Assembly (NCBI RefSeq): GCF_008629685.1
Contig: NZ_VWSF01000013.1
Coordinates: 62,001 to 126,000, forward strand
Direction: 5' to 3'
Origin: Adhaeribacter rhizoryzae
GTDB taxonomy: Bacteria; Bacteroidota; Bacteroidia; Cytophagales; Hymenobacteraceae
DNA length: 64,000 bases
A model generated the notes under the pieces. That model was not told the origin of the DNA, made no database searches, and saw nothing but the letters and a program-made list of their open reading frames with translations. Positions 1-64,000 of the stretch are shown here, piece by piece. Positions within the stretch are counted from its first letter, which is position 1. Every line of letters starts with the position of its first letter. The position numbers were made by a program, and so were the translations under genes.

Positions 1-15
1 ATAAAACACCGGTTA

Positions 16-1398
16 ATGTTATTTCAGAATCGAATATTAGGGGCTCCGTTATTATCTGTTTTTATGTTATTTTTTTTGCTGGCTTGTAAAACGCTTAAAA
101 CCGCGCCCACGGTTACGCCAGCACCAGAACTAATTCCAGTAACAGTAGCGCCACCTGTATACGGACCGGCCATAATAAAACAACGCATAACCGAGTCGCC
201 GGTATTGCAACAAAGTTTTGTAGGTTTTGCCCTTTACGATCCGCAGCTAAACCAAATGGTGGTAGAACATAACACCAGTAAATATTTTGTGCCCGCCTCT
301 AATACCAAGCTGTTTACCTTATACGCCAGCCTGAAAATGCTTCCCGATACCCTTCCGGCTTTAAAATATGCGGTCCGCGGCGATTCGCTGTTATTCTGGG
401 GAACCGGCGATCCTACTTTTACCCACATGGATTTAAAAAATTCGCTGGCTTACGATTTCCTGAAAAACCGCCGCGAAAAACTGTATTACCTGGAAGCGCC
501 TTTTACCAGCACACCGTTTGCCGTAAATTGGGGTTGGGACGATTATAGTTATTATTACCAGCCGGAGCGCAATGTTTTTCCGGTGCACGGCAATATTGTA
601 AAGTTTACCCGCAAAACCCTAGGAGCATACGCCACCACGCCGCGCTTCTTTAAAAAAAATATTAAAACCAATACTGCTTTGCTCCCGCAACGCGATGCTT
701 TTAAGCGGGCCTGGCGTACCAACGATTTTACCTTTTACCCCAAACACGCTAACCCTGGTTTTTCAGTAGAAGTACCCTTTATTACTTCGCCCGAATTAAC
801 AGTAAAGCTGCTGGCCGATACTTTAAAACGGCCTGTAAAGTGGGTAAAGCGAGCCATTCCTGCAACGTATAAAATATTGCCCGGTTTACCCATTGATACC
901 GTGTTGAAGCGGATGATGCAGGTAAGCGATAATTTACTAGCCGAACAATTAATGGTTTTGGGTTCCGGCACGCTATCGGATACACTCTCGGTAGAGCGGG
1001 CCATTAAGCATGCCTTAAAAACTTACTTAACCGATTTACCGGACACGCCGGTTTGGGTAGATGGGTCGGGTTTATCGAGCATGAATATGTTTACGCCCCG
1101 GAGTGTTATTTATGTGTTGCAGAAATTATTGCAGGAACGTTCGCCGGAAAAATTATTGCCTTTACTGGCGGTAGGTGGCCGGCCGGGTACGTTCCGGAAT
1201 ATTTACAAAGCCGAGGTGCCGTTTGTTTTTGGTAAATCGGGCTCTTTGTCGCACGTGTACAACCAGAGCGGCTACCTCTTAACCAAGAGCGGTAAAATAT
1301 TGCTCTTTAGTTTTATGAATAATAATTATCGGGTGCCCACGGCCAATCTCCGGAACGAAATGGAAAAGATTGTAACCGAAATTCACGAAAAATATTAA
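16..1398 (+). CDS. dacB: D-alanyl-D-alanine carboxypeptidase/endopeptidase, PBP4 family (peptidase S13)
   Basis: Periplasmic penicillin-binding enzyme that removes the terminal D-Ala of peptidoglycan stem peptides and/or cuts cross-links. All three active-site motifs of the serine PBP fold are visible: S95-N-T-K98 (nucleophile and general base), S304-D-N306, and K407-S-G (a KSG variant of the usual KTG). The N-terminus is hydrophobic and contains LLACK, so it may be a lipoprotein anchored after cleavage before Cys. At 460 residues it fits the S13 family. The first ATG of the window's ORF is used. It converges on the next gene with only 36 bp between stops and no strong hairpin. Family assignment is firm; the balance of carboxypeptidase and endopeptidase activity is inferred. 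Confidence 0.9.
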   Translation: MLFQNRILGAPLLSVFMLFFLLACKTLKTAPTVTPAPELIPVTVAPPVYGPAIIKQRITESPVLQQSFVGFALYDPQLNQMVVEHNTSKYFVPASNTKLFTLYASLKMLPDTLPALKYAVRGDSLLFWGTGDPTFTHMDLKNSLAYDFLKNRREKLYYLEAPFTSTPFAVNWGWDDYSYYYQPERNVFPVHGNIVKFTRKTLGAYATTPRFFKKNIKTNTALLPQRDAFKRAWRTNDFTFYPKHANPGFSVEVPFITSPELTVKLLADTLKRPVKWVKRAIPATYKILPGLPIDTVLKRMMQVSDNLLAEQLMVLGSGTLSDTLSVERAIKHALKTYLTDLPDTPVWVDGSGLSSMNMFTPRSVIYVLQKLLQERSPEKLLPLLAVGGRPGTFRNIYKAEVPFVFGKSGSLSHVYNQSGYLLTKSGKILLFSFMNNNYRVPTANLRNEMEKIVTEIHEKY

Positions 1399-1434
1399 CC
1401 TGCTTTTCAAGCAAATATTTATTAGAGCAAAATA

Positions 1435-2292
1435 TTAATCAGGCTGTTGTATAAACTTGTATATCAGGTTGTTTATCTGGTGCGGATATTCGTGGTGCAG
1501 CCAGTGGGTAGCGTTCGGCAGAAAAACCAGTTCGGCGTGCCGGCACATTGCTTTACTGGGTTCGGCCATGGCGGCGTTCAGAAAAGAATCTTTCTTGCCC
1601 CAGATTAATAAAGTAGGCACCTTAATCTGTTCCTGAGAATTATACGGCTGGTATTTATAAGCGCGGTACCAGTTGAGCATAGAGCGTAAGGCTTTTGGTT
1701 TGCGCCAGGCTTCTTTGTATTGCACAAAATCTTCTTTCGAAAACGTGTGGGGCAAAGCCGATTTAAGCATGGTAGTTTTTAATAATTTAAAGTTAAAAGC
1801 CCGGTTGCTTATTTCGGGTAAAAACGGCAACTGAAAAAATGCCGCGTACATACTTTTAAAAACTTGTTTCGGGTTTTTGCGCAAATGCTTATGAAATACT
1901 AAGGGGTGCGGCATATTTAAAATTACCAGCTTTTCGAGCAGTTGCGGATAATGCGCCGCCACCGACCAAGCCACCGCAGCACCCCAATCGTGACCTACCA
2001 GCACTACTTTCTCGTGGGTTTGTTGCTGAATAAACTGGGCTATATCGGCGGTGAGGTGGGGCAGGGTATACGCTTTTACGCCGCCCGGCTTGCTGCTGCG
2101 GTTATAACCGCGCTGGTCGGGGGCAATAGCCCGAAAACCTTTATCGGCAAAATAGGGCAACTGCTGGTGCCAGGCGTACCAATGCTCCGGAAAGCCGTGC
2201 AAAAAAATAATGATTTTACCCTGAGGGTTACCGGTTTCTGCCGCATTTAAATAAATACAATTGACCTCGTGTAATTTTTCTTTTATTTGCAT
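1435..2292 (-). CDS. alpha/beta hydrolase (epoxide hydrolase-like)
   Basis: Alpha/beta-hydrolase fold enzyme of about 285 residues. The oxyanion-hole motif HGFPEHWYAW near the N-terminus and the nucleophile elbow GHDWGAA, with Asp in the nucleophile position, match the epoxide hydrolase/haloalkane dehalogenase branch. A C-terminal NATHWLHHEYP supplies the catalytic His, and WGKKDSF supplies the acid region. No signal peptide is seen, so it should be cytoplasmic. The start is taken at the ATG at 2292; a TTG two codons upstream (2298) is possible but less likely. The substrate cannot be read from sequence. Confidence 0.85.
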   Translation of the reverse strand: MQIKEKLHEVNCIYLNAAETGNPQGKIIIFLHGFPEHWYAWHQQLPYFADKGFRAIAPDQRGYNRSSKPGGVKAYTLPHLTADIAQFIQQQTHEKVVLVGHDWGAAVAWSVAAHYPQLLEKLVILNMPHPLVFHKHLRKNPKQVFKSMYAAFFQLPFLPEISNRAFNFKLLKTTMLKSALPHTFSKEDFVQYKEAWRKPKALRSMLNWYRAYKYQPYNSQEQIKVPTLLIWGKKDSFLNAAMAEPSKAMCRHAELVFLPNATHWLHHEYPHQINNLIYKFIQQPD

Positions 2293-2504
2293 AGGCAATC
2301 ATACTCCAAAAAACAACTCCAGGATACTTAGTCGCTAGCTTAAACTGGCTTTTTTTGCATTAAAAGCCCTGTTCAGGTTATTGAGAAAGTATTATAGTTG
2401 CTGTTAATATTTGTAAATATTACTTTCCTTAAGCTTTAGAATATTTAACAGGTTTAATACCAACTTTCGTATAACCGGCGAAACTTTAACCCACAGCAGC
2501 TTAA

Positions 2505-2903
2505 ATGAAAACCGATAGCGCAGCCTTTAAACACACCATAAAAGTACAGGAGCCAGATATTGATGAGCTAGGTCACGTAAATAATGTGGTTTACCTGCGC
2601 TGGGTGCAAGAAGTAGCCACGGCCCATTGGAACTTTGCCGCTCCCCAACAACTAAAAGAAATATATACCTGGGTGGTAATCCGGCACGAGATAGATTATT
2701 ATAGTCCGGCTTTTTTAGGCGATGAAATTATTGGTTACACTTGGGTTGGGGAACATCAGGGAGCCAAGTTCGATAGATTTGTAAAGCTCTGCCGGGCCGG
2801 TAACGAGAAAGTATTGGCCGAAGCCAAAACTACCTGGTGTTTACTGGATGCGAAAACCATGCGTCCCCGCCGGATTGAACAGGATGTTTTAAGTATTCTT
2901 TAA
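2505..2903 (+). CDS. acyl-CoA thioesterase, 4HBT (YbgC-like) family
   Basis: Small hot-dog-fold thioesterase of 132 residues that hydrolyses acyl-CoA esters. The signature DELGHVNNVVYLRWVQE, with the catalytic Asp/His region of the 4-hydroxybenzoyl-CoA thioesterase family, lies near residues 18-35. The protein is preceded by a 212 bp divergent intergenic region shared with the alpha/beta hydrolase gene. No signal peptide is present. The family is clear from motif and length. The physiological substrate (short-chain or aromatic acyl-CoA) is not determined. Confidence 0.87.
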   Translation: MKTDSAAFKHTIKVQEPDIDELGHVNNVVYLRWVQEVATAHWNFAAPQQLKEIYTWVVIRHEIDYYSPAFLGDEIIGYTWVGEHQGAKFDRFVKLCRAGNEKVLAEAKTTWCLLDAKTMRPRRIEQDVLSIL

Positions 2904-2969
2904 AATTACTGTACATTCCTGGAAATTGGTAAAACATAAGCGATACAGAGCATCAACATTAAATTATTT

Positions 2970-3758
2970 ATGCAAGACAAAGAAATAAGCAGTTTAAAAG
3001 AGCAATACCAAGAAGAATGGGATTTCTATTTTAGTAATGTTGATGATATTTTTTCCTCTATTGCTGTTGATCTAGGATTAATAAAAATTGCACCAGTTAA
3101 GACGCAGCCCAATGTTCTTTGGATAACAATAAAAATGAATGACCAAAGAACAGATGGTCTCTCCTCATCAGGTGAGTTTGAGGTTCTTTCCGCCATCGAG
3201 GATATACTAGTTGAAAATATTAAAGCTGATTTTGAAGCAACTCATGTTGGCAGATTAACAGCTAATGGTTACCGCGACATCTACTTTTATGTTGGAGAAA
3301 CTACCCACGTAGAGAAAGCCATTTCTGAAGCAATGCTGCGGTTTCCGGATTATGAATATGAGTACGGAACGAAATTAGATGAGGAATGGAACGGGTTTTT
3401 CAATTTTTTATATCCCTCACCTTGGCAACTCCAAAGCATCCAGAATAGAAGAGTAATTGATAATTTGGAAGAAAACTGTGATTCGTTAATAAAAGAGAGA
3501 CCTGTTGATCACTGGATATACTTCAAATCACAAACTGACAGAGAAGCATATCTTGCAAAAGTAACAGAAGAAGGATTTATGGTGATTTCTCAAGAGTTTA
3601 TAGCTGAAATGGTCGATTTCCCTTACTCTTTGCACATTAGTAGAATAGACAAAGTTGACCAGAGCAGCATAGATGATTGTGTATACTTTCTTTGGGAATC
3701 AGCACAAGAACATAACGGTGACTATGACGGTTGGGAAACATCAATCGAGACTAATTAG
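2970..3758 (+). CDS. DUF695 / RraB-like two-domain protein
   Basis: Cytoplasmic acidic protein of 262 residues. The first half (residues 10-130, starting EEWDFYFSNVDD) resembles DUF695. The second half (residues 165-255, with DREAYLAKVTEEGF and a C-terminal HNGDYDGWET) resembles the RraB/DUF1260 fold named after an RNase E inhibitor. This domain pair occurs in many Bacteroidota and Firmicutes proteins of unknown role. Codon use differs from neighbours: seven of nine arginines are AGA while flanking genes prefer CGG/CGC, and the gene is visibly more AT-rich, so recent acquisition is likely. No toxin partner or immunity gene is seen next to it. An RNase-regulating role would be speculation. Confidence 0.7.
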   Translation: MQDKEISSLKEQYQEEWDFYFSNVDDIFSSIAVDLGLIKIAPVKTQPNVLWITIKMNDQRTDGLSSSGEFEVLSAIEDILVENIKADFEATHVGRLTANGYRDIYFYVGETTHVEKAISEAMLRFPDYEYEYGTKLDEEWNGFFNFLYPSPWQLQSIQNRRVIDNLEENCDSLIKERPVDHWIYFKSQTDREAYLAKVTEEGFMVISQEFIAEMVDFPYSLHISRIDKVDQSSIDDCVYFLWESAQEHNGDYDGWETSIETN

Positions 3759-3867
3759 AAATCGCTTTTACCTACATATTTTTCTTTAAGAATTTAGTTG
3801 AAAGCAAACACGATATATTTAATTTATTTTTAGTGTTCCTGAATTAACATTTATCCATAGCTGAACC

Positions 3868-5475
3868 ATGAAGCAATTTTACTTTGCCAGCGGCGCATTT
3901 TCGTTTATAGCAGTCCTTTGTTTGTTTGCTTTTAAACCAGTTCAGGACGATAGAACGGCGTTGGCTACGGTTATCGAAAAATCTATTCAGAGCAATATGC
4001 TGAATAGCTGGTATCCGCAGGCGGTAGATAAAGAGTTTGGTGGTTTTCTGAGCTCTTTTTCTTATGATTTTAAGCCTACCGGCACCCAGGATAAAATGAT
4101 TGTTACGCAATCGCGGCACGTTTGGTCCAATGCCAAGGCTTCAATATTATACCCCGAAGTAGCGCATTATAAAAGCAGTGCGGCGCATGGTTTTGCCTTC
4201 CTGAAAAACAAAATGTGGGATAAAACCTACGGCGGTTTTTATACTTTGGTCGATAGGCAAGGTCAGGCAAAAAAAGGCAGTTTTGCGGCTAAAGAAGCCT
4301 ACGGCAATGCCTTTGGCATATTTGCTTTAGCTGCTTATTACCAGGCTTCCGGCGATACCAGTGCCTTAAACCTGGCCAAAAAAGCTTTTTACTGGCTCGA
4401 AAAAAATAGCCACGATCCGGTACACAAAGGTTATTTCCAGCATTTGGAGCTGAACGGTAAACCTATTCGCCGCACCAAAGAAGTACCTTCTACTTCGGAC
4501 TTGGGCTACAAAGACCAAAACAGTTCTATTCACTTGCTGGAGGCTTTTTCGGAATTGTACCTGGTTTGGCCCGACCCGCTGGTACGCCAGCGTTTACAGG
4601 AAATGCTCTTGCTGATTCGGGATAGAATTACCGCTCCGCCGGGTTATTTAGTATTATTTCTGCAACCCGATTGGCGTCCCGTATCTTTCCGAGATTCGTC
4701 TGAGGCCGTTATCCTGAAGCACCGTAACCTGGATCATGTTTCTTTTGGGCACGATGTGGAAACGGCTTACTTAATGCTGGAGGCCTCGCACGTGCTGGGT
4801 TTAAAAGAAGATGCCGCCACCATGACCGTAGCCAAACGCATGGTTGATCATGCCTTAGCCAATGGCTGGGACAACCAGGTAGGCGGATTTTACGACGAAG
4901 GGTATTATTTTAAAGGTCAGCCTATATTAAAAATAATTCGGGATACGAAGAACTGGTGGGCACAGGCCGAGGGGCTGAATACTTTGTTGCTGATGGCTGA
5001 CCATTACCCCAAAGATCAACATAATTATTACGCAAAGTTCCGGCAGCTTTGGGATTACATCGATAAAAACTTAATCGATCACCAGTACGGCGATTGGTAC
5101 GCGGGCGGCTTAGACAAAGAACCCCAACTAAAAACCGCTTTAAAAGGCCACATCTGGAAGGCCAATTACCACCAGTTCCGTTCGCTGGCGAACTGCGTGC
5201 AGCGCTTACAACCCGATAAAACAGCGCCTTCGGTGCCGGGCAAATTAATTGCCAGTACTCAGCAAAATACCGTGGTGCTAAAGTGGGAGCCCGCCCGCGA
5301 CAACCGGACTTTGTTGGGCTACCAAATATACCAGAGTGGGCAGCGGGTAGGTTTTACGCCTTTAACTTCGTTTACGCTTACGAGTAATAAAAACTTAAAA
5401 GGCCAGAAGATATCCGTAAGAGCCGTTGATTTACAAGGCAATTTATCTGCCCCGGCCAATCAGGTTGTCATGTAG
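3868..5475 (+). CDS. secreted AGE-family sugar epimerase (cello-/mannobiose 2-epimerase-like) with C-terminal FN3 domain
   Basis: N-acylglucosamine 2-epimerase superfamily enzyme with an (alpha/alpha)6 barrel spanning about residues 35-440. Conserved segments include RHVWSNAK, AYGNAFGIFALAAYY, HVSFGHDVETAYL and GHIWKANYHQFRSL; the two His-containing motifs correspond to the acid/base histidines of disaccharide 2-epimerases. A signal peptide (residues 1-22, ending near FAFKP) predicts export. Residues 445-535 form a fibronectin type III-like module (PGKLIAST, WEPARDN), which is unusual for AGE enzymes and suggests surface or polysaccharide association. It stands alone, followed by a strong terminator. 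Epimerisation of a disaccharide is inferred from motif similarity; N-acyl sugar activity is the alternative. Confidence 0.8.
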   Translation: MKQFYFASGAFSFIAVLCLFAFKPVQDDRTALATVIEKSIQSNMLNSWYPQAVDKEFGGFLSSFSYDFKPTGTQDKMIVTQSRHVWSNAKASILYPEVAHYKSSAAHGFAFLKNKMWDKTYGGFYTLVDRQGQAKKGSFAAKEAYGNAFGIFALAAYYQASGDTSALNLAKKAFYWLEKNSHDPVHKGYFQHLELNGKPIRRTKEVPSTSDLGYKDQNSSIHLLEAFSELYLVWPDPLVRQRLQEMLLLIRDRITAPPGYLVLFLQPDWRPVSFRDSSEAVILKHRNLDHVSFGHDVETAYLMLEASHVLGLKEDAATMTVAKRMVDHALANGWDNQVGGFYDEGYYFKGQPILKIIRDTKNWWAQAEGLNTLLLMADHYPKDQHNYYAKFRQLWDYIDKNLIDHQYGDWYAGGLDKEPQLKTALKGHIWKANYHQFRSLANCVQRLQPDKTAPSVPGKLIASTQQNTVVLKWEPARDNRTLLGYQIYQSGQRVGFTPLTSFTLTSNKNLKGQKISVRAVDLQGNLSAPANQVVM

Positions 5476-5569
5476 GTTCTGAAATTCAGGAGAAATATTC
5501 GGGCTGAAAATCATTGGGGGTAATTGCACCAGCCTGAATCTGAATGAGCAGCATACCGGGTTATTAACC

Positions 5570-5601
5570 AAAAAGCCTCAGCGTTATCGCTGAGGCTTTT
5601 T
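5570..5601 (+). terminator. rho-independent terminator after the epimerase gene
   Basis: A 14-bp perfect stem (AAAAAGCCTCAGCG with its complement) around a TTAT loop is followed by T residues. It lies 95 bp after the epimerase stop codon. Confidence 0.9.
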
Positions 5602-5904
5602 AAGGTATGAAAACATAGACAGGGAACATGTAAGGCTATAAAAGGAAGTGTTGTAAATTACTTAATTAAGAATTATTTTAATTTAATACGCACATATTCA
5701 ATTAAATAAGCTTTTGTTGTTAATTGTTTACACTAATAATTTAATGCTGTTCTTACTAAGCTGCCCTTCTATTACCTAGTCGTAGTAAATAATCAAATGG
5801 TTGCCTGCCTAACAAAATAATTACTCAATATTTTATTCGGTTGCTGTTTAGAGAGCCGCATTTAAGGAACGACTTTTTGGATTAATTTATACATTTTAGC
5901 TGCT
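5602..5904. other. AT-rich intergenic stretch, no gene seen
   Basis: About 300 bp between the epimerase terminator and the stop codon of the GH2 gene. It is AT-rich with many stop codons in all frames. I see no RNA signature, repeat or promoter I can defend. Confidence 0.6.
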
Positions 5905-7767
5905 TTACTTACTTGTTCCCGAAGGTAGTTCCGGTTGAATGGGATTGCGGGAGTTAAGCAGGTCGGCAGGTACACTTAATTCGCCGGTGTGGGCATCAAT
6001 CAGGCCGTTGCGTTCGTCTTCTATGTTGGTGGCCTGGGTATAAACATCGCCGGCAATGGGCCGCAACCGCAATTCTTTTTTAAATTGCCGGATGCGCTCG
6101 GCCCGTTCTTCTGAATCTTTAGGACCACCATAATCCGGGAACCCGAAGCCGCCCCATTCGCTAACAACCAGGGGTACCTGTCCGCGGTAAAAAAACGGAT
6201 CGCCCACTACTAATGGGTGCGCCGCAACTCCTTCTAACTGGCCGTTAGTCAGCATATCTAATAGTTCCTGCCACCTGGTTAAATCCGGAGTGTATAAATG
6301 GGCAGTTAATAAATCTGATTTTAACCGGCCTTCCAAAGATACATGCTTCCAGCCATCGTTATCTACTACCAAAAACTGCGGATGATAGATGAGCATGTAA
6401 TGATACATATCAATAATATACTGGCGGGTAGCCGGGTTAGAAGCAATATCTTCGGCCCCCCAATCTTCGTTGTACAAACTCCAGATAATAACCGAGGGGT
6501 TTGTTTCAATCAAAGCCAGCATCCTTATTAATTCGGCCTGATGGTTTTGGCGGCTTAATTGCGTAGAACTATGCGGACTTGGTACTTCTACCCACAACAA
6601 CAAACCAATTTCATCGGCCAGATTATAAATGCGCGGATCTACGCCGGCAATGTGCACCCGCACCAAGTTACAACCCAGTTCTTTCATGGCATATAAGTGC
6701 CGTTTTGTTTCTTCGTAAGTAGAATTACCGGGCTGGTAAAGAATGCCATCGAGGTAAATTTGCTGGTTATTCAGGTAAATATAACGGCCACGGGATTCTA
6801 CTTTGCGCAGCCCAAAATGAGCCCGAATGGCAGCTATATTGCCGTCTGCATCTATTAATTGGGCTATCAGGCAGTAAAGGTTGGGTTCTTCCGGCGACCA
6901 GAGTTTTGCGCCGGGCACTTCTAAAACCAGCCGCTGTTGCTTCTGGCCTTTATCCAGGTGCAACACAAAATCGGAGGTAGCCAGCGGGTCACCATCATTC
7001 TTATTATGTTCGTAAATATTCAGCCTGATGGTATATTGGCCAGGATCGTGAATGCGGGTAGTTAAATTAAAGCGTACCAAATAATCTTCTACTACGCTCA
7101 TTACGCCCACCCGCGACCTTAGCCGATTGCGCTCTATGGTTTCGAGCCACACACTGCGCACCGCGCCGGTATGGGTTTGGTACCAAATGCCGCCCCGTTT
7201 ATAAACGTGCGATTCTTGCTTACCCCGCGGAATTTCCGCGTCCAAAGAGTCGGCTATGCGTACTGTTAGCCGGTTTATTGGTTGCAATATTTCTTCAAGT
7301 AATTCGTACGAAAACGAAGTGTATTCGCCATAATGAATTTCTTCTCCTTCAATGGTGGTAAGTAAATTGCCGTTTAGCCACACCCGCGTTTCGTAGCCGC
7401 AAGCCCCAAACGTAAGCTGAAACATGGTTTGTCCGTTGGCTTCATCTTTATCGGGTAAGGCAAATTCCCGTTCGTACCACACAATTACTTCGTCTTGCCA
7501 GGCTTTTTGCTGGTGGTCTTTTGCTTCGGCTAAATGGCCTTCTACCGAGCCGGGCCAGGTTGCGGTATGTTCATAATGGTGTTCCAGGTACCATTTTTCG
7601 GTTAATCCCCGGTCACCGGAATCAAAAGCAAATTGCCATTCGCCGTCGAGTAACAAAAAAGAATTTGTCCGGAGTACCGACCGGGGCAACGGGTTTTGTT
7701 CTTCTTCCGCAAGTATTACATCTTCTTTACTTTCGGACAAGCTTAAATTCGGCAGTTTGGCGGTCAT
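5905..7767 (-). CDS. glycoside hydrolase family 2 protein (beta-galactosidase/glucuronidase-like)
   Basis: Retaining exo-beta-glycosidase of 620 residues. The N-terminal sugar-binding jelly roll (WQFAFDSGDRG onward), the Ig-like middle domain and the TIM barrel of GH2 occur in the expected order. The acid/base Glu434 is in SLYNEDWG and the nucleophile Glu537 is in VVSEWGGFG. There is no signal peptide, so it probably acts on intracellular oligosaccharides. It is short compared with LacZ (about 1000 residues) and close to beta-glucuronidase length. A near-consensus box TACCTTTC lies on the minus strand 35-42 bp before the ATG. No SusC/SusD or regulator is adjacent, so substrate is undetermined. 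Confidence 0.88.
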   Translation of the reverse strand: MTAKLPNLSLSESKEDVILAEEEQNPLPRSVLRTNSFLLLDGEWQFAFDSGDRGLTEKWYLEHHYEHTATWPGSVEGHLAEAKDHQQKAWQDEVIVWYEREFALPDKDEANGQTMFQLTFGACGYETRVWLNGNLLTTIEGEEIHYGEYTSFSYELLEEILQPINRLTVRIADSLDAEIPRGKQESHVYKRGGIWYQTHTGAVRSVWLETIERNRLRSRVGVMSVVEDYLVRFNLTTRIHDPGQYTIRLNIYEHNKNDGDPLATSDFVLHLDKGQKQQRLVLEVPGAKLWSPEEPNLYCLIAQLIDADGNIAAIRAHFGLRKVESRGRYIYLNNQQIYLDGILYQPGNSTYEETKRHLYAMKELGCNLVRVHIAGVDPRIYNLADEIGLLLWVEVPSPHSSTQLSRQNHQAELIRMLALIETNPSVIIWSLYNEDWGAEDIASNPATRQYIIDMYHYMLIYHPQFLVVDNDGWKHVSLEGRLKSDLLTAHLYTPDLTRWQELLDMLTNGQLEGVAAHPLVVGDPFFYRGQVPLVVSEWGGFGFPDYGGPKDSEERAERIRQFKKELRLRPIAGDVYTQATNIEDERNGLIDAHTGELSVPADLLNSRNPIQPELPSGTSK

Positions 7768-8652
7768 GCGGTTTAGGTTTATGAAGGATTTAAGTAGAGA
7801 TGAAAGGTATTGTGGTAATCAGCATTGATACGTAAAGAACCTGCTATATGGTTTTAATTATATATAACTTAAGAATAATATCGTATTTGCCCTACGCAAC
7901 CACACTATAAATGAATTTCCAAAAGTGTAATATTAAATATTATAGCACCGGAAAATAGCTAATTTAGATAGTTAAACAGATTGCCTATTTTGCCATTCCC
8001 ATCTGCACTAAGCAGTGAATATTAAATATATTTTGATAACCTAAGTGAATTTAGTAGGTCATCTACTGCAACTTTGTATTATATTATTATATAACTAAGT
8101 AGTTGAAAATTTATAAACAGTTAAAGTTTAATCATGAAAATGATTAAATAGTATTGATTTTAATGAAAATTAAATTTTCGCTTTTTAGAAATTATTGTTT
8201 ATGCTTTTTCTAAATAAATAATGTTACGCAAAATTTTCTCATTAATAATTTATTTGCATAAGGCACTCACTCGTATCATTCAGGAGGAAAATATTAAGTA
8301 GGTAACCAAATAATATTTTCCTAAATAACACGAATGATTTGCTTATAACTCCTTTTTAAATCTGTGTAACAATAGTTTTATAGTACTAAGCAGGAAAGTA
8401 ATATTTTCTATTTTCTTATATTACAATAAATGAAATGTTGCTCAAATTCTAAATTATAGTTGATAATTTTAAATTTTAAATAAATATTATTTGGGTAATA
8501 GCAGTAGCCTAATTATTAACAAATTGAATTAATGAATTATCCGTACTGTTGAAATTTTACATAATTTTGCTATAAAGTAATTATTTGATGATATATTTTA
8601 TAATTCTGATAATCTGATTACTATATTAAAATATTAAACTAACACTAAAAGC
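7768..8652. other. long AT-rich intergenic region
   Basis: About 885 bp without a convincing ORF on either strand. The part nearest 7768 should hold the GH2 promoter. The middle contains a hairpin-type repeat element (8222-8372), described separately. The rest is very AT-rich with frequent stops. Confidence 0.6.
8222..8372. mobile_element. MITE-like repeat element, degenerate copy
   Basis: Outer ends TGTTACGCAAAATTT (8222-8236) and AAATCTGTGTAACA (8358-8371) are imperfect inverted repeats. Inside, ATCATTCAGGAGGAAAATAT and the facing TAATATTTTCCT...GAATGAT arm form a hairpin with a 12-bp perfect core. The same outer ends and the 15-mer TCATTCAGGAGGAAA recur in the better-preserved element at 38405-38570. 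No coding capacity is present. Confidence 0.6.
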
Positions 8653-8689
8653 AACAGCCTTCTTTTATGAGATTAAAAAGAAGGCTGTT
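8653..8689 (-). terminator. hairpin terminator after gdhA
   Basis: AACAGCCTTCTTTT and its exact complement flank a 9-nt loop, 25 bp beyond the glutamate dehydrogenase stop codon. Confidence 0.8.
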
Positions 8690-8713
8690 TAGCTTTTATT
8701 AATTTGCTGATTA

Positions 8714-10135
8714 TTACGGGAAAATACCCAAAGACATATAGCTCACCGAAATTTTTTGAATAGCATCAAAAAAGGCCGCGGTGCGCAAATCGTTAATGCC
8801 AGGGTTGCGGTGCATGACGTCTCTAATCTCGTGGTAAGCCAGAATCATGGTGTCTTCTAAACCCGACCGAACTAAATCAACTTCATCGGCTCCGTGAATT
8901 ACCATTTGGCGTTCTTTGGCGCTAATAGAGTGGCCCGTGTGCGATTCAATGGTATCTACAATGCGGCGCAAACTGGCTTCTTCCGCCCGTTTACCCATGC
9001 GTCCAAATCGCACATTCGATATGTTTTTCAACCATTCAAAATAAGAAACCGTAACGCCACCGGCATTTAAGTATAAGTCCGGAATTATAAAAATGCCTTT
9101 TTTGAGCAATATTTTTTCTCCGTCTTGGGTAATTGGTCCGTTGGCGCCTTCGGCAATAATTTTGGCTTTCACGTGCGCTGCATTCGTATGATCTATTTGG
9201 TTTTCGAGCGCGGCAGGTAACAGTATGTCGCATTCGTAGGTTAGTAAATCCAGCGAATTAGTTACGTTGGTAGCACCCGGAAAATCGAGGATAGAACCGG
9301 TACTTTTCCGGTGCAGAAAGGCCGCTTCTAAATCCAGTCCATCCGGATTAAATATGCCGCCCTCGCGTTCGGCAATACCTGTAATAATAACCCCTTCCTG
9401 CATGCAGAAATGAGCAGCGTGGTAACCCACATTCCCCAAACCCTGCACAATCATGCGTTTACCATTCAGGCCCGGCGAAATATTTAGTTGCTTCAGAATT
9501 TCGGTATCCTGTAAAGCTTCGCGCAAGCCGTAAAAAATACCCAAACCCGTAGCCTCCGTCCGGCCCCGGATGCCACCCTGACCAACCGGCTTACCGGTTA
9601 CCGAACCGAGCGCATTGGTTTCGCCGTGTTTAAAGGTGTGGTAAGTGTCGGCAATCCAGGCCATTTCGCGGCTGCCGGTACCGTAGTCGGGCGCCGGTAC
9701 ATCTACGCCGGGGCCAATTAAGTTTTTCTTAATTAACTCGCTGGCATAGCGCCGGGTAACTTTTTCCAATATTTCAACGGGGGTAGTGCGGGGATTAATT
9801 TTTATTCCGCCTTTTGCCCCGCCAAACGGCACATCAACCAAAGCGCATTTAAAAGTCATGAGGGTGGCCAGGGCAATTACCTCATCTTCGTCTACGTGCA
9901 TGCTGTAGCGAATACCGCCTTTGGTGGGCAGTTTATGGTGGCTGTGCTGGGCTCTAATGCCTTCATACACAATTACTTTTCCGTCTGCTTCTACCGGAAA
10001 ATTTACTTTATAAACGCTGTTGCAGATTTTAATTTGTTCCAGAATACCCGGGTCAATATTGGTGTGCCGGGCGGCTTCATCAAAATAGTGGTGGACACTG
10101 TTTAAGAAATGTTTTCCCTCGCTTTCTTTATTCAT
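8714..10135 (-). CDS. gdhA: Glu/Leu/Phe/Val family dehydrogenase (glutamate dehydrogenase)
   Basis: NAD(P)-dependent oxidative deamination of glutamate or the reverse ammonium assimilation, in the cytoplasm. The substrate-binding segment KLPTKGGIRYS and the catalytic-lysine motif DVPFGGAKGGIKINP are intact. The Rossmann nucleotide-binding motif VQGLGNVGYHAA precedes a C-terminal domain with GGVTVSYFEW. At 473 residues it is slightly longer than the usual 410-450 because of N- and C-terminal extensions. It is divergent from the glycosidase at 10346, with 210 bp between starts. Glutamate as substrate is likely; leucine or phenylalanine dehydrogenase activity is less probable for this subfamily. 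Confidence 0.93.
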   Translation of the reverse strand: MNKESEGKHFLNSVHHYFDEAARHTNIDPGILEQIKICNSVYKVNFPVEADGKVIVYEGIRAQHSHHKLPTKGGIRYSMHVDEDEVIALATLMTFKCALVDVPFGGAKGGIKINPRTTPVEILEKVTRRYASELIKKNLIGPGVDVPAPDYGTGSREMAWIADTYHTFKHGETNALGSVTGKPVGQGGIRGRTEATGLGIFYGLREALQDTEILKQLNISPGLNGKRMIVQGLGNVGYHAAHFCMQEGVIITGIAEREGGIFNPDGLDLEAAFLHRKSTGSILDFPGATNVTNSLDLLTYECDILLPAALENQIDHTNAAHVKAKIIAEGANGPITQDGEKILLKKGIFIIPDLYLNAGGVTVSYFEWLKNISNVRFGRMGKRAEEASLRRIVDTIESHTGHSISAKERQMVIHGADEVDLVRSGLEDTMILAYHEIRDVMHRNPGINDLRTAAFFDAIQKISVSYMSLGIFP

Positions 10136-10345
10136 AGTTTATGGGATATAGTTATAGCACTATAGTAACGGGTGGCAAGCGGTATTGTTTTATCAAGGCT
10201 GGTTCAAAATATTTGCGGTTTGAGAACCCGCTAAGTTTAATTTATTAATTCTGGTGCAAAACTTTTAGTTTCGCATAACCTTGGCTTAAAAGTTCGTATA
10301 GACCAAAAAAATATCTATTTATCCTGATAGATTTTAAATTCTTTT

Positions 10346-13000
10346 ATGCATTCAGTACCCATTTCAACTTCTTCATCCGGTAAGCTAATTTTTCAGTCTG
10401 AGCGTTTTGCTGTGTTCTCCAACAAGGTGGTGCAGGATAATTACGAGGCGCGGGCGTTGTCCCGGACCGAGCTCATCTCGAACTATAAAAGCCCGGCTAA
10501 TACGCATAAGTCGCCGCGCATTTATTTTAAATTTAGCCTGAACGGGTTCGATAACGAAATGGAATGGGGCGAAGATCATATTATTCACTGTTTAGCCACC
10601 AATGGAATTTGCGAAGCGCCCATTATAAAATTTGGCCAGCGGTTTATCGATACCTCGCCGGTGCCCGCTGATGCCATGTTGGCGCCGCATACCAGGTTAA
10701 AACTGCGCCTCGATTTGCGCGAGGTGTTAACTTCTTTTCAGCAAAAAGGATTTTTTACTACTTACAATGGCACCAAAATATTTCGCCACGATTTTAAAGG
10801 GGTTTTTGTAGCCGGCAGCGTGCCGCCCTTGTCCTGGAATTTCGATAGATTAGGCTTTCAGAAAGATGTACAACTGCACGACGCCGATGGCAGTGGCATT
10901 TACGAAATTGAGCTCACGCTTAACCCGCCGGATGAGCCGGACGTGCCCATTCGCCGGTGGGAGTTAAGCCGCAATATTGCTGATTATCCGCAGTACGAAT
11001 CGGATTATACGTTGCTGGATGCTTTGTATAATTTATCACTGGAAGAAATGGAGAAAGATGTGGAGCCGGATAATACGTTCCGGACCGGTCTGGAATGGGC
11101 CGGCGTCTGGACGCGCGATGTAAGTTACAGCACCATTTTGGCCATGGCGGTGCTGCGGCCCGATATTGCCCAAAACAGTTTACTGCATAAAGTTAAAAAC
11201 AATCGCATTATTCAGGATACTGGTACCGGCGGGGCTTATCCGGTATCTACCGACCGGCAAATTTGGGCGGTGGCGGCCTGGGAAATATTTAAAGTTACCG
11301 GCGATCAAGGTTGGCTCCAAACGGCTTACACCATTATCCGGCAATCTATTACCGATGATGAACACAATATTTACGATGGCCAGACGGGGCTGGTGCGCGG
11401 CGAATCTTCTTTCCTGGATTGGCGCGAACAAACCTACCCCGATTGGATGCAGCCCGCCGATATTTTTGAATCTATCTGTTTAAGTACCAATGCAGTACAT
11501 TATGCGGCTAATTGGGTATTGGCCCAAATGGCCGAATTGTTAGGCGATAAACCGGCGGCAGTAAAATACGCCGAGCAAGCCGAAGATATTAAAACCGAAA
11601 TAAATGACCGGTTGTGGTTACCCGAAAAGAAATATTACGGGCAATATTTGTACGGCCGGCTATTTAAAACTTTATCGCCGCGGGCCGATGCCTTAGGCGA
11701 AGCGCTGTGCGTATTGTTTAATATTGCCGATCCGGCGCAACAGCAGGAAATTGTAGCCAATACGCCGGTAAACCACTTTGGCACTACCAATATTTACCCC
11801 CAAATTCCGGATATCCCGCCTTACCATAATAACGCGGTCTGGCCTTTTGTGCAGGCCTTCTGGACAATGGCTACGGCCAAAGCTGGCAACGAAAATGCTT
11901 TAATGCAGGGTTTAGCCGCGCTTTACCGCCCCACCGCTTTGTTTTTAACCAATAAAGAAAACTATGTTGCATCGGATGGTGATTTTGCCGGCACCGAAAT
12001 TAATTCCGACGAAATGTTATGGAGCTTGTCGGGGAACTTAAGTGCGGTTTACAAAATATTATTTGGTTTGGAATTTGGGCCTGATAAATTAATATTTAAA
12101 CCCTTTGTACCGGCCGCTTTAAAAGGCAACCATAAGCTCACCAATTTCCGGTACCGGCAAGCGCAACTCGATATTCATCTTACCGGTTATGGCAACATTA
12201 TCAGGTCGGTAAGTTTAAACGACCAAATATTAGATACTCCCGAAATACCGGCCACTTTAATGGGTAAAAATATTATCCGGATTACTTTGGCTAATGCCAC
12301 GCCCGCATCTGGGCCATTTAACCTGGCGCCTGAATTATTTTCGCCGGCTGCGCCATTTGTTACTTACCAAGACCAGGTGCTTAGCTGGCTTCCGGTACCA
12401 GGAGCCGCGTATTACAAAGTGCTGAAAAACGGGAAAGTATTTGCGAATATCCAGCAGAACCAAGTACAAATTACACCCGAAGAAGTAGCCGAATACCAGG
12501 TTATTGCGGTAGATAATTTAAATGTTGAATCTTTTGCGAGTGAGCCGCTTCTGGTTGTACCTCCCGATAAAACCTGGATTTACGAAGCCGAAGATTTTGG
12601 CGAATCAGGCGAAATGGTTAGTACTGATTATTCCGGCAACGGCTTTGCAGAAATTAGCCAGCAGCTTAACCGCCAGCTGGTTTTTACGGTTAACTTGCCA
12701 ATCGGTGGGCGTTATGCGCTGGACTTCAGATACGCCAACGGCAACGGTCCGGTAAATACCAATAATAAATGCGCCTTAAGAACACTAAAATTTGAAGCCG
12801 ATGTGTTGGGAACGGTGGTGTTTCCGCAGCGCGGCGATAACCATTGGGCCGATTGGGGTTACAGCAATGCTATTCTGGCGCACTTGCCACCCGGCAATCA
12901 CCAAATTTGTCTTTCTTTCGAACCAGCCAATGAAAACATGGATGGCGAAATAAACCAAGCCCTCATTGATTATTTGCGCATTATTAAAGTAGATGCGTAA
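10346..13000 (+). CDS. large six-hairpin glycosidase-like protein with FN3 and CBM6/35-like C-terminus
   Basis: Protein of 884 residues without a recognisable signal peptide. An N-terminal beta-rich region (residues 1-210) precedes an (alpha/alpha)6-barrel-like region (about 215-610). The barrel region contains GVWTRDVSYSTILAM, AAWEIFKVTGDQGWL, YHNNAVWPFVQAFW and GTEINSDEMLWS, resembling glycogen-debranching and other six-hairpin glycosidases; the Asp of WTRD and the Glu/Asp of TEINSDE are candidate catalytic acids. Residues 665-740 look like a fibronectin III module. Residues 745-884, starting WIYEAEDF, look like a CBM6/CBM35 carbohydrate-binding module. Hydrolysis of an alpha-linked glycan is inferred from fold only. 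A carbohydrate-binding module without an export signal is odd; a start codon further upstream was not found. Confidence 0.7.
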   Translation: MHSVPISTSSSGKLIFQSERFAVFSNKVVQDNYEARALSRTELISNYKSPANTHKSPRIYFKFSLNGFDNEMEWGEDHIIHCLATNGICEAPIIKFGQRFIDTSPVPADAMLAPHTRLKLRLDLREVLTSFQQKGFFTTYNGTKIFRHDFKGVFVAGSVPPLSWNFDRLGFQKDVQLHDADGSGIYEIELTLNPPDEPDVPIRRWELSRNIADYPQYESDYTLLDALYNLSLEEMEKDVEPDNTFRTGLEWAGVWTRDVSYSTILAMAVLRPDIAQNSLLHKVKNNRIIQDTGTGGAYPVSTDRQIWAVAAWEIFKVTGDQGWLQTAYTIIRQSITDDEHNIYDGQTGLVRGESSFLDWREQTYPDWMQPADIFESICLSTNAVHYAANWVLAQMAELLGDKPAAVKYAEQAEDIKTEINDRLWLPEKKYYGQYLYGRLFKTLSPRADALGEALCVLFNIADPAQQQEIVANTPVNHFGTTNIYPQIPDIPPYHNNAVWPFVQAFWTMATAKAGNENALMQGLAALYRPTALFLTNKENYVASDGDFAGTEINSDEMLWSLSGNLSAVYKILFGLEFGPDKLIFKPFVPAALKGNHKLTNFRYRQAQLDIHLTGYGNIIRSVSLNDQILDTPEIPATLMGKNIIRITLANATPASGPFNLAPELFSPAAPFVTYQDQVLSWLPVPGAAYYKVLKNGKVFANIQQNQVQITPEEVAEYQVIAVDNLNVESFASEPLLVVPPDKTWIYEAEDFGESGEMVSTDYSGNGFAEISQQLNRQLVFTVNLPIGGRYALDFRYANGNGPVNTNNKCALRTLKFEADVLGTVVFPQRGDNHWADWGYSNAILAHLPPGNHQICLSFEPANENMDGEINQALIDYLRIIKVDA

Positions 13001-13044
13001 AGCCAGCTTTAGCTTTTGGCAAATAATTTCTGATACAAAAAAAG

Positions 13045-13067
13045 TAAGCCCCGGAATTCGGGGCTTA
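13045..13067. terminator. bidirectional terminator
   Basis: TAAGCCCCG and CGGGGCTTA pair around GAATT. It has A residues on the left and T-rich sequence on the right, so it serves both the glycosidase gene and the convergent beta-barrel gene. Confidence 0.85.
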
Positions 13068-13072
13068 TTATT

Positions 13073-13666
13073 TTAATGGGTATGGCGGGCATTGTTGTAG
13101 TTAAATAAGTAAAAAACACCTATCTGACCCAGGTTGTTTTTAATTGGGTTGCGGGGCGGAACGTCGTTAATATTGGTTAAGCCAAACAGCCACCGGAAAT
13201 CGGCACCAAAACCGGTACGGCTAACAAAGCTAAGGCCGGCGGCCAGCGAGAAATCAACAGCTTCGTAATTTTCTTTAATGTTAAAACGGTTATCGTCCTT
13301 GTCCTGTCTTTTGGCACCTACCAAAAAGCCAACCTGCGGACCTGCTTGTAACCTAAAACCATCTCCAAACATATATTGCCCCATTACCGGCACGGCAATA
13401 TAGTTTACATGGCGTTTTTCTTCTGAATTCTCTAGTTTCCCGCCTTGGTTCGAATACAATAATTCCGGCTGAACGGCAAATTGGCGGGTAACATGAATGT
13501 GCGCCAGTCCGCCCACGTGCAGGCCTACTTTGTAATCGTAAACATCCTGGTTCTTAACTTTCAGGGTAGAGGTGTTTAGGCCGGCTTTAAGGCCAAAATG
13601 GGTTCGCTGCGCCTGAGCCAGATTAAAAGAAAATACGGCAATGGTTAAAAGAAGAATTTTTTTCAT
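13073..13666 (-). CDS. porin-family outer membrane beta-barrel protein
   Basis: Small outer-membrane beta-barrel of about 197 residues. The start is set at the ATG at 13666, giving MKKILLLTIAVFSFNLAQAQ, a clean signal peptide; the ORF could be extended 13 codons upstream but this would bury the signal. The mature part begins FGLKAGLNTSTLKV and alternates hydrophobic/polar residues in strands typical of the outer membrane beta-barrel (PF13568-like) family of Bacteroidota. The function is structural or unknown. A perfect TAACTTTG box on the minus strand (13770-13777) lies inside a 15-bp inverted repeat, suggesting regulated expression. It has a paralogue-like relative at 57147. Confidence 0.85.
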   Translation of the reverse strand: MKKILLLTIAVFSFNLAQAQRTHFGLKAGLNTSTLKVKNQDVYDYKVGLHVGGLAHIHVTRQFAVQPELLYSNQGGKLENSEEKRHVNYIAVPVMGQYMFGDGFRLQAGPQVGFLVGAKRQDKDDNRFNIKENYEAVDFSLAAGLSFVSRTGFGADFRWLFGLTNINDVPPRNPIKNNLGQIGVFYLFNYNNARHTH

Positions 13667-13748
13667 AGTTAAACAGGTTAAAACGGGCATTTGCACATGA
13701 ATCACGCATTTCGCGTAAAAAGGTTAATTATTAAAGTTAAACCTCATA

Positions 13749-13800
13749 GGTTTTACCTTAATTTGGCGGCAAAGTTATCGGTTTTAATTTAGGTAAAACC
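13749..13800 (-). promoter_or_regulatory. promoter box within a putative operator of the beta-barrel gene
   Basis: On the minus strand TAACTTTG (13777-13770) fits the Bacteroidota -7 consensus TAnnTTTG. It is flanked by GGTTTTACCTTAATT (13749-13763) and AATTTAGGTAAAACC (13786-13800), which are complementary at 14 of 15 positions. Dyad symmetry around a promoter box is typical of a repressor or activator site; the factor is unknown. Confidence 0.5.
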
Positions 13801-14024
13801 TTAACTTTAGGTGTGCAGCCAGCAGGAATTAAATAAAGGCAGGTTTAAATGCGGTAGTATTTTAAATACTTTTTACCCAACCGAAGAACTTGTCCGGAAA
13901 AATATTGACGTAAAATATTGCCTTTAAATGCACTACGGGAACACGCCTATTTAATTTTGAAATATTTAAATAACCGTTAATCGGGTTTACGCCGTTTTAA
14001 GAAAACAACCGCTGTTATAAAACT

Positions 14025-15050
14025 ATGAATACATTCGATTTAACCGAACATCCTCACCGCCGTTTTAATGCCTTAACCGGCGAATGGCTTTTAGTGTCGC
14101 CGCACCGCTCCAAGCGCCCCTGGCAAGGCCAACAAGAAGAAATTCCGAAAGAAGAGCGGCCGCAGTACGACCCTAAATGTTATTTGTGCCCGGGCAACGT
14201 GCGGGCCAATGGCGAGTACAACCCGCCTTATACCCAAACATTTGTTTTCGATAATGATTTTGGCGCGCTGCAAGCCGATGTGCCTGCCGGTAATTTCCAG
14301 AAAGGTAACTTGTTAAAAGCCGAAGCCGAACGTGGCATTTGCCGGGTTATTTGCTTTTCGCCGCGCCACGACCTTACACTAACCGATATGGAAGTAGCCG
14401 AAATTAAAAAAGTGGTAGATGTTTGGCAACAGCAATACGAAGAATTAGGGGCGCTCGACTTTATTAACTACGTGCAAATTTTTGAGAATAAAGGCGCTGT
14501 TATGGGCAGCAGCAATCCGCACCCGCACGGCCAAATTTGGGCCCAGAGCGCGGTACCGGTGGAGCCCGCTAAAGAAACCGCGCAGCAACAAGCTTATTTT
14601 CAGGAACACGGCCGCAGCCTTTTAACGGATTACCTGGCCCTGGAACTGGAAGAAAACAAACGCATAGTGCTGGAAACCACCGCCTTTGTGGCTTTAGTGC
14701 CTTTCTGGGCTGTGTGGCCTTTCGAAACAATCATAATTCCGAAGCGCCACTTTGGCGATATTTTGCAAATGACCGAGGCCGAAAAAGCAGATTTCGCTCA
14801 AATAATAAAAGAATTATCAACGGTATACGACAAGCTTTTTGGTGTAGCTTTCCCGTATTCGGCGGGGATGCACCAATGCCCAACCGATGGGCAAGACCAC
14901 CCGGAATGGCACTTTCACATGCATTTTTATCCGCCCTTGCTCCGGTCGGCAACGGTAAAAAAATTTATGGTAGGTTACGAAATGTTGGGCAACCCGCAGC
15001 GTGATATTACCCCGGAATCGGCGGCGGAACGGTTGCGGAGCTTACTTTAA
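14025..15050 (+). CDS. galT: galactose-1-phosphate uridylyltransferase
   Basis: Leloir-pathway enzyme exchanging UMP between UDP-glucose and galactose 1-phosphate. The family signature [10 protein letters not shown] carries the nucleophilic His, and CYLCPGN supplies the zinc-binding cysteines. A second HIT-like half contains [10 protein letters not shown]. At 341 residues it has the class I length. The gene stands alone; no galK, galM or galE is in the window, although the GH2 enzyme and disaccharide epimerase nearby could feed galactose into it. A TAATTTTG box (13952-13959) lies upstream but lacks a matching distal element. Confidence 0.95.
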
Positions 15051-15144
15051 AATAACCAGAATTTTGGAAATTTAGCTTTGTACGTATAAAAGCCTATTTC
15101 GCTTTGTATGCTGCCTTTGGTTATAAGCAACTATTTACTTCAGC

Positions 15145-15178
15145 AAGCCTTTAATCTTTTAGATTGAAGGCTTTTTTA
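15145..15178 (+). terminator. terminator after galT
   Basis: AAGCCTTTAATC pairs with GATTGAAGGCTT (one G-T pair) around a 5-nt loop and runs into TTTTTATT, 95 bp after the galT stop. Confidence 0.85.
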
Positions 15179-15324
15179 TTTATTTTATTTTTAGAATAAT
15201 TTATTCCAAGGCTTGATGTATATGGTTGATAATCAATAATATATTTATGATTTGATTTATGGTTATGAAAATTAAGGATTATTTAAAAAATTACCAGAAT
15301 AATTAAAAATACTTACCTGTTTAG

Positions 15325-17370
<2,046 letters not shown>

Positions 17371-17391
17371 ATAAACTTAAGCTTTCGTTAT

Positions 17392-17424
17392 AAAAAAAGC
17401 TTGCCCTACCGGCAAGCTTTTTTT
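17392..17424 (+). terminator. terminator after gyrB
   Basis: AAAAAAAGCTTGCC pairs exactly with its complement across CTACC and continues in a T-run, 22 bp after the stop codon. Confidence 0.92.
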
Positions 17425-17566
17425 ATAATATAATTAAATAAAGTTTGCACGTATAAAGGGTTAATTCGCATCTTTAAAACCTTAATTAATAAAATTTAGG
17501 TTACACCCCGGCGGGTTAATATTCTCGTGCAAAGCAAACCTAGAGCACCTAAATGGTGAAGCAACT

Positions 17567-19666
17567 ATGGAATTAAATAAAATTTCGGATCAAATCAGAA
17601 GTAGTAGGTATATCAGCCGTGATCTAAGCTGGATTCGTTTTAATTACCGGGTTCTGGATCAGGCAAAAAACACCTCGCGGGGATTATTTGATGCCTTAAA
17701 ATTTTTAGCCATTACTGCCTCTAACCTGGACGAGTTTTTCATGATTCGGGTAGGTAGCTTGTATAATTATATTGATTATGGTAAAGAACGGGTCGATTAT
17801 TCGGGTTTGCGGGAGTTGCCTTTCCGGCGTAAGCTTTTAGAATTTGCCCATCGGCTGGTTAGTGATGTTTACCTGACTTACGAAGAATGGAAAATTCAAT
17901 TTGAAGCCAACGGTTTAAGCATTTGTAAGATAGAAGATTTAACGGAAAGCGAGCAGCGGAAAGCCGGCCGATATTACATGAATACCATTTTTCCGATGCT
18001 CACGCCCATGGTGTACGATAATTACCACGGCTTCCCGTTGCTGATGAACCAGTCGTTAATATTTGGGGTAATTACCAAAAGTACCGATGAGGCAAAATCA
18101 CAAAACCGGTTAACGTTTATTCAGGTACCACAAAATCTGGCGCGTTTTTTCGAAATACAGCGAAAAGATAAGCTGCTTTTTGTGCCCATTGAAGAAATTA
18201 TCCGCTGGCAGATAGATACCCTGTTTAGAAATGTTGAAATCGTGTCGAATGACCTGTTTCGGATTACCCGTAACGGTGACTTTACCTTAGAAGAAAGCGA
18301 CGATATTGACGCCGATTTTATTAACGAAATAAAGGTTAAGCTAAAAACCCGCAAAAAAGGGCGGGTGGTGCGCGTTGAAATTGAGCGGAACCCCTCAACA
18401 ATGCTCCTGAAGGGATTAAAAGAACGTTGGAATATCGATAATGCCAATATTTTTGTTATCAATAATCTGCTGGATTTAAAAGGGCTGTGGCAGATAATTA
18501 AACATACCAATTTTAAAGATAAAATTACCCGGCAACCCCAGCCGGTTAATCCTATTGGTTTATCAGATTTAGAGCATCATGATTTGTTTGAGGTGCTTAA
18601 AACAAAAGATGTTTTACTGCATCATCCGTTTAACAGCATCGAGCCCGTAGTGCAGCTTCTGGAACATGCTGCCGAAGACCCCAACGTGCTGGCCATTAAA
18701 CAAACCATTTACCGTCTGGCCGATCAATCGCGGGTAACGGCCGCTTTGCTAAAGGCGGCCGAAAACGGTAAACACGTATCGGTATTATTTGAGGTGAAAG
18801 CCCGGTTTGACGAAGAGCGCAATATTAAAGAAGGAGAGAAGCTGGAAAAAGCCGGCTGTTTTGTTATTTACGGCATAAGTAAATATAAAACGCACACCAA
18901 AATGCTCATGATAATCCGGAAGGAAGAAGACAAAGTAACGCGTTACGTGCACATTGGCAGTGGTAATTACAACGAGCAAACCAGCCGTTTATATACCGAT
19001 ATTAGTTTATTAACCACCGATGAAACCTATGCCCACGATGTATCGGAGTTTTTTAACGTTATCACCGGCCATTCTTTCCCGAACGATTACCAATATTTAA
19101 TTACCGCCCCCAAAGATATGCGGCAGCAGATATTGGAACTCATCCGGACCGAAGCGCGGCATGCCCGCAAGGGGTTACCCAGTGGCATTATCATGAAAAT
19201 GAATTCTTTGGAAGACAAGGAAATTATTGATGAGTTTTACCGGGCATCGAAGGCTGGCGTGCCTATAAAATTAATTGTGCGGGGTATTTGCTGTTTGCGG
19301 CCGCAGCGCGAAGATTTAAGCGAGAATATTTCGGTAACATCTATTGTGGGCGAATTTCTGGAACATACCCGTTTGTTTTACTTCCATAACAACGGCGAGC
19401 CTAAAGTGTACGGCGGCAGTGCCGATATGATGGTGCGCAGTTTCGACCGTCGCATTGAGGCGCTTTTCTTAATTGTAGATCAAAACATGAAGAAAGTAGC
19501 TATGAAAATATTGCAGTACAACCTGAAAGATAACCAGAATACCTACTTAATGCGGGAAGACGGGGCTTACATTAAAAAACGGGAACCGGACGAAAAACCC
19601 TTTAATATTCACCGCGAATTTTATACCATGCAAATTACACCCGACGAAAATATTGCGTTGTTTTAA
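17567..19666 (+). CDS. ppk1: polyphosphate kinase 1
   Basis: Membrane-associated enzyme that reversibly builds inorganic polyphosphate from ATP. N-terminal YISRDLSWIRFNYRVL and ITASNLDEFFMIRVGSLYN are PPK1 hallmarks. The phospholipase D-like catalytic half includes the phosphohistidine region KTHTKMLMI and HIGSGNYNEQTSRLYTD, and near the C-terminus MMVRSFDRRIEALF. At 699 residues it is full length. It faces the exopolyphosphatase-like gene ppx across a shared terminator, an arrangement that joins synthesis and breakdown of polyphosphate. Confidence 0.96.
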   Translation: MELNKISDQIRSSRYISRDLSWIRFNYRVLDQAKNTSRGLFDALKFLAITASNLDEFFMIRVGSLYNYIDYGKERVDYSGLRELPFRRKLLEFAHRLVSDVYLTYEEWKIQFEANGLSICKIEDLTESEQRKAGRYYMNTIFPMLTPMVYDNYHGFPLLMNQSLIFGVITKSTDEAKSQNRLTFIQVPQNLARFFEIQRKDKLLFVPIEEIIRWQIDTLFRNVEIVSNDLFRITRNGDFTLEESDDIDADFINEIKVKLKTRKKGRVVRVEIERNPSTMLLKGLKERWNIDNANIFVINNLLDLKGLWQIIKHTNFKDKITRQPQPVNPIGLSDLEHHDLFEVLKTKDVLLHHPFNSIEPVVQLLEHAAEDPNVLAIKQTIYRLADQSRVTAALLKAAENGKHVSVLFEVKARFDEERNIKEGEKLEKAGCFVIYGISKYKTHTKMLMIIRKEEDKVTRYVHIGSGNYNEQTSRLYTDISLLTTDETYAHDVSEFFNVITGHSFPNDYQYLITAPKDMRQQILELIRTEARHARKGLPSGIIMKMNSLEDKEIIDEFYRASKAGVPIKLIVRGICCLRPQREDLSENISVTSIVGEFLEHTRLFYFHNNGEPKVYGGSADMMVRSFDRRIEALFLIVDQNMKKVAMKILQYNLKDNQNTYLMREDGAYIKKREPDEKPFNIHREFYTMQITPDENIALF

Positions 19667-19681
19667 AGATTATAAACTAAT

Positions 19682-19720
19682 AAAAAAGAAGAGCGGCCTT
19701 ATAAGCCGCTCTTCTTTTTT
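19682..19720. terminator. bidirectional terminator between ppk1 and ppx
   Basis: AAAAAGAAGAGCGGC and GCCGCTCTTCTTTTT form a 15-bp stem around CTTATAA, giving A/T tracts on both sides for two convergent genes. Confidence 0.93.
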
Positions 19721-19726
19721 ATTGGT

Positions 19727-20635
19727 TTATTTATTTTCAAAATCAGCATTAATGGGTTCAGATTTGGTGTAGTGCTTTTCGTACAATGCTTGTAAAATAC
19801 CATCTTTTAAGCCCACCGTAGGTACCATCATACTTTCTATACGCGCCCATTTCATTGCCGATAAATAAATGCGGGCCGCCGGTACAATTACATCCGCTCG
19901 GTCTGGGTTCAGGAGCAGCACACTTAATTTCTCCTCCATGGTCAGGCTTTCTAATTGGTTCACAATTTCTTCAATCTGCTTCCGGAAAATAGGCTTACCC
20001 GCCATTTTACCGGCCATTTCGTAAATTTTATTAATATTACCGCCGGTGCCAATAGCTCTGGATACGTGGCATTTACGGGCGTTTTCTTTTACCCATTCTT
20101 TCATCGCCATCCAGATTTCGTCGTTCTTGCTACCCACTTGGTACCGGATAGAACCCATTTCAAAAGATTGGGAAGCTACTTTTTCGTGATCGATGTAAAC
20201 ATTAAACTCGGTACTGCCGCCGCCCACATCTATGTGCAGGTAATTTTTGTCGTCGAGCAGGTTATGAATAACTTTATTAATCAGTTCAGCTTCGGTTTGC
20301 CCGTCAATTACATTTATTTTCATGCCCAGCTGCTTATTTACCCTTTGAATAATTTCCGGGGCATTCTGGGCTTGCCGCATGGCCGAAGTAGCACAAATCA
20401 TGTAATGGCTTACATCGTGTACTTCCATTAATAATTTAAGCGCGTGCAGAAATTTAGTAAACCTTACTTCCTTTTCCGTAGAAATAATACCGGTAGTAAA
20501 TACATCTTCGCCAAATTTTATGGGATAGCGCAGGTATTCAACTCTTTTAAAAATATTACGTTCCTGGTGGTGCAATACACTCGAAATCTGGCATCTAACC
20601 GCATTAGAGCCAATATCAATAGCAGCTAATTTCAA
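19727..20635 (-). CDS. ppx: Ppx/GppA phosphatase family protein (exopolyphosphatase)
   Basis: Hydrolyses terminal phosphates of polyphosphate or of pppGpp. The actin-like ATPase-fold motifs AAIDIGSNAVRCQIS, the second phosphate loop HIDVGGGSTEFN and the later GTGGNINKIYEM are present. At 302 residues it is the short Bacteroidota form lacking the C-terminal HD domain. The only in-frame start matching the family N-terminus is a TTG at 20635; upstream reading frame reaches a stop within eight codons with no ATG. Such a weak start could limit expression. Polyphosphatase is favoured by the neighbour ppk1; GppA activity remains possible. Confidence 0.88.
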   Translation of the reverse strand: MKLAAIDIGSNAVRCQISSVLHHQERNIFKRVEYLRYPIKFGEDVFTTGIISTEKEVRFTKFLHALKLLMEVHDVSHYMICATSAMRQAQNAPEIIQRVNKQLGMKINVIDGQTEAELINKVIHNLLDDKNYLHIDVGGGSTEFNVYIDHEKVASQSFEMGSIRYQVGSKNDEIWMAMKEWVKENARKCHVSRAIGTGGNINKIYEMAGKMAGKPIFRKQIEEIVNQLESLTMEEKLSVLLLNPDRADVIVPAARIYLSAMKWARIESMMVPTVGLKDGILQALYEKHYTKSEPINADFENK

Positions 20636-20893
20636 TCCGAATATTGTTTTATAATATTATACAATCCAAAGATAGTAGGTAGTGCGTTAAAATTGGGATT
20701 TTTTTACTGCTACTTCATTTTGCCGCTATTAGTTTTGCTTAAAACCGAATAAAAATATAAAAAATATAGTGGCTTCTTAATAAGTAAACTTTTCGTTCAA
20801 ATACGGGATAAGAACTTGTTAACAGGCCGTAATAAGCCTTGGTACAAAATATTAAATAATATTTAGCTTAGTGTTTTTCGGTTATTTATTGCC

Positions 20894-21742
20894 ATGATAA
20901 AATTAATAGAATGTCCGCGGGATGCTATGCAGGGTTGGCCCAACTATATTCCGGCCAGCGTTAAAGCTGCTTATTTGAATATTTTGCTACAAGTTGGTTT
21001 CGATACACTGGATTTCGGCAGTTTTGTTTCTCCCAAAGCCATTCCCCAGATGCAGGACACCGAAGCAGTTTTAGCCGAACTGGATTTAGAAAATAGCAAA
21101 ACGAAATTATTAGCAATTGTGGCCAACCTGCGCGGGGCCGAAAAAGCTGCCAGTTTGCCCGAAATTACTTACCTGGGTTTTCCCTTGTCTTTATCCGAAA
21201 CATTTCAGTTACGGAATACTAACCGAACAATAACACAGGCGTTTGAACTGCTGGCCCAAATGCAGGAACTTTGTAGCCGGCAAAACAAAATATTGGTGGT
21301 TTATTTATCAATGGGGTTTGGTAATCCGTACGCCGAGCCTTGGAATGCCAATATTGTCTTGGAATTTGTGCACCGCCTGGTACCGCTTGGCATAAAAATT
21401 ATTTCTTTGGCCGATACGGTTGGCTTAGCCACACCAGCCAATATTTATTATTTGTTTTCCGAGTTAATACCCACTTTTCCGGACATTGCGTTTGGGGTAC
21501 ATTTGCACGCCCGGCCCGATAACTGGGAAGAAAAAATAAGCGCCGCCTATAACGCTGGCTGCTTTAGGTTTGATGGGGCTTTAAAAGGTTTTGGCGGCTG
21601 CCCTATGGCCAAAGACGATTTGGTGGGGAATGTGGCTACCGAAAATTTAATCCGGTACTTCCAAAATATTAATTTACCTTTGAAGTTAAATGAAAAAGCT
21701 TTGAATGCTGCTTTGGCGCAGGCAGCAGCCGTTTTTGTTTAA
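20894..21742 (+). CDS. hydroxymethylglutaryl-CoA lyase-like protein
   Basis: HMGL-family TIM-barrel lyase of 282 residues. The N-terminal LIECPRDAMQGW carries the conserved Arg-Asp pair that binds substrate and metal, HLHARP gives metal-binding histidines, and FGGCPMAKDDLVGNVATE matches the active-site cysteine loop of HMG-CoA lyase. The likely reaction is cleavage of HMG-CoA to acetoacetate and acetyl-CoA in leucine degradation. The next gene, a LutA-like protein, begins 5 bp after the stop codon, so the two are co-transcribed. A homocitrate-type synthase is unlikely given the motifs. Confidence 0.88.
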   Translation: MIKLIECPRDAMQGWPNYIPASVKAAYLNILLQVGFDTLDFGSFVSPKAIPQMQDTEAVLAELDLENSKTKLLAIVANLRGAEKAASLPEITYLGFPLSLSETFQLRNTNRTITQAFELLAQMQELCSRQNKILVVYLSMGFGNPYAEPWNANIVLEFVHRLVPLGIKIISLADTVGLATPANIYYLFSELIPTFPDIAFGVHLHARPDNWEEKISAAYNAGCFRFDGALKGFGGCPMAKDDLVGNVATENLIRYFQNINLPLKLNEKALNAALAQAAAVFV

Positions 21743-21747
21743 ATCAG

Positions 21748-22488
21748 ATGAAGAGAAAACCAGTTGTAGATATTTTTATTCCTTGCTTTGTAGACCAGTT
21801 ATTTCCGGAAACCGGCCTGAATATGGTGAAAGTATTGGAAAAACTTAACTGTGAGGTGCGGTATAATCCCAACCAGACTTGCTGTGGCCAGCCGGCGTTT
21901 AATGCGGGCTTTATAGAAGAAAGTGGCCGCATTGCGCACAAATTTTTACAGGATTTTACCAACGATCAAACCAATTACGTTGTAGCGCCTTCGGCTTCCT
22001 GCGTGGGCATGATTCGGAACGCTTACCCCGATATTTTTATGTCTACGTCGGAGTTTGTAAACTACCGGAACCTGGAAAAAAAGGTGTTTGAGTTTAGCGA
22101 GTTTTTGGTAGATGTGTTGCAGGTTACCAAAGTGCCCGGCGCCCGGCTGGATGGTAAAATAACGTACCACGATTCGTGCAGTGCCTTACGCGAGTGCGGT
22201 ATTAAAGCCGGTCCAAGAGCTTTACTGCAAAATGTAGCTGGCCTCGAACTGATTGAAATGGAAGATACCGAAACCTGTTGTGGTTTTGGTGGCACGTTTG
22301 CTGTAAAATTCGAGTCTATTTCGGTAGCTATGGCCCAGCAAAAAGTAGAAAATGCTCTGGCAACTGGTGCCAATTATATTGTATCGACAGATACAAGTTG
22401 TTTAATGCACCTGGAGGCTTATATGCGGCGCGAAAACATAAATTTAAAGGTAATGCACCTGGCCGATGTTTTAGCCCAGGGATTGTAA
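21748..22488 (+). CDS. lutA: (Fe-S)-binding oxidoreductase subunit, LutA/YkgE-like
   Basis: Protein of 246 residues with two cysteine-rich CCG domains: PCF followed by NQTCCGQPAFNAG (residues 8-55), and HDSCSALRECG followed by ETCCGFGGTFAV (residues 136-185). These domains bind iron-sulfur clusters in LutA, GlpC and heterodisulfide reductase subunits. LutA normally works with LutB and LutC in lactate oxidation to pyruvate, but neither partner is adjacent here. It forms an operon with the HMG-CoA lyase gene. Lactate use is therefore a family-based guess; a role as an electron carrier with another dehydrogenase is equally open. Confidence 0.8.
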   Translation: MKRKPVVDIFIPCFVDQLFPETGLNMVKVLEKLNCEVRYNPNQTCCGQPAFNAGFIEESGRIAHKFLQDFTNDQTNYVVAPSASCVGMIRNAYPDIFMSTSEFVNYRNLEKKVFEFSEFLVDVLQVTKVPGARLDGKITYHDSCSALRECGIKAGPRALLQNVAGLELIEMEDTETCCGFGGTFAVKFESISVAMAQQKVENALATGANYIVSTDTSCLMHLEAYMRRENINLKVMHLADVLAQGL

Positions 22489-22540
22489 GGTAGCAGTGCC
22501 GGTGCTTGCAGCCAAAAAGAAGAAGCTTAACAAAGGCATC

Positions 22541-22834
22541 CTAACTGTGCACCAGCATATTCTTTGTCCGGTATTTTCGCTGGGAACGTAAATCTTTAAT
22601 TTTTTGGTTAACCGGCAGCAGCGCCAGAAAACAGGATGCAGTAAGAATAAATGAAATAGCCGAAGCCATAACCAAAGCTTTATCCTGGTTTTCGTTAATC
22701 AGGTTTATACCACAAACAATCAGGCTAACCGCGGTAAAAAGCAGCCCAACTTTGATTAGTATATTTTTAACTAAAGTGAAATGGGAAAGCTTATTTTGAC
22801 ATTCGTTGTAAATTTCAAAGTAGGGTTTTGCCAT
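22541..22834 (-). CDS. small membrane protein of unknown function
   Basis: I do not recognise this 97-residue protein. It has two predicted membrane segments (about residues 27-44 and 54-74) separated by a short polar loop with NENQDK. The C-terminal tail is very basic (KIKDLRSQRKYRTK), so both ends are probably cytoplasmic. It starts with a clear ATG and converges on the LutA-like gene. It could be spurious, but the hydrophobic pattern and codon use look real. Confidence 0.6.
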   Translation of the reverse strand: MAKPYFEIYNECQNKLSHFTLVKNILIKVGLLFTAVSLIVCGINLINENQDKALVMASAISFILTASCFLALLPVNQKIKDLRSQRKYRTKNMLVHS

Positions 22835-23015
22835 TGTTTTTTGGAGTTTAGAAATACCTGGTTGCTAAAAGCTTTATTATTAAACGATTCAGTTAATAAT
22901 ATGGTATGCTAACCTACTAAATTTGGCAAAAAAATAAAAGTGCTACGTACAAATATTTAAAATAAAGTGCAATTATTTTAGTGCTTTATACGGGTTGCAC
23001 AAAATAGTACAATTC

Positions 23016-23897
23016 TTATCGGGCTTCTGTTAGTTGAAGCAATCTGCTTAATTTATCTTTCAGGGCCGGAGAAGCAGTTACTAAGGGCAAACGGACAGCT
23101 GGGCCGCAAATCCCTAATAAATCCAAAACAGCTTTTATACCTACCGGATTACTTTCCTCGTACATGAGCGGGTTAAGTTCTACTAACTCAAATAATATTT
23201 TAGAAGCTTCGCTAAAATTGTGTTCTAAACCTAATCTTACCATCCGGCTAAACTTGCCGGGGAAGCCATTGGCCAAAACCGAGATAACCCCTTCGGCCCC
23301 AAAGGTAATCATGGGTAAGGTAAGCATGTCGTCGCCGCTAATCAGCATAAAGTCATCGGGTTTGTTTTTAGCAATGACCATGCATTGCTCCAGGTTGCCC
23401 GAGGCTTCTTTGGTGCCAATAATATTAGGGTGTTGGGCCAGGCGTAAGGTAGTTTCGGCGGAAATATTGCTGGCCGTGCGGCCGGGTACGTTATACAAAA
23501 TTACCGGCACGGGGCAAGCATCGGCAATACGGGTATAATGCTGAAAAATGCCTTCCTGAGAAGGTTTGTTGTAGTAAGGCGAAACCGAAAGAATAGCACT
23601 GACACCGTCCAGGTTTAAGGTAGCAATTGCGTCTACTATTTCGTCGGTACAATTGCCACCGGCACCATAAACAAGCGGCACTCTATTATTTACCTGTTGT
23701 TTAACAAAAGCCAGAATTTCTTCTTTTTCGGTATTCTTGAGCGTAACCGATTCGGCAGTAGTGCCATTAATAACCAGGTAATCTACGCCCTCCGAAATGG
23801 TGTATTGCAGTAACCGGGACAGTCCTGCAAAATCTACTTTATGCTGGTTGGTAAAAGGCGTAACAAGTGCCACCCCCGTACCTCTTAAGTTATTCAT
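23016..23897 (-). CDS. dapA: 4-hydroxy-tetrahydrodipicolinate synthase
   Basis: First committed enzyme of the diaminopimelate/lysine pathway, condensing pyruvate with aspartate semialdehyde. The N-terminal GTGVALVTPF, the NGTTAESVTL pyruvate-binding motif, the YNVPGRTASN Tyr-containing loop and the Schiff-base lysine in GTKEASGNL are all present. At 293 residues it is full length. It lies 83 bp downstream of ligA on the same strand and may be read through from it. DAP synthesis supplies both lysine and peptidoglycan. Confidence 0.95.
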   Translation of the reverse strand: MNNLRGTGVALVTPFTNQHKVDFAGLSRLLQYTISEGVDYLVINGTTAESVTLKNTEKEEILAFVKQQVNNRVPLVYGAGGNCTDEIVDAIATLNLDGVSAILSVSPYYNKPSQEGIFQHYTRIADACPVPVILYNVPGRTASNISAETTLRLAQHPNIIGTKEASGNLEQCMVIAKNKPDDFMLISGDDMLTLPMITFGAEGVISVLANGFPGKFSRMVRLGLEHNFSEASKILFELVELNPLMYEESNPVGIKAVLDLLGICGPAVRLPLVTASPALKDKLSRLLQLTEAR

Positions 23898-23980
23898 GTG
23901 CTCCTTCTAAAAACAACAGGATATTTTTATTATTTTTTAGCCATCAAAAATAGGCAGACTATCCCGCAAATCAAAAGATA

Positions 23981-26035
<2,055 letters not shown>

Positions 26036-26254
26036 TTAAAGTAATTTTAACTGCCTAAAATTAAGGATATTTTCTAAAGCCGATAAACCTAAAGAGGTTT
26101 ACAGTTGGGTGTATTGATAAAGGTTTTGCTAAGTAGCAGCTATTTAGTAGTTTAATATAATAACAACCGCTTAATAATTTCGGCTTTAAATAATCCCATC
26201 TGCTTACCTATTACAAGCATTTGAAAAATTATTTATAGTTTTGGTTAGGTTAAA

Positions 26255-26725
26255 TTATTGAACCACCACCCCAGTGGCTGTAAAGGTGATGCTTTTTTGT
26301 GGTTGGGTAATGGCTTTTATTTCGGCTACTGATTTACCGGCATCTTGTGCATAATGTTGCTGATCGGCTACCGATATGCTTTTATTATACGCTACGCCGT
26401 TTAGCACTACGGTTTTGCCGGCAATATTTTTGGGCACAAAAAAGCCATAATCTTTAAACCGCACTTTCATTACCGTATTATCCGTCAGTTTTACATCCAG
26501 CCAGCAACCTTTGGCCTGGCAAACATCTACCACTTGTCCGGTTACTTTTACCGCTACCGAATCTTTCGTGCCCAGTACCTGTGGTAATTTTGTTGCGGCC
26601 AGACTATTTTTAGTAGCAAATGCTTCACCGTAAATAGGGGCTTGGCTGGTTTTAGTGGTTTGGCTTTGGCAATCAACCGAAAAGAAGCCCACCAACAGGA
26701 CGAGCAATATTTTAAATTTATTCAT
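26255..26725 (-). CDS. DUF4920 domain-containing exported protein
   Basis: Protein of about 156 residues. The start is set at the ATG at 26725; a GTG three codons earlier is less likely. It begins with a hydrophobic signal segment ending near VDCQSQ; the Cys could be lipid-modified but the lipobox is poor. The mature portion is DUF4920, with KVTGQVVDVCQAKGCWLDV and MKVRFKDYGFFVPKN, which fold as an OB-like beta barrel. The paired cysteines in VCQAKGCW are conserved. The biochemical role is unknown, possibly metal or cofactor binding in the periplasm. Confidence 0.8.
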   Translation of the reverse strand: MNKFKILLVLLVGFFSVDCQSQTTKTSQAPIYGEAFATKNSLAATKLPQVLGTKDSVAVKVTGQVVDVCQAKGCWLDVKLTDNTVMKVRFKDYGFFVPKNIAGKTVVLNGVAYNKSISVADQQHYAQDAGKSVAEIKAITQPQKSITFTATGVVVQ

Positions 26726-26735
26726 AAGGTGCACG

Positions 26736-27198
26736 GTTATTAACTTCTAAAATACAAATTAAATAGGTTTTTACAGAATCCTGAGGCTAGTTTTAAGGGG
26801 TATAATTTTAAGCAAAATGCAAGTAAGCAGTAAATAATAAACCTTGGTTTTCGTTAACTAACTGATAAACAAAAGCGCTAAGCTGAGAAATACCCGTAGT
26901 AAAAATATTTATACAGGTTAACTACGGATGGATAGTAATAATACAGGAAAGTTCTGGTTTACTTTAAAAAGCACCTTATTTATGCTATATTAGTATTGAT
27001 TTTTGTGTTAAGTCTCCTGATTAACACCCTGAGCTGCCGGGGTTTGAAAGAAATTATTTGCATTCCTAATTTTATAGGATAGATGTTAAACAATCTAAGG
27101 GTTTTAAAGTATAAAAAAGAGTAGGCCATATTATTAGCGCTGCATATTTACCGCCAGATGTATTTACGCAATAAAAGAATTTAGCTAGAGTTGTAAGC
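26736..27198. other. intergenic region between divergent genes
   Basis: About 460 bp between the DUF4920 gene and the oxidase subunit gene. A 7-bp perfect hairpin (GTGTTAA at 27005-27011 and TTAACAC at 27021-27027) lies 170 bp before the oxidase start. No ORF is supported. Confidence 0.55.
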
Positions 27199-27837
27199 AT
27201 GAATTTTGATAAAAAAAATAAGGTTGGGTCATCAAAGAAATCGGCATTTTCTAAGATAGAGAAAATACATCCTTTTGAAATGATGCTGTACCTGGCTATT
27301 ATGGGGGTGGGGGTATTATTTCTGATGCTGGTGATTGCCTACTTACAAACCCGCACCTACGATAATGGCTTTTCCCAAATCAGAATGCCGAAATATTTTA
27401 GTTTAAGTACCATTCTGATGCTGCTCAGTAGCTATACCATTGCCAAAGCGGCCCGGTATTATAAAAAAGACAACCTGGCTAAGCTTAAAAAAACTTTTTT
27501 ATACACCATGCTGCTGGGTATAAGTTTTATTTTGGTGCAGGTGGCCAGCTGGTACGAAATTTCCCAAAGCGGTATTAGTTTTAGTGGTTTAGCGGCCGGT
27601 ACTTATATTTATCTTATTTCGGCCTTGCACGCAGTGCACTTAATTGCGGGCTTTTTATATTTATCGTACTTATATTTTAAAACGCAGCACGCCGCTGCCG
27701 AACCTATCCGGATGCTTTTGTATATCCGCAACCCTTACGTAAGGCAGCAAATAAAATTATTAAATACTTACTGGCATTTTATGGATGCCATGTGGGTGTT
27801 CCTGTTTTTGGTTTTTGTATTTACCTTAAAGCCCTGA
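27199..27837 (+). CDS. heme-copper oxidase subunit III family protein, orphan
   Basis: Integral membrane protein of 212 residues with five predicted membrane helices, the core of cytochrome c/quinol oxidase subunit III. Diagnostic features are HPFEMMLYLAIMGVG in the first helix, LHAVHLIAGFLYL in the fourth, and NTYWHFMDAMWVFLF in the last, matching family residues that stabilise proton uptake and dimer contacts. No subunit I or II gene is next to it, so it must join an oxidase encoded elsewhere or replace its canonical subunit under some conditions. A 340-nt stretch without genes follows. Confidence 0.85.
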   Translation: MNFDKKNKVGSSKKSAFSKIEKIHPFEMMLYLAIMGVGVLFLMLVIAYLQTRTYDNGFSQIRMPKYFSLSTILMLLSSYTIAKAARYYKKDNLAKLKKTFLYTMLLGISFILVQVASWYEISQSGISFSGLAAGTYIYLISALHAVHLIAGFLYLSYLYFKTQHAAAEPIRMLLYIRNPYVRQQIKLLNTYWHFMDAMWVFLFLVFVFTLKP

Positions 27838-28235
27838 GTATTTCTCACGTAAACAAAGCAGCATTAGCTAAAATCCGACTGCTCGTTAATTACAATATTT
27901 GTTCGTACTCGTTATAACTTTTATATGTTACGGGTTCTCCTTTAATTTTTTATATTGTAAATACCTGCATTTTTTTCCAATGCAGTTGAACCGACCCCAA
28001 CCAACCAAAGACAATATTTTATTAAAATTACAGCATACTGCTATTCTGACTGGTGTTCTTCAATAGCAAAGTATTTGTCTTTTCTAAACATTATCTTAAG
28101 TATTTGGTTAAATATTAGCTAAAAAATCAATATCTTGATATAGCTTTTGATTTTTACTATTTGGTAACCTATTTCTCTCTTTTTCGAATAAGGAAATCTT
28201 TTCTACTAAACCTAGTATTCAAAATTAAGTCCGAT
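27838..28235. other. intergenic region with two small hairpins
   Basis: CTGCAT and ATGCAG around a T-run (near 27965-27986) may stop the oxidase subunit transcript. A second dyad, AAAAATCAA with TTGATTTTT (near 28121-28158), lies before the GreA-like gene. No ORF of its own is supported. Confidence 0.5.
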
Positions 28236-28718
28236 ATGACTCCTGAAACCACTACTAAACCTGCTACAAACTTACTCCTGAAGCAACAATTATTAGCGGA
28301 ATGCCTGCGCATCCAAAACTCAGTTATTCAAACGGCCAAGAGTGCCATGGATGAAGCCCAGCAAAGCGCTAATGAACACCAGGGAGCGTTAGAAGATAAG
28401 TTTGAGTCTTTCCGGGAAGCCTGCCAAATTCAGCGCGACATGTTTGCCAAACAACTGGATGAGGCCATAATCAGCTTATCTGTATTGAAGCGGATTGTAG
28501 CTACCAAAGAAAATAAACACATTATGCTGGGCAGTATTGTAATCACCAGCCTTCAGAAATATTTTATTTCAATTAGTTTAGGCGAAATTACGGTAAACGG
28601 CGAGAAATACTTTGCCATTTCGGCCATGTCGCCGTTGTTTAAAGCCATGGTCGGCAAATCTGAAGGGGAGGAGTTTACTTTCCGCGATAACACTTACCGT
28701 ATAGAAAGCATATTTTAG
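28236..28718 (+). CDS. GreA/GreB C-terminal domain-like protein
   Basis: Protein of 160 residues. The start at ATG 28236 is preferred over a 25-codon upstream extension rich in basic and hydrophobic residues. Residues 35-100 form a predicted helical coiled coil (AKSAMDEAQQSANEHQ onward). The C-terminus, LGSIVITSLQKYF to GKSEGEEFTFRDNTYRIES, matches the FKBP-like C-terminal domain of transcript cleavage factors. Many Bacteroidota genomes carry this short form, sometimes mislabelled 3-oxoacyl-ACP synthase. The N-terminal coil suggests it could insert into the RNA polymerase secondary channel like GreA or act as a competitor; this is inference. Confidence 0.75.
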   Translation: MTPETTTKPATNLLLKQQLLAECLRIQNSVIQTAKSAMDEAQQSANEHQGALEDKFESFREACQIQRDMFAKQLDEAIISLSVLKRIVATKENKHIMLGSIVITSLQKYFISISLGEITVNGEKYFAISAMSPLFKAMVGKSEGEEFTFRDNTYRIESIF

Positions 28719-28737
28719 TCTTATTCTAAATCTGGCA

Positions 28738-28778
28738 AGCCACAGCCCAGCTTAGTAACACTAAGCTGGGCTGTGGCT
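28738..28778. terminator. 18-bp hairpin between convergent genes
   Basis: AGCCACAGCCCAGCTTAG and its exact complement flank TAACA. It is followed by ATTTATA rather than a T-run, so it may be a weaker terminator or an mRNA-stabilising structure. Confidence 0.7.
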
Positions 28779-28850
28779 ATTTATAGCAGGTTGAGTTAAG
28801 ATAAGTTGCTATAAATATATTTTATCGGGTTTCGTTGAAATACTAAATAC

Positions 28851-29285
28851 TTATTCAACTCTGGTCCAGATTTGGGAACGGCCAACCAGCGCTATGCCAA
28901 TATACCCTTTTACTTCCAGTTTATCTTTGTCCAGAATTTTCATATAACAAGAGTAAGTTTTACCGCTCTGCGGATCGTAAATGGAGCCATTATCCCACTT
29001 GTTTCCGCCTACGTAGCCAAAGTTCTTGAGAAAAACCATGCCCAAGATAGGCTGGCTGCGTTTTGTCTCATCCGGATTTTTACTATCTACTTTGGGTTTA
29101 CCTTGTAGCAGCGGCTCTTTTAGCCAAATAATTTTACCGCATAATTTTTCACCGCATTTATAAATCTGAAACCGGGCTTCTTTATTTGCATTGGTCCAAA
29201 TACCCAAGGCTGGTTCGTTATTTTGCTGGGCCTGAACAGAGAGAAAAACGAGTAAAAAGCATATAAAAGATGCAATTAATTTCAT
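28851..29285 (-). CDS. DUF2147 domain-containing exported protein
   Basis: Protein of 144 residues with a signal peptide (residues 1-19, cleavage near VQAQQ). The mature part is a DUF2147 lipocalin-like barrel: GIWTNANKEARFQIYKCG, LCGKIIWLKEP, and GSIYDPQSGKTYSCYMK, ending RSQIWTRVE. DUF2147 proteins are common in Bacteroidota and Proteobacteria; the molecular role is unknown, although lipid or small-molecule binding has been suggested for lipocalin-like folds. It is a single gene. Confidence 0.88.
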   Translation of the reverse strand: MKLIASFICFLLVFLSVQAQQNNEPALGIWTNANKEARFQIYKCGEKLCGKIIWLKEPLLQGKPKVDSKNPDETKRSQPILGMVFLKNFGYVGGNKWDNGSIYDPQSGKTYSCYMKILDKDKLEVKGYIGIALVGRSQIWTRVE

Positions 29286-29590
29286 GAGGAAATTAGTTTA
29301 GGTAAAAACAAATTAAATAAAGCTGTTTACTCTCAAAACTCAATAAAGGTATGCTGCTGTCATAAAAATTATGGTTTAGCGGGCGTAAAATAAGCTAAAA
29401 ACCAAGCCGAAAAAATTACAATTATTACGGGCTTTATAAAATTAATTAAATATTCCGGTAAATTGAAACAGACTGGCATAAACAATATCGGCTATTGAGA
29501 GCAAACCCGCAAGCAGACATTTACGGATTACTAGTACATGTGAAAATCTTTAGCCTAACCTATTCATAAAAGAATAATTCTAAATCAGTA

Positions 29591-29957
29591 ATGCTGCTAC
29601 TTTGTATTAAGGGTATTTTTTTTTCGCTTACGGGTATTTGGCCATTTATTCATTTAAAAGGCTTTTTGTGGATTACTGGCCCTAAAAAATAGGAGCAGTC
29701 TTGATTATGGCAATAGGACTTACCTGTTTGGTGGCGGATTTCCGGTGGGAGTTTAATGCTGCCTGTTTACCTTGGCCTTAAGCAGCGATTTAGGGTTAAT
29801 GGCTACAGCTGTTTATTATACCAAGTACGATATAATTGGGGATGTGTATTTATTAGATGCTGCCGCCGAAGCCAGACTTTTATTAACCCAGACGGTTACT
29901 TTTTTAAGCATAAAAATTATTTTACAAAGCATTAATAGTCAATATTTTATATTTTAA
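29591..29957 (+). pseudogene. frameshifted remnant of a small multi-helix membrane protein
   Basis: Three consecutive frames together rebuild most of a roughly 110-residue membrane protein. Frame one (29591-29692) reads GIWPFIHLKGFLWITGPKK and then a stop. A second frame continues KIGAVLIMAIGLTCLVADF until a stop near 29782. A third frame continues LALSSDLGLMATAVYYTK and DIIGDVYLLDAAAEARLLL. The pattern (WITGPK, then a helix, then VYLLDAAAE) fits a family of short hypothetical membrane proteins as I remember it. At least two frameshifts and a short deletion after GPK make it non-functional. Confidence 0.6.
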
Positions 29958-30063
29958 AAATACTATTAACTATGAAGATGTAAATTCATAAATGCCTTGT
30001 TTTTAACGCATAACGCTGTTTTTAAAGTAATTAGAAAAAAATATAAAAAATAGTGCAATTATT

Positions 30064-30094
30064 TTTGAACCTTAAGGTTTAATTTTTACTTTAG
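30064..30094 (+). promoter_or_regulatory. Bacteroidota-type promoter with ideal spacing
   Basis: TTTG at 30064-30067 is followed after exactly 19 nt by TACTTTAG at 30087-30094, one mismatch from TAnnTTTG. This is the only place in the window where I found both elements at consensus distance. Predicted transcription start is close to 30100. Confidence 0.55.
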
Positions 30095-30188
30095 TAAATA
30101 GTAGCGAGTGCTACAGCTTACCGGCTGAATCCATAAGGTGCTTGGAGCCCCCTGTAAGAGATGTTGAACGTAAAGAAAGGAGGTCTAA

Positions 30189-30257
30189 ATGTCTAGTCCG
30201 AAACAAATTTTGTCAAGCCTGAATCATGTTGTACCTTCAACTGGTTTAAAGTTTTAA
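30189..30257 (+). CDS. candidate 22-residue micro-ORF with strong Shine-Dalgarno
   Basis: ATG at 30189 is preceded by AAAGAAAGGAGG, with AAGGAGG ending 6 nt before the start: a textbook Shine-Dalgarno. The peptide begins MSSPKQIL and ends PSTGLKF, with LNHVVPS in the middle; it is basic and has no membrane segment. An overlapping 11-codon ORF (30161-30196, starting MLNVKKGG) covers the ribosome site and ends just past this ATG, an arrangement seen in translationally coupled leaders. Function unknown; it may be a regulatory peptide or merely a ribosome-binding decoy. Confidence 0.45.
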   Translation: MSSPKQILSSLNHVVPSTGLKF

Positions 30258-30369
30258 ATCAGGTTTTTGCCTGATAGACAAAACTCAACCTGGTTCTTTA
30301 GATCTTATTTTTTAAGATTGCCGGTCTGCAAAACAGATTGGTGGCTTGGTAAGATTTTTAGGATTTATT

Positions 30370-30421
30370 ACCTGATTGCTGTGCTGGCGTATCTACCGGC
30401 TGGCAATCAGGTATTTTCTTT
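30370..30421 (+). terminator. plus-strand terminator of the micro-ORF transcript
   Basis: ACCTGATTGC (30370-30379) pairs with GCAATCAGGT (30403-30412), followed by ATTTTCTTTTT. The T-rich side is on the plus strand; the minus side lacks it, so it belongs to the plus-strand transcript rather than to the NlpC/P60 gene. Confidence 0.75.
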
Positions 30422-31042
30422 TTATAGCACTCTTCTTACTTGTAAAAATCGCTTTTCGTAGCCCGTACTATCTACCTTGCTTATTTTTACGCCTCCCTGG
30501 CGCGTTGCAGAAGAGGCATGCACAAATTCTACGGGTTGGCCGGGTTCCGTAATAACAACCCCCACGTGTCCTGGCGTAGTATCATTTTCGTCGGTTCCGG
30601 TAAAAACAATTAAGTCGCCCTTCCGGGCTTCAGTTAAAGGTACTTCTTTCCCTTCCTGCATCAGCATAGCCGATGAATGCGGTAATTTTATGCCGTATTT
30701 TTGATAAATGTGGTAAACAAAACCGGAACAATCGAAACCCTCGCAGGTAATACCGGCTGGTAAGTAAGGCGTACCAATTAAGCTCAAGCCATAACTTACA
30801 ATGCTATCGGCCAGCAAAGCTTGTGTTATTGGCAATTTGGCCGGTTGTTTTTTCTGTTTAAATATCCGCGAAAAAAAATCACCACTTTTCTCTGGGTCAA
30901 TTCCGCCGTTCCGGCTGCTATCAGAATAAGTTTGCGGCATCTCGGAAGCCAGGTTCTCGTGCCGGATATTTTCTTTGTTCCAGAGGCCGTAGGCCAGTAA
31001 AAGTACTATTAGGCTGCCAAATATAATCCAGGCTAATTTCAT
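30422..31042 (-). CDS. NlpC/P60 family cell wall hydrolase
   Basis: Membrane-anchored cysteine peptidase of 206 residues that cleaves D-Glu-DAP-type bonds in peptidoglycan peptides. Residues 1-22 form an uncleaved or signal-anchor helix (WIIFGSLIVLLLAYGLW). The catalytic domain covers residues 85-200: the Cys in CEGFDCSGFVYHIY, the His in PGHVGVVI, and the third polar residue around FVHASSATR. A short linker rich in polar residues separates anchor and domain. No SH3 or LysM module is present, so it is the minimal form. Confidence 0.9.
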   Translation of the reverse strand: MKLAWIIFGSLIVLLLAYGLWNKENIRHENLASEMPQTYSDSSRNGGIDPEKSGDFFSRIFKQKKQPAKLPITQALLADSIVSYGLSLIGTPYLPAGITCEGFDCSGFVYHIYQKYGIKLPHSSAMLMQEGKEVPLTEARKGDLIVFTGTDENDTTPGHVGVVITEPGQPVEFVHASSATRQGGVKISKVDSTGYEKRFLQVRRVL

Positions 31043-31151
31043 TCTTATATATTTATAAAGCTTTTTCTGTTTTATGCTAAGCTGTTTATACGTATAAAAT
31101 ACAAGTTTAGCCGGAATATACGGAGCCGGATTGCGCGCAGGGGTATAAAAA

Positions 31152-31179
31152 AAATCCTGAAATATTACTTTCAGGATTT
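31152..31179 (-). terminator. terminator after kup
   Basis: AAATCCTGAAA and TTTCAGGATTT pair around TATTAC; on the minus strand a run of eight T follows. It begins 18 bp beyond the kup stop codon. Confidence 0.88.
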
Positions 31180-31196
31180 CTCGCCATATTTTAAAA

Positions 31197-33143
31197 TTAT
31201 TCTATTCGCTGCAAATCTACTTCCCGCACGGGCCTAATAATAAGCGGTACTTTTTCTACTTTAACCGAACTGGTATCGAGGCCAAACCACTTATCTTCGG
31301 AAGGGGTATATTCTTTTATATAGAAATAAGCTTCCATAATCAGTTTCTCCAGGAAGGGCAAATCATTTTCTAGTGATAAGAATTTCTCCAGTACCACAAA
31401 CCGGAAATCGCCGATAACGTTGGCTTTATTTAAAGAATCGTACCGGCTGGTTATATCCACTTCTTTATTTTTAACCAGGTTCTCAATAACTTTCCGGAAA
31501 AATAAATTAATGCGTTGTTCTACCCGGAACCCTAACCGAAAATCAATCCGGATTACATCGTTCTGGGCCAAGTGGTGCACCTTGTATTCCATGGTGTGAG
31601 GTTCGTCTACCGTATCAACGTGCACAAACCAGTAAATATCGGCCCGCTTGGGTCTTTTCTGAAATATCGAATAAATAATCTTCGATTCTATTTCGCTCTT
31701 GCGCTCCGCACTGGTCATAAAAATGAGGTGCGTCGAATATTTTGGAATAGAATTATCCTCGCTGAGTTCTTTTAAAAACTCTACATAATCTTTTAGTTTT
31801 ACGTACTCGGTTAAGCGCCGTTTAATGAAAAAGGCCCGCAACCAAATATACATTACCGAAATTAAAGCTAAACCTAAAGCCACCGAAACCCAACCACCGT
31901 GCGGAAATTTAATAAGATTAGCTACCAGAAATGATATTTCGATGCTCAGGTACACTGCTAAAAACGAGAATACGGCCAGCTTCGAAAACTTTTTCAGGTA
32001 AAGGTAATAACTCAGCAAAATGGTTGTGGCCAACATGGTAATGGTAATAGATAAGCCGTAAGCCGCTTCCATATTAGCCGATTCGCGGAAATAGAGCACC
32101 ACCACCACGCAGCCCAGCCACAGCAGCCGATTAATACTGGGTACATACAATTGCCCTTTAACATTGGTAGGGTAAATAAGCCGCACTTTGGGCCACATAT
32201 TCAGCCGGATGGCTTCGCTGATTAAGGTGAAAGAGCCCGTAATTAAGGCCTGGCTGGCAATGATGGCCGCAATAGTAGCTATGGTAATGCCAATAAATAA
32301 AAACCACTCCGGCATAATTGCATAAAACGGGTTGTTATTTTCGGCTAGCGTATCGCCCACGTGCAGGGTAAGCCAGGCACCTTGGCCAAAATAATTAAGC
32401 AGCAAACAGGTTTTTACAAAAATCCAGCTAATGCGAATATTGCCCCGGCCGCAATGGCCCAGGTCCGAATACAAAGCTTCGGCACCAGTTGTACACAGAA
32501 AAACGGCTCCCAGCAACCAAAAGCCACCCGGGAAATTGTACAGCAACTGGTAAGCGTAATACGGATTTATTGCTTTTAATACTTCCGGGTGGTGCAGAAT
32601 ATTTATGAAGCCCAGCGTACCCAGCATTAAAAACCAAACCAGCATAATGGGGCCGAAGGTTTTACCAACAATTTGAGTACCAAAACTCTGGAGTAAAAAC
32701 AGCACCGTTAAAATTCCTATAACAATAGGCACCGTAGGAATATCGGGGTATAGCAAGCGTAAACCTTCAACGGCCGAAGAAACCGAAATAGGCGGGGTAA
32801 TAATGCCATCGGCCAGCAAAGCGCTACCCCCAATAATTGCCGGTATGGTTAGCCATTTGGCTTTACGCCGGACCAACGTATAAAGCGAAAAAATGCCGCC
32901 TTCACCTTTGTTATCGGCTCGTAAAGTTAAAATTACGTACTTGAAGGTGGTTTGCAGCGTTAAGGTCCAGAAAATACAGGATATTCCGCCGTAAATAAGA
33001 TCTAAGTTTATGATTTTGCCTCCTCCCAGAATAATGGCTTTCATTACGTAAAGCGGAGAAGTGCCTATATCGCCGTAAATAATGCCTAACGATATAAGTA
33101 AACCGGCGGTAGAAACCCGGTGTGCAGTTTGATTACCTGACAT
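31197..33143 (-). CDS. kup: KUP/HAK/KT family potassium uptake protein
   Basis: Proton-coupled potassium importer in the inner membrane. The N-terminus LGIIYGDIGTSPLYVMKAI is the diagnostic KUP signature, followed by about twelve membrane helices to residue 440. DNKGEGGIFSLYTLVRR and EALYSDLGHCGRGNIRISW, the second with conserved acidic and glycine residues, are family motifs. The last 200 residues form the soluble cytoplasmic domain. At 648 residues the length is normal. A TACCTTTG box on the minus strand (33172-33165) lies 22 bp before the ATG. Confidence 0.95.
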   Translation of the reverse strand: MSGNQTAHRVSTAGLLISLGIIYGDIGTSPLYVMKAIILGGGKIINLDLIYGGISCIFWTLTLQTTFKYVILTLRADNKGEGGIFSLYTLVRRKAKWLTIPAIIGGSALLADGIITPPISVSSAVEGLRLLYPDIPTVPIVIGILTVLFLLQSFGTQIVGKTFGPIMLVWFLMLGTLGFINILHHPEVLKAINPYYAYQLLYNFPGGFWLLGAVFLCTTGAEALYSDLGHCGRGNIRISWIFVKTCLLLNYFGQGAWLTLHVGDTLAENNNPFYAIMPEWFLFIGITIATIAAIIASQALITGSFTLISEAIRLNMWPKVRLIYPTNVKGQLYVPSINRLLWLGCVVVVLYFRESANMEAAYGLSITITMLATTILLSYYLYLKKFSKLAVFSFLAVYLSIEISFLVANLIKFPHGGWVSVALGLALISVMYIWLRAFFIKRRLTEYVKLKDYVEFLKELSEDNSIPKYSTHLIFMTSAERKSEIESKIIYSIFQKRPKRADIYWFVHVDTVDEPHTMEYKVHHLAQNDVIRIDFRLGFRVEQRINLFFRKVIENLVKNKEVDITSRYDSLNKANVIGDFRFVVLEKFLSLENDLPFLEKLIMEAYFYIKEYTPSEDKWFGLDTSSVKVEKVPLIIRPVREVDLQRIE

Positions 33144-33164
33144 TTAAAATTTAAAAAATTTCGC

Positions 33165-33172
33165 CAAAGGTA
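33165..33172 (-). promoter_or_regulatory. -7 box of kup
   Basis: Minus-strand TACCTTTG is an exact match to TAnnTTTG, 22 bp from the kup start. No distal TTTG at the standard distance was found. Confidence 0.5.
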
Positions 33173-33307
33173 TAACAGAAATATTGATTTAGGTATGTTT
33201 AAGCTATTAAATCTTACCGGTTAATACTATTAAATGAATGGTGGATAAATTAGGTGCTAACTAATGTAAAATAGCGTTTTGCAGAAATAATATACCGGCA
33301 CAAAACA

Positions 33308-33344
33308 AAAGAGCAAAAGCAGGTTAAAGGTGCTTTTGCTCTTT
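33308..33344 (-). terminator. terminator after the FKBP isomerase gene
   Basis: AAAGAGCAAAAGCA and TGCTTTTGCTCTTT form a 14-bp perfect stem around a 9-nt loop, with T-rich sequence on the minus strand. Confidence 0.87.
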
Positions 33345-33372
33345 GGGGTAATTATATTTTAGGTTTAAACTA

Positions 33373-33993
33373 TTAATTAACCGATAATAATTCTACGTCG
33401 AATATAAGGGTCGCATTCGGGCCAATATCGTCGCCGGCACCCTGGGCACCATAAGCCAGGTTAGAAGGTAAAAACAAGCGCCATTTGGCACCTTCCTGCA
33501 TTTGCATCAGCGCTTCCGTCCAGCCCGAGATTACCCCATTTACGGGGAATGTAGCCGGCTGGCCTCTTTCGTACGAGCTGTCGAATACGGTGCCATCAAT
33601 TAAGGTACCGTGGTAATGTGTAGTAACTTTATCGGTGCGGCCGGGTGTTTTGCCGGTGCCTTCGCGCAATACCATATATTGTAAACCACTCGGTAAAGTA
33701 ACTACGCCTTCGCGGTTTTTATTTTCGGCCAGAAAAGCTTCGCCTTCCTGTTGGTTAATTTCACCTTCCCGGCTGTGCGTAGATGCCTGCCGCGATTGCA
33801 TTAATTGCTGCAATTCCATCATGGCCTCCTGCACTTCGTCCTGGTTCAGTTCCGATTTGGTGCCACTCATGGCTTCTTTCATCCCCTGAATAAATATATC
33901 CGGATTTATTTCAAGTCCTTGCTTTTGGAAATTAGCAGCCATGTCGCGACCAATAATATAACTGATGCGATCTTTAAGGTTCTTTGTTCTCAT
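33373..33993 (-). CDS. FKBP-type peptidyl-prolyl cis-trans isomerase
   Basis: Prolyl isomerase/chaperone of 206 residues. Residues 1-80 form the helical FkpA/Mip-type dimerisation region (RISYIIGRDMAANFQKQG). Residues 105-206 form the FKBP domain with VTTHYHGTLIDGTVFDSSY, PATFPVNGVISGWTEAL, and LPSNLAYGAQGAGDDIGPNA, all key binding-pocket segments. Unlike FkpA or Mip it has no signal peptide, so it should act in the cytoplasm unless the start is further upstream; no such start is seen. It is monocistronic. Confidence 0.92.
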   Translation of the reverse strand: MRTKNLKDRISYIIGRDMAANFQKQGLEINPDIFIQGMKEAMSGTKSELNQDEVQEAMMELQQLMQSRQASTHSREGEINQQEGEAFLAENKNREGVVTLPSGLQYMVLREGTGKTPGRTDKVTTHYHGTLIDGTVFDSSYERGQPATFPVNGVISGWTEALMQMQEGAKWRLFLPSNLAYGAQGAGDDIGPNATLIFDVELLSVN

Positions 33994-34399
33994 AGTTTTG
34001 GTAAAAAAATAATGTTTGTGTTTTCTGAATCGGCGCCAATATAGAGTAAATAATTAAATCCTGGCCCAGTTGTTCAACGCAAAGGATTAATTGAAGTTGT
34101 ACTGCAATCTGGCAAGATGATAATCCAGCATATTAAAATTGATTATTCAGGATGTTAAGTATTGATGTAAATTATGTATTGTTAATATCTGATTATTAGT
34201 GCCTTAATAACTGAAAATATATTTAAGTATTTAGAGAATATTCAACTTACAAATTGGAATCTCTGCTAAAACGTTGTTGCATTTTGAGCCTTTATCTTTA
34301 CTGTTATTTAAATAGTGAATTAATTATTAAGCATGCCAGGAACAATATTTTTTCCGTAAACACGAAAGAAGAGGTTAGCTTGAGTTACCTCGTAAAAAA
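33994..34399. other. intergenic region, nothing definite
   Basis: About 400 bp upstream of the FKBP gene. A plus-strand TATCTTTA (near 34289) could be a promoter box leading into the hairpin at 34400, but no ORF or distal element supports a transcript. Confidence 0.45.
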
Positions 34400-34434
34400 G
34401 CGAGGACCACTTTCATGCTGAAAGTGGCCCTCGC
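34400..34434 (-). terminator. terminator of the small membrane peptide gene
   Basis: GCGAGGACCACTTT pairs with AAAGTGGCCCTCGC with one mismatch around CATGCTG. The minus strand continues with six T, so it terminates the leftward ORF at 34454-34582. Confidence 0.85.
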
Positions 34435-34453
34435 CTTTTAATAATGGTGTATT

Positions 34454-34582
34454 TTACAAATAAAGATGAATTTCTTCATCCGCAAAATTTAATTGTATGT
34501 CTTCGGGGGTTATCCAAACTTTTACCAGATAACCTAAGGTACCTAAAACCAGCAGGGAGGATAGTGTAGTATATTTTTTCAT
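34454..34582 (-). CDS. small single-pass membrane peptide (42 residues)
   Basis: ATG at 34582 opens a 42-codon ORF beginning MKKYTTLSSLLVLGTLGYLV, a basic tip and a hydrophobic segment of about 16 residues. The acidic tail contains TPEDIQLNFADEEIH. It is unrecognised. A dedicated terminator 20 bp beyond the stop and a 200-bp gap from icmF argue that it is a real, separately expressed gene. The hydrophobic segment could be a membrane anchor or an uncleaved signal. Confidence 0.5.
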   Translation of the reverse strand: MKKYTTLSSLLVLGTLGYLVKVWITPEDIQLNFADEEIHLYL

Positions 34583-34784
34583 AAAAGCAGCGATTTAACT
34601 GTTACTAATATAACGAAAAAAACTGCTACTTGTTGAATTATGATGTTATCAATTTGTTAATTTCGAAATAATTGAATAGCTAAACGGGTTTATTTAAAGT
34701 TTTACTAAGAATAAGCTAAACACTTGAAATATTGTAGCTTATAAGCCAGCCTCAAGTACTGCTTTAAGTGAGTTTACCTTGAGT

Positions 34785-37700
34785 TTACATATTCCGCCGG
34801 TATTGCCCGCCCACTTGAAATAAGGCATGCGTGATCTGGCCGAGCGAGCAGCATTTTACCGTTTCCATTAATTCTGCAAAAATATTGCCATTGGTAATAG
34901 CAACTTGTTTTAACCGTTTTAAAACGGCTTCCTGCTCATCGGCGTGCTGTTGGTGTAACTGGTGCAGCATTTTAATCTGGTATTGCTTTTCTTCTTCGGT
35001 AGCTCTAATTACTTCGGCCGGAATAACGGTAGGAGAGCCTTTGCTGCTCAAAAAAGTATTAACGCCTATTATCGGGTATTCGCCGGTATGTTTCAGGGTT
35101 TCGTAATAAAGGCTTTCTTCCTGTATTTTGCCGCGTTGGTACATGGTTTCCATGGCGCCTAATACGCCGCCCCGTTCCGAAATTCTATCAAACTCCAGCA
35201 GTACGGCTTCTTCTACCAAGTCGGTTAGTTCTTCAATTATAAACGAGCCTTGCAGCGGGTTTTCGTTTTTAGCCAAACCCAGTTCCCGGTTAATAATTAA
35301 CTGAATAGCCATGGCCCGGCGCACCGATTCCTCGGTAGGTGTAGTTATGGCTTCGTCGTAAGCATTGGTGTGTAAAGAGTTGCAGTTGTCGTAAATGGCG
35401 TAAAGGGCCTGCAACGTTGTCCGGATGTCGTTAAAATCTATTTCCTGGGCATGGAGCGAGCGACCGGAGGTTTGAATGTGATATTTAAGCATTTGCGACC
35501 GTGCGTTGGCGCCGTATTTCAGTTTCATGGCTTTGGCCCAAATACGCCGTGCTACGCGCCCGATTACCGCATATTCCGGATCAATACCGTTGGAGAAGAA
35601 AAACGATAGGTTAGGGGCAAAGGCATTAATATCCATGCCCCGGCTCACATAATATTCTACAAAAGTAAAGCCATTAGCCAAGGTAAAAGCTAGTTGGGAA
35701 ATAGGGTTGGCGCCGGCCTCGGCAATGTGGTAACCCGAAATAGAAACCGAGTAGAAATTCCGGACGTTTTGATCGATGAAATATTGCTGCACATCGCCCA
35801 TGAGCCGCAACGAAAACTCCGTACTGAATATACAGGTATTTTGGGCCTGGTCTTCTTTCAGAATATCAGCCTGAACGGTACCACGTACCGCAGCTAACGT
35901 TTTGGCTTTTATTTCCTGGTAAATGGCGGGCGGTAAAACCTGATCGCCGGTTACACCCAGCAGCATTAAGCCCAAACCATTATTTCCTGCGGGTAATTCG
36001 CCTTGGTAGTGCGGCCGCTCCTGGTTTTTAGCCCGGAATATTTCGTCTATTTTTTTATGAATATCTTCTTCTAACCCGTTCTGTTTAATATACAATTCGC
36101 ACTGCTGATCAATGGCGGCATTCATGAAAAAAGCGGTTAGAATAGCCGCCGGGCCATTAATGGTCATGGAAACAGAAGTGAGCGGATCGGCAAGGTTAAA
36201 ACCTGAGTAAAGTTTCTTAGCATCATCTAAGCAGCAAACCGAAACGCCCGAGTTGCCAATTTTGCCGTAAATATCGGGCCGGTGATCCGGGTCTTCGCCG
36301 TAAAGAGTAACCGAATCGAAAGCAGTTGATAAGCGCTTGGCCGGCATGGCTAAACTTACGTAATGGAAACGGCGGTTGGTGCGTTCAGGGCCGCCTTCGC
36401 CGGCAAACATCCGGGTTGGGTCTTCGCCTTCGCGCTTAAACGGGAATACGCCAGCCGTATACGGAAATTCGCCGGGAACATTTTCTTGCAGGTTCCACTT
36501 CAATAGATCACCCCAAGCCTGGTAGCGGGGCAGGGCTATTTTAGGAATATCGAGTTGCGACAGCGAACGGGTATGGGTTTTAATCTTCAGTTCTTTATCG
36601 CGCACCCGGAATACAAAATAATCGTCCTGGTAAGCTTTTACTTTATCGGGCCATTTTTCCAATAATTTTCTATTTTGCCCATCTAGTTGTAAGCTTTGTT
36701 CGTGGTAAGCTTCCTCTAATTGCTTTAGCAGTTGTTCCTTGTTTTCCAGCGGGAGCCCGTTAATGGCTTCTTTCGATTTTTTTAGTCCGTAAAGGCGTTG
36801 AGCAATTTCCGCCTGGGCTTTTACCCATTTATCGTAGTTCCGGTTGGTTTCCGATATTTCAGATAAGTAGCGGGTGCGGCTGGGCGGTATAATGTATAAT
36901 TTTTCAGATTGTTCTGTTGAAGCCAGAATATTAGATTCGAAATTCAGATTATTTTTTTCGCTTAATATTTTTAGCGTAGCCCGGTAAAGCTGGTTCATGC
37001 CGGGGTCGTTGAACTGAGAAGCAATGGTGCCAAAAACTGGAATTTCTTCGTCGGGTGTTTCCCAGAGTTGGTGGTTGCGCTTATATTGTTTTTTTACATC
37101 GCGCAACGCATCTAAGGCCCCACGCTTGTCAAATTTATTTAAGGCAATAATATCGGCAAAGTCCAGCATGTCAATTTTTTCGAGCTGGGTAGCCGCGCCG
37201 TATTCCGGCGTCATCACGTACAAACTTAAATCCGAGTGTTCTACAATTTCGGTATCAGACTGACCTATACCGGAGGTTTCTAATATTATTAAATCAAAAT
37301 TGGCCAATTTTACAATATCTACCGCATCTTGCACGTACCGCGATAAAGCTAAATTCGATTGCCGGGTAGCCAGCGAACGCATATACACCCGCTCGTTGCT
37401 AATGGCGTTCATTCGGATGCGATCGCCGAGCAAGGCGCCTCCGGTTTTGCGTTTCGAGGGGTCCACCGAAATAATGGCTACCGTTTTCTCCGGAAAATCG
37501 TGTAAAAACCGCCGTACCAGTTCATCTACCAACGACGATTTACCTGAACCGCCCGTACCGGTTATACCCAGGACGGGAGTTGTTCGTTGTTCGTTATTCG
37601 TTAATCGTTGGTCGATATTGTTTATTAGTTGGGCTTTAATCGCTTCGTAATCTTCCGGGAAATTCTCAGCTGCGGATATTAAGCGGGCAATTGCTTTTGC

Positions 37701-38192
37701 CTCTTTTTGCTGCAAATAATTTACTTCGCCATTCAGGTTTTTGCCGGTCGGGAAATCGCATTGCTGCAGCATGTCGTTAATCATGCCTTGTAATCCCATG
37801 GCCCGGCCATCATCCGGCGAGTAAATGCGCGTAATGCCGTAAGCTTGCAATTCAGCAATTTCGGAAGGTAATATTACGCCGCCGCCACCGCCAAATATTT
37901 TTATGTGGCCGCAGCCGCGTTGCTGCAACAGATCGTGCATGTATTTAAAAAATTCGAGGTGCCCGCCCTGGTACGAAGTAATGGCTATGGCCTGTACGTC
38001 TTCCTGTATGGCACAATCCACAATCTCCTGCACCGAACGGTTATGGCCCAAATGAATTACCTCCGCCCCGGAAGCCTGAATAATGCGGCGCATAATATTA
38101 ATGGCGGCATCGTGCCCATCGAACAAAGAAGCAGCCGTTACAATACGAATTTGGTTTTGGGGTTTGTAGACCTCGGTTTTAGTTGTTTGCAT
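34785..38192 (-). CDS. icmF: fused isobutyryl-CoA mutase IcmF (B12-binding, G-protein chaperone and mutase domains)
   Basis: Adenosylcobalamin-dependent carbon-skeleton mutase interconverting isobutyryl- and butyryl-CoA. The 1135 residues are arranged as in IcmF. Residues 1-140 are the B12 domain ([15 protein letters not shown] with the cobalt-ligand His). Residues 205-450 are the MeaI-like GTPase chaperone ([40 protein letters not shown]). Residues 560-1100 are the mutase barrel with the IcmF-type [16 protein letters not shown] rather than the methylmalonyl-CoA mutase signature. A 35-bp array of 7-mers is built into the linker before the P-loop. Isobutyryl-CoA is the expected substrate; pivalyl- or isovaleryl-CoA are alternatives. 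Confidence 0.92.
37580..37614. repeat. five 7-mer repeats inside the icmF linker
   Basis: On the plus strand the units are TTGTTCG, TTGTTCG, TTATTCG, TTAATCG and TTGGTCG in tandem. They encode about 12 residues ([12 protein letters not shown]) of icmF near residues 193-205, between the B12 domain and the P-loop, without breaking the frame. Confidence 0.7.
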
Positions 38193-38717
38193 ACAGGAAA
38201 ACAGGGTAAATACTTATTCGGGCGAAGATAACTAAAAATATCAGCACCTATTTTTATCTAAACGCACCTGCCCGAATTTTGATTATGCTGTTTATATAAA
38301 TAGCTTATTTACTGTTTTATTTCGGTTTAGCTACCCTCAACTAATATTTTACAGGCATTGGAAAAGAAAAAATATTTATGTAAATTAATTTCTGAATTAT
38401 TAAGAACTGCCATTACGCAAAAGTTTAAATAATAGAAGGTTAAATAGATATTTCTGTCATTCAGGAGGAAACTTGTTAGCAAATCACGAACAAGTTTCCT
38501 CCTGAATGACAGATGTAGGCTTCAAAGACTTATAGAAAGTACACAATTTAAATTTTGCGTAACAGCAGTTAAATATTAAAAGCTAATTAATAAGCATTTA
38601 GCCGCTGAAGGCTTAAGTATTTGAAAATATTTACCCTTGGTTTACCGGTTAAATTAAGTATTTAATGCCGGTGATTTTTGCTGCTTACTTGATTTTCTAA
38701 AACGTAAATATTAAATC
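38193..38717. other. intergenic region holding a repeat element
   Basis: About 525 bp between divergent icmF and the L,D-transpeptidase-like gene. The middle third is the hairpin-type element at 38405-38570. The flanks are AT-rich and should contain both promoters; no ORF is supported. Confidence 0.55.
38405..38570. mobile_element. MITE-like repeat element with a 24-bp perfect internal palindrome
   Basis: Outer inverted repeats AACTGCCATTACGCAAAA and TTTTGCGTAACAGCAGTT begin and end the element; the next bases also pair. The centre holds two perfectly complementary 24-bp arms (38454-38477 and 38489-38512, containing GTCATTCAGGAGGAAAC) around an 11-nt loop. Size about 166 bp, no ORF. A degenerate relative lies at 8222-8372. 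No target duplication is evident. Confidence 0.65.
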
Positions 38718-39320
38718 ATGGCGGTACCAGTTCCTGCTGCAAAACCCCGGCTCTCTTCGGGCCAGTTACAAAACCTGATTACGGGTTTTCAAATAGATCG
38801 TGAAAAGCATCCTTTAGTGGTTGTGGGCATCCGGGGATATTACCTAAATACGCTGGGAAAGCCCGGCGAAAACGACAGGGGCATTTACGACGATGCCCTG
38901 TTTATCGATTCGCCGTTTGTAACGGCTTCTTTTAACGCTAATACTGATCCTTCGGTGTTCCGGAAAGGTATTGGCAAGCAGGATCGCAAAGGAATAGCGC
39001 GCCTTAAACCAGGTTTATGGCTGGCCCATTCTTTTGGTTTGCACAAAAATAAATACATGGCTTTAATTCAGTGCATGGGGCAAGTAACGGTAATCCGCGA
39101 TGGCAACCCCGATTATGAAGATACCGGCAGCTTTGGTATTAATATTCATAAAGGCGGCTACAATACTACTTCCAGTTTAGGGTGCCAAACCATTCATCCG
39201 GCCCAATGGGAAAGCTTTATTAACTTAGCCAAAGACCAAGCAGTAAGATTGTTCCGGAGTAAATGGAATAAAAACTGTATTCCGTATATATTAATGGAAA
39301 ATACCGGCCAGCTTGTTTAG
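38718..39320 (+). CDS. uncharacterised protein with an L,D-transpeptidase-like motif
   Basis: Protein of 200 residues, no signal peptide. The segment [20 protein letters not shown] (around residues 146-165) resembles the YkuD L,D-transpeptidase active site, in which His and Cys lie in a H...G...S-x-G-C motif. Upstream, [14 protein letters not shown] and DDALFI resemble the beta-strand core of that fold. Similar stand-alone proteins occur near phage lysis genes, but no phage genes are present here. The lack of a signal peptide is unusual for a cell-wall enzyme. Enzymatic activity is inferred from the motif only. Confidence 0.55.
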
Positions 39321-39333
39321 TTAACTCCTGTTA

Positions 39334-39900
39334 TTAACTCTCGGCTTTAAAATTTTCTTTTGTATTTTCCTCCCGTTTTGCCATGGTATCGAGCACTTTT
39401 TCGGGGTGCACATCTTCGGCTAGTTCATCAATTTCCGGGTCGGCTGATTCCGGAATTTCCATTTTTTGCGCAATTGCCCGTATCAAAGTTATTAGCCGGG
39501 TAATTTCGTGTTCCGACAACAAGCTAACTTGTAAATCCAAATCGGCGCGTTTATCGGCTTGGGCGGCCATCCGGTTCTGGCTAATTAAAACAAACGTCGA
39601 TAAAAATATTGCCTCCACCGAAGCAAACATGGCCAGAACTACGAAGGAGGGATCGAATGGTTTAAGGCTTACCCAGCCCAAGTTAATAATTATCCAGGAG
39701 CCAAACAGCACCAGGTGAATGTATACAAAAGCCATGCTGCCGGTAAATCGGGTAACGGTATCGGCAATGCGGGTTTCTAATTTTCGGTTTTTATCTTCTT
39801 GCTGCTGTCTGTCTAATAATGCCTGAATATTGCGTTCTACAATCTGCGCCATGCGCGGCGAAGAAGCAGGGCGTTGGGATGATTGTGATTGATTCTTCAT
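39334..39900 (-). CDS. DUF1003 domain-containing membrane protein
   Basis: Protein of 188 residues with two central membrane segments (about residues 55-75 and 85-106; FVYIHLVLFGSWIIINLGW and FVVLAMFASVEAIFLSTFV). Before them lies ALLDRQQQEDKNRKLETRIADTVTRFTGS, and after them ISQNRMAAQADKRADLDLQVS; both are the hallmark of DUF1003. The C-terminal 80 residues are helical and charged. The family is widespread; its function is unknown. It converges on the preceding gene with 13 bp between stops. Confidence 0.88.
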   Translation of the reverse strand: MKNQSQSSQRPASSPRMAQIVERNIQALLDRQQQEDKNRKLETRIADTVTRFTGSMAFVYIHLVLFGSWIIINLGWVSLKPFDPSFVVLAMFASVEAIFLSTFVLISQNRMAAQADKRADLDLQVSLLSEHEITRLITLIRAIAQKMEIPESADPEIDELAEDVHPEKVLDTMAKREENTKENFKAES

Positions 39901-40109
39901 AAAAATTTATTTGGGAATTATACGAAGCCGACTAATCTGTGATCAACCGAAAACATAATTTTGAGAATCTATTTTACACGGAATAATTTGCAGAAAGCGA
40001 TCTTGGGATTAAGTATTCTGATCCAAAGGCACTAATATTTTCAAAAAAAATAATCAGGCAGGGGAATTTCGCCGCTTTATTTTAATACTATAATTAAAAG
40101 CAGAATTCT

Positions 40110-40117
40110 TACCTTTG
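40110..40117 (+). promoter_or_regulatory. -7 box of lepA
   Basis: TACCTTTG matches TAnnTTTG exactly and ends 19 nt before the lepA ATG, so the leader is very short. Confidence 0.5.
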
Positions 40118-40136
40118 TATTTCGTATAAAGCTAGT

Positions 40137-41924
40137 ATGAAGAACATTCGGAATTTTTGCATTATTGCGCATATCGACCACGGAAAAAGCACCCTTGCCG
40201 ACCGTTTACTAGAGTTTACCTCTACAGTAGCGGAACGCGAAATGCAGGACCAGTTGCTGGATAATATGGATTTGGAGCGGGAGCGGGGGATTACCATTAA
40301 AAGCCACGCCATCCAAATGAATTATCATTATAAAGGTGAAGATTATGTGCTGAATTTGATTGATACGCCGGGCCACGTGGATTTTTCGTACGAAGTGTCG
40401 CGGTCGATTGCCGCTTGTGAAGGTGCGCTTTTAATTGTAGATTCTTCCCAAGGAATTGAAGCCCAAACCATTTCTAACTTATATTTAGCCATTGGCAATG
40501 ACCTAGAAATTATTCCGGTTTTAAATAAAATAGATTTACCGCATTCCATGCCGGAAGAAGTTTCGGATGAAATTATAGATTTAATTGGCTGCGATAAAAG
40601 CGATATTATTCATGCTTCCGGTAAAGCCGGTATTGGTATTGAAAATATATTAAATGCCATATGCGACCGCATTCCGGCTCCTAAAGGCGATCCGAAGGCA
40701 CCGTTACAAGCCCTCATCTTCGATTCGGTTTTTAACTCTTACCGCGGTATTGAGGTTTATTTCCGGATTATGAATGGTACCCTTAAAAAGGGCGACAAAG
40801 TAAAATTCGTAAATACTGGCAAAATATATAACGCCGACGAAATTGGCGTATTAAAGCTAAACCAGGAACCGCGCGAAGAAATGCGGGCTGGCGATGTAGG
40901 CTACCTTATTTCGGGTATTAAAAATGCCAAAGAAGTTAAAGTTGGTGATACCATTACCACCGTAGAAAATCCCACGCAGGAATCTATTCAGGGTTTTGAA
41001 GAAGTAAAACCTATGGTATTTGCCGGTATTTATCCGGTAGAAACCAGCGAGTTTGAAGAACTCCGGTCGGCTATGGAAAAATTGCAGCTGAACGATGCTT
41101 CTTTGGTTTGGGAGCCGGAAAGCTCTGTGGCTTTAGGTTTTGGTTTCCGTTGCGGATTCTTAGGTATGTTGCACATGGAAATTGTGCAGGAGCGCCTAGA
41201 GCGGGAATTCGACATGACGGTAATAACCACCGTACCAAGTGTTCAGTTTAAAGTATTCTCGACCAAAGGCGATGAAATTACCGTAAATGCGCCTTCCGAT
41301 ATGCCGGAACCGAATTACATCGACCGGATTGAAGAGCCATTTATCAAAGCTCAAATTATTACCAAGTCAGATTACGTGGGTGCCATTATTTCGCTTTGTA
41401 TGGATAAGCGGGGCCAGATTAAAAATCAGAATTATTTAACCTCAGATCGGGTAGAAATGGTGTTTGAGATGCCATTAGCCGAAATTGTGTTCGACTTTTT
41501 CGATAAACTAAAAACGCTTTCCCGCGGCTATGCTTCCCTGGATTACGAACTAATTGGCTTCCGGACTTCGCACCTGGTAAAATTAGATATTATGCTGAAC
41601 GGCGAAAAGGTGGATGCTTTAAGCGCCATTGTTCACCGCGATAAGGCTTACGATTGGGGCCGCCGGTTGTGCGAAAAGTTAAAAGAATTATTGCCGCGCC
41701 AAATGTTCGAAATTGCCATTCAGGCAGCTATCGGGCAAAAAATCATTTCCCGCGAAACTATTTCGGCCATGCGCAAAAACGTTTTGGCCAAATGTTACGG
41801 TGGCGATATTTCCCGGAAACGAAAACTCCTGGAAAAACAGAAAAAAGGTAAAAAACGGATGCGCCAGGTGGGTAACGTAGAAATACCGCAGGAAGCGTTC
41901 CTAGCCGTTCTGAAGTTGGATTAA
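40137..41924 (+). CDS. lepA: elongation factor 4 (LepA) GTPase
   Basis: Ribosome-associated translational GTPase that acts in back-translocation or 30S assembly. The G motifs are AHIDHGKST (P-loop), DTPGHVDF and NKIDLP. Domains II, III and V follow, ending in the LepA-specific C-terminal domain with [19 protein letters not shown]. At 595 residues it is full length and collinear. The start ATG at 40137 begins [18 protein letters not shown] as in homologues. A modest terminator (41930-41960) follows. Confidence 0.97.
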
Positions 41925-41929
41925 TCTAA

Positions 41930-41965
41930 AAGTCCACAGGTGTTAAAAGCTTGTGGACTTAATTT
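41930..41965 (+). terminator. terminator after lepA
   Basis: AAGTCCACA (41930-41938) pairs with TGTGGACTT (41952-41960), followed by AATTTTTAAT. Confidence 0.8.
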
Positions 41966-42034
41966 TTAATACCTTTTGCTTTGGATTAATAGTAATTGAA
42001 AAAGGATTTAACCGAAAGTAAAAAGCAGCATTTT

Positions 42035-42262
42035 ATGAATTACCTGGATCGAATTACGATAAACCCTGAAATATGCCATGGTAAGCCATGTATTCGGGGA
42101 ATGCGTTGGCCCGTAGAGGTAGTGCTGGATTTATTAAGCTCAGATATGACTAAAGAAGAAATTCTGGCGGATCATCCGGAACTGGAAAAGGAAGATTTAA
42201 TTGCCAGTATAAATTTTGCTAAACTACTGCTATCTGGTAAATCGTTGCAAGAACTTGCTTAA
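42035..42262 (+). CDS. DUF433 family antitoxin, orphan
   Basis: Protein of 75 residues (ATG at 42035; a TTG at 41996 would add 13 charged residues). It begins YLDRITINPEICHGKPCIRG, the signature of DUF433 antitoxins, followed by a helix-turn-helix-like segment DLLSSDMTKEEILADHP. DUF433 normally pairs with a DUF5615 (Mut7-C/PIN-like) RNase toxin whose start overlaps its stop. That overlap is present here (TAATG at 42260-42264), but the toxin is broken after 12 codons. The antitoxin is thus probably a free survivor or in decay. Confidence 0.85.
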   Translation: MNYLDRITINPEICHGKPCIRGMRWPVEVVLDLLSSDMTKEEILADHPELEKEDLIASINFAKLLLSGKSLQELA

Positions 42263-42327
42263 TGAAAGTTATTTGCGATGTGCATATTCCTTGGAAATAA
42301 GTAAACTTTGAAACTTTTAATTTCTAA
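42262..42327 (+). pseudogene. remnant of a DUF5615-type toxin
   Basis: ATG overlaps the antitoxin stop by one base. The reading frame gives MKVICDVHIPWK, then TAA (42298-42300), then VNFETFNF and another stop. DUF5615 toxins partnered with DUF433 start with MK-x-hydrophobic-CDVHIP followed by K-L-V-N-F as I recall the family, so a TTA leucine to TAA change fits the stop exactly. After about 20 codons homology ends, so the rest was deleted. Confidence 0.6.
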
Positions 42328-42359
42328 TTCATAATTCATCATTTCTAATTTATAATTCA
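42320..42359. repeat. 21-bp period direct repeat before folD
   Basis: ATTTCTAATTCATAATTCA (42320-42338) and ATTTCTAATTTATAATTCA (42341-42359) differ at one of 19 positions. It may be the scar that replaced the rest of the toxin gene, or an AT-rich upstream promoter element of folD. Confidence 0.65.
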
Positions 42360-42362
42360 AAA

Positions 42363-43244
42363 GTGGAACTCATCGACGGTAAAAAAATATCAGACCAAAT
42401 TAAAGAAGAAATTGCTGTAGAAGTTGAAAAATTAAAAGCCAGCGGTGGGAAAACCCCGCACCTGGCAGCTATTCTGGTGGGCAACGATGGCGGCAGTATT
42501 ACTTATGTAAATAATAAAGTGCTGGCCTGTGAAAAAGTAGGTTTTAAATCTACCTTAATCCGGTACGAAGATTCGGTTACCGAAGAAGAGTTATTAAACA
42601 AGGTTCAGGAAATAAACAACGACCCTGATATTGACGGATTAATTGTACAGTTGCCGCTGCCTAAGCACATTTCTTCGGATAAAGTGACGGAAGCTGTTTC
42701 GCCGCAGAAAGATGTAGATGGCTTTCACCCGGTTAACGTGGGCCGCATGGTAGCCAATTTGCCAGCCTTTTTACCGGCTACACCCGCCGGCATTCTGGAA
42801 CTATTAAAGCGCTACGAAATCCGGACCAAAGGGAAACATTGCGTGGTAATTGGCCGCAGCCACATTGTGGGTTCACCGGTTAGTATTTTAATGGCCAAAA
42901 GTGCTTATCCGGGTAATTGTACCGTTACCATTTGCCATAGCCACACCCACAATTTAAAAGAAATCTGTTTACAAGCCGATATTATTATTGCTGCTCTTGG
43001 CAAACCCGAGTTTGTTACGGCCGATATGGTAAAAGAAGGCGCAGTTGTAATAGATGTGGGAACCACCCGGGTTGCAAGTAGTGTTACCAAATCGGGCTTT
43101 AAACTGAAAGGCGACGTGAATTTTGAGGAAGTAGCACCTAAGTGCAGCTTTATTACGCCCGTTCCGGGTGGCGTTGGCCCCATGACCATTGCTTCTTTAC
43201 TGCTGAACACCTTAAAATCAGCCAAAAAAGAAGTTTACGCTTAA
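42363..43244 (+). CDS. folD: bifunctional methylenetetrahydrofolate dehydrogenase/cyclohydrolase
   Basis: Interconverts 5,10-methylene-, methenyl- and 10-formyl-tetrahydrofolate for one-carbon metabolism. Motifs: [17 protein letters not shown] with the catalytic Tyr/Lys region, [35 protein letters not shown] for the dinucleotide, and [13 protein letters not shown] at the end. The start is a GTG at 42363; no ATG exists upstream in frame. It is the first gene of an operon with queE (7 bp gap) and porE (2 bp gap). Confidence 0.95.
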
Positions 43245-43251
43245 TATTTAA

Positions 43252-43905
43252 TTGGAAACTACAAAAGAAATAAATACAGCTTCCGTTTATTCTGTACCAC
43301 GGGATGGCAGCATTCTGCCGGTGATGGAGGCTTTTTATACCGTACAAGGCGAAGGTTATTATTCCGGCCACGCAGCTTATTTTATTAGGTTGGCCGGTTG
43401 CGATGTGGGTTGCCATTGGTGCGATGTAAAAGAATCGTGGGATGCGGAACTGCATCCGTTAACGCCTTTAGACGAAATTGTAGCCGGTGCTTTGGCGTAT
43501 CCGGGACGGTTGGTAGTAATTACCGGCGGCGAACCGCTGATTTATAACCTGACTCCGTTAACGGCTAAATTAAAGGCAGCCGGCTTCCAGATAAATATCG
43601 AAACATCGGGAGCATATCCGTTGTCCGGAAATATTGATTGGGTTTGCTTGTCGCCGAAAAAATTTAAACAGCCAGTGGGCGAAATATTACCACAAGCCCA
43701 GGAACTTAAAATAATTGTTTTTAATAAAAGTGATTTTAAATGGGCGGAAGATTACGCAAGCCAAGTAAGTCCGGCTACCCGGCTTTACTTACAGCCCGAA
43801 TGGAGCCGGCACACCGAAACGCTTCCCCTGATTATAGATTACGTGAAGGAGCATCCGAAATGGCAAATTTCCCTGCAAACCCACAAGTACATGAATATTC
43901 CTTAA
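43252..43905 (+). CDS. queE: 7-carboxy-7-deazaguanine synthase (radical SAM)
   Basis: Queuosine-pathway enzyme turning 6-carboxytetrahydropterin into 7-carboxy-7-deazaguanine. The substrate motif FYTVQGEGYYSG and the radical SAM cluster motif CDVGCHWCDVKESW (C-x3-C-x2-C) are intact, with TGGEPL as the SAM-binding GGE. At 217 residues it is full length. The start codon is a TTG at 43252 directly after folD; the ATG at 43324 would leave an N-terminus beginning MEAFYTVQG, which lacks the usual leader, so the upstream start is preferred. It is in one operon with folD and porE. Confidence 0.92.
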   Translation: METTKEINTASVYSVPRDGSILPVMEAFYTVQGEGYYSGHAAYFIRLAGCDVGCHWCDVKESWDAELHPLTPLDEIVAGALAYPGRLVVITGGEPLIYNLTPLTAKLKAAGFQINIETSGAYPLSGNIDWVCLSPKKFKQPVGEILPQAQELKIIVFNKSDFKWAEDYASQVSPATRLYLQPEWSRHTETLPLIIDYVKEHPKWQISLQTHKYMNIP

Positions 43906-43907
43906 GC

Positions 43908-45833
43908 ATGGGGAAGAGCGGCATTCTCTTATTTTTTTTCTTGTTATTTTCCGGCTTGGCCTTCGGTCAGCAAAAGCAGCTTTCCACTTCCTCTAAGAAA
44001 GCGGCTGAGTTGTATAACAAAGCCGATGAATATGTGCGCGCCCGCAATTTTCCGAAAGCAATAGAAACGCTGAACGATGCCAAGAAAAAAGATACGGCTT
44101 TTGGCGAGGCTTATTTAAAATTGGCCGGCATGTATAAAGTGCTGGGCGACAGAAAACAATCTTACGAGAATTACAAATCAGGTTTAAGACTAATTGCGTT
44201 TACACCAGCCCTGATGCAGGAATATTATGCATTTGCTGACTTAAGTTTGTCGCTGGGGCAGTATGGTTTAGCCAAAACTAATTTCGAGAAATTTTTACAG
44301 GCTTCAGCAAAAAGTACCAAAGCGGCTAACTACGCGCAGGCGCAACTCAAAAATATTGCCTTCGCCGAAACCGCTATGCGCAACCCCGTCAGTTTTGCCC
44401 CACAACGGTTAACCGCACCTTTTAATACCTTTGCTTTACAATATTTTCCAGCGCTAACAGCTAACCAGCAGCATATTTTATTTACCGCCCGCATGGGCAA
44501 CAAACCCGAAAACGACGAAAATTTATTTGTATCGGCCCGGAGAGAAGAAGGCTGGACCGAACCGGTTTCGATCTCACCTAATATAAATACGCGCTACAAC
44601 GAGGGCACCGGCAGTATTTCGGGCGATGGCAAAACCTTGGTGTTTGCCTCTTGCGACCGGCCCGATTCTTTTGGTAACTGCGATTTGTATATTTCTTACC
44701 GAACCGGCGAAAAATGGTCGAAGCCCGTTAATTTAGGCGAAACGGTAAATGGTAAGGGCTGGGATTCGCAACCGTGCCTTTCTGCCGATGGGCGCACCAT
44801 GTATTTTTCTTCTATTAGAGCCGGTGGGCAGGGCCGCGAAGATATTTGGGTAACTACTTTGCAGGAAGACGATACGTGGTCGAAGCCGGAAAATTTGGGG
44901 CCAAACGTAAATACAACGGGTAACGAAAATTCGCCTTTTATTCATTCCAGTGGTTCTACTTTGTACTTTGCCAGTGATGGGCAAGTGGGTTTGGGCGGAA
45001 CCGATATTTTTAAAGTAACCACCGATGCTACCGGCAAATGGCTGCAGCCCGAGAACTTAGGGTATCCGCTTAATACCTACGAAAACGAAAATTCTATTTT
45101 TATTACCACCGATAACAAAACCGGGTATTATTCGCGGCAGCAAACCAACCAGCAAGGGCCTAACACCATAGAGTTGTACCAGTTTGAAGTACCGGCCGCC
45201 TGGAAGAGCAGGGAAGAAAGTACATTTGCCCAAGGCCGGGTATTTGATGCAAAAACTAAGAAACCATTGGGCGCGACCGTGCAGTTGTACGATGTAAGCG
45301 CTGATAAGCTGGTACAGCAAGTTAAAAGCGATGCGGTTTCGGGTGATTATACCACGGTACTAACCGAAGGGAAACAATATGCTTTATATGTTTCTGCCCC
45401 TAAATATTTGTTAAAAAGCTTAAGTTTTGATTATTTAACCAGGAAAGACTTTAATCCGGTAACTTTAGATGTGTACCTGGAGCCCATAACCAGTGGCGCC
45501 GCTATTGTGCTGAATAATTTGTTTTTCCCGACGGGTAAATTCAACCTTGAGTCAAAATCGAAGACTGAGTTAAACAAGCTTATTCAGTTTTTGAGCCTGA
45601 ACAAACAGGTTAAAATCGAAATATCCGGCCATACCGATGATGTAGGGGAACAAGCGGCCAATGTAACTTTATCTAAAAAGCGGGCGCAATCGGTGTTGGA
45701 GTACTTAAACCAGCATGGCATTGCGCGCGACCGCATTGTAGCGGCAGGTTACGGCGAGTCGAAGCCGGTTACTAAAAACGATTCCGAAGAAAACCGCCAA
45801 CTTAACCGCCGTATTGAGTTAAAAATTATATAG
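43908..45833 (+). CDS. porE: PorE-like OmpA-family protein (TPR, PD40 repeats, CarboxypepD_reg-like, OmpA C-domain)
   Basis: Envelope protein of 641 residues. The start ATG at 43908, two bases after queE, gives a signal peptide (MGKSGILLFFFLLFSGLAFG) that longer ORF versions would lose. Domains: TPR helices (residues 30-160), WD40/PD40-like beta-propeller repeats with EGTGSISGDGKTLVFAS-type motifs (175-430), a carboxypeptidase regulatory-like module (440-515), and an OmpA C-terminal peptidoglycan-binding domain (SGHTDDVGEQAAN to NRRIELKII). This order is that of PorE of the type IX secretion system. Generic OmpA annotations are the alternative; no other Por gene is nearby. Confidence 0.8.
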   Translation: MGKSGILLFFFLLFSGLAFGQQKQLSTSSKKAAELYNKADEYVRARNFPKAIETLNDAKKKDTAFGEAYLKLAGMYKVLGDRKQSYENYKSGLRLIAFTPALMQEYYAFADLSLSLGQYGLAKTNFEKFLQASAKSTKAANYAQAQLKNIAFAETAMRNPVSFAPQRLTAPFNTFALQYFPALTANQQHILFTARMGNKPENDENLFVSARREEGWTEPVSISPNINTRYNEGTGSISGDGKTLVFASCDRPDSFGNCDLYISYRTGEKWSKPVNLGETVNGKGWDSQPCLSADGRTMYFSSIRAGGQGREDIWVTTLQEDDTWSKPENLGPNVNTTGNENSPFIHSSGSTLYFASDGQVGLGGTDIFKVTTDATGKWLQPENLGYPLNTYENENSIFITTDNKTGYYSRQQTNQQGPNTIELYQFEVPAAWKSREESTFAQGRVFDAKTKKPLGATVQLYDVSADKLVQQVKSDAVSGDYTTVLTEGKQYALYVSAPKYLLKSLSFDYLTRKDFNPVTLDVYLEPITSGAAIVLNNLFFPTGKFNLESKSKTELNKLIQFLSLNKQVKIEISGHTDDVGEQAANVTLSKKRAQSVLEYLNQHGIARDRIVAAGYGESKPVTKNDSEENRQLNRRIELKII

Positions 45834-45848
45834 GCTTTGCTTATAAAT

Positions 45849-45912
45849 TTAAATAATGCATTAACTAAAAAGACCGCTTTTGGGCGGTCTTTTTAGTTAA
45901 TGCATTATTTAA
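45849..45912. terminator. very long (29-bp) bidirectional terminator hairpin
   Basis: Arms of 29 bp pair perfectly around a 6-nt loop, with core AAAAAGACCGC and GCGGTCTTTTT and AT-rich outer arms. It sits between convergent porE and the glycine-zipper gene. Confidence 0.93.
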
Positions 45913-45921
45913 GCATCTTGC

Positions 45922-46245
45922 TTATTTATCCTGCTTTTTATTTTTATCAGCGTACTGTTCGTAACGTTGCGGGTCTTTTTTACGGTCTTTCTTGCGGCCA
46001 ATAGCACCGCCAGCTACTGCACCTGCTGCTCCACCAACAATAGCGCCGCGGGTACCGCCTCTTTTACCAGCAATTACCCGGCCGGCGGCTGCTCCGGTTG
46101 CCCCGCCAATTACCGCACCTTTCGCTTTTTTACTCCAGCCTTTCTTTTCCGGTTCGGGTTGGCTGCTGCTTTGAGCCTGAGACGGATTACTGCTTAATAA
46201 GATAAATGCAAATACACTTGCTATATAGATTTGGAAATTTTTCAT
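45922..46245 (-). CDS. small exported glycine-zipper protein
   Basis: Protein of 107 residues with a signal peptide (residues 1-24, cleavage near SQAQS). The core is an alternating Gly/Ala segment (AVIGGATGAAAGRVIAG, GAIVGGAAGAVAGGAIG), the YMGG/glycine-zipper pattern found in outer-membrane lipoproteins and channel-forming peptides. Basic clusters (KKGWSKKAKG, RKKDRKKD) flank it. Similar small proteins are frequent in Bacteroidota; the function is unknown but membrane insertion is expected from the zipper. Confidence 0.75.
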   Translation of the reverse strand: MKNFQIYIASVFAFILLSSNPSQAQSSSQPEPEKKGWSKKAKGAVIGGATGAAAGRVIAGKRGGTRGAIVGGAAGAVAGGAIGRKKDRKKDPQRYEQYADKNKKQDK

Positions 46246-46863
46246 AGTTGTAAATTTTTAGGTTCACTAAATATTTGCCTATTAAACGCATCGTAATGAT
46301 TAGTGGTATTGGATATTAATTAGATAGCAATAGTATAGCTGTAACTTACTTTAAAAAATTATATTTTTAATTAATTTAAGTAAGCTTGAAAATAGCATTG
46401 AATGGTAGGATTAATATTTTAGATCCAAAGCCGAACAAGTTTAAAAGGGTTAATACGAGTAACCATTTAATGACTTTTAGTTTATTTATCGGCCTTTTGT
46501 TAAGGTTTACCTGTTGTTTAAGCAGGTTCACCGAAAATTTTACACCTGTGGGTTTTTAGCTTATATCTTTGAATCAAATAAAAGCCCTGATACCCTGATA
46601 AACACCTTTTAAAGTTAATTTTTAGTTAGCCATCCGGAATTAACCGGATGGTTAAAATTGGGGGAGCTTTCTTAGTGTATTTGTGAGCAAAGGTTGTTTA
46701 CCGGTAGTGTTGGAAGAGGCGCGTAAATCACCGGTAAAAAATATTAGTTGGTGTTTGGAATAACGGCGTAGCCGGCAAGAATTATAATTCAGGATTAGGT
46801 TAATTATAACCTTTATGGCTTAAAAAGATTTTTCATAGTAACAATTTAGTTGGTTAATAACTG
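46246..46863 (+). ncRNA. long intergenic region with a candidate small RNA (about 46578-46893)
   Basis: No convincing ORF in over 600 bp between two leftward genes. A perfect TATCTTTG box (46564-46571) faces right. Downstream lie CCATCCGG-AATTAA-CCGGATGG (46630-46651) and TTTACCGGT...ACCGGTAAA (46697-46738), two well-paired stems, and the unit ends in the hairpin at 46866-46892 with a T-run on the plus strand. These elements suggest a roughly 315-nt structured RNA, possibly 6S-like. The distal promoter element is not recognisable, so this remains a hypothesis. Confidence 0.35.
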
Positions 46864-46865
46864 AA

Positions 46866-46892
46866 AAGCCGGCATTAGCCGGCTTCTCTTTT
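46866..46892. terminator. terminator of gltA, active on both strands
   Basis: AAGCCGGC and GCCGGCTT pair around ATTA. The plus strand continues with CTCTTTTTT; the minus strand with TTTTC. Confidence 0.85.
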
Positions 46893-46918
46893 TTATAATA
46901 CCATCTAAATATTAAGTT

Positions 46919-48208
46919 CTAATTACGGTTGTTAATAGGGGTATAATCCCGAACAGATTGGCCGGTATAAATTTGGCGTGGCCGACCGATTGGTTCTTTG
47001 TTCTCCCGCAATTCTTTCCATTGGGCTATCCAGCCCGGCATCCGGCCTATAGCAAACATTACGGTAAACATTTCGTTGGGCAAACCAATGGCTTTGTAAA
47101 TAATGCCGGAATAAAAGTCAACATTAGGGTAAAGCTTGCGATCTACAAAGTAGGAATCTTGTAAGGCGGCTTGCTCCAGTTCTTTAGCAATATTCAGGGT
47201 AGGGTCGTTTACACCCAAATTATTTAAAATATTATCGCAGGCTGCTTTAATAATTTTGGCCCGCGGATCAAAGTTTTTGTAAACCCGGTGACCAAAACCC
47301 ATTAACCGGAAAGGATCATTTTTATCTTTGGCTTTTTCTAACCATTTCTCGGAGTTGCCGCCATCTTGTTTAATGGCTTCCAGCATTTCAATTACTTCCT
47401 GGTTAGCGCCGCCGTGCAATGGTCCCCACAAAGCATTGATGCCCGCCGAAATAGAAGAATATAAACTGGCTTGCGAAGAACCTACTAAGCGCACCGTAGA
47501 GGTTGAGCAATTTTGTTCGTGGTCGGCGTGCAGAATTAATAATTTATTCAAAGCATCTACTACCACCGGGTTAATTTCGTAATCCTGCTCTGGTGTAGAA
47601 AACATCATGTGCAGGAAGTTGGAACAATAATCCAGGTTTGCTTTAGGCTGAATAAGCTGCTCGCCTCTACCGTGTTTATAAACCCAGGCCGCAATAGTAG
47701 AAATTTGGGCAATAAGCCGGGTAATATTTAAGGCAATCTGTTCTTTCGTCTGGTTAGGCTCTACCGATTCGGGATAGAAGGCCGTGAGCGAGCTAACCAA
47801 AGCCGATAAAATGCCCATTGGGTGCGCATTAGCCGGAAAACCTGCCAGAATATTCTCTAAACCTTGGGGTAAACGGCTGTGTTGGCTAAGTTGACTGCTG
47901 AAACCATCGAGTTGGGCTTGGGAAGGAAGTTCGCCGTAGATAAGCAGGTAAGCTACTTCAATAAAAGAAGAATTTTCTGCCAGTTGCTCAATGGGGTAAC
48001 CCCGGTAATGCAAAATACCTTCTTCTCCATCCAAAAAAGTAATAGCACTGGTAGTAGCACCAGTATTTTTATATCCTGAATCAAGGGTTACAAAACCAGT
48101 TTTAGCACGCAAGGATGATATATCTATGGCTTTTTCGTTTTCAGTACCTACTATAACAGGCAATTGGATTGACTTGCCTTCAATGATTAGTTCAGCGGTG
48201 TCAGACAT
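46919..48208 (-). CDS. gltA: citrate synthase
   Basis: Entry enzyme of the TCA cycle, joining oxaloacetate and acetyl-CoA. Catalytic histidines lie in HADHEQNCSTSTVR and GPLHGGANQEV; the conserved acid sits in KLYPNVDFYSGIIY, and GFGHRVYKNFDPRA is the substrate-binding signature. At 429 residues with an N-terminal DSGYKNTGATTSAITFLDGE segment it is a type II, NADH-sensitive hexameric form. A single gene with a long AT-rich upstream region. Confidence 0.96.
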   Translation of the reverse strand: MSDTAELIIEGKSIQLPVIVGTENEKAIDISSLRAKTGFVTLDSGYKNTGATTSAITFLDGEEGILHYRGYPIEQLAENSSFIEVAYLLIYGELPSQAQLDGFSSQLSQHSRLPQGLENILAGFPANAHPMGILSALVSSLTAFYPESVEPNQTKEQIALNITRLIAQISTIAAWVYKHGRGEQLIQPKANLDYCSNFLHMMFSTPEQDYEINPVVVDALNKLLILHADHEQNCSTSTVRLVGSSQASLYSSISAGINALWGPLHGGANQEVIEMLEAIKQDGGNSEKWLEKAKDKNDPFRLMGFGHRVYKNFDPRAKIIKAACDNILNNLGVNDPTLNIAKELEQAALQDSYFVDRKLYPNVDFYSGIIYKAIGLPNEMFTVMFAIGRMPGWIAQWKELRENKEPIGRPRQIYTGQSVRDYTPINNRN

Positions 48209-48883
48209 ATAATATGGTTAGGGTTAAGATATAATCAGTATACTCGTCGGAGCGAAATTATGTAAAAATGCAGAAAGATGAAATGAATTCAATATTTAAC
48301 CAGCATTTAATTTAATAATATTTACGGTACTCACAAATGTGCTTACGATTTCGGGCTAGCTGCAACTATTAAATATTAGTTAGTTAAACATTATTTATTA
48401 AAACACTTTAGTCCTTCTAAATACTTCTCCTTTTTCACTAAAAACAAGTCTTACATCTTTTCCTGTAATTTTTTAATAGCCTTTTGATAAATATTGTTTG
48501 GATTTTATTTTATACACCACATTTAGATAGGTGTATTCTGACTATTTGTATATAATATTCAAAAGTAGCTTTAAAAATGAATGAGATTTTAGATTTAATA
48601 ATCTTGTTCATTCCCGTTAGTTAAAAAAAATGTATTAAAAGGATTGTTTTAGATTAAATAAATTAATTAACCATTAAATTAAAGGTCAAATTATGATAAA
48701 AAACTATTTTTTTTAACAATATGCTTAAAATATGAAGGTATATTTTACATTTGTGTAGAAAAACAGAACAAAGTACATAAAAAATAAGGTGCTTTGTTTT
48801 AAGATTAAGATTCAGTTGAAAGCAGTTGTATTCTGCCGACAGACTATTCAGATGTAAAATTTAAACTTATATATAAAACCCTT
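48209..48883. other. long AT-rich intergenic region upstream of the porin
   Basis: About 675 bp between divergent gltA and porin. No ORF is supported. An exact TACATTTG box (48746-48753) implies a porin mRNA with a leader of about 125 nt. Confidence 0.5.
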
Positions 48884-50074
48884 ATGAAAAAGAAACCTTT
48901 ACTGTTATCTCTGCTAATAGCTTTTACGAGCTTTCAAGTTGCTGCCCAGCATACCGACTCGGTTGCTGTAACTACTACTCCCGAAGCAACTCCGGCAACC
49001 GGCGCCTTATCTATAAATGGCTACGTAGATGCTTATTATTTTAATAACTTTAATAACCCGCAATCGGGCTTAAACCGGGGCCGCATTTTTGATTTGCCAA
49101 CCAATACTTTTTCTTTAGGTTTAGTACAAACCATGTTTACGTATACTTACGGTAAATCAAAAGTAGTTGCCGATTTAACGTACGGTCCTAATGCCGATTT
49201 GGGAAACTTTGGTAACTACCGCAGTTTAAATACCAACCAGGATAATATTACTTCTTCTTCGTTTGCTATTAAACAAGCTTATTTAAGCTACAACATTACC
49301 GATAAATTAGCTTTTACGATTGGGCAATACGGAACCCACATTGGTTACGAGCTGATAGATGCGCCGCTAAATTTTAACTATAGTTTATCTTATTTGTTTG
49401 GCAACGGCCCTTTTTACCACACCGGGGCTAAATTTGATTATGCTGTAAACGATAAACTGGGCCTGATGGTGGGCGTGGTGAATGGCTGGGATATGCTCAT
49501 GGATTTAAATAAACAAAAATCAGTTACTGCCCAGGTGCACCTGGCGCCGGTAGAAGGTTTTCATATTTACGCCAACTATATTGGTGGCGATGAGCACGAT
49601 GGCAAATCATACTTTGGCTCTATTAAAGGTTCCCGTACTAATTTATGGGATTTAACTACTTCTTTCCAGGCTTCCGATAAAGTTAAATTTGGTGTAAATG
49701 CTGCTTATGGGGCTTATTCTACCGGGGCAAAAATAGTAGACGATACCGACCCGTATTCAGAAGATGCTACCTGGAAAGGCGGAGCTGTTTACCTGAACTT
49801 TGCAGCTTCTGATAAATTTGGACTGGGCTTCCGGGCCGAGCGTTTTGAAGACCCAAGCGGCGTGCGTTACTTTGGCCCTTTTAAAGGCAATGAATTTACT
49901 TTAACCGGCGATATTAAATTAGCCGACGGACATTTTAACCTGAAACCAGAACTTAGAATTGATACCGCAAAAGATAAATATTTTGAAGATACCAATGGCA
50001 ACCTGACCAAAAAATCGCAGGTAACTATAGGTGCCGCCTTTATCTATACTTTCGATTTTACACCTGGTAAATAA
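48884..50074 (+). CDS. outer membrane porin, beta-barrel BBP2-like family
   Basis: Protein of 396 residues with a signal peptide (cleavage after VAAQ, residue 22). A short Thr/Pro-rich stretch precedes GALSINGYVDAYYFNNF, after which amphipathic strands alternate with Gly/Asn/Asp-rich turns to the terminal FIYTFDFTPGK. This matches the outer-membrane porin family of Bacteroidota labelled OmpL-like or BBP2. It probably forms a channel for small solutes. A TACATTTG box lies 130 bp upstream, and a palindromic repeat and a terminator follow. Confidence 0.85.
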   Translation: MKKKPLLLSLLIAFTSFQVAAQHTDSVAVTTTPEATPATGALSINGYVDAYYFNNFNNPQSGLNRGRIFDLPTNTFSLGLVQTMFTYTYGKSKVVADLTYGPNADLGNFGNYRSLNTNQDNITSSSFAIKQAYLSYNITDKLAFTIGQYGTHIGYELIDAPLNFNYSLSYLFGNGPFYHTGAKFDYAVNDKLGLMVGVVNGWDMLMDLNKQKSVTAQVHLAPVEGFHIYANYIGGDEHDGKSYFGSIKGSRTNLWDLTTSFQASDKVKFGVNAAYGAYSTGAKIVDDTDPYSEDATWKGGAVYLNFAASDKFGLGFRAERFEDPSGVRYFGPFKGNEFTLTGDIKLADGHFNLKPELRIDTAKDKYFEDTNGNLTKKSQVTIGAAFIYTFDFTPGK

Positions 50075-50132
50075 TGCCAAAATAATATTTATTAAGCGAA
50101 ACCAGCACTGCACTTAAGTGTACATTATTGTA

Positions 50133-50206
50133 GTCATCCTGAGCTTTTCGAAGGATCTATAACAGCATTAAATAATTATTAGATCCTTTGAAAAGCTCAG
50201 GAGGAC
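50133..50206. repeat. CCTGAGC-type palindromic intergenic repeat
   Basis: The left arm (50133-50158; GTCATCCTGAGCTTTTCGAA then GGATCT) and right arm (50181-50206; AGATCCTTTGAAAAGCTCAG then GAGGAC) match at 24 of 26 positions as inverted repeats around a 22-nt AT-rich loop. This word family is a familiar dispersed repeat in many bacterial genomes. Confidence 0.75.
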
Positions 50207-50265
50207 CGCAATAGCTTAAGCGCATTAACCAATTGATATTATTATAATACGAATGTTAAATCTGT

Positions 50266-50306
50266 AAGCTCCCGGTTTCTGGTTAATTACCGGAAACCGG
50301 GAGCTT
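50266..50306. terminator. bidirectional terminator between porin and haemoglobin genes
   Basis: AAGCTCCCGGTTTC pairs exactly with GAAACCGGGAGCTT around a 13-nt loop; the plus strand runs into TTTTTT just at the stop codon of the haemoglobin gene. Confidence 0.88.
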
Positions 50307-50308
50307 TT

Positions 50309-50704
50309 TTATTTAGCGGCTACGCCAATAGCCGCGGGCATTAAACCTAATCTTACCTGGAAAACGGTGGCAATATTTAAAGCTTTGCTTTTAGCTTCGT
50401 CGGCTAAAACACCAGTAAAATCTGCGTCTACAGTTTTATTAAACAAGTGCAGCCATTGCGCAAAATGCTCGGCGCGCAAATTTAAAGTAGTGTGTTTCGG
50501 GAACGGAAAACCTTTGTAAACGGCTTTACCAAAAAGTAAGGTCTCCCAGAAATCGTACATATTGGGCAAATGCTTGGGCCAATTTACCTGTGCCTGATCG
50601 TTAAATATTGGGCTGAGCATGGGATCGTTGTTTACCCGGTCGTAAAACTTATCAACCAACAACTCTATTTCGGGCCGTCCTTTAATTTCTATTCTGTTTT
50701 CCAT
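50309..50704 (-). CDS. group III truncated haemoglobin
   Basis: Small 2-over-2 globin of 131 residues. LLVDKFYDRVNNDPMLSPIF, FWETLLFG and the haem-contact segment LRAEHFAQWLHLF with the proximal His match group III (trHbP) proteins. The role is suggested to be oxygen, NO or peroxide handling under low oxygen. It is divergent from ccoI (241 bp between starts), a pairing that suggests shared microaerobic regulation; a binding site is not visible. Confidence 0.9.
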   Translation of the reverse strand: MENRIEIKGRPEIELLVDKFYDRVNNDPMLSPIFNDQAQVNWPKHLPNMYDFWETLLFGKAVYKGFPFPKHTTLNLRAEHFAQWLHLFNKTVDADFTGVLADEAKSKALNIATVFQVRLGLMPAAIGVAAK

Positions 50705-50944
50705 GTAACCTGTTTTCTATTTTTATACCGGATGTCGCCAGCAAAAACCTGCTGCGATATTTAATCTTATGCTGAATATTGCTAATTCATGCTAATCCGG
50801 AGCTATTAAACAAAATCTTACCAAAACAAATTTCCGGTTTAACGGCTTTCTGCCACATGAGCAAAGTCATTGGTTGCGTTGATTTACCTCATCTACCGCC
50901 GGGCTAAGGGTTTGTAATATTGCATTTGCTTAAGGAGAAAACCC

Positions 50945-53413
50945 ATGCAAGTTACGGCTTCAACCCAAATAAAAGAGCATTGCTACCATTGCGGCGATGA
51001 ATGTACCACCACTCCAATATATGCCGAGGAAAAAGCATTTTGCTGTACCGGCTGTAAATCGGTATACGAATTGTTGTACGCCAATAACCTGTGTACCTAT
51101 TATAACCTCGAAGCCGGCGAGAAACCGGGCGTAACCGTAACCGATGAAGCAGTAGATTTAAATAAATTTTCTTACCTCGACGAAGAGGTGGTGCTGGGGC
51201 AGTTGCTAAGTTTTAAAGACAATTCGCTGCATAAAGTCCTTTTCCAGATACCGGGCATGCACTGCAGTTCCTGCATTTGGCTCCTCGAAAATTTATTTAA
51301 GCTCGATGCGGGCATTATTCAGTCCAGGGTTAATTTTCTGCGGAAAGAAATTAGCATCTCGTACAACCCGGCCAGAACCAAATTAAGTGCTATTGTAACT
51401 TTACTGCACAAAATTGGCTATGCGCCCACCCTTAACCTCGATAATTTATCGGGAAAGAAAAAGAAGAAAGATTATTCCATATTTATCCGGTTGGGCCTTA
51501 CCGGCTTTTGCTTTGGCAATATTATGTTGCTGAGTTTCCCGGATTATTTTTCACTTACCGATGAAGTGAACCGCGAACTTGGTTCTTTTTTCGGGTACCT
51601 GAATATTTTAGTCAGTCTGCCGGTTTTACTGTACGGTGCGCCGGTATTTTTTAAATCGGCCTTACAAGGTTTAAAACAAAAACACATTAACCTCGATGTG
51701 CCCATTAGCTTAGGTTTGCTTTCGTTGTTCCTGGTTAGTTTGTACGATATTTTTACAGCTAATGGCCCGGGCTTCCTCGATTCGTTTACCGGCCTGGTAT
51801 TTTTTATGCTGATTGGCAAATACGTGCAGCAGCGTACTTACGATGCTTTGGAGTTTGACCGGGATTATAAATCTTATTTCCCAATTTCGGTTACCACGCT
51901 GGAGAAAGGTGTAGAAAAAATAATATCGGTCAAAGAACTGGTGCCGGGTAAACGCATCCGCATCCGCAACCAGGAACTGGTGCCCGCCGATGCCATTTTG
52001 TTAAGCGGCCAAGCTTTTATCGATTATAGCTTCGTTTCCGGCGAATCGGTGCCGGTGCCCAAAGTAGTCGGAGAAATAATTTACGCGGGCGGGCGGCAAA
52101 CCGGCGAAAGCATTCAGCTGGAAGTGATAAAAGATGTTTCGCAGAGTTATTTAACCCAGCTCTGGAACAACGATATTTTCCGGAAAGAAAGTAGTTACGC
52201 CAGCTTTGGGACTTATGCGCACAACGTAGGTAAATATTTTATCTCGGTTACCTTACTTATTGCTTTGGGTGCATTAATTTATTGGGTGCCCCGCGACCAC
52301 GATATGGCCATAAAAGCTTTTACCTCGGTGTTGGTTATTGCTTGCCCTTGTGCTTTGTCGTTGTCTACGCCGTTTACGCTATCTAACGTGCTGCGCATTT
52401 TTGGCAAGCACAAATTTTACCTAAAAAACGGTGAGGTAGCCGAAAATCTGGCCAAAGCCGATACCATTGTTTTTGATAAAACCGGCACTTTAACCGTCAG
52501 CAACCAAACCGATGTAACCTACCACGGCGAGTCCTTAACTGCTTACCAACAGGAATTAGTAAAATCGGTATTGCAGCACTCAACGCATCCATTAAGTCAG
52601 CGGGTTTACGAATCGTTAATGGGGGCGGTTAAACCGGTAGCAAACTTTAAAGAACTGGCAGGCAAAGGCGTAGAAGGGGAGGTAAATGAAATACTTGTAC
52701 GGGTTGGCTCTGTATCTTTTGCGGGCAATAAATACCAGCAGGCAAATCGGACGAACCGCGAAACCAGTGTTTATGTGCAAATTGGGGAAGAACAACCGGG
52801 CTACTTTGTTTTTGGCAACCATTACCGCGAAGGTTTAGCAGCATTAATCCGGGAACTACGCAAAACCAAAATGCTGGCCGTATTATCCGGCGACAACGAT
52901 GCAGAGAAAAGCAACTTACAACTGCTTTTCGGCGAAGATTCCGATTTATTGTTCAACCAATCACCTTCCGATAAACTGGCTTACATCGAAAACCTGAAAA
53001 AAGAAGGTCGGCGGGTAATTATGGTAGGCGATGGGCTGAACGATGCCGGTGCTTTAAAAATGAGCGACGCTGGTATTTCGGTAACCGATACCGTAAATGG
53101 TTTTTCGCCGGGCTGCGATGCCATTCTGGATTCTGGTAGTTTTAGCCGGTTAGCAGATTTTCTGCGGTTTACGCAAAACAGTTTGCGGGTAATTTTATTT
53201 AGCTTCGGCGTATCTTTTATTTACAACATTATTGGTTTAACCTTGGCTGTAATGGGCAAATTCTCCCCGGTAATTTCGGCTATCCTCATGCCAATTAGTT
53301 CTATTAGTGTGGTACTGGCCGCCGTAATTGGCGTGCGCATTGTAGCCTGGCGCATGGGTTTAACCCGAGCAAACAAAACAAAATATTCAACCATTAATGC
53401 TTTACCCGTATGA
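50945..53413 (+). CDS. ccoI: copper-transporting P-type ATPase for cbb3 oxidase assembly (CcoI/FixI)
   Basis: P1B-type ATPase of 822 residues. The N-terminal CYHCGDEC and FCCTGCKSVYELLY form the CcoI-specific cysteine-rich domain, followed by a heavy-metal-associated domain (GMHCSSCIWLLENL). Eight membrane helices contain the C467-P-C469 transport motif. D511-KTGTLT is the phosphorylation site and VGDGLNDAGAL the hinge. It supplies copper to cbb3-type cytochrome oxidase. A true Shine-Dalgarno (AAGGAG, 7 nt before ATG) is rare in this phylum. The stop overlaps ccoS by four bases. Confidence 0.92.
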   Translation: MQVTASTQIKEHCYHCGDECTTTPIYAEEKAFCCTGCKSVYELLYANNLCTYYNLEAGEKPGVTVTDEAVDLNKFSYLDEEVVLGQLLSFKDNSLHKVLFQIPGMHCSSCIWLLENLFKLDAGIIQSRVNFLRKEISISYNPARTKLSAIVTLLHKIGYAPTLNLDNLSGKKKKKDYSIFIRLGLTGFCFGNIMLLSFPDYFSLTDEVNRELGSFFGYLNILVSLPVLLYGAPVFFKSALQGLKQKHINLDVPISLGLLSLFLVSLYDIFTANGPGFLDSFTGLVFFMLIGKYVQQRTYDALEFDRDYKSYFPISVTTLEKGVEKIISVKELVPGKRIRIRNQELVPADAILLSGQAFIDYSFVSGESVPVPKVVGEIIYAGGRQTGESIQLEVIKDVSQSYLTQLWNNDIFRKESSYASFGTYAHNVGKYFISVTLLIALGALIYWVPRDHDMAIKAFTSVLVIACPCALSLSTPFTLSNVLRIFGKHKFYLKNGEVAENLAKADTIVFDKTGTLTVSNQTDVTYHGESLTAYQQELVKSVLQHSTHPLSQRVYESLMGAVKPVANFKELAGKGVEGEVNEILVRVGSVSFAGNKYQQANRTNRETSVYVQIGEEQPGYFVFGNHYREGLAALIRELRKTKMLAVLSGDNDAEKSNLQLLFGEDSDLLFNQSPSDKLAYIENLKKEGRRVIMVGDGLNDAGALKMSDAGISVTDTVNGFSPGCDAILDSGSFSRLADFLRFTQNSLRVILFSFGVSFIYNIIGLTLAVMGKFSPVISAILMPISSISVVLAAVIGVRIVAWRMGLTRANKTKYSTINALPV

Positions 53414-53574
53414 CCATTATTTATTTATTAATTGCCATAAGCCTTACCGTTGCGGTCATATTTTTAAGCTCTTTTTTGTGGGCAGTTAAATCCGGACAAT
53501 ACGAAGATGATTACACCCCATCGGTACGGATTTTATTTGAAGAAGAAAAAGAAGAGCAACCGCATCAAAATTAA
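53410..53574 (+). CDS. ccoS: cbb3-type cytochrome oxidase assembly protein CcoS
   Basis: A 54-residue protein starting MTIIYLLIAISLTVAVIFLS, a single membrane helix, followed by the CcoS hallmark FLWAVKSGQYEDDYTPSVRI and an acidic tail. It overlaps the ccoI stop as ATGA, so translation is coupled. In related genomes ccoNOP and ccoG follow; here a strong terminator follows instead. The assembly role (maturation of heme and copper centres in CcoN) is known from other bacteria. Confidence 0.9.
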   Translation: MTIIYLLIAISLTVAVIFLSSFLWAVKSGQYEDDYTPSVRILFEEEKEEQPHQN

Positions 53575-53620
53575 ATTAGGTTCGGTTGCCCGAAGAGTAA
53601 CTGCTGTTGTTAAAGTATAG

Positions 53621-53667
53621 CATAAAAAAGAAAGCCCAACTTAATTAGTCGGGCTTTCTTTTTTATG
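53621..53667. terminator. 17-bp bidirectional terminator
   Basis: CATAAAAAAGAAAGCCC pairs with its exact complement around a 13-nt loop, between ccoS and the convergent desaturase gene. Confidence 0.93.
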
Positions 53668-53704
53668 TATTTAATATATTATCCGGATTGTTACACTTAA
53701 GCTT

Positions 53705-54817
53705 TTATCCGATGGCTGTGTTCCAATCGGGGAGGCGGCCAAACCGGTGCAAGGTAGCTAAATGCGATTTAAGGGCTTGCCCGAAAGTAGGGTTAACCAT
53801 GTACGGAATATTAAACTCCGCCGCCGTTTCTTTTACAATGCTGGAAATATTGGGGTAATGTACATGGCAAATCCGCGGAAATAAATGGTGTTCTATCTGG
53901 TAGTTCAGGCCGCCTACGTACCAGCCAATAAATTTATTATCCGGCGAAAAATTAACCGTGGTATTTATTTGGTGTATCGCCCAGTCGTTTTCAATGTTGC
54001 CTTCGCTGTTGGGCAGCGGGTGGCTAGTGCCTTCTACGGTGTGGGCCAACTGAAATACCACCGTTAAAATAATGCCGGCGGTAAAGTGCATCAGCAAGAA
54101 ACCAACCAAAACCTGAACAAAAGGAATATTAAAGAAATAAATAGGCACGCCAAATATTACCAAAAAGTAAAAGATTTTACTTGCTGCTATTTTAAGTACC
54201 GTTATAATGTTTTCTTTTTTAGTCTGCGGATTTACACCTTTTTTGGTAAACTGAATAAATTGAATGGCATCTTTGGCCAGCACCCAATATAAAGTAAGCA
54301 AGCCGTAAAAGAAGAAAGCGTAAATATATTGTAATTGGTGGTATTTTTTTACCAATGTATGCGGCGAAAACCGCAGCACCAACCGGTCTTGAATATCTTC
54401 GTCGAGGTGCGCAATATTAGTGTAAGTATGGTGCAGAATATTGTGTTGCAATTTCCAGTTAAACACCGAACCGCCTACTAAATTAAGGCTGTGCCCCACC
54501 AGGTAATTTACCGTTTTGTTTTCGGAATAAGCGCCGTGGTTGGCATCGTGCATAATGCTCATGCCAATACCGGCTATGCCTAAGCCCATAATAAACCAAA
54601 GCAGCAAACTTATACCCCAACCCGGCTGAAACATTAAAAGCAACACAAATGGCAAAGCATAAGTAAGCAGCAAAACAATGGTTTTTAAAACCATGCTGCC
54701 GTTGGCATGCCTCGAAATTTGCTGATCAGCAAAATACTGATCTACTCTTTTTTTCAGGGTAGGGTAAAAACTACTTTTATTCGGATTAGTAAATTTTACA
54801 CGTTTGGTGGTTTGCAT
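53705..54817 (-). CDS. membrane fatty acid desaturase (acyl-CoA/acyl-lipid type)
   Basis: Di-iron integral-membrane desaturase of 370 residues. The three His boxes are HDANHGAYS, HNILHHTYTN and QIEHHLFPRICH, the last with Gln in place of the first His as in front-end (delta-6-like) desaturases. Four to six membrane helices surround them. There is no fused cytochrome b5. It should introduce a double bond into membrane acyl chains, helpful at low temperature; position is not predictable. It is a single gene preceded by a long AT-rich region. Confidence 0.92.
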   Translation of the reverse strand: MQTTKRVKFTNPNKSSFYPTLKKRVDQYFADQQISRHANGSMVLKTIVLLLTYALPFVLLLMFQPGWGISLLLWFIMGLGIAGIGMSIMHDANHGAYSENKTVNYLVGHSLNLVGGSVFNWKLQHNILHHTYTNIAHLDEDIQDRLVLRFSPHTLVKKYHQLQYIYAFFFYGLLTLYWVLAKDAIQFIQFTKKGVNPQTKKENIITVLKIAASKIFYFLVIFGVPIYFFNIPFVQVLVGFLLMHFTAGIILTVVFQLAHTVEGTSHPLPNSEGNIENDWAIHQINTTVNFSPDNKFIGWYVGGLNYQIEHHLFPRICHVHYPNISSIVKETAAEFNIPYMVNPTFGQALKSHLATLHRFGRLPDWNTAIG

Positions 54818-55412
54818 ATAAACAGAAATAAATATACTGAAGAAAGAGAGCGGGATGGTTCAGGAAAAAAAATCCTGTAAGCAGCTCGCTTTCCAAAACT
54901 AAATAATTATTACCAATAAATACGTAATAGTTAGTTAATTATACTTAGATAACCCGCTTGTGTATATAACAGTTCAATCCATTTACAACGAGAGGTCGGG
55001 TGCACAAAAAATTAATTAACCTAAATTATGTAAATCTATCATGAAATTTAGGAGATAAAATTTCTAACTGCCAAGTAATTAAATTTCTTTTAACAGGTTT
55101 AGCTATTGCAAATGAAGATTAATAACCAACCGGATCGGCTACAATTAAAATAATTGATTTATAATTACGGATTATACCCGCAAACTTCTGATAAAAAAGC
55201 CAGTCTAAACGTTATGCCTTAACAATAATTACCTTAGAATATTGAATTGAAAATATAATAATAAAACTATTGTGTATTTAATTGTTTTTCTATTATTAAC
55301 GGAATATTGTGTAAATATTATAATACAATAAGGTTGTTAATGAAAATTTAACATTTAATTACGGTTACTTTTTTTGTTCCTGCGTATTAAGCTCAGAACA
55401 ACTTTAAATAAT
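54818..55412. other. AT-rich intergenic region
   Basis: About 595 bp upstream of two divergent genes. No ORF, repeat or RNA structure I can support. It should hold the desaturase promoter. Confidence 0.5.
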
Positions 55413-55652
55413 ATGAACAATTTAGAAAAATTAACACCTCTATTAACCGAAGTAGAAGAAATTAAAAAGCTGCGGCAACTGGTAGCCGATTTTAATCCGG
55501 CGGACGGAAGCCTGGAAATAATATTTAACTTACCTGGTAATAAAAGTGTACGGGTGCCTATAAACAGCAAAGTTAAAATGCGCTTATTCTCGAAAGAAGT
55601 CCGTAATTACCTGGCCGAGGAACAATTACTAAGACAATGCAAAGAAGATTAA
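55413..55652 (+). CDS. small acidic protein of unknown function
   Basis: Not recognised. ATG at 55413 gives 79 residues; a TTG 13 codons upstream is less likely because the extension is unusual. The N-terminal half is a predicted helix (LTEVEEIKKLRQLVADF), followed by a beta-rich stretch (LEIIFNLPGNKSVRVPI) and a helical, charged end (VRNYLAEEQLLRQCKED). No signal peptide. It has its own terminator, so it is probably a real gene, possibly a small binding protein. Confidence 0.6.
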   Translation: MNNLEKLTPLLTEVEEIKKLRQLVADFNPADGSLEIIFNLPGNKSVRVPINSKVKMRLFSKEVRNYLAEEQLLRQCKED

Positions 55653-55692
55653 CGGGCTATGAAGTGTAAAATATTAATACCCGTATTTAAAT

Positions 55693-55727
55693 AAAGAAGG
55701 CTCTTACGAAAGAGCCTTCTTTGTTTT
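55693..55727 (+). terminator. terminator after the small acidic protein gene
   Basis: AAAGAAGGCTCTT pairs with AAGAGCCTTCTTT around a 4-nt loop, followed by GTTTTT. Confidence 0.9.
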
Positions 55728-55786
55728 TAACGCCTAATATTCAAAATATTATTTGCCAAAATATTCTGCAACAGCGTAAGTGATGG

Positions 55787-56827
55787 TTACAATAAAATAA
55801 TATTATGTTCCTGGCACTTTTCTACCAGGTCGTCGGGCCAGAGACTTGATTGTACTTCGCCGATATGGGCTTTTCTTAAAAAATACATGCACAACCTTGA
55901 TTGACCAATGCCGCCGCCAATAGTTTGGGGCAATTGGCCGTTCAGGAGCATCTGGTGCCATTGCAGGTTAGCGCGCTCTTCGCAACCAGCCAATGCCAAC
56001 TGCCGCAACAACGCTTCCTGGTTTACCCGAATTCCCATTGATGAAAGTTCGAAAGAACGATCTAGTAACGAATTCCAAACTACAATATCGCCGTTTAAAC
56101 CGTGGTAACCCGGTTCCGATTCGGTAGTCCAGTCATCGTAATCAGGTGCCCGGCCGTCGTGCTTTTGGCCGTTAGATAATTTTCCGCCAATGCCTATAAT
56201 AAATATGGCGCCAAATTCTTTAGCAGCGCGATCTTCGCGCTCCTTAGAAGTTAAATCCGGATATTGCCGGAGTAAATCTTCGGTATGAATAAAGGTAATA
56301 TTTTCAGGGAGTTGCGGTTCCAGTTCCGGGTATTCTTCCGAGAGCAAATATTCCGTTCTTTTCATTACGCCGTATAGCCGCTCTACAATTTTTTTCAGAA
56401 AATCCAGGTTGCGTTCTTCCGGTTGCATTACCCGTTCCCAATCCCACTGGTCCACGTACAGCGAATGAATATTATCTAAATCTTCGTCCGGCCGGATGGC
56501 GTTCATATCAGTATACAACCCAAAACCCGGCTTTATCTGGAGTTTTGCCAGCATCAGGCGTTTCCACTTTGCCAACGAGTGCACAATTTCGGCGTGAGTT
56601 TCCTGCATGTATTTTATCGGGAAGCTTACCGGTCTTTCTATTCCGTTCAGGTCATCGTTAATGCCGGTTCCTTTTAATACAAATAATGGCGCGGTAACCC
56701 GCCGCAAGCGTAACTCCGCCGATAATTGCCGCTCAAAAAAGTCTTTAGTCAGTTTTATGGCTTTCTCGGTACGGGCAAGATTAAGCAGCGGTTGGTATTG
56801 CTTCGGAATGTAAAGGTTTTGGCTCAT
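55787..56827 (-). CDS. asnA: aspartate-ammonia ligase (asparagine synthetase A)
   Basis: Makes asparagine from aspartate and ammonia using ATP. The start is set at ATG 56827 (protein begins SQNLYIPKQYQ after Met); a 14-codon extension is unlikely. Segments typical of AsnA: RLRRVTAPLFVL, GLYTDMNAIRPDEDLDNIHS, VDQWDWERV, DYDDW and IGGGIGQSRLCMYFL, the class II aminoacyl-tRNA-synthetase-like motif 3. At 346 residues it fits the family. It stands alone between terminators. Confidence 0.95.
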   Translation of the reverse strand: MSQNLYIPKQYQPLLNLARTEKAIKLTKDFFERQLSAELRLRRVTAPLFVLKGTGINDDLNGIERPVSFPIKYMQETHAEIVHSLAKWKRLMLAKLQIKPGFGLYTDMNAIRPDEDLDNIHSLYVDQWDWERVMQPEERNLDFLKKIVERLYGVMKRTEYLLSEEYPELEPQLPENITFIHTEDLLRQYPDLTSKEREDRAAKEFGAIFIIGIGGKLSNGQKHDGRAPDYDDWTTESEPGYHGLNGDIVVWNSLLDRSFELSSMGIRVNQEALLRQLALAGCEERANLQWHQMLLNGQLPQTIGGGIGQSRLCMYFLRKAHIGEVQSSLWPDDLVEKCQEHNIILL

Positions 56828-57146
56828 GCAATAAAAAGTAAATTCAAAAAATTTAGAATGAAAGGGCAATATAAAAAATAAGCGTTACCGTTTTATGTAA
56901 GGCAGCAAAAATTAGCTTTTGGGTTACGGTTTAATTTAAAAATATGGCGTTTGTCTGGTGAAATATTTAATATTTTAAGGCGTTTATGTTTTTTAAAATA
57001 TTTGAAAATGAACTGGTTAACTTGTAAGAAAGCGCAGGGTAATAGCCGAACAAGGCTGGTTGAAAATTTTTGGTTTAGTATTTGCTAAACTTTATTTCAA
57101 CATAGGAGCCTTTTTCCAAAATAAAAAAACGCAACATTCCACAACC

Positions 57147-57755
57147 ATGAAAAAAATTATTTTACTAGCGCTATTTACGTTTACCACCGGGATGGTGGCA
57201 CAAGCGCAAGTTGCTTTGGGTTTAAAAGCCGGGGCAAGTTCTTCGCAGGTCGATATTAAAAATATAAGAAGTTCGGTATCGGAGTTTAAGGCCGCCGACG
57301 ATATTACGGGCTACCATGCCGGTGCTTTTTTGCGCGTAAAGGCGGCGGGTATTATATTGCAACCCGAAGCTTATTTTACTTCTACAGGCGGCAAAGTTAA
57401 AGTAACCGATACTGACAACGGTACCAACGTGCAAACCGAAAAATTTACTTTCAACCGCTTGGATGTGCCTTTATTAATTGGATATAATTTCTTTAAAGTG
57501 GCGCGGGTGCAGGCAGGGCCGGTTGCGTCGATGCTGGTGAGCGGTAAATTTCAGGATCAGAAACTGGAAGATTATTTAAATAAATCGGACTGGGGCTGGC
57601 AAGCCGGCGTTGGGTTTGATATTGGCAACTTTACCGCTGACTTACGCTACGAAAACGTGAAGCGCGACTACACCAACAATACCCAAAATACCAGCTTCGA
57701 TATAGATAACCAGCAATTTATTTTAAGTTTAGGCTTTAAATTATTAGGTAAATAA
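57147..57755 (+). CDS. porin-family outer membrane beta-barrel protein
   Basis: Protein of 202 residues. ATG at 57147 gives the signal peptide MKKIILLALFTFTTGMVAQA; the longer ORF start would bury it. The mature part VALGLKAGASSSQVD continues as alternating strands to ILSLGFKLLGK. The architecture equals that of the beta-barrel protein at 13073-13666. Both belong to the PF13568-like group. The role is unknown; structural or small-molecule binding. Confidence 0.85.
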   Translation: MKKIILLALFTFTTGMVAQAQVALGLKAGASSSQVDIKNIRSSVSEFKAADDITGYHAGAFLRVKAAGIILQPEAYFTSTGGKVKVTDTDNGTNVQTEKFTFNRLDVPLLIGYNFFKVARVQAGPVASMLVSGKFQDQKLEDYLNKSDWGWQAGVGFDIGNFTADLRYENVKRDYTNNTQNTSFDIDNQQFILSLGFKLLGK

Positions 57756-57780
57756 TATTCTGTTCTGATTAGTAATACAA

Positions 57781-57821
57781 AACGCCCCGAAACCTACGCA
57801 TGGTTTTGGGGCGTTCTTTTT
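57781..57821. terminator. bidirectional terminator
   Basis: AACGCCCCGAAACC pairs with GGTTTTGGGGCGTT (one G-T pair) around TACGCAT and runs into CTTTTTT; it separates the beta-barrel gene from the convergent SDR gene. Confidence 0.88.
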
Positions 57822-57860
57822 TGCTTCAGTACAAAATAACTTCACGACCACATGGGTTAA

Positions 57861-58595
57861 TTAAAGGTTCATTCTTTTAAATACTTCTTGTAATTCAGCC
57901 CGCGAGGCTTTTCGCGAAAATTCGGAAGTGCCGTAACCAATTTCTTCTTCGCCGCTGGCCAGGCGTTCCATTACAGCATCGGCAAATTCAGCTAATGGTA
58001 CGCCAAAGGTATGCAGGCCGGGTCCGCCTAAATCGGTGTTTACGGCGGGTGGGGCAACCTCAATCACCTTAATGGGAGTTTGGTTTAACTGGTACCGCAA
58101 CGATAACGTAAACGAATGCAACGCCGCCTTGGTAGCACTGTACACGGCGGCTTTCGCCATTGGCACAAAAGCCAAACCGGAGGTTACATTAATAATATAG
58201 GCTTGGGTTCGTTGTTGCAATAGCGGAATAAAAAGCAGCGCCAGGTGAATGGGGGCTTCCAGGTTAATGGCAATTTCAGACTGATGGCTGCTCCAGGGTT
58301 CATCGTTTTGCGTAAGCAGTACCCGCCGCTGAATACCGGCATTATTCAGTAGCACATTTACTTCCGGAAAGTTAGCTTTTACCCAATCGTATAGTTCCAA
58401 GCGGTCTTTTTCCTGGCCCACATCGGCTACCCGCGTATGCACCTGCGGATATTGATTTTTTATGGCTTCCAATTTATCGGCGCGACGGCCACAAATTATT
58501 ACTTTGTTGCCGGCCTTCAGAAAACGTTCGGCAAAGGCCCAGCCAATACCCGAGGCACCACCGGTAATTAATACTGTATTTTGAGCTATATTCAT
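57861..58595 (-). CDS. short-chain dehydrogenase/reductase (DltE-like)
   Basis: NAD(P)-dependent oxidoreductase of 244 residues. Cofactor motif TGGASGIGWAFAERF, the NNAG motif in NVLLNNAGIQRR, Ser in NVTSGLAFVP and the catalytic Y-x3-K in VYSATKAALHSF are all in register. The ICGRRADKLE segment with Arg after the second strand suggests NADPH preference. The closest named relatives are DltE-type SDRs. Substrate is unknown; it is transcribed alone. Confidence 0.9.
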   Translation of the reverse strand: MNIAQNTVLITGGASGIGWAFAERFLKAGNKVIICGRRADKLEAIKNQYPQVHTRVADVGQEKDRLELYDWVKANFPEVNVLLNNAGIQRRVLLTQNDEPWSSHQSEIAINLEAPIHLALLFIPLLQQRTQAYIINVTSGLAFVPMAKAAVYSATKAALHSFTLSLRYQLNQTPIKVIEVAPPAVNTDLGGPGLHTFGVPLAEFADAVMERLASGEEEIGYGTSEFSRKASRAELQEVFKRMNL

Positions 58596-58722
58596 GAGGC
58601 TTTTCTTTTAATTTAATTAGCCTTCTACGTGTTTGCCCGTATTACTTCCTGATTAGTTTGCTTTTATTTACCTGGTTACCCGCTAAAAATGATGGGTTTG
58701 CTTTAAACCTTATTCTCTTGCC

Positions 58723-61032
58723 ATGCCAAACCGCCGGTACCTGTCTGCGCTGCTGCTGTTTTTTATTTTGGTGGCTTTAAGCCTGCTGAGTATTTATTTA
58801 CTAAGGCCACCGCGAGCTTTGCTGACCAACGCACCCGAAACAGAATTTGCCGCCGGCAGAGCCATGCAACACGTTAACAAAATTGCACAACAGCCGCATT
58901 CTATGGGCACGGCGGCCCACCGGCAAGTGCGGGAATATTTATTAACCGAACTAAAAGAACTGGGCCTGCAAACAGAAGTACAGGCCACCGTAGTCAGCAA
59001 CCAGGCCCTCCGGCGTTCGGCAATGGCTTATGTGCAAAATGTAATTGGCGTGTTCAAAGGAACCGGCACTGGTAAAGCCATCTTGCTAATGGCTCACTAC
59101 GATTCGCAGCCCAATACCTTTGGTGCCGGCGACGATGGGGCTGGCGTAGCCGCTTTGTTAGAAGTTGCCCGCGCGCTCCGCAGCGGGCCGCCATTGCAGA
59201 ATGATGTTATTTTTTTATTAACCGACGGCGAAGAATTTGGCTTGTTTGGAGCGAGGGCCTTTTTACAGCATTCCTTAGCGCAAAAAATAGGCTTGGTAAT
59301 TAACCTGGAAGGGCGCGGAAACAGCGGTCCCAGTTTAACTTTTGAGATAAGCCCGGAAAACGGTTGGATAATAGAACAATTTGCCCGAGCCGCGCCTTAT
59401 CCTTTAGCCAGTTCTTTAATGTACGAAATATACCGAATTCTGCCCAATGATACCGATTTTTCGGTTTTCCGGCAAGCGGGTTACAGCGGTTTTAACTCGG
59501 CCTTTGTAGATGGCTATGTGCATTACCATAAACTAACCGATACGCCGGCAAACCTGAACCAAAACAGCTTGCAGCACCACGGCAGCAATACCTTGGCCTT
59601 GGTTCGCCATCTTGGCAACTTATCGCTTAATACTACCAAGGCGCCCGATAAAGTATTTTTTAACCCTATTGGTAGTTGGTTGGTGCACTACCCGGCCAGC
59701 CATACTCCAATATGGGTTGTGATTACCGGCATTTCGTTGTTTTTATTTTTAGTAGCCGGTTTTAAAAGTAAAGCTTTTACCTTATGGCAACTCCTGAAAG
59801 GCCTTATTTTTTACCTCCTGATATTTACCCTGGTAGCCGGATTATTAGTGCTTTTAAACCAGGGCGTAGTAAAACTAATGCCATTTCACCGCTTTATTAA
59901 CGGGGTATATAACGCAGATTTATTTTTCCTGGCTTATGTGTTGGTGGCTTTAGGTTTGTTTCTGTTGTTAACCAGATTAGCCTACCGTTTTACTTCGGCC
60001 TGGGGATTGGCTGGCGGGGTATATTTAATTATATATGGGCTGATTGTAGCAATTTATTTAACTATTCCGGCGGCAGTATTTATTCTTTTATTTCCGTTGT
60101 TGTTTTGCACACTGGCTGGCTTAGGTGTAATACTTTGGGGTGTTCCGGATGCGTTTAACTGGTGGTTTATCCTGATTTTGGTAGCAGGTTTTCTGCCGGC
60201 AATATCTTTATTGGTGCCCTTGGCTAGCCTTACAGCAGTAGTTTTTGCATTACAATTGGCGGTGGTACCTATGCTGGTGCTGCTGTTGTTTTGGGGTTTA
60301 GCTATTCCTTTAATTTACCAAATAGATGCAAACCTGCGCTGGCGCTCGGTACCTCTAGTTTCCGTAATATTACTAACAGGAGGCGGCTATTTAACTGCTG
60401 CCGCTGTTTACCTCGAAAAACCTTCGCCTGCGCAGCCGCTCCATTCGGATGTGAGTTATTACCTGGATGTAGATCAGAACAAAGCTTTTTGGGCATCTGG
60501 TTATACCAAACCCGATGAATGGAATAAACAATTCTTCGGTAATGCCAAAGTAGGTTTGCTAGCTGAATATTTTCCGGCAGCAGCTACTATTTTGCTTAAA
60601 AGCCAGGCTAAACGATTGCCTTTAACGCCGCCGGTAGCCGAAGTAATAGCCGATACCATTTACCAGGGACAGCGGAAGTTAAAAATACACCTACGGTCGG
60701 AGAGAGAGGCCACCCAACTGCAAATAGATATAATTAGCCAAACCGAAGAAGCCTTACAGGAAGCAACTATAAACGGCGTTAAGATTCCGAACCCTAAAAA
60801 GATTGTGAAGGAAGGCGTATTGTTAACTACACTGTTATTAGGCTTGCCCGAGGAAAAAGGCGTAGAATTACAGTTAACAATGGCCCAAACAGGAGGTGTC
60901 CGGTTGTTGCTGTATGACCGCTCAGTTGGTTTGCCCGAAGCCCTGATTAAGCAAAAAAGGCCTGCCCACGTAATTCCTGAACAAGGCATTAACAGCCATA
61001 TAACAGTAGTTAAAAAAGCTTACTTTTTTTAA
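58723..61032 (+). CDS. membrane-bound M28 family metallopeptidase
   Basis: Zinc aminopeptidase domain joined to a polytopic membrane domain, 769 residues. Residue 5-25 is a membrane helix. Residues 60-310 carry the M28 metal ligands: H125-Y-D127 in AHYDSQ, the GAGDDGAG aspartate, the catalytic TDGEEFG, ENLEGRG-like NLEGRGNSG, and HYHKLTD. Residues 335-560 hold about eight membrane helices, and a C-terminal lumenal-type beta domain follows. This layout matches Fxna/ER metallopeptidase 1-like proteins of Bacteroidota. Peptide substrates are unknown. Confidence 0.87.
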   Translation: MPNRRYLSALLLFFILVALSLLSIYLLRPPRALLTNAPETEFAAGRAMQHVNKIAQQPHSMGTAAHRQVREYLLTELKELGLQTEVQATVVSNQALRRSAMAYVQNVIGVFKGTGTGKAILLMAHYDSQPNTFGAGDDGAGVAALLEVARALRSGPPLQNDVIFLLTDGEEFGLFGARAFLQHSLAQKIGLVINLEGRGNSGPSLTFEISPENGWIIEQFARAAPYPLASSLMYEIYRILPNDTDFSVFRQAGYSGFNSAFVDGYVHYHKLTDTPANLNQNSLQHHGSNTLALVRHLGNLSLNTTKAPDKVFFNPIGSWLVHYPASHTPIWVVITGISLFLFLVAGFKSKAFTLWQLLKGLIFYLLIFTLVAGLLVLLNQGVVKLMPFHRFINGVYNADLFFLAYVLVALGLFLLLTRLAYRFTSAWGLAGGVYLIIYGLIVAIYLTIPAAVFILLFPLLFCTLAGLGVILWGVPDAFNWWFILILVAGFLPAISLLVPLASLTAVVFALQLAVVPMLVLLLFWGLAIPLIYQIDANLRWRSVPLVSVILLTGGGYLTAAAVYLEKPSPAQPLHSDVSYYLDVDQNKAFWASGYTKPDEWNKQFFGNAKVGLLAEYFPAAATILLKSQAKRLPLTPPVAEVIADTIYQGQRKLKIHLRSEREATQLQIDIISQTEEALQEATINGVKIPNPKKIVKEGVLLTTLLLGLPEEKGVELQLTMAQTGGVRLLLYDRSVGLPEALIKQKRPAHVIPEQGINSHITVVKKAYFF

Positions 61033-61093
61033 TGAGGTTCAAAGAATTAAACCTGGCGTTTTCGAGAAAAATATTGTTGCTGTATTTAAGTTA

Positions 61094-61142
61094 AAAAACC
61101 TTTCAGAAGCCCAAGTATTAAAGGTTTCTGAAAGGTTTTTTT
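61094..61142 (+). terminator. terminator after the M28 peptidase gene
   Basis: AAAAACCTTTCAGAA and TTCTGAAAGGTTTTT pair perfectly around a 17-nt loop and continue into T residues. Confidence 0.9.
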
Positions 61143-61192
61143 GCGGGCCAAAGAGCCGAATGAATTTGGAATATTATTTATTAAGGCTAGTA

Positions 61193-61474
61193 TTATCGGT
61201 ACTGGCAAAGGTAAGCGGTAGGAGCAGCGGCCTCTACTTTAAAAGAAGCATTAGCCGGTACTTCAAATTTGCTGCCGCCGCCAAAAGTTTCCCAGTTATC
61301 GGTGATGGGTAATAATACTTTTAGCTCACCTTCCAGAACGTGCATTATTTCGTGCATAGAGGTGCCAAACTCGTAAGTGCCCGGTGCAATAACTCCTACT
61401 GTTGATTTGCCTTCGGCGGTAGCATAACCCAAAGATTTTACCTGGCCGTCAAAATATTCGTTTACGTTTATCAT
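61193..61474 (-). CDS. ppnP: pyrimidine/purine nucleoside phosphorylase PpnP
   Basis: Cupin-fold nucleoside phosphorylase of 93 residues (formerly DUF1255/YaiE). The start at ATG 61474 gives the usual [37 protein letters not shown] and [18 protein letters not shown] are the family motifs. It releases ribose 1-phosphate from nucleosides for salvage. It lies 89 bp downstream of the helicase gene on the same strand and could share its transcript. Confidence 0.92.
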
Positions 61475-61563
61475 TTTTGCTTTTAAAGTTTTCTGCAAAT
61501 AAAGGTAGTTCCGGAAATAAATATTCAACCCGAAGGAATATTTTTACCAGACCGGGTTAGAGG

Positions 61564-62799
61564 TTATTTCTTTTTGCCTTTCTTTTTTTGCTCAAATTCG
61601 TCTACTTCGCGCAATAAAGCCTTTAAATCGTAATTCTGGTCCTGAGCAAAATCCAGGGTTTCCTGGTAATCGGCTTTGTTAATTGCCATCACTTTTATAG
61701 GCTTGTCCAAAAAGCTTTCTATTTCGGCCAGAACAGGCTTTTCTTCGGTGCTGCAAAACGAAATAGCGTGGCCTTTTTGTGTGCCCCGACCGGTACGGCC
61801 TACGCGGTGCACATAGTTTTCGGCTTGTTCGGGCAAATCGTAGTTTATAACAAAGTCTACGTTGGCTATATCAATGCCGCGGGCACTTACGTCGGTAGCA
61901 ATTAATACTTTTACTTCGCCGCTTTTAAATTTTTGCATTACCGCCAGCCGGTCTTGCTGTTCTTTGTCGCCGTGTATGGTTTGGGCGGTTATGCCGGCGC
62001 GTTCCATGGCTTTCATTACCCGTTCGGCCCGTACTTTGGTGCGCACAAAAACCAATATTTTACTTTCGGGGTTTTCTTTAACCATGCGCTCCAGGAAGAA
62101 ACGTTTATCATCCATTTCCACAAAAGCAACCGCGTGGTCTATGTTTTTAGCTACTGGGTCTTTGGGCGAAACCTGAATCCGGATGGCATTGTGCACCAGC
62201 GAATAAGCCAGTTTTTTTATTTTTTCGTTAATGGTAGCCGAGAAAAACAAGGTTTGCCGGTGGCGGGGCAAGCGTTTAATTACATCCTGAATATCTTTTA
62301 TGAAACCCAAATCCAGCATGTGGTCGGCTTCATCTAAAATTAATATATCTGCGCGGTGCAATTTTAAATATCCCTGGCTAATTAAATCGAACATGCGGCC
62401 TGGCGTAGCCACCAAAATATCGAACCCGGACTCTAAACGGGCAATTTGCGGCGCCTGCTCCACGCCGCCGTATAAGCCAAAAGTTTTAATTTTGGTGTAT
62501 TTCCCAATCTGATCAAAAACTTCGGTAATCTGAATGGCTAATTCGCGGGTGGGCACCATTACCAAACATTTAATGCCATCGGCGCGGCGGGCATTTTTCT
62601 TTTGTTCGTGCAAAATATCTAATACCGGTATGGCAAAAGCGGCGGTTTTGCCGGTACCGGTTTGGGCAATGGCCAGCACATCTTCGCCTTTTAAAATGGG
62701 CGTAATAGATTTATATTGAATATCGGTGGGCCGTATAAAATTAGATTCAGTCAGGCTTCTGATTATTTCGGGGGCAATGTCGTATTCTTCAAATTTCAT
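61564..62799 (-). CDS. DEAD-box RNA helicase (RhlE-like)
   Basis: ATP-dependent RNA unwinding enzyme of 411 residues. Q motif region PTDIQYKSI, motif I AQTGTGKT, motif Ia PTRELAIQ, DEAD replaced in order as LDEADHML, SAT in FFSATIN, and motif VI HRVGRTGRG are all intact. A C-terminal basic tail (EQKKKGKKK) likely binds RNA. Similar genes are often cold-induced, which would fit the desaturase and long leader regions here, but no element proves it. It is divergent from the cytochrome c gene. Confidence 0.94.
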   Translation of the reverse strand: MKFEEYDIAPEIIRSLTESNFIRPTDIQYKSITPILKGEDVLAIAQTGTGKTAAFAIPVLDILHEQKKNARRADGIKCLVMVPTRELAIQITEVFDQIGKYTKIKTFGLYGGVEQAPQIARLESGFDILVATPGRMFDLISQGYLKLHRADILILDEADHMLDLGFIKDIQDVIKRLPRHRQTLFFSATINEKIKKLAYSLVHNAIRIQVSPKDPVAKNIDHAVAFVEMDDKRFFLERMVKENPESKILVFVRTKVRAERVMKAMERAGITAQTIHGDKEQQDRLAVMQKFKSGEVKVLIATDVSARGIDIANVDFVINYDLPEQAENYVHRVGRTGRGTQKGHAISFCSTEEKPVLAEIESFLDKPIKVMAINKADYQETLDFAQDQNYDLKALLREVDEFEQKKKGKKK

Positions 62800-63237
62800 A
62801 AGTTGCCTTTTGTAAAGCGCTATAGGCTGTTTTACGAGAATAAAATGCAGCGGCTTCTTTAGTAGCAGGTTTATTTAAATATTTTACCAATTTTTGTTTA
62901 CTACCGCTTGTGCCGCGTTAAGCATTCGTTTATAATTATTGGCGCTAAATAAACCTGTACGCAAAGGTAACCTTAATTTTAAAGAAGTAGCGAATATTAA
63001 GCGTTCAACCAGTTTTAGACTAATAGCGCCTAAATTTTACCGGTATCGAATTAGCCTAATTATTCGTATAAAAACGGCAAAAGTAAGCGCAATTTTAATA
63101 GTAGACTTCACCGCTGATTTTATGTGGGTATCTATTTTAAAAATTATTGCTTTTTGTTACAACGATTAACTAATATTGGCGCTTCGTTTAAAATCAGCGG
63201 TAAGTGCCCAAAACAAAATTTTAAAATTTATTAAACT
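62800..63237. other. divergent intergenic region
   Basis: About 440 bp between the helicase and cytochrome genes. A 76-codon ORF (62939-63169) has no recognisable features and poor codon use, so it is not annotated as a gene. Both promoters must lie here. Confidence 0.5.
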
Positions 63238-63849
63238 ATGAAAAAAATAAGCATCCTGTTAGCTTCCTGCAATTTGTTTTTTTTGGTTGGTTGTGGAAGT
63301 TCCGAGAAAAAACCTGGCGAAGAATATTACGATCCCAATTATAAGCCAAAAGTGAACCAGTCTGCGGCCGGAACCGCAACCGATAATGCTACGGCACAAA
63401 CCAATACCGCCGATAATACCTCTGCTGCCGCTGATACAAACGCCGGCAACGCAGCCGCTGCTGATATGCCAGCTGTTACTACCCCGCAACCGAGTGGTGC
63501 TAAAATTGAAGGTGCTCCGGCCAATAAAGATGAAGTACAGGTAGCGGTTCAGCCCAAAGATAAACTGCAAGCCTCACCGGCGGGCAAAAGCTTCGAAAAA
63601 GGCAAAAACCTGATTGCCAAATCTGACTGTTTAGCTTGCCACAAAGACGATGCAAAACTGGTAGGACCGTCTTATGAAGAAGTAGCGAATAAGTATGAAA
63701 ACAACGCTAAGAATGTTGATTTTTTAGTAGGTAAAATTATTAAAGGCGGCGCCGGTTCCTGGGGACAAATTCCTATGAGCCCGCACCCAAATCTTTCTTC
63801 GGCAGATGCCCGCGAAATGGTAAATTATATTTTGTCGCTGAAAAAGTAA
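63238..63849 (+). CDS. c-type cytochrome lipoprotein
   Basis: Protein of 203 residues with a lipobox signal (MKKISILLASCNLFFLVGCG, Cys19). Residues 40-100 form an Ala/Thr/Asn-rich low-complexity linker. The C-terminal domain carries one haem site C131-L-A-C-H135 and a probable Met ligand in QIPMSPHPNLS, as in cytochrome c5/c8-type carriers. A role as an electron carrier to terminal oxidase or a periplasmic dehydrogenase is expected. The ATG follows a run of A-rich leader; a 28-bp hairpin terminator follows. Confidence 0.92.
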   Translation: MKKISILLASCNLFFLVGCGSSEKKPGEEYYDPNYKPKVNQSAAGTATDNATAQTNTADNTSAAADTNAGNAAAADMPAVTTPQPSGAKIEGAPANKDEVQVAVQPKDKLQASPAGKSFEKGKNLIAKSDCLACHKDDAKLVGPSYEEVANKYENNAKNVDFLVGKIIKGGAGSWGQIPMSPHPNLSSADAREMVNYILSLKK

Positions 63850-63854
63850 TTCTT

Positions 63855-63918
63855 TAAATATTATTAAAATAAAAAAGAGCGCTACCCAAAGCGCTCTTTT
63901 TTATTTTAATAATATTTA
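63855..63918. terminator. very long (28-bp) perfect terminator hairpin
   Basis: Arms of 28 bp with core AAAAAAGAGCGC and GCGCTCTTTTTT and AT-rich outer parts pair without mismatch around TACCCAAA, right after the cytochrome gene. Confidence 0.93.
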
Positions 63919-64000
63919 GAACTACAGAAAACCACAATTTGCAGTTTTTTGCATTTACTTAATGAGTATGAGCCAATAACCGCACAATATTGTTCTGGAT

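Follow-up and report, generated by a model that had tools for sequence, protein, structure and literature searches.

A free-standing RNA with an extended Shine-Dalgarno sequence, a micro-ORF and a covarying long-range helix in Adhaeribacter rhizoryzae and its relatives

In a stretch of 64,000 nucleotides from Adhaeribacter rhizoryzae (the window), we identified a vertically inherited, free-standing RNA gene whose 22-codon micro-ORF follows an extended Shine-Dalgarno (SD) sequence and provides one strand of a long-range helix with the 3' end of the predicted transcript. Coding constraint on the micro-ORF and covariation in the structure together support a dual coding and structural RNA. Ribosomes whose anti-SD is free may further gate the translation of this RNA and compete with the helix in doing so, a reading of the whole unit to which we give an even chance. 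Bacteroidota ribosomes retain the anti-SD yet hide it, and this RNA places an SD of the rpsU class at a second, separate locus in Cytophagales whose sampled rpsU genes are without one.

Results

The RNA unit and its elements

The unit occupies positions 30064-30424 of the window on the plus strand, flanked by two leftward genes, one for a DUF2147 protein and one for an NlpC/P60 protein, and the transcript predicted from the sequence is about 320 nt long. Its elements are as follows.

30064-30094, plus strand: promoter, TTTG (30064-30067), N19 and TACTTTAG (30087-30094), read from the sequence
30101-30114, plus strand: P1 hairpin GUAGC-GAGU-GCUAC, five pairs, at the predicted 5' end
30117-30158, plus strand: P2, CUUA (30117-30120) with UAAG (30155-30158), enclosing a small CCA/UGG hairpin (30131-30145)
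30174-30184, plus strand: extended SD AGAAAGGAGGU (also written AGAAAGGAGGT), from its duplex energy with the 16S tail
30189-30257, plus strand: micro-ORF MSSPKQILSSLNHVVPSTGLKF, ATG at 30189, 22 codons, stop ending at 30257, from ORF translation
30194-30199, plus strand: 5' strand of P3a, UAGUCC, codons 3-4, UCC pairing with GGA and AGU with AUU of 30361-30365
30205-30219, plus strand: 5' strand of P3b, AAAUUUUGUCAAGCC, within the micro-ORF, forming a 15-bp covarying helix with 30343-30357
30343-30357, plus strand: 3' strand of P3b, GGCUUGGUAAGAUUU, partner of AAAUUUUGUCAAGCC
30361-30365, plus strand: 3' strand of P3a, GGAUU, part of a conserved AGGAUU, from duplex energies
30370-30424, plus strand: intrinsic terminator, ACCUGAUUGC / GCAAUCAGGU hairpin at about 30370-30412 with a T-rich tail to about 30424

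The promoter, 5' hairpin, stem, SD, 22-codon ORF, terminator and two leftward flanking genes that the earlier note had described are thus present in the sequence. Its spacer of 6 nt between SD and ATG is 5 nt when counted from GGAGG, and the GTTGAA/TTCAAC pairing that it placed around the ribosome site is lost in most of the 30 aligned relatives. P3, the long-range helix, had been overlooked.

TTTG-N19-TACTTTAG is presumably a promoter of the Bacteroidota type, and TTTG/TTGAAC and TA..TTTA-like boxes are visible across the aligned loci of the family. The terminator is absent from the list of a simple terminator scan with a loop limit of 8; relatives carry other hairpins in the same place. The folding energy of the RNA was better than that of 100 of 100 dinucleotide shuffles (z -4.46). 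Transcription and translation of the unit are likely.

Two further observations concern the upstream region. By eye, broken frames at 29590-29957, between the DUF2147 gene and the RNA, look like the decayed equivalent of a plus-strand ORF of 171 aa that occupies this place in Adhaeribacter aquaticus (L004/L188). An AUGU at 30161-30164, about 12 nt 5' of the SD, is invariant in the 30 aligned loci and reads UUGU in L075. An upstream ORF starting from this AUGU was rejected, as its frame and stop vary among loci by inspection and L075 is without an AUG there.

The SD of the micro-ORF is of the strength found on rpsU

The 16S tail of this genome, TCACCTCCTTTCT, forms a duplex of -17.5 to -18.3 kcal/mol with the SD of the micro-ORF. 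The motif GAAAGGAGGU is present in all 30 aligned loci and, over 66 loci chosen by an SD-like pattern, the median SD energy was -17.7 kcal/mol, with 65 of the 66 at or below -13. The exception, L078 from a Cytophagales MAG (G113), has an SD of -8.2 kcal/mol. This locus (3588-3753) combines a degraded SD, GAAAGGTGC, with a kept peptide and P3, and makes a natural test case unless it reflects an assembly error.

Such strength is unusual in its setting: the 47 window ORFs called mechanically with 100 aa or more have a best SD of -8.9 kcal/mol and a median of -2.5. Genome-wide, AAAGGAGGT-N2-8-ATG occurs at seven sites, as against one for the reversed control, and the six sites other than the micro-ORF open frames of 2 to 51 aa. 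The rpsR gene for bS18 (G000:C1:742822-742974, L240) carries the SD AAAAGGAGG at -12.5 kcal/mol, in a group that seldom uses SDs, so that the SD of the micro-ORF is the strongest rather than the sole one. According to PMC9976891, extended SDs (-14 to -21, 9-13 bp) mark rpsU in Bacteroidia; we took about -13 kcal/mol or stronger as a strong SD, following the < -13 given there, and the micro-ORF SD lies within the pairing energies of rpsU-type targets by this threshold.

According to the same paper, rpsU alone has an obvious SD in Flavobacterium johnsoniae and is better read by ribosomes with an exposed anti-SD, which are a minority; rpsU is also preferred by ribosomes that lack bS21, and the paper's two criteria for rpsU autoregulation hold in only about 20% of Cytophagales, chiefly in Cyclobacteriaceae. 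The rpsU gene of A. rhizoryzae lies elsewhere than the micro-ORF, which encodes a 22-aa peptide and not bS21, and has no strong SD (-4.9 kcal/mol); its bS21 has Tyr at position 54, and Y54 is named in the discussion of anti-SD occlusion in PMC9976891. An rpsU SD of -13 kcal/mol or stronger was found in 0 of 29 sampled carriers of the RNA as against at least 16 of 61 sampled non-carriers, in a non-random sample (29 of the 54 carriers and 61 other genomes, among the genomes listed) where the 16 is a lower bound, the start being misplaced in several non-carriers (for example L144, with GAGAGGAGGT after the chosen start). The Fisher test for this comparison (p = 0.001) ignores kinship, and the pattern follows clades. 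Named carriers, Cyclobacteriaceae and Marivirga MAGs included, gave 0 of 12 with a best energy of -6.9; at least two of these 12 (Rhodocytophaga, AVDCRST_MAG56) are also within the 29. Since 45 of the 61 sampled non-carriers have neither a strong rpsU SD nor the RNA, the RNA is no simple replacement for an SD on rpsU.

Base pairing of the RNA with the rpsU leader was considered as a direct link and rejected: in 24 carrier genomes, a crude comparison of long duplexes gave none beyond shuffles (mean z 0.11). In family f11, whose sampled genomes lack the RNA and a strong rpsU SD alike, a search for an equivalent yielded 53 pattern matches in 31 genomes, compared with 34 when the reversed control was used, with no recurrent small ORF among the 30 loci listed.

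The micro-ORF is under coding constraint

The micro-ORF, of 20-23 codons, is uninterrupted in all 60 distinct loci, starting with ATG in 55 and GTG in 5. These 60 are the 77 matches in L001-L087 to an SD-like pattern, to which the SD variants of the relatives L069, L070, L072 and L078 had been added, less 17 identical ones; none was removed for ORF length. Length differences between loci are whole codons, and the peptides of relatives include MSSSPKQILPSLSNVVRFTAGRA, VSSPNQILSSVINVSNSTGVGF, MSSPKQVLSNTTNHLTGVGF and MSSPKQILSKSTALTKSTGVES. Within the best-sampled peptide group (28 loci), pS was 0.176 and pN 0.049, and the third position held 67% of the differences, with no comparable pattern in the two shifted frames. 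The third-position bias was seen in both halves of the ORF (283 of 382 and 586 of 943 differences in 21 loci). Over all 60 loci pN/pS was 0.61, presumably because RNA structure constrains the sequence as well. An ORF open in every locus, biased in its own frame only, is probably translated. Three loci of the family (L019, L029, L030) have a GTG start, a differing P3b sequence and the peptide MSNPSKNVSSLAHVSTVNRVEAC, with the pairing kept.

A long-range helix covaries across lineages

P3, in which 30194-30219 pairs with 30343-30365 over 15 bp plus 5 bp, is the main structure of the RNA and closes codons 3-12 onto the 3' end just before the terminator. Across loci, UARUCC (codons 3-4) faces GGAUU, and codons ~6-11 face the segment just upstream of GGAUU. 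UARUCC, and AGGATT downstream of the ORF, were each found in 30 of 30 aligned loci; being nearly invariant, P3a shows no covariation, and as it was also required for inclusion it carries little weight by itself. We scored P3 on 53 distinct segment pairs from 68 loci (15 identical or unmatched ones were dropped), each needing UARUCC and AGGAUU, which makes P3a paired by construction; in three loci with two AGGAUU the better-pairing one was used. The mean duplex energy of the native pairs was -22.75 kcal/mol, compared with -17.75 for all swaps, -14.79 for swaps between lineages and -10.77 for shuffled 3' segments, and 0 of 10000 permutations reached the native mean. The 50 loci with a single candidate 3' segment gave the same result. 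In P3b, 12 of 14 pairs showed two-sided changes, in 1 to 18 loci each, and one position was mismatched in 23 of the 53 loci.

The stems near the 5' end are also maintained. In P1 all five pairs are standard in 27 of 30 loci and one is broken in 3, and hairpins with other stem sequences and a 4-nt loop lie at roughly this position in other families; under a best-hairpin rule, which picked another hairpin in some loci, the score was reached in 39 of 53 loci and in 190 of 1060 shuffles. The outer pairs of P2 changed on both sides in 4, 9, 9 and 11 of 30 loci, with 0-8 of the 30 broken or gapped. Ensemble predictions placed over half of the P3 positions in pairs in 44 of 53 loci and hardly any P3 in the distant L191 and L192. 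In the same predictions, the mean unpaired probability of the SD was 0.30 and exceeded 0.5 in 0 of 51 loci, the partners being the 5' leader or UARUCC. The SD is mostly paired in these ensembles and so does not seem to be simply displayed.

These data bear on two simpler accounts. The unit could be an ordinary small-protein gene, its peptide the sole product, its strong SD serving high expression and its helix only stabilising or tuning the mRNA, and bS21 and a free anti-SD playing no part. Coding constraint and the conserved promoter and terminator agree with such a gene; SD use is nevertheless rare in the group, both among the ORFs of the window and according to PMC9976891, and a comparison of families shows a preserved helix and a varying peptide, most variable in its C-terminal half. 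We consider an ordinary gene rather unlikely. That same divergence of the peptide, the covariation of P1, P2 and P3 and the near-universal strength of the SD would suit a mainly noncoding RNA acting as a sponge or assembly checkpoint by binding the 16S 3' tail, its ORF just positioning the ribosome. A start and stop preserved in every distinct locus and a third-position bias confined to the ORF's own frame speak against it, and we judge a noncoding binder improbable. Dual coding and structural function, the reading we prefer, accommodates both the constrained frame and the covarying helix.

The RNA gene is free-standing and vertically inherited

A DNA search of 59 genomes found the element in 35, its own included, and in 34 of 37 genomes of the window's family; its own genome gave one match. 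A covariance model, one of the checks that the earlier note had proposed, was built from 30 loci. At E <= 1e-6 it found the RNA in 45 of 45 genomes sampled from the family (Adhaeribacter, Pontibacter and relatives) and, with these counted, in 54 of the 291 genomes from the order. The nine carriers outside the family belong to f5 (7 of 8 sampled genomes), f17 (1 of 1) and f20 (1 of 10); part of the matched genomes, that of f17 among them, had supplied sequences to the model, and those of f5 and f20 had not. Both the model and the patterns lean on the SD, so that members without one would escape them. The model also gave a second, weak match in the genome of A. rhizoryzae (E 0.097); four weak matches inspected in the range E 0.0006-0.1 (L079-L082) were unlike members and were set aside. 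The conservation in relatives on which the earlier note had staked its proposal, whether of peptide, pairing or SD, is borne out, through the 60 open ORFs, the covarying P1, P2 and P3 and the kept SD.

A scan of GTDB species, with a pattern that does not fit the peptide as it occurs in the largest genus (g5), returned 17 named records. They comprise Pontibacter (8), Adhaeribacter aquaticus, Rhodocytophaga aerolata and Xanthocytophaga flavus, and MAGs of Cytophagales (three), Marivirga (1) and Cyclobacteriaceae (3). In a phylum sample, 4 of 395 genomes matched under strict filters, all from the window's family; another pattern, matching 1 of the 395, does not suit all genera of the family and is uninformative on absence. 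No match was found for the element in plasmids, for the pattern in viral contigs or for the peptide in Pfam. The window and seven relatives' loci gave 0 Rfam matches above the gathering threshold, five weak ones all falling well under their gathering scores. A literature search whose scope left out most subscription papers and all preprints found no description of the RNA or the peptide. A mobile element was rejected on the single copy in the genome and the lack of plasmid and viral pattern matches.

Of 36 loci compared, 19 have DUF2147 as the upstream neighbour and 19 have NlpC as the downstream one, all from the family. Elements outside the family are more diverged and have other neighbours, which are common only to close relatives. 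An own promoter and terminator, a single copy and neighbours not kept outside the family indicate that the RNA acts alone and not as a leader.

The mRNAs of type I toxins such as hok and AapA1 are closed by long-range 5'-3' pairing, and in them, as here, the early coding region is helical with the 3' end. A toxin-like messenger silenced by such closure would account for a small peptide under a long-range helix. It is very unlikely given that the peptide does not resemble a membrane peptide (five peptides had mean hydropathies from -0.35 to 0.37), that the gene is inherited as a single copy at a conserved place in most sampled family loci without plasmid or viral matches, and that promoter-like sites were not above chance and no antisense promoter was seen, in a scan by a sigma-70 rule, which leaves out promoters of the Bacteroidota type. 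A role as leader peptide or attenuator for a gene downstream, suggested by a short ORF before a structured RNA and terminator and by a co-directional next ORF (>= 80 aa) in 5 of 36 loci, is scarcely credible when that ORF is convergent in the window and 31 of the 36 loci and unrelated between families.

Discussion

Our comparison suggests that the RNA resembles an extended-SD messenger other than rpsU, and that it also resembles dual-function RNAs. SgrS and others are dual-function sRNAs that encode a peptide, and the RNA is like them in being a predicted stand-alone, short, structured transcript with a conserved short ORF. Here, in contrast, the ORF forms part of the main helix as one of its two strands, and target pairing was tried for the rpsU leader alone, with no signal. 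It shares SD pairing energy and length with the extended-SD rpsU mRNA of F. johnsoniae, in a group where ordinary SDs are mostly ignored. Unlike that mRNA, it encodes a peptide of 20-23 aa instead of bS21, has covarying long-range structure and occurs where the sampled rpsU genes have no strong SD.

We propose the following course of events, in which the gating, the function of the peptide and the output are all inferred. In most 30S subunits the anti-SD would be hidden by bS21, bS18 and bS6, and the RNA would accordingly stay mostly untranslated, closed by the long-range helix. Subunits without bS21, their anti-SD exposed, would bind the extended SD and read the micro-ORF, and the helix would open. 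Position +6 from the ATG lies in the usual footprint of an initiating ribosome; because P3a starts at +6 from the A of the ATG, initiation and P3 would compete. The output, the least certain step, might be the peptide, the freed 3' segment or a titration of bS21-less subunits, and might report or correct ribosome composition.

Three readings had been suggested in the earlier note: a regulatory peptide, a dual-function RNA and a sensor of free anti-SD. Coding constraint and covariation support the dual coding and structural RNA, though not by way of the GTTGAA/TTCAAC pairing. The idea of a sensor gains from the strength of the SD and from the want of a strong rpsU SD in sampled carriers, its function being conjectural. 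In its boldest form, which we put forward tentatively and think doubtful, the RNA would be a free-standing sensor of ribosome composition: the micro-ORF would be read only by bS21-less 30S subunits, the helix opened, and the freed RNA or peptide would regulate in trans. The RNA would here bear the extended SD that in sister lineages belongs to rpsU, turning cis autoregulation into a trans signal.

The RNA and its peptide appear to be an unannotated family. Their presence makes the targets of specialised ribosomes directly testable in those Cytophagales whose sampled rpsU genes have no strong SD of their own.
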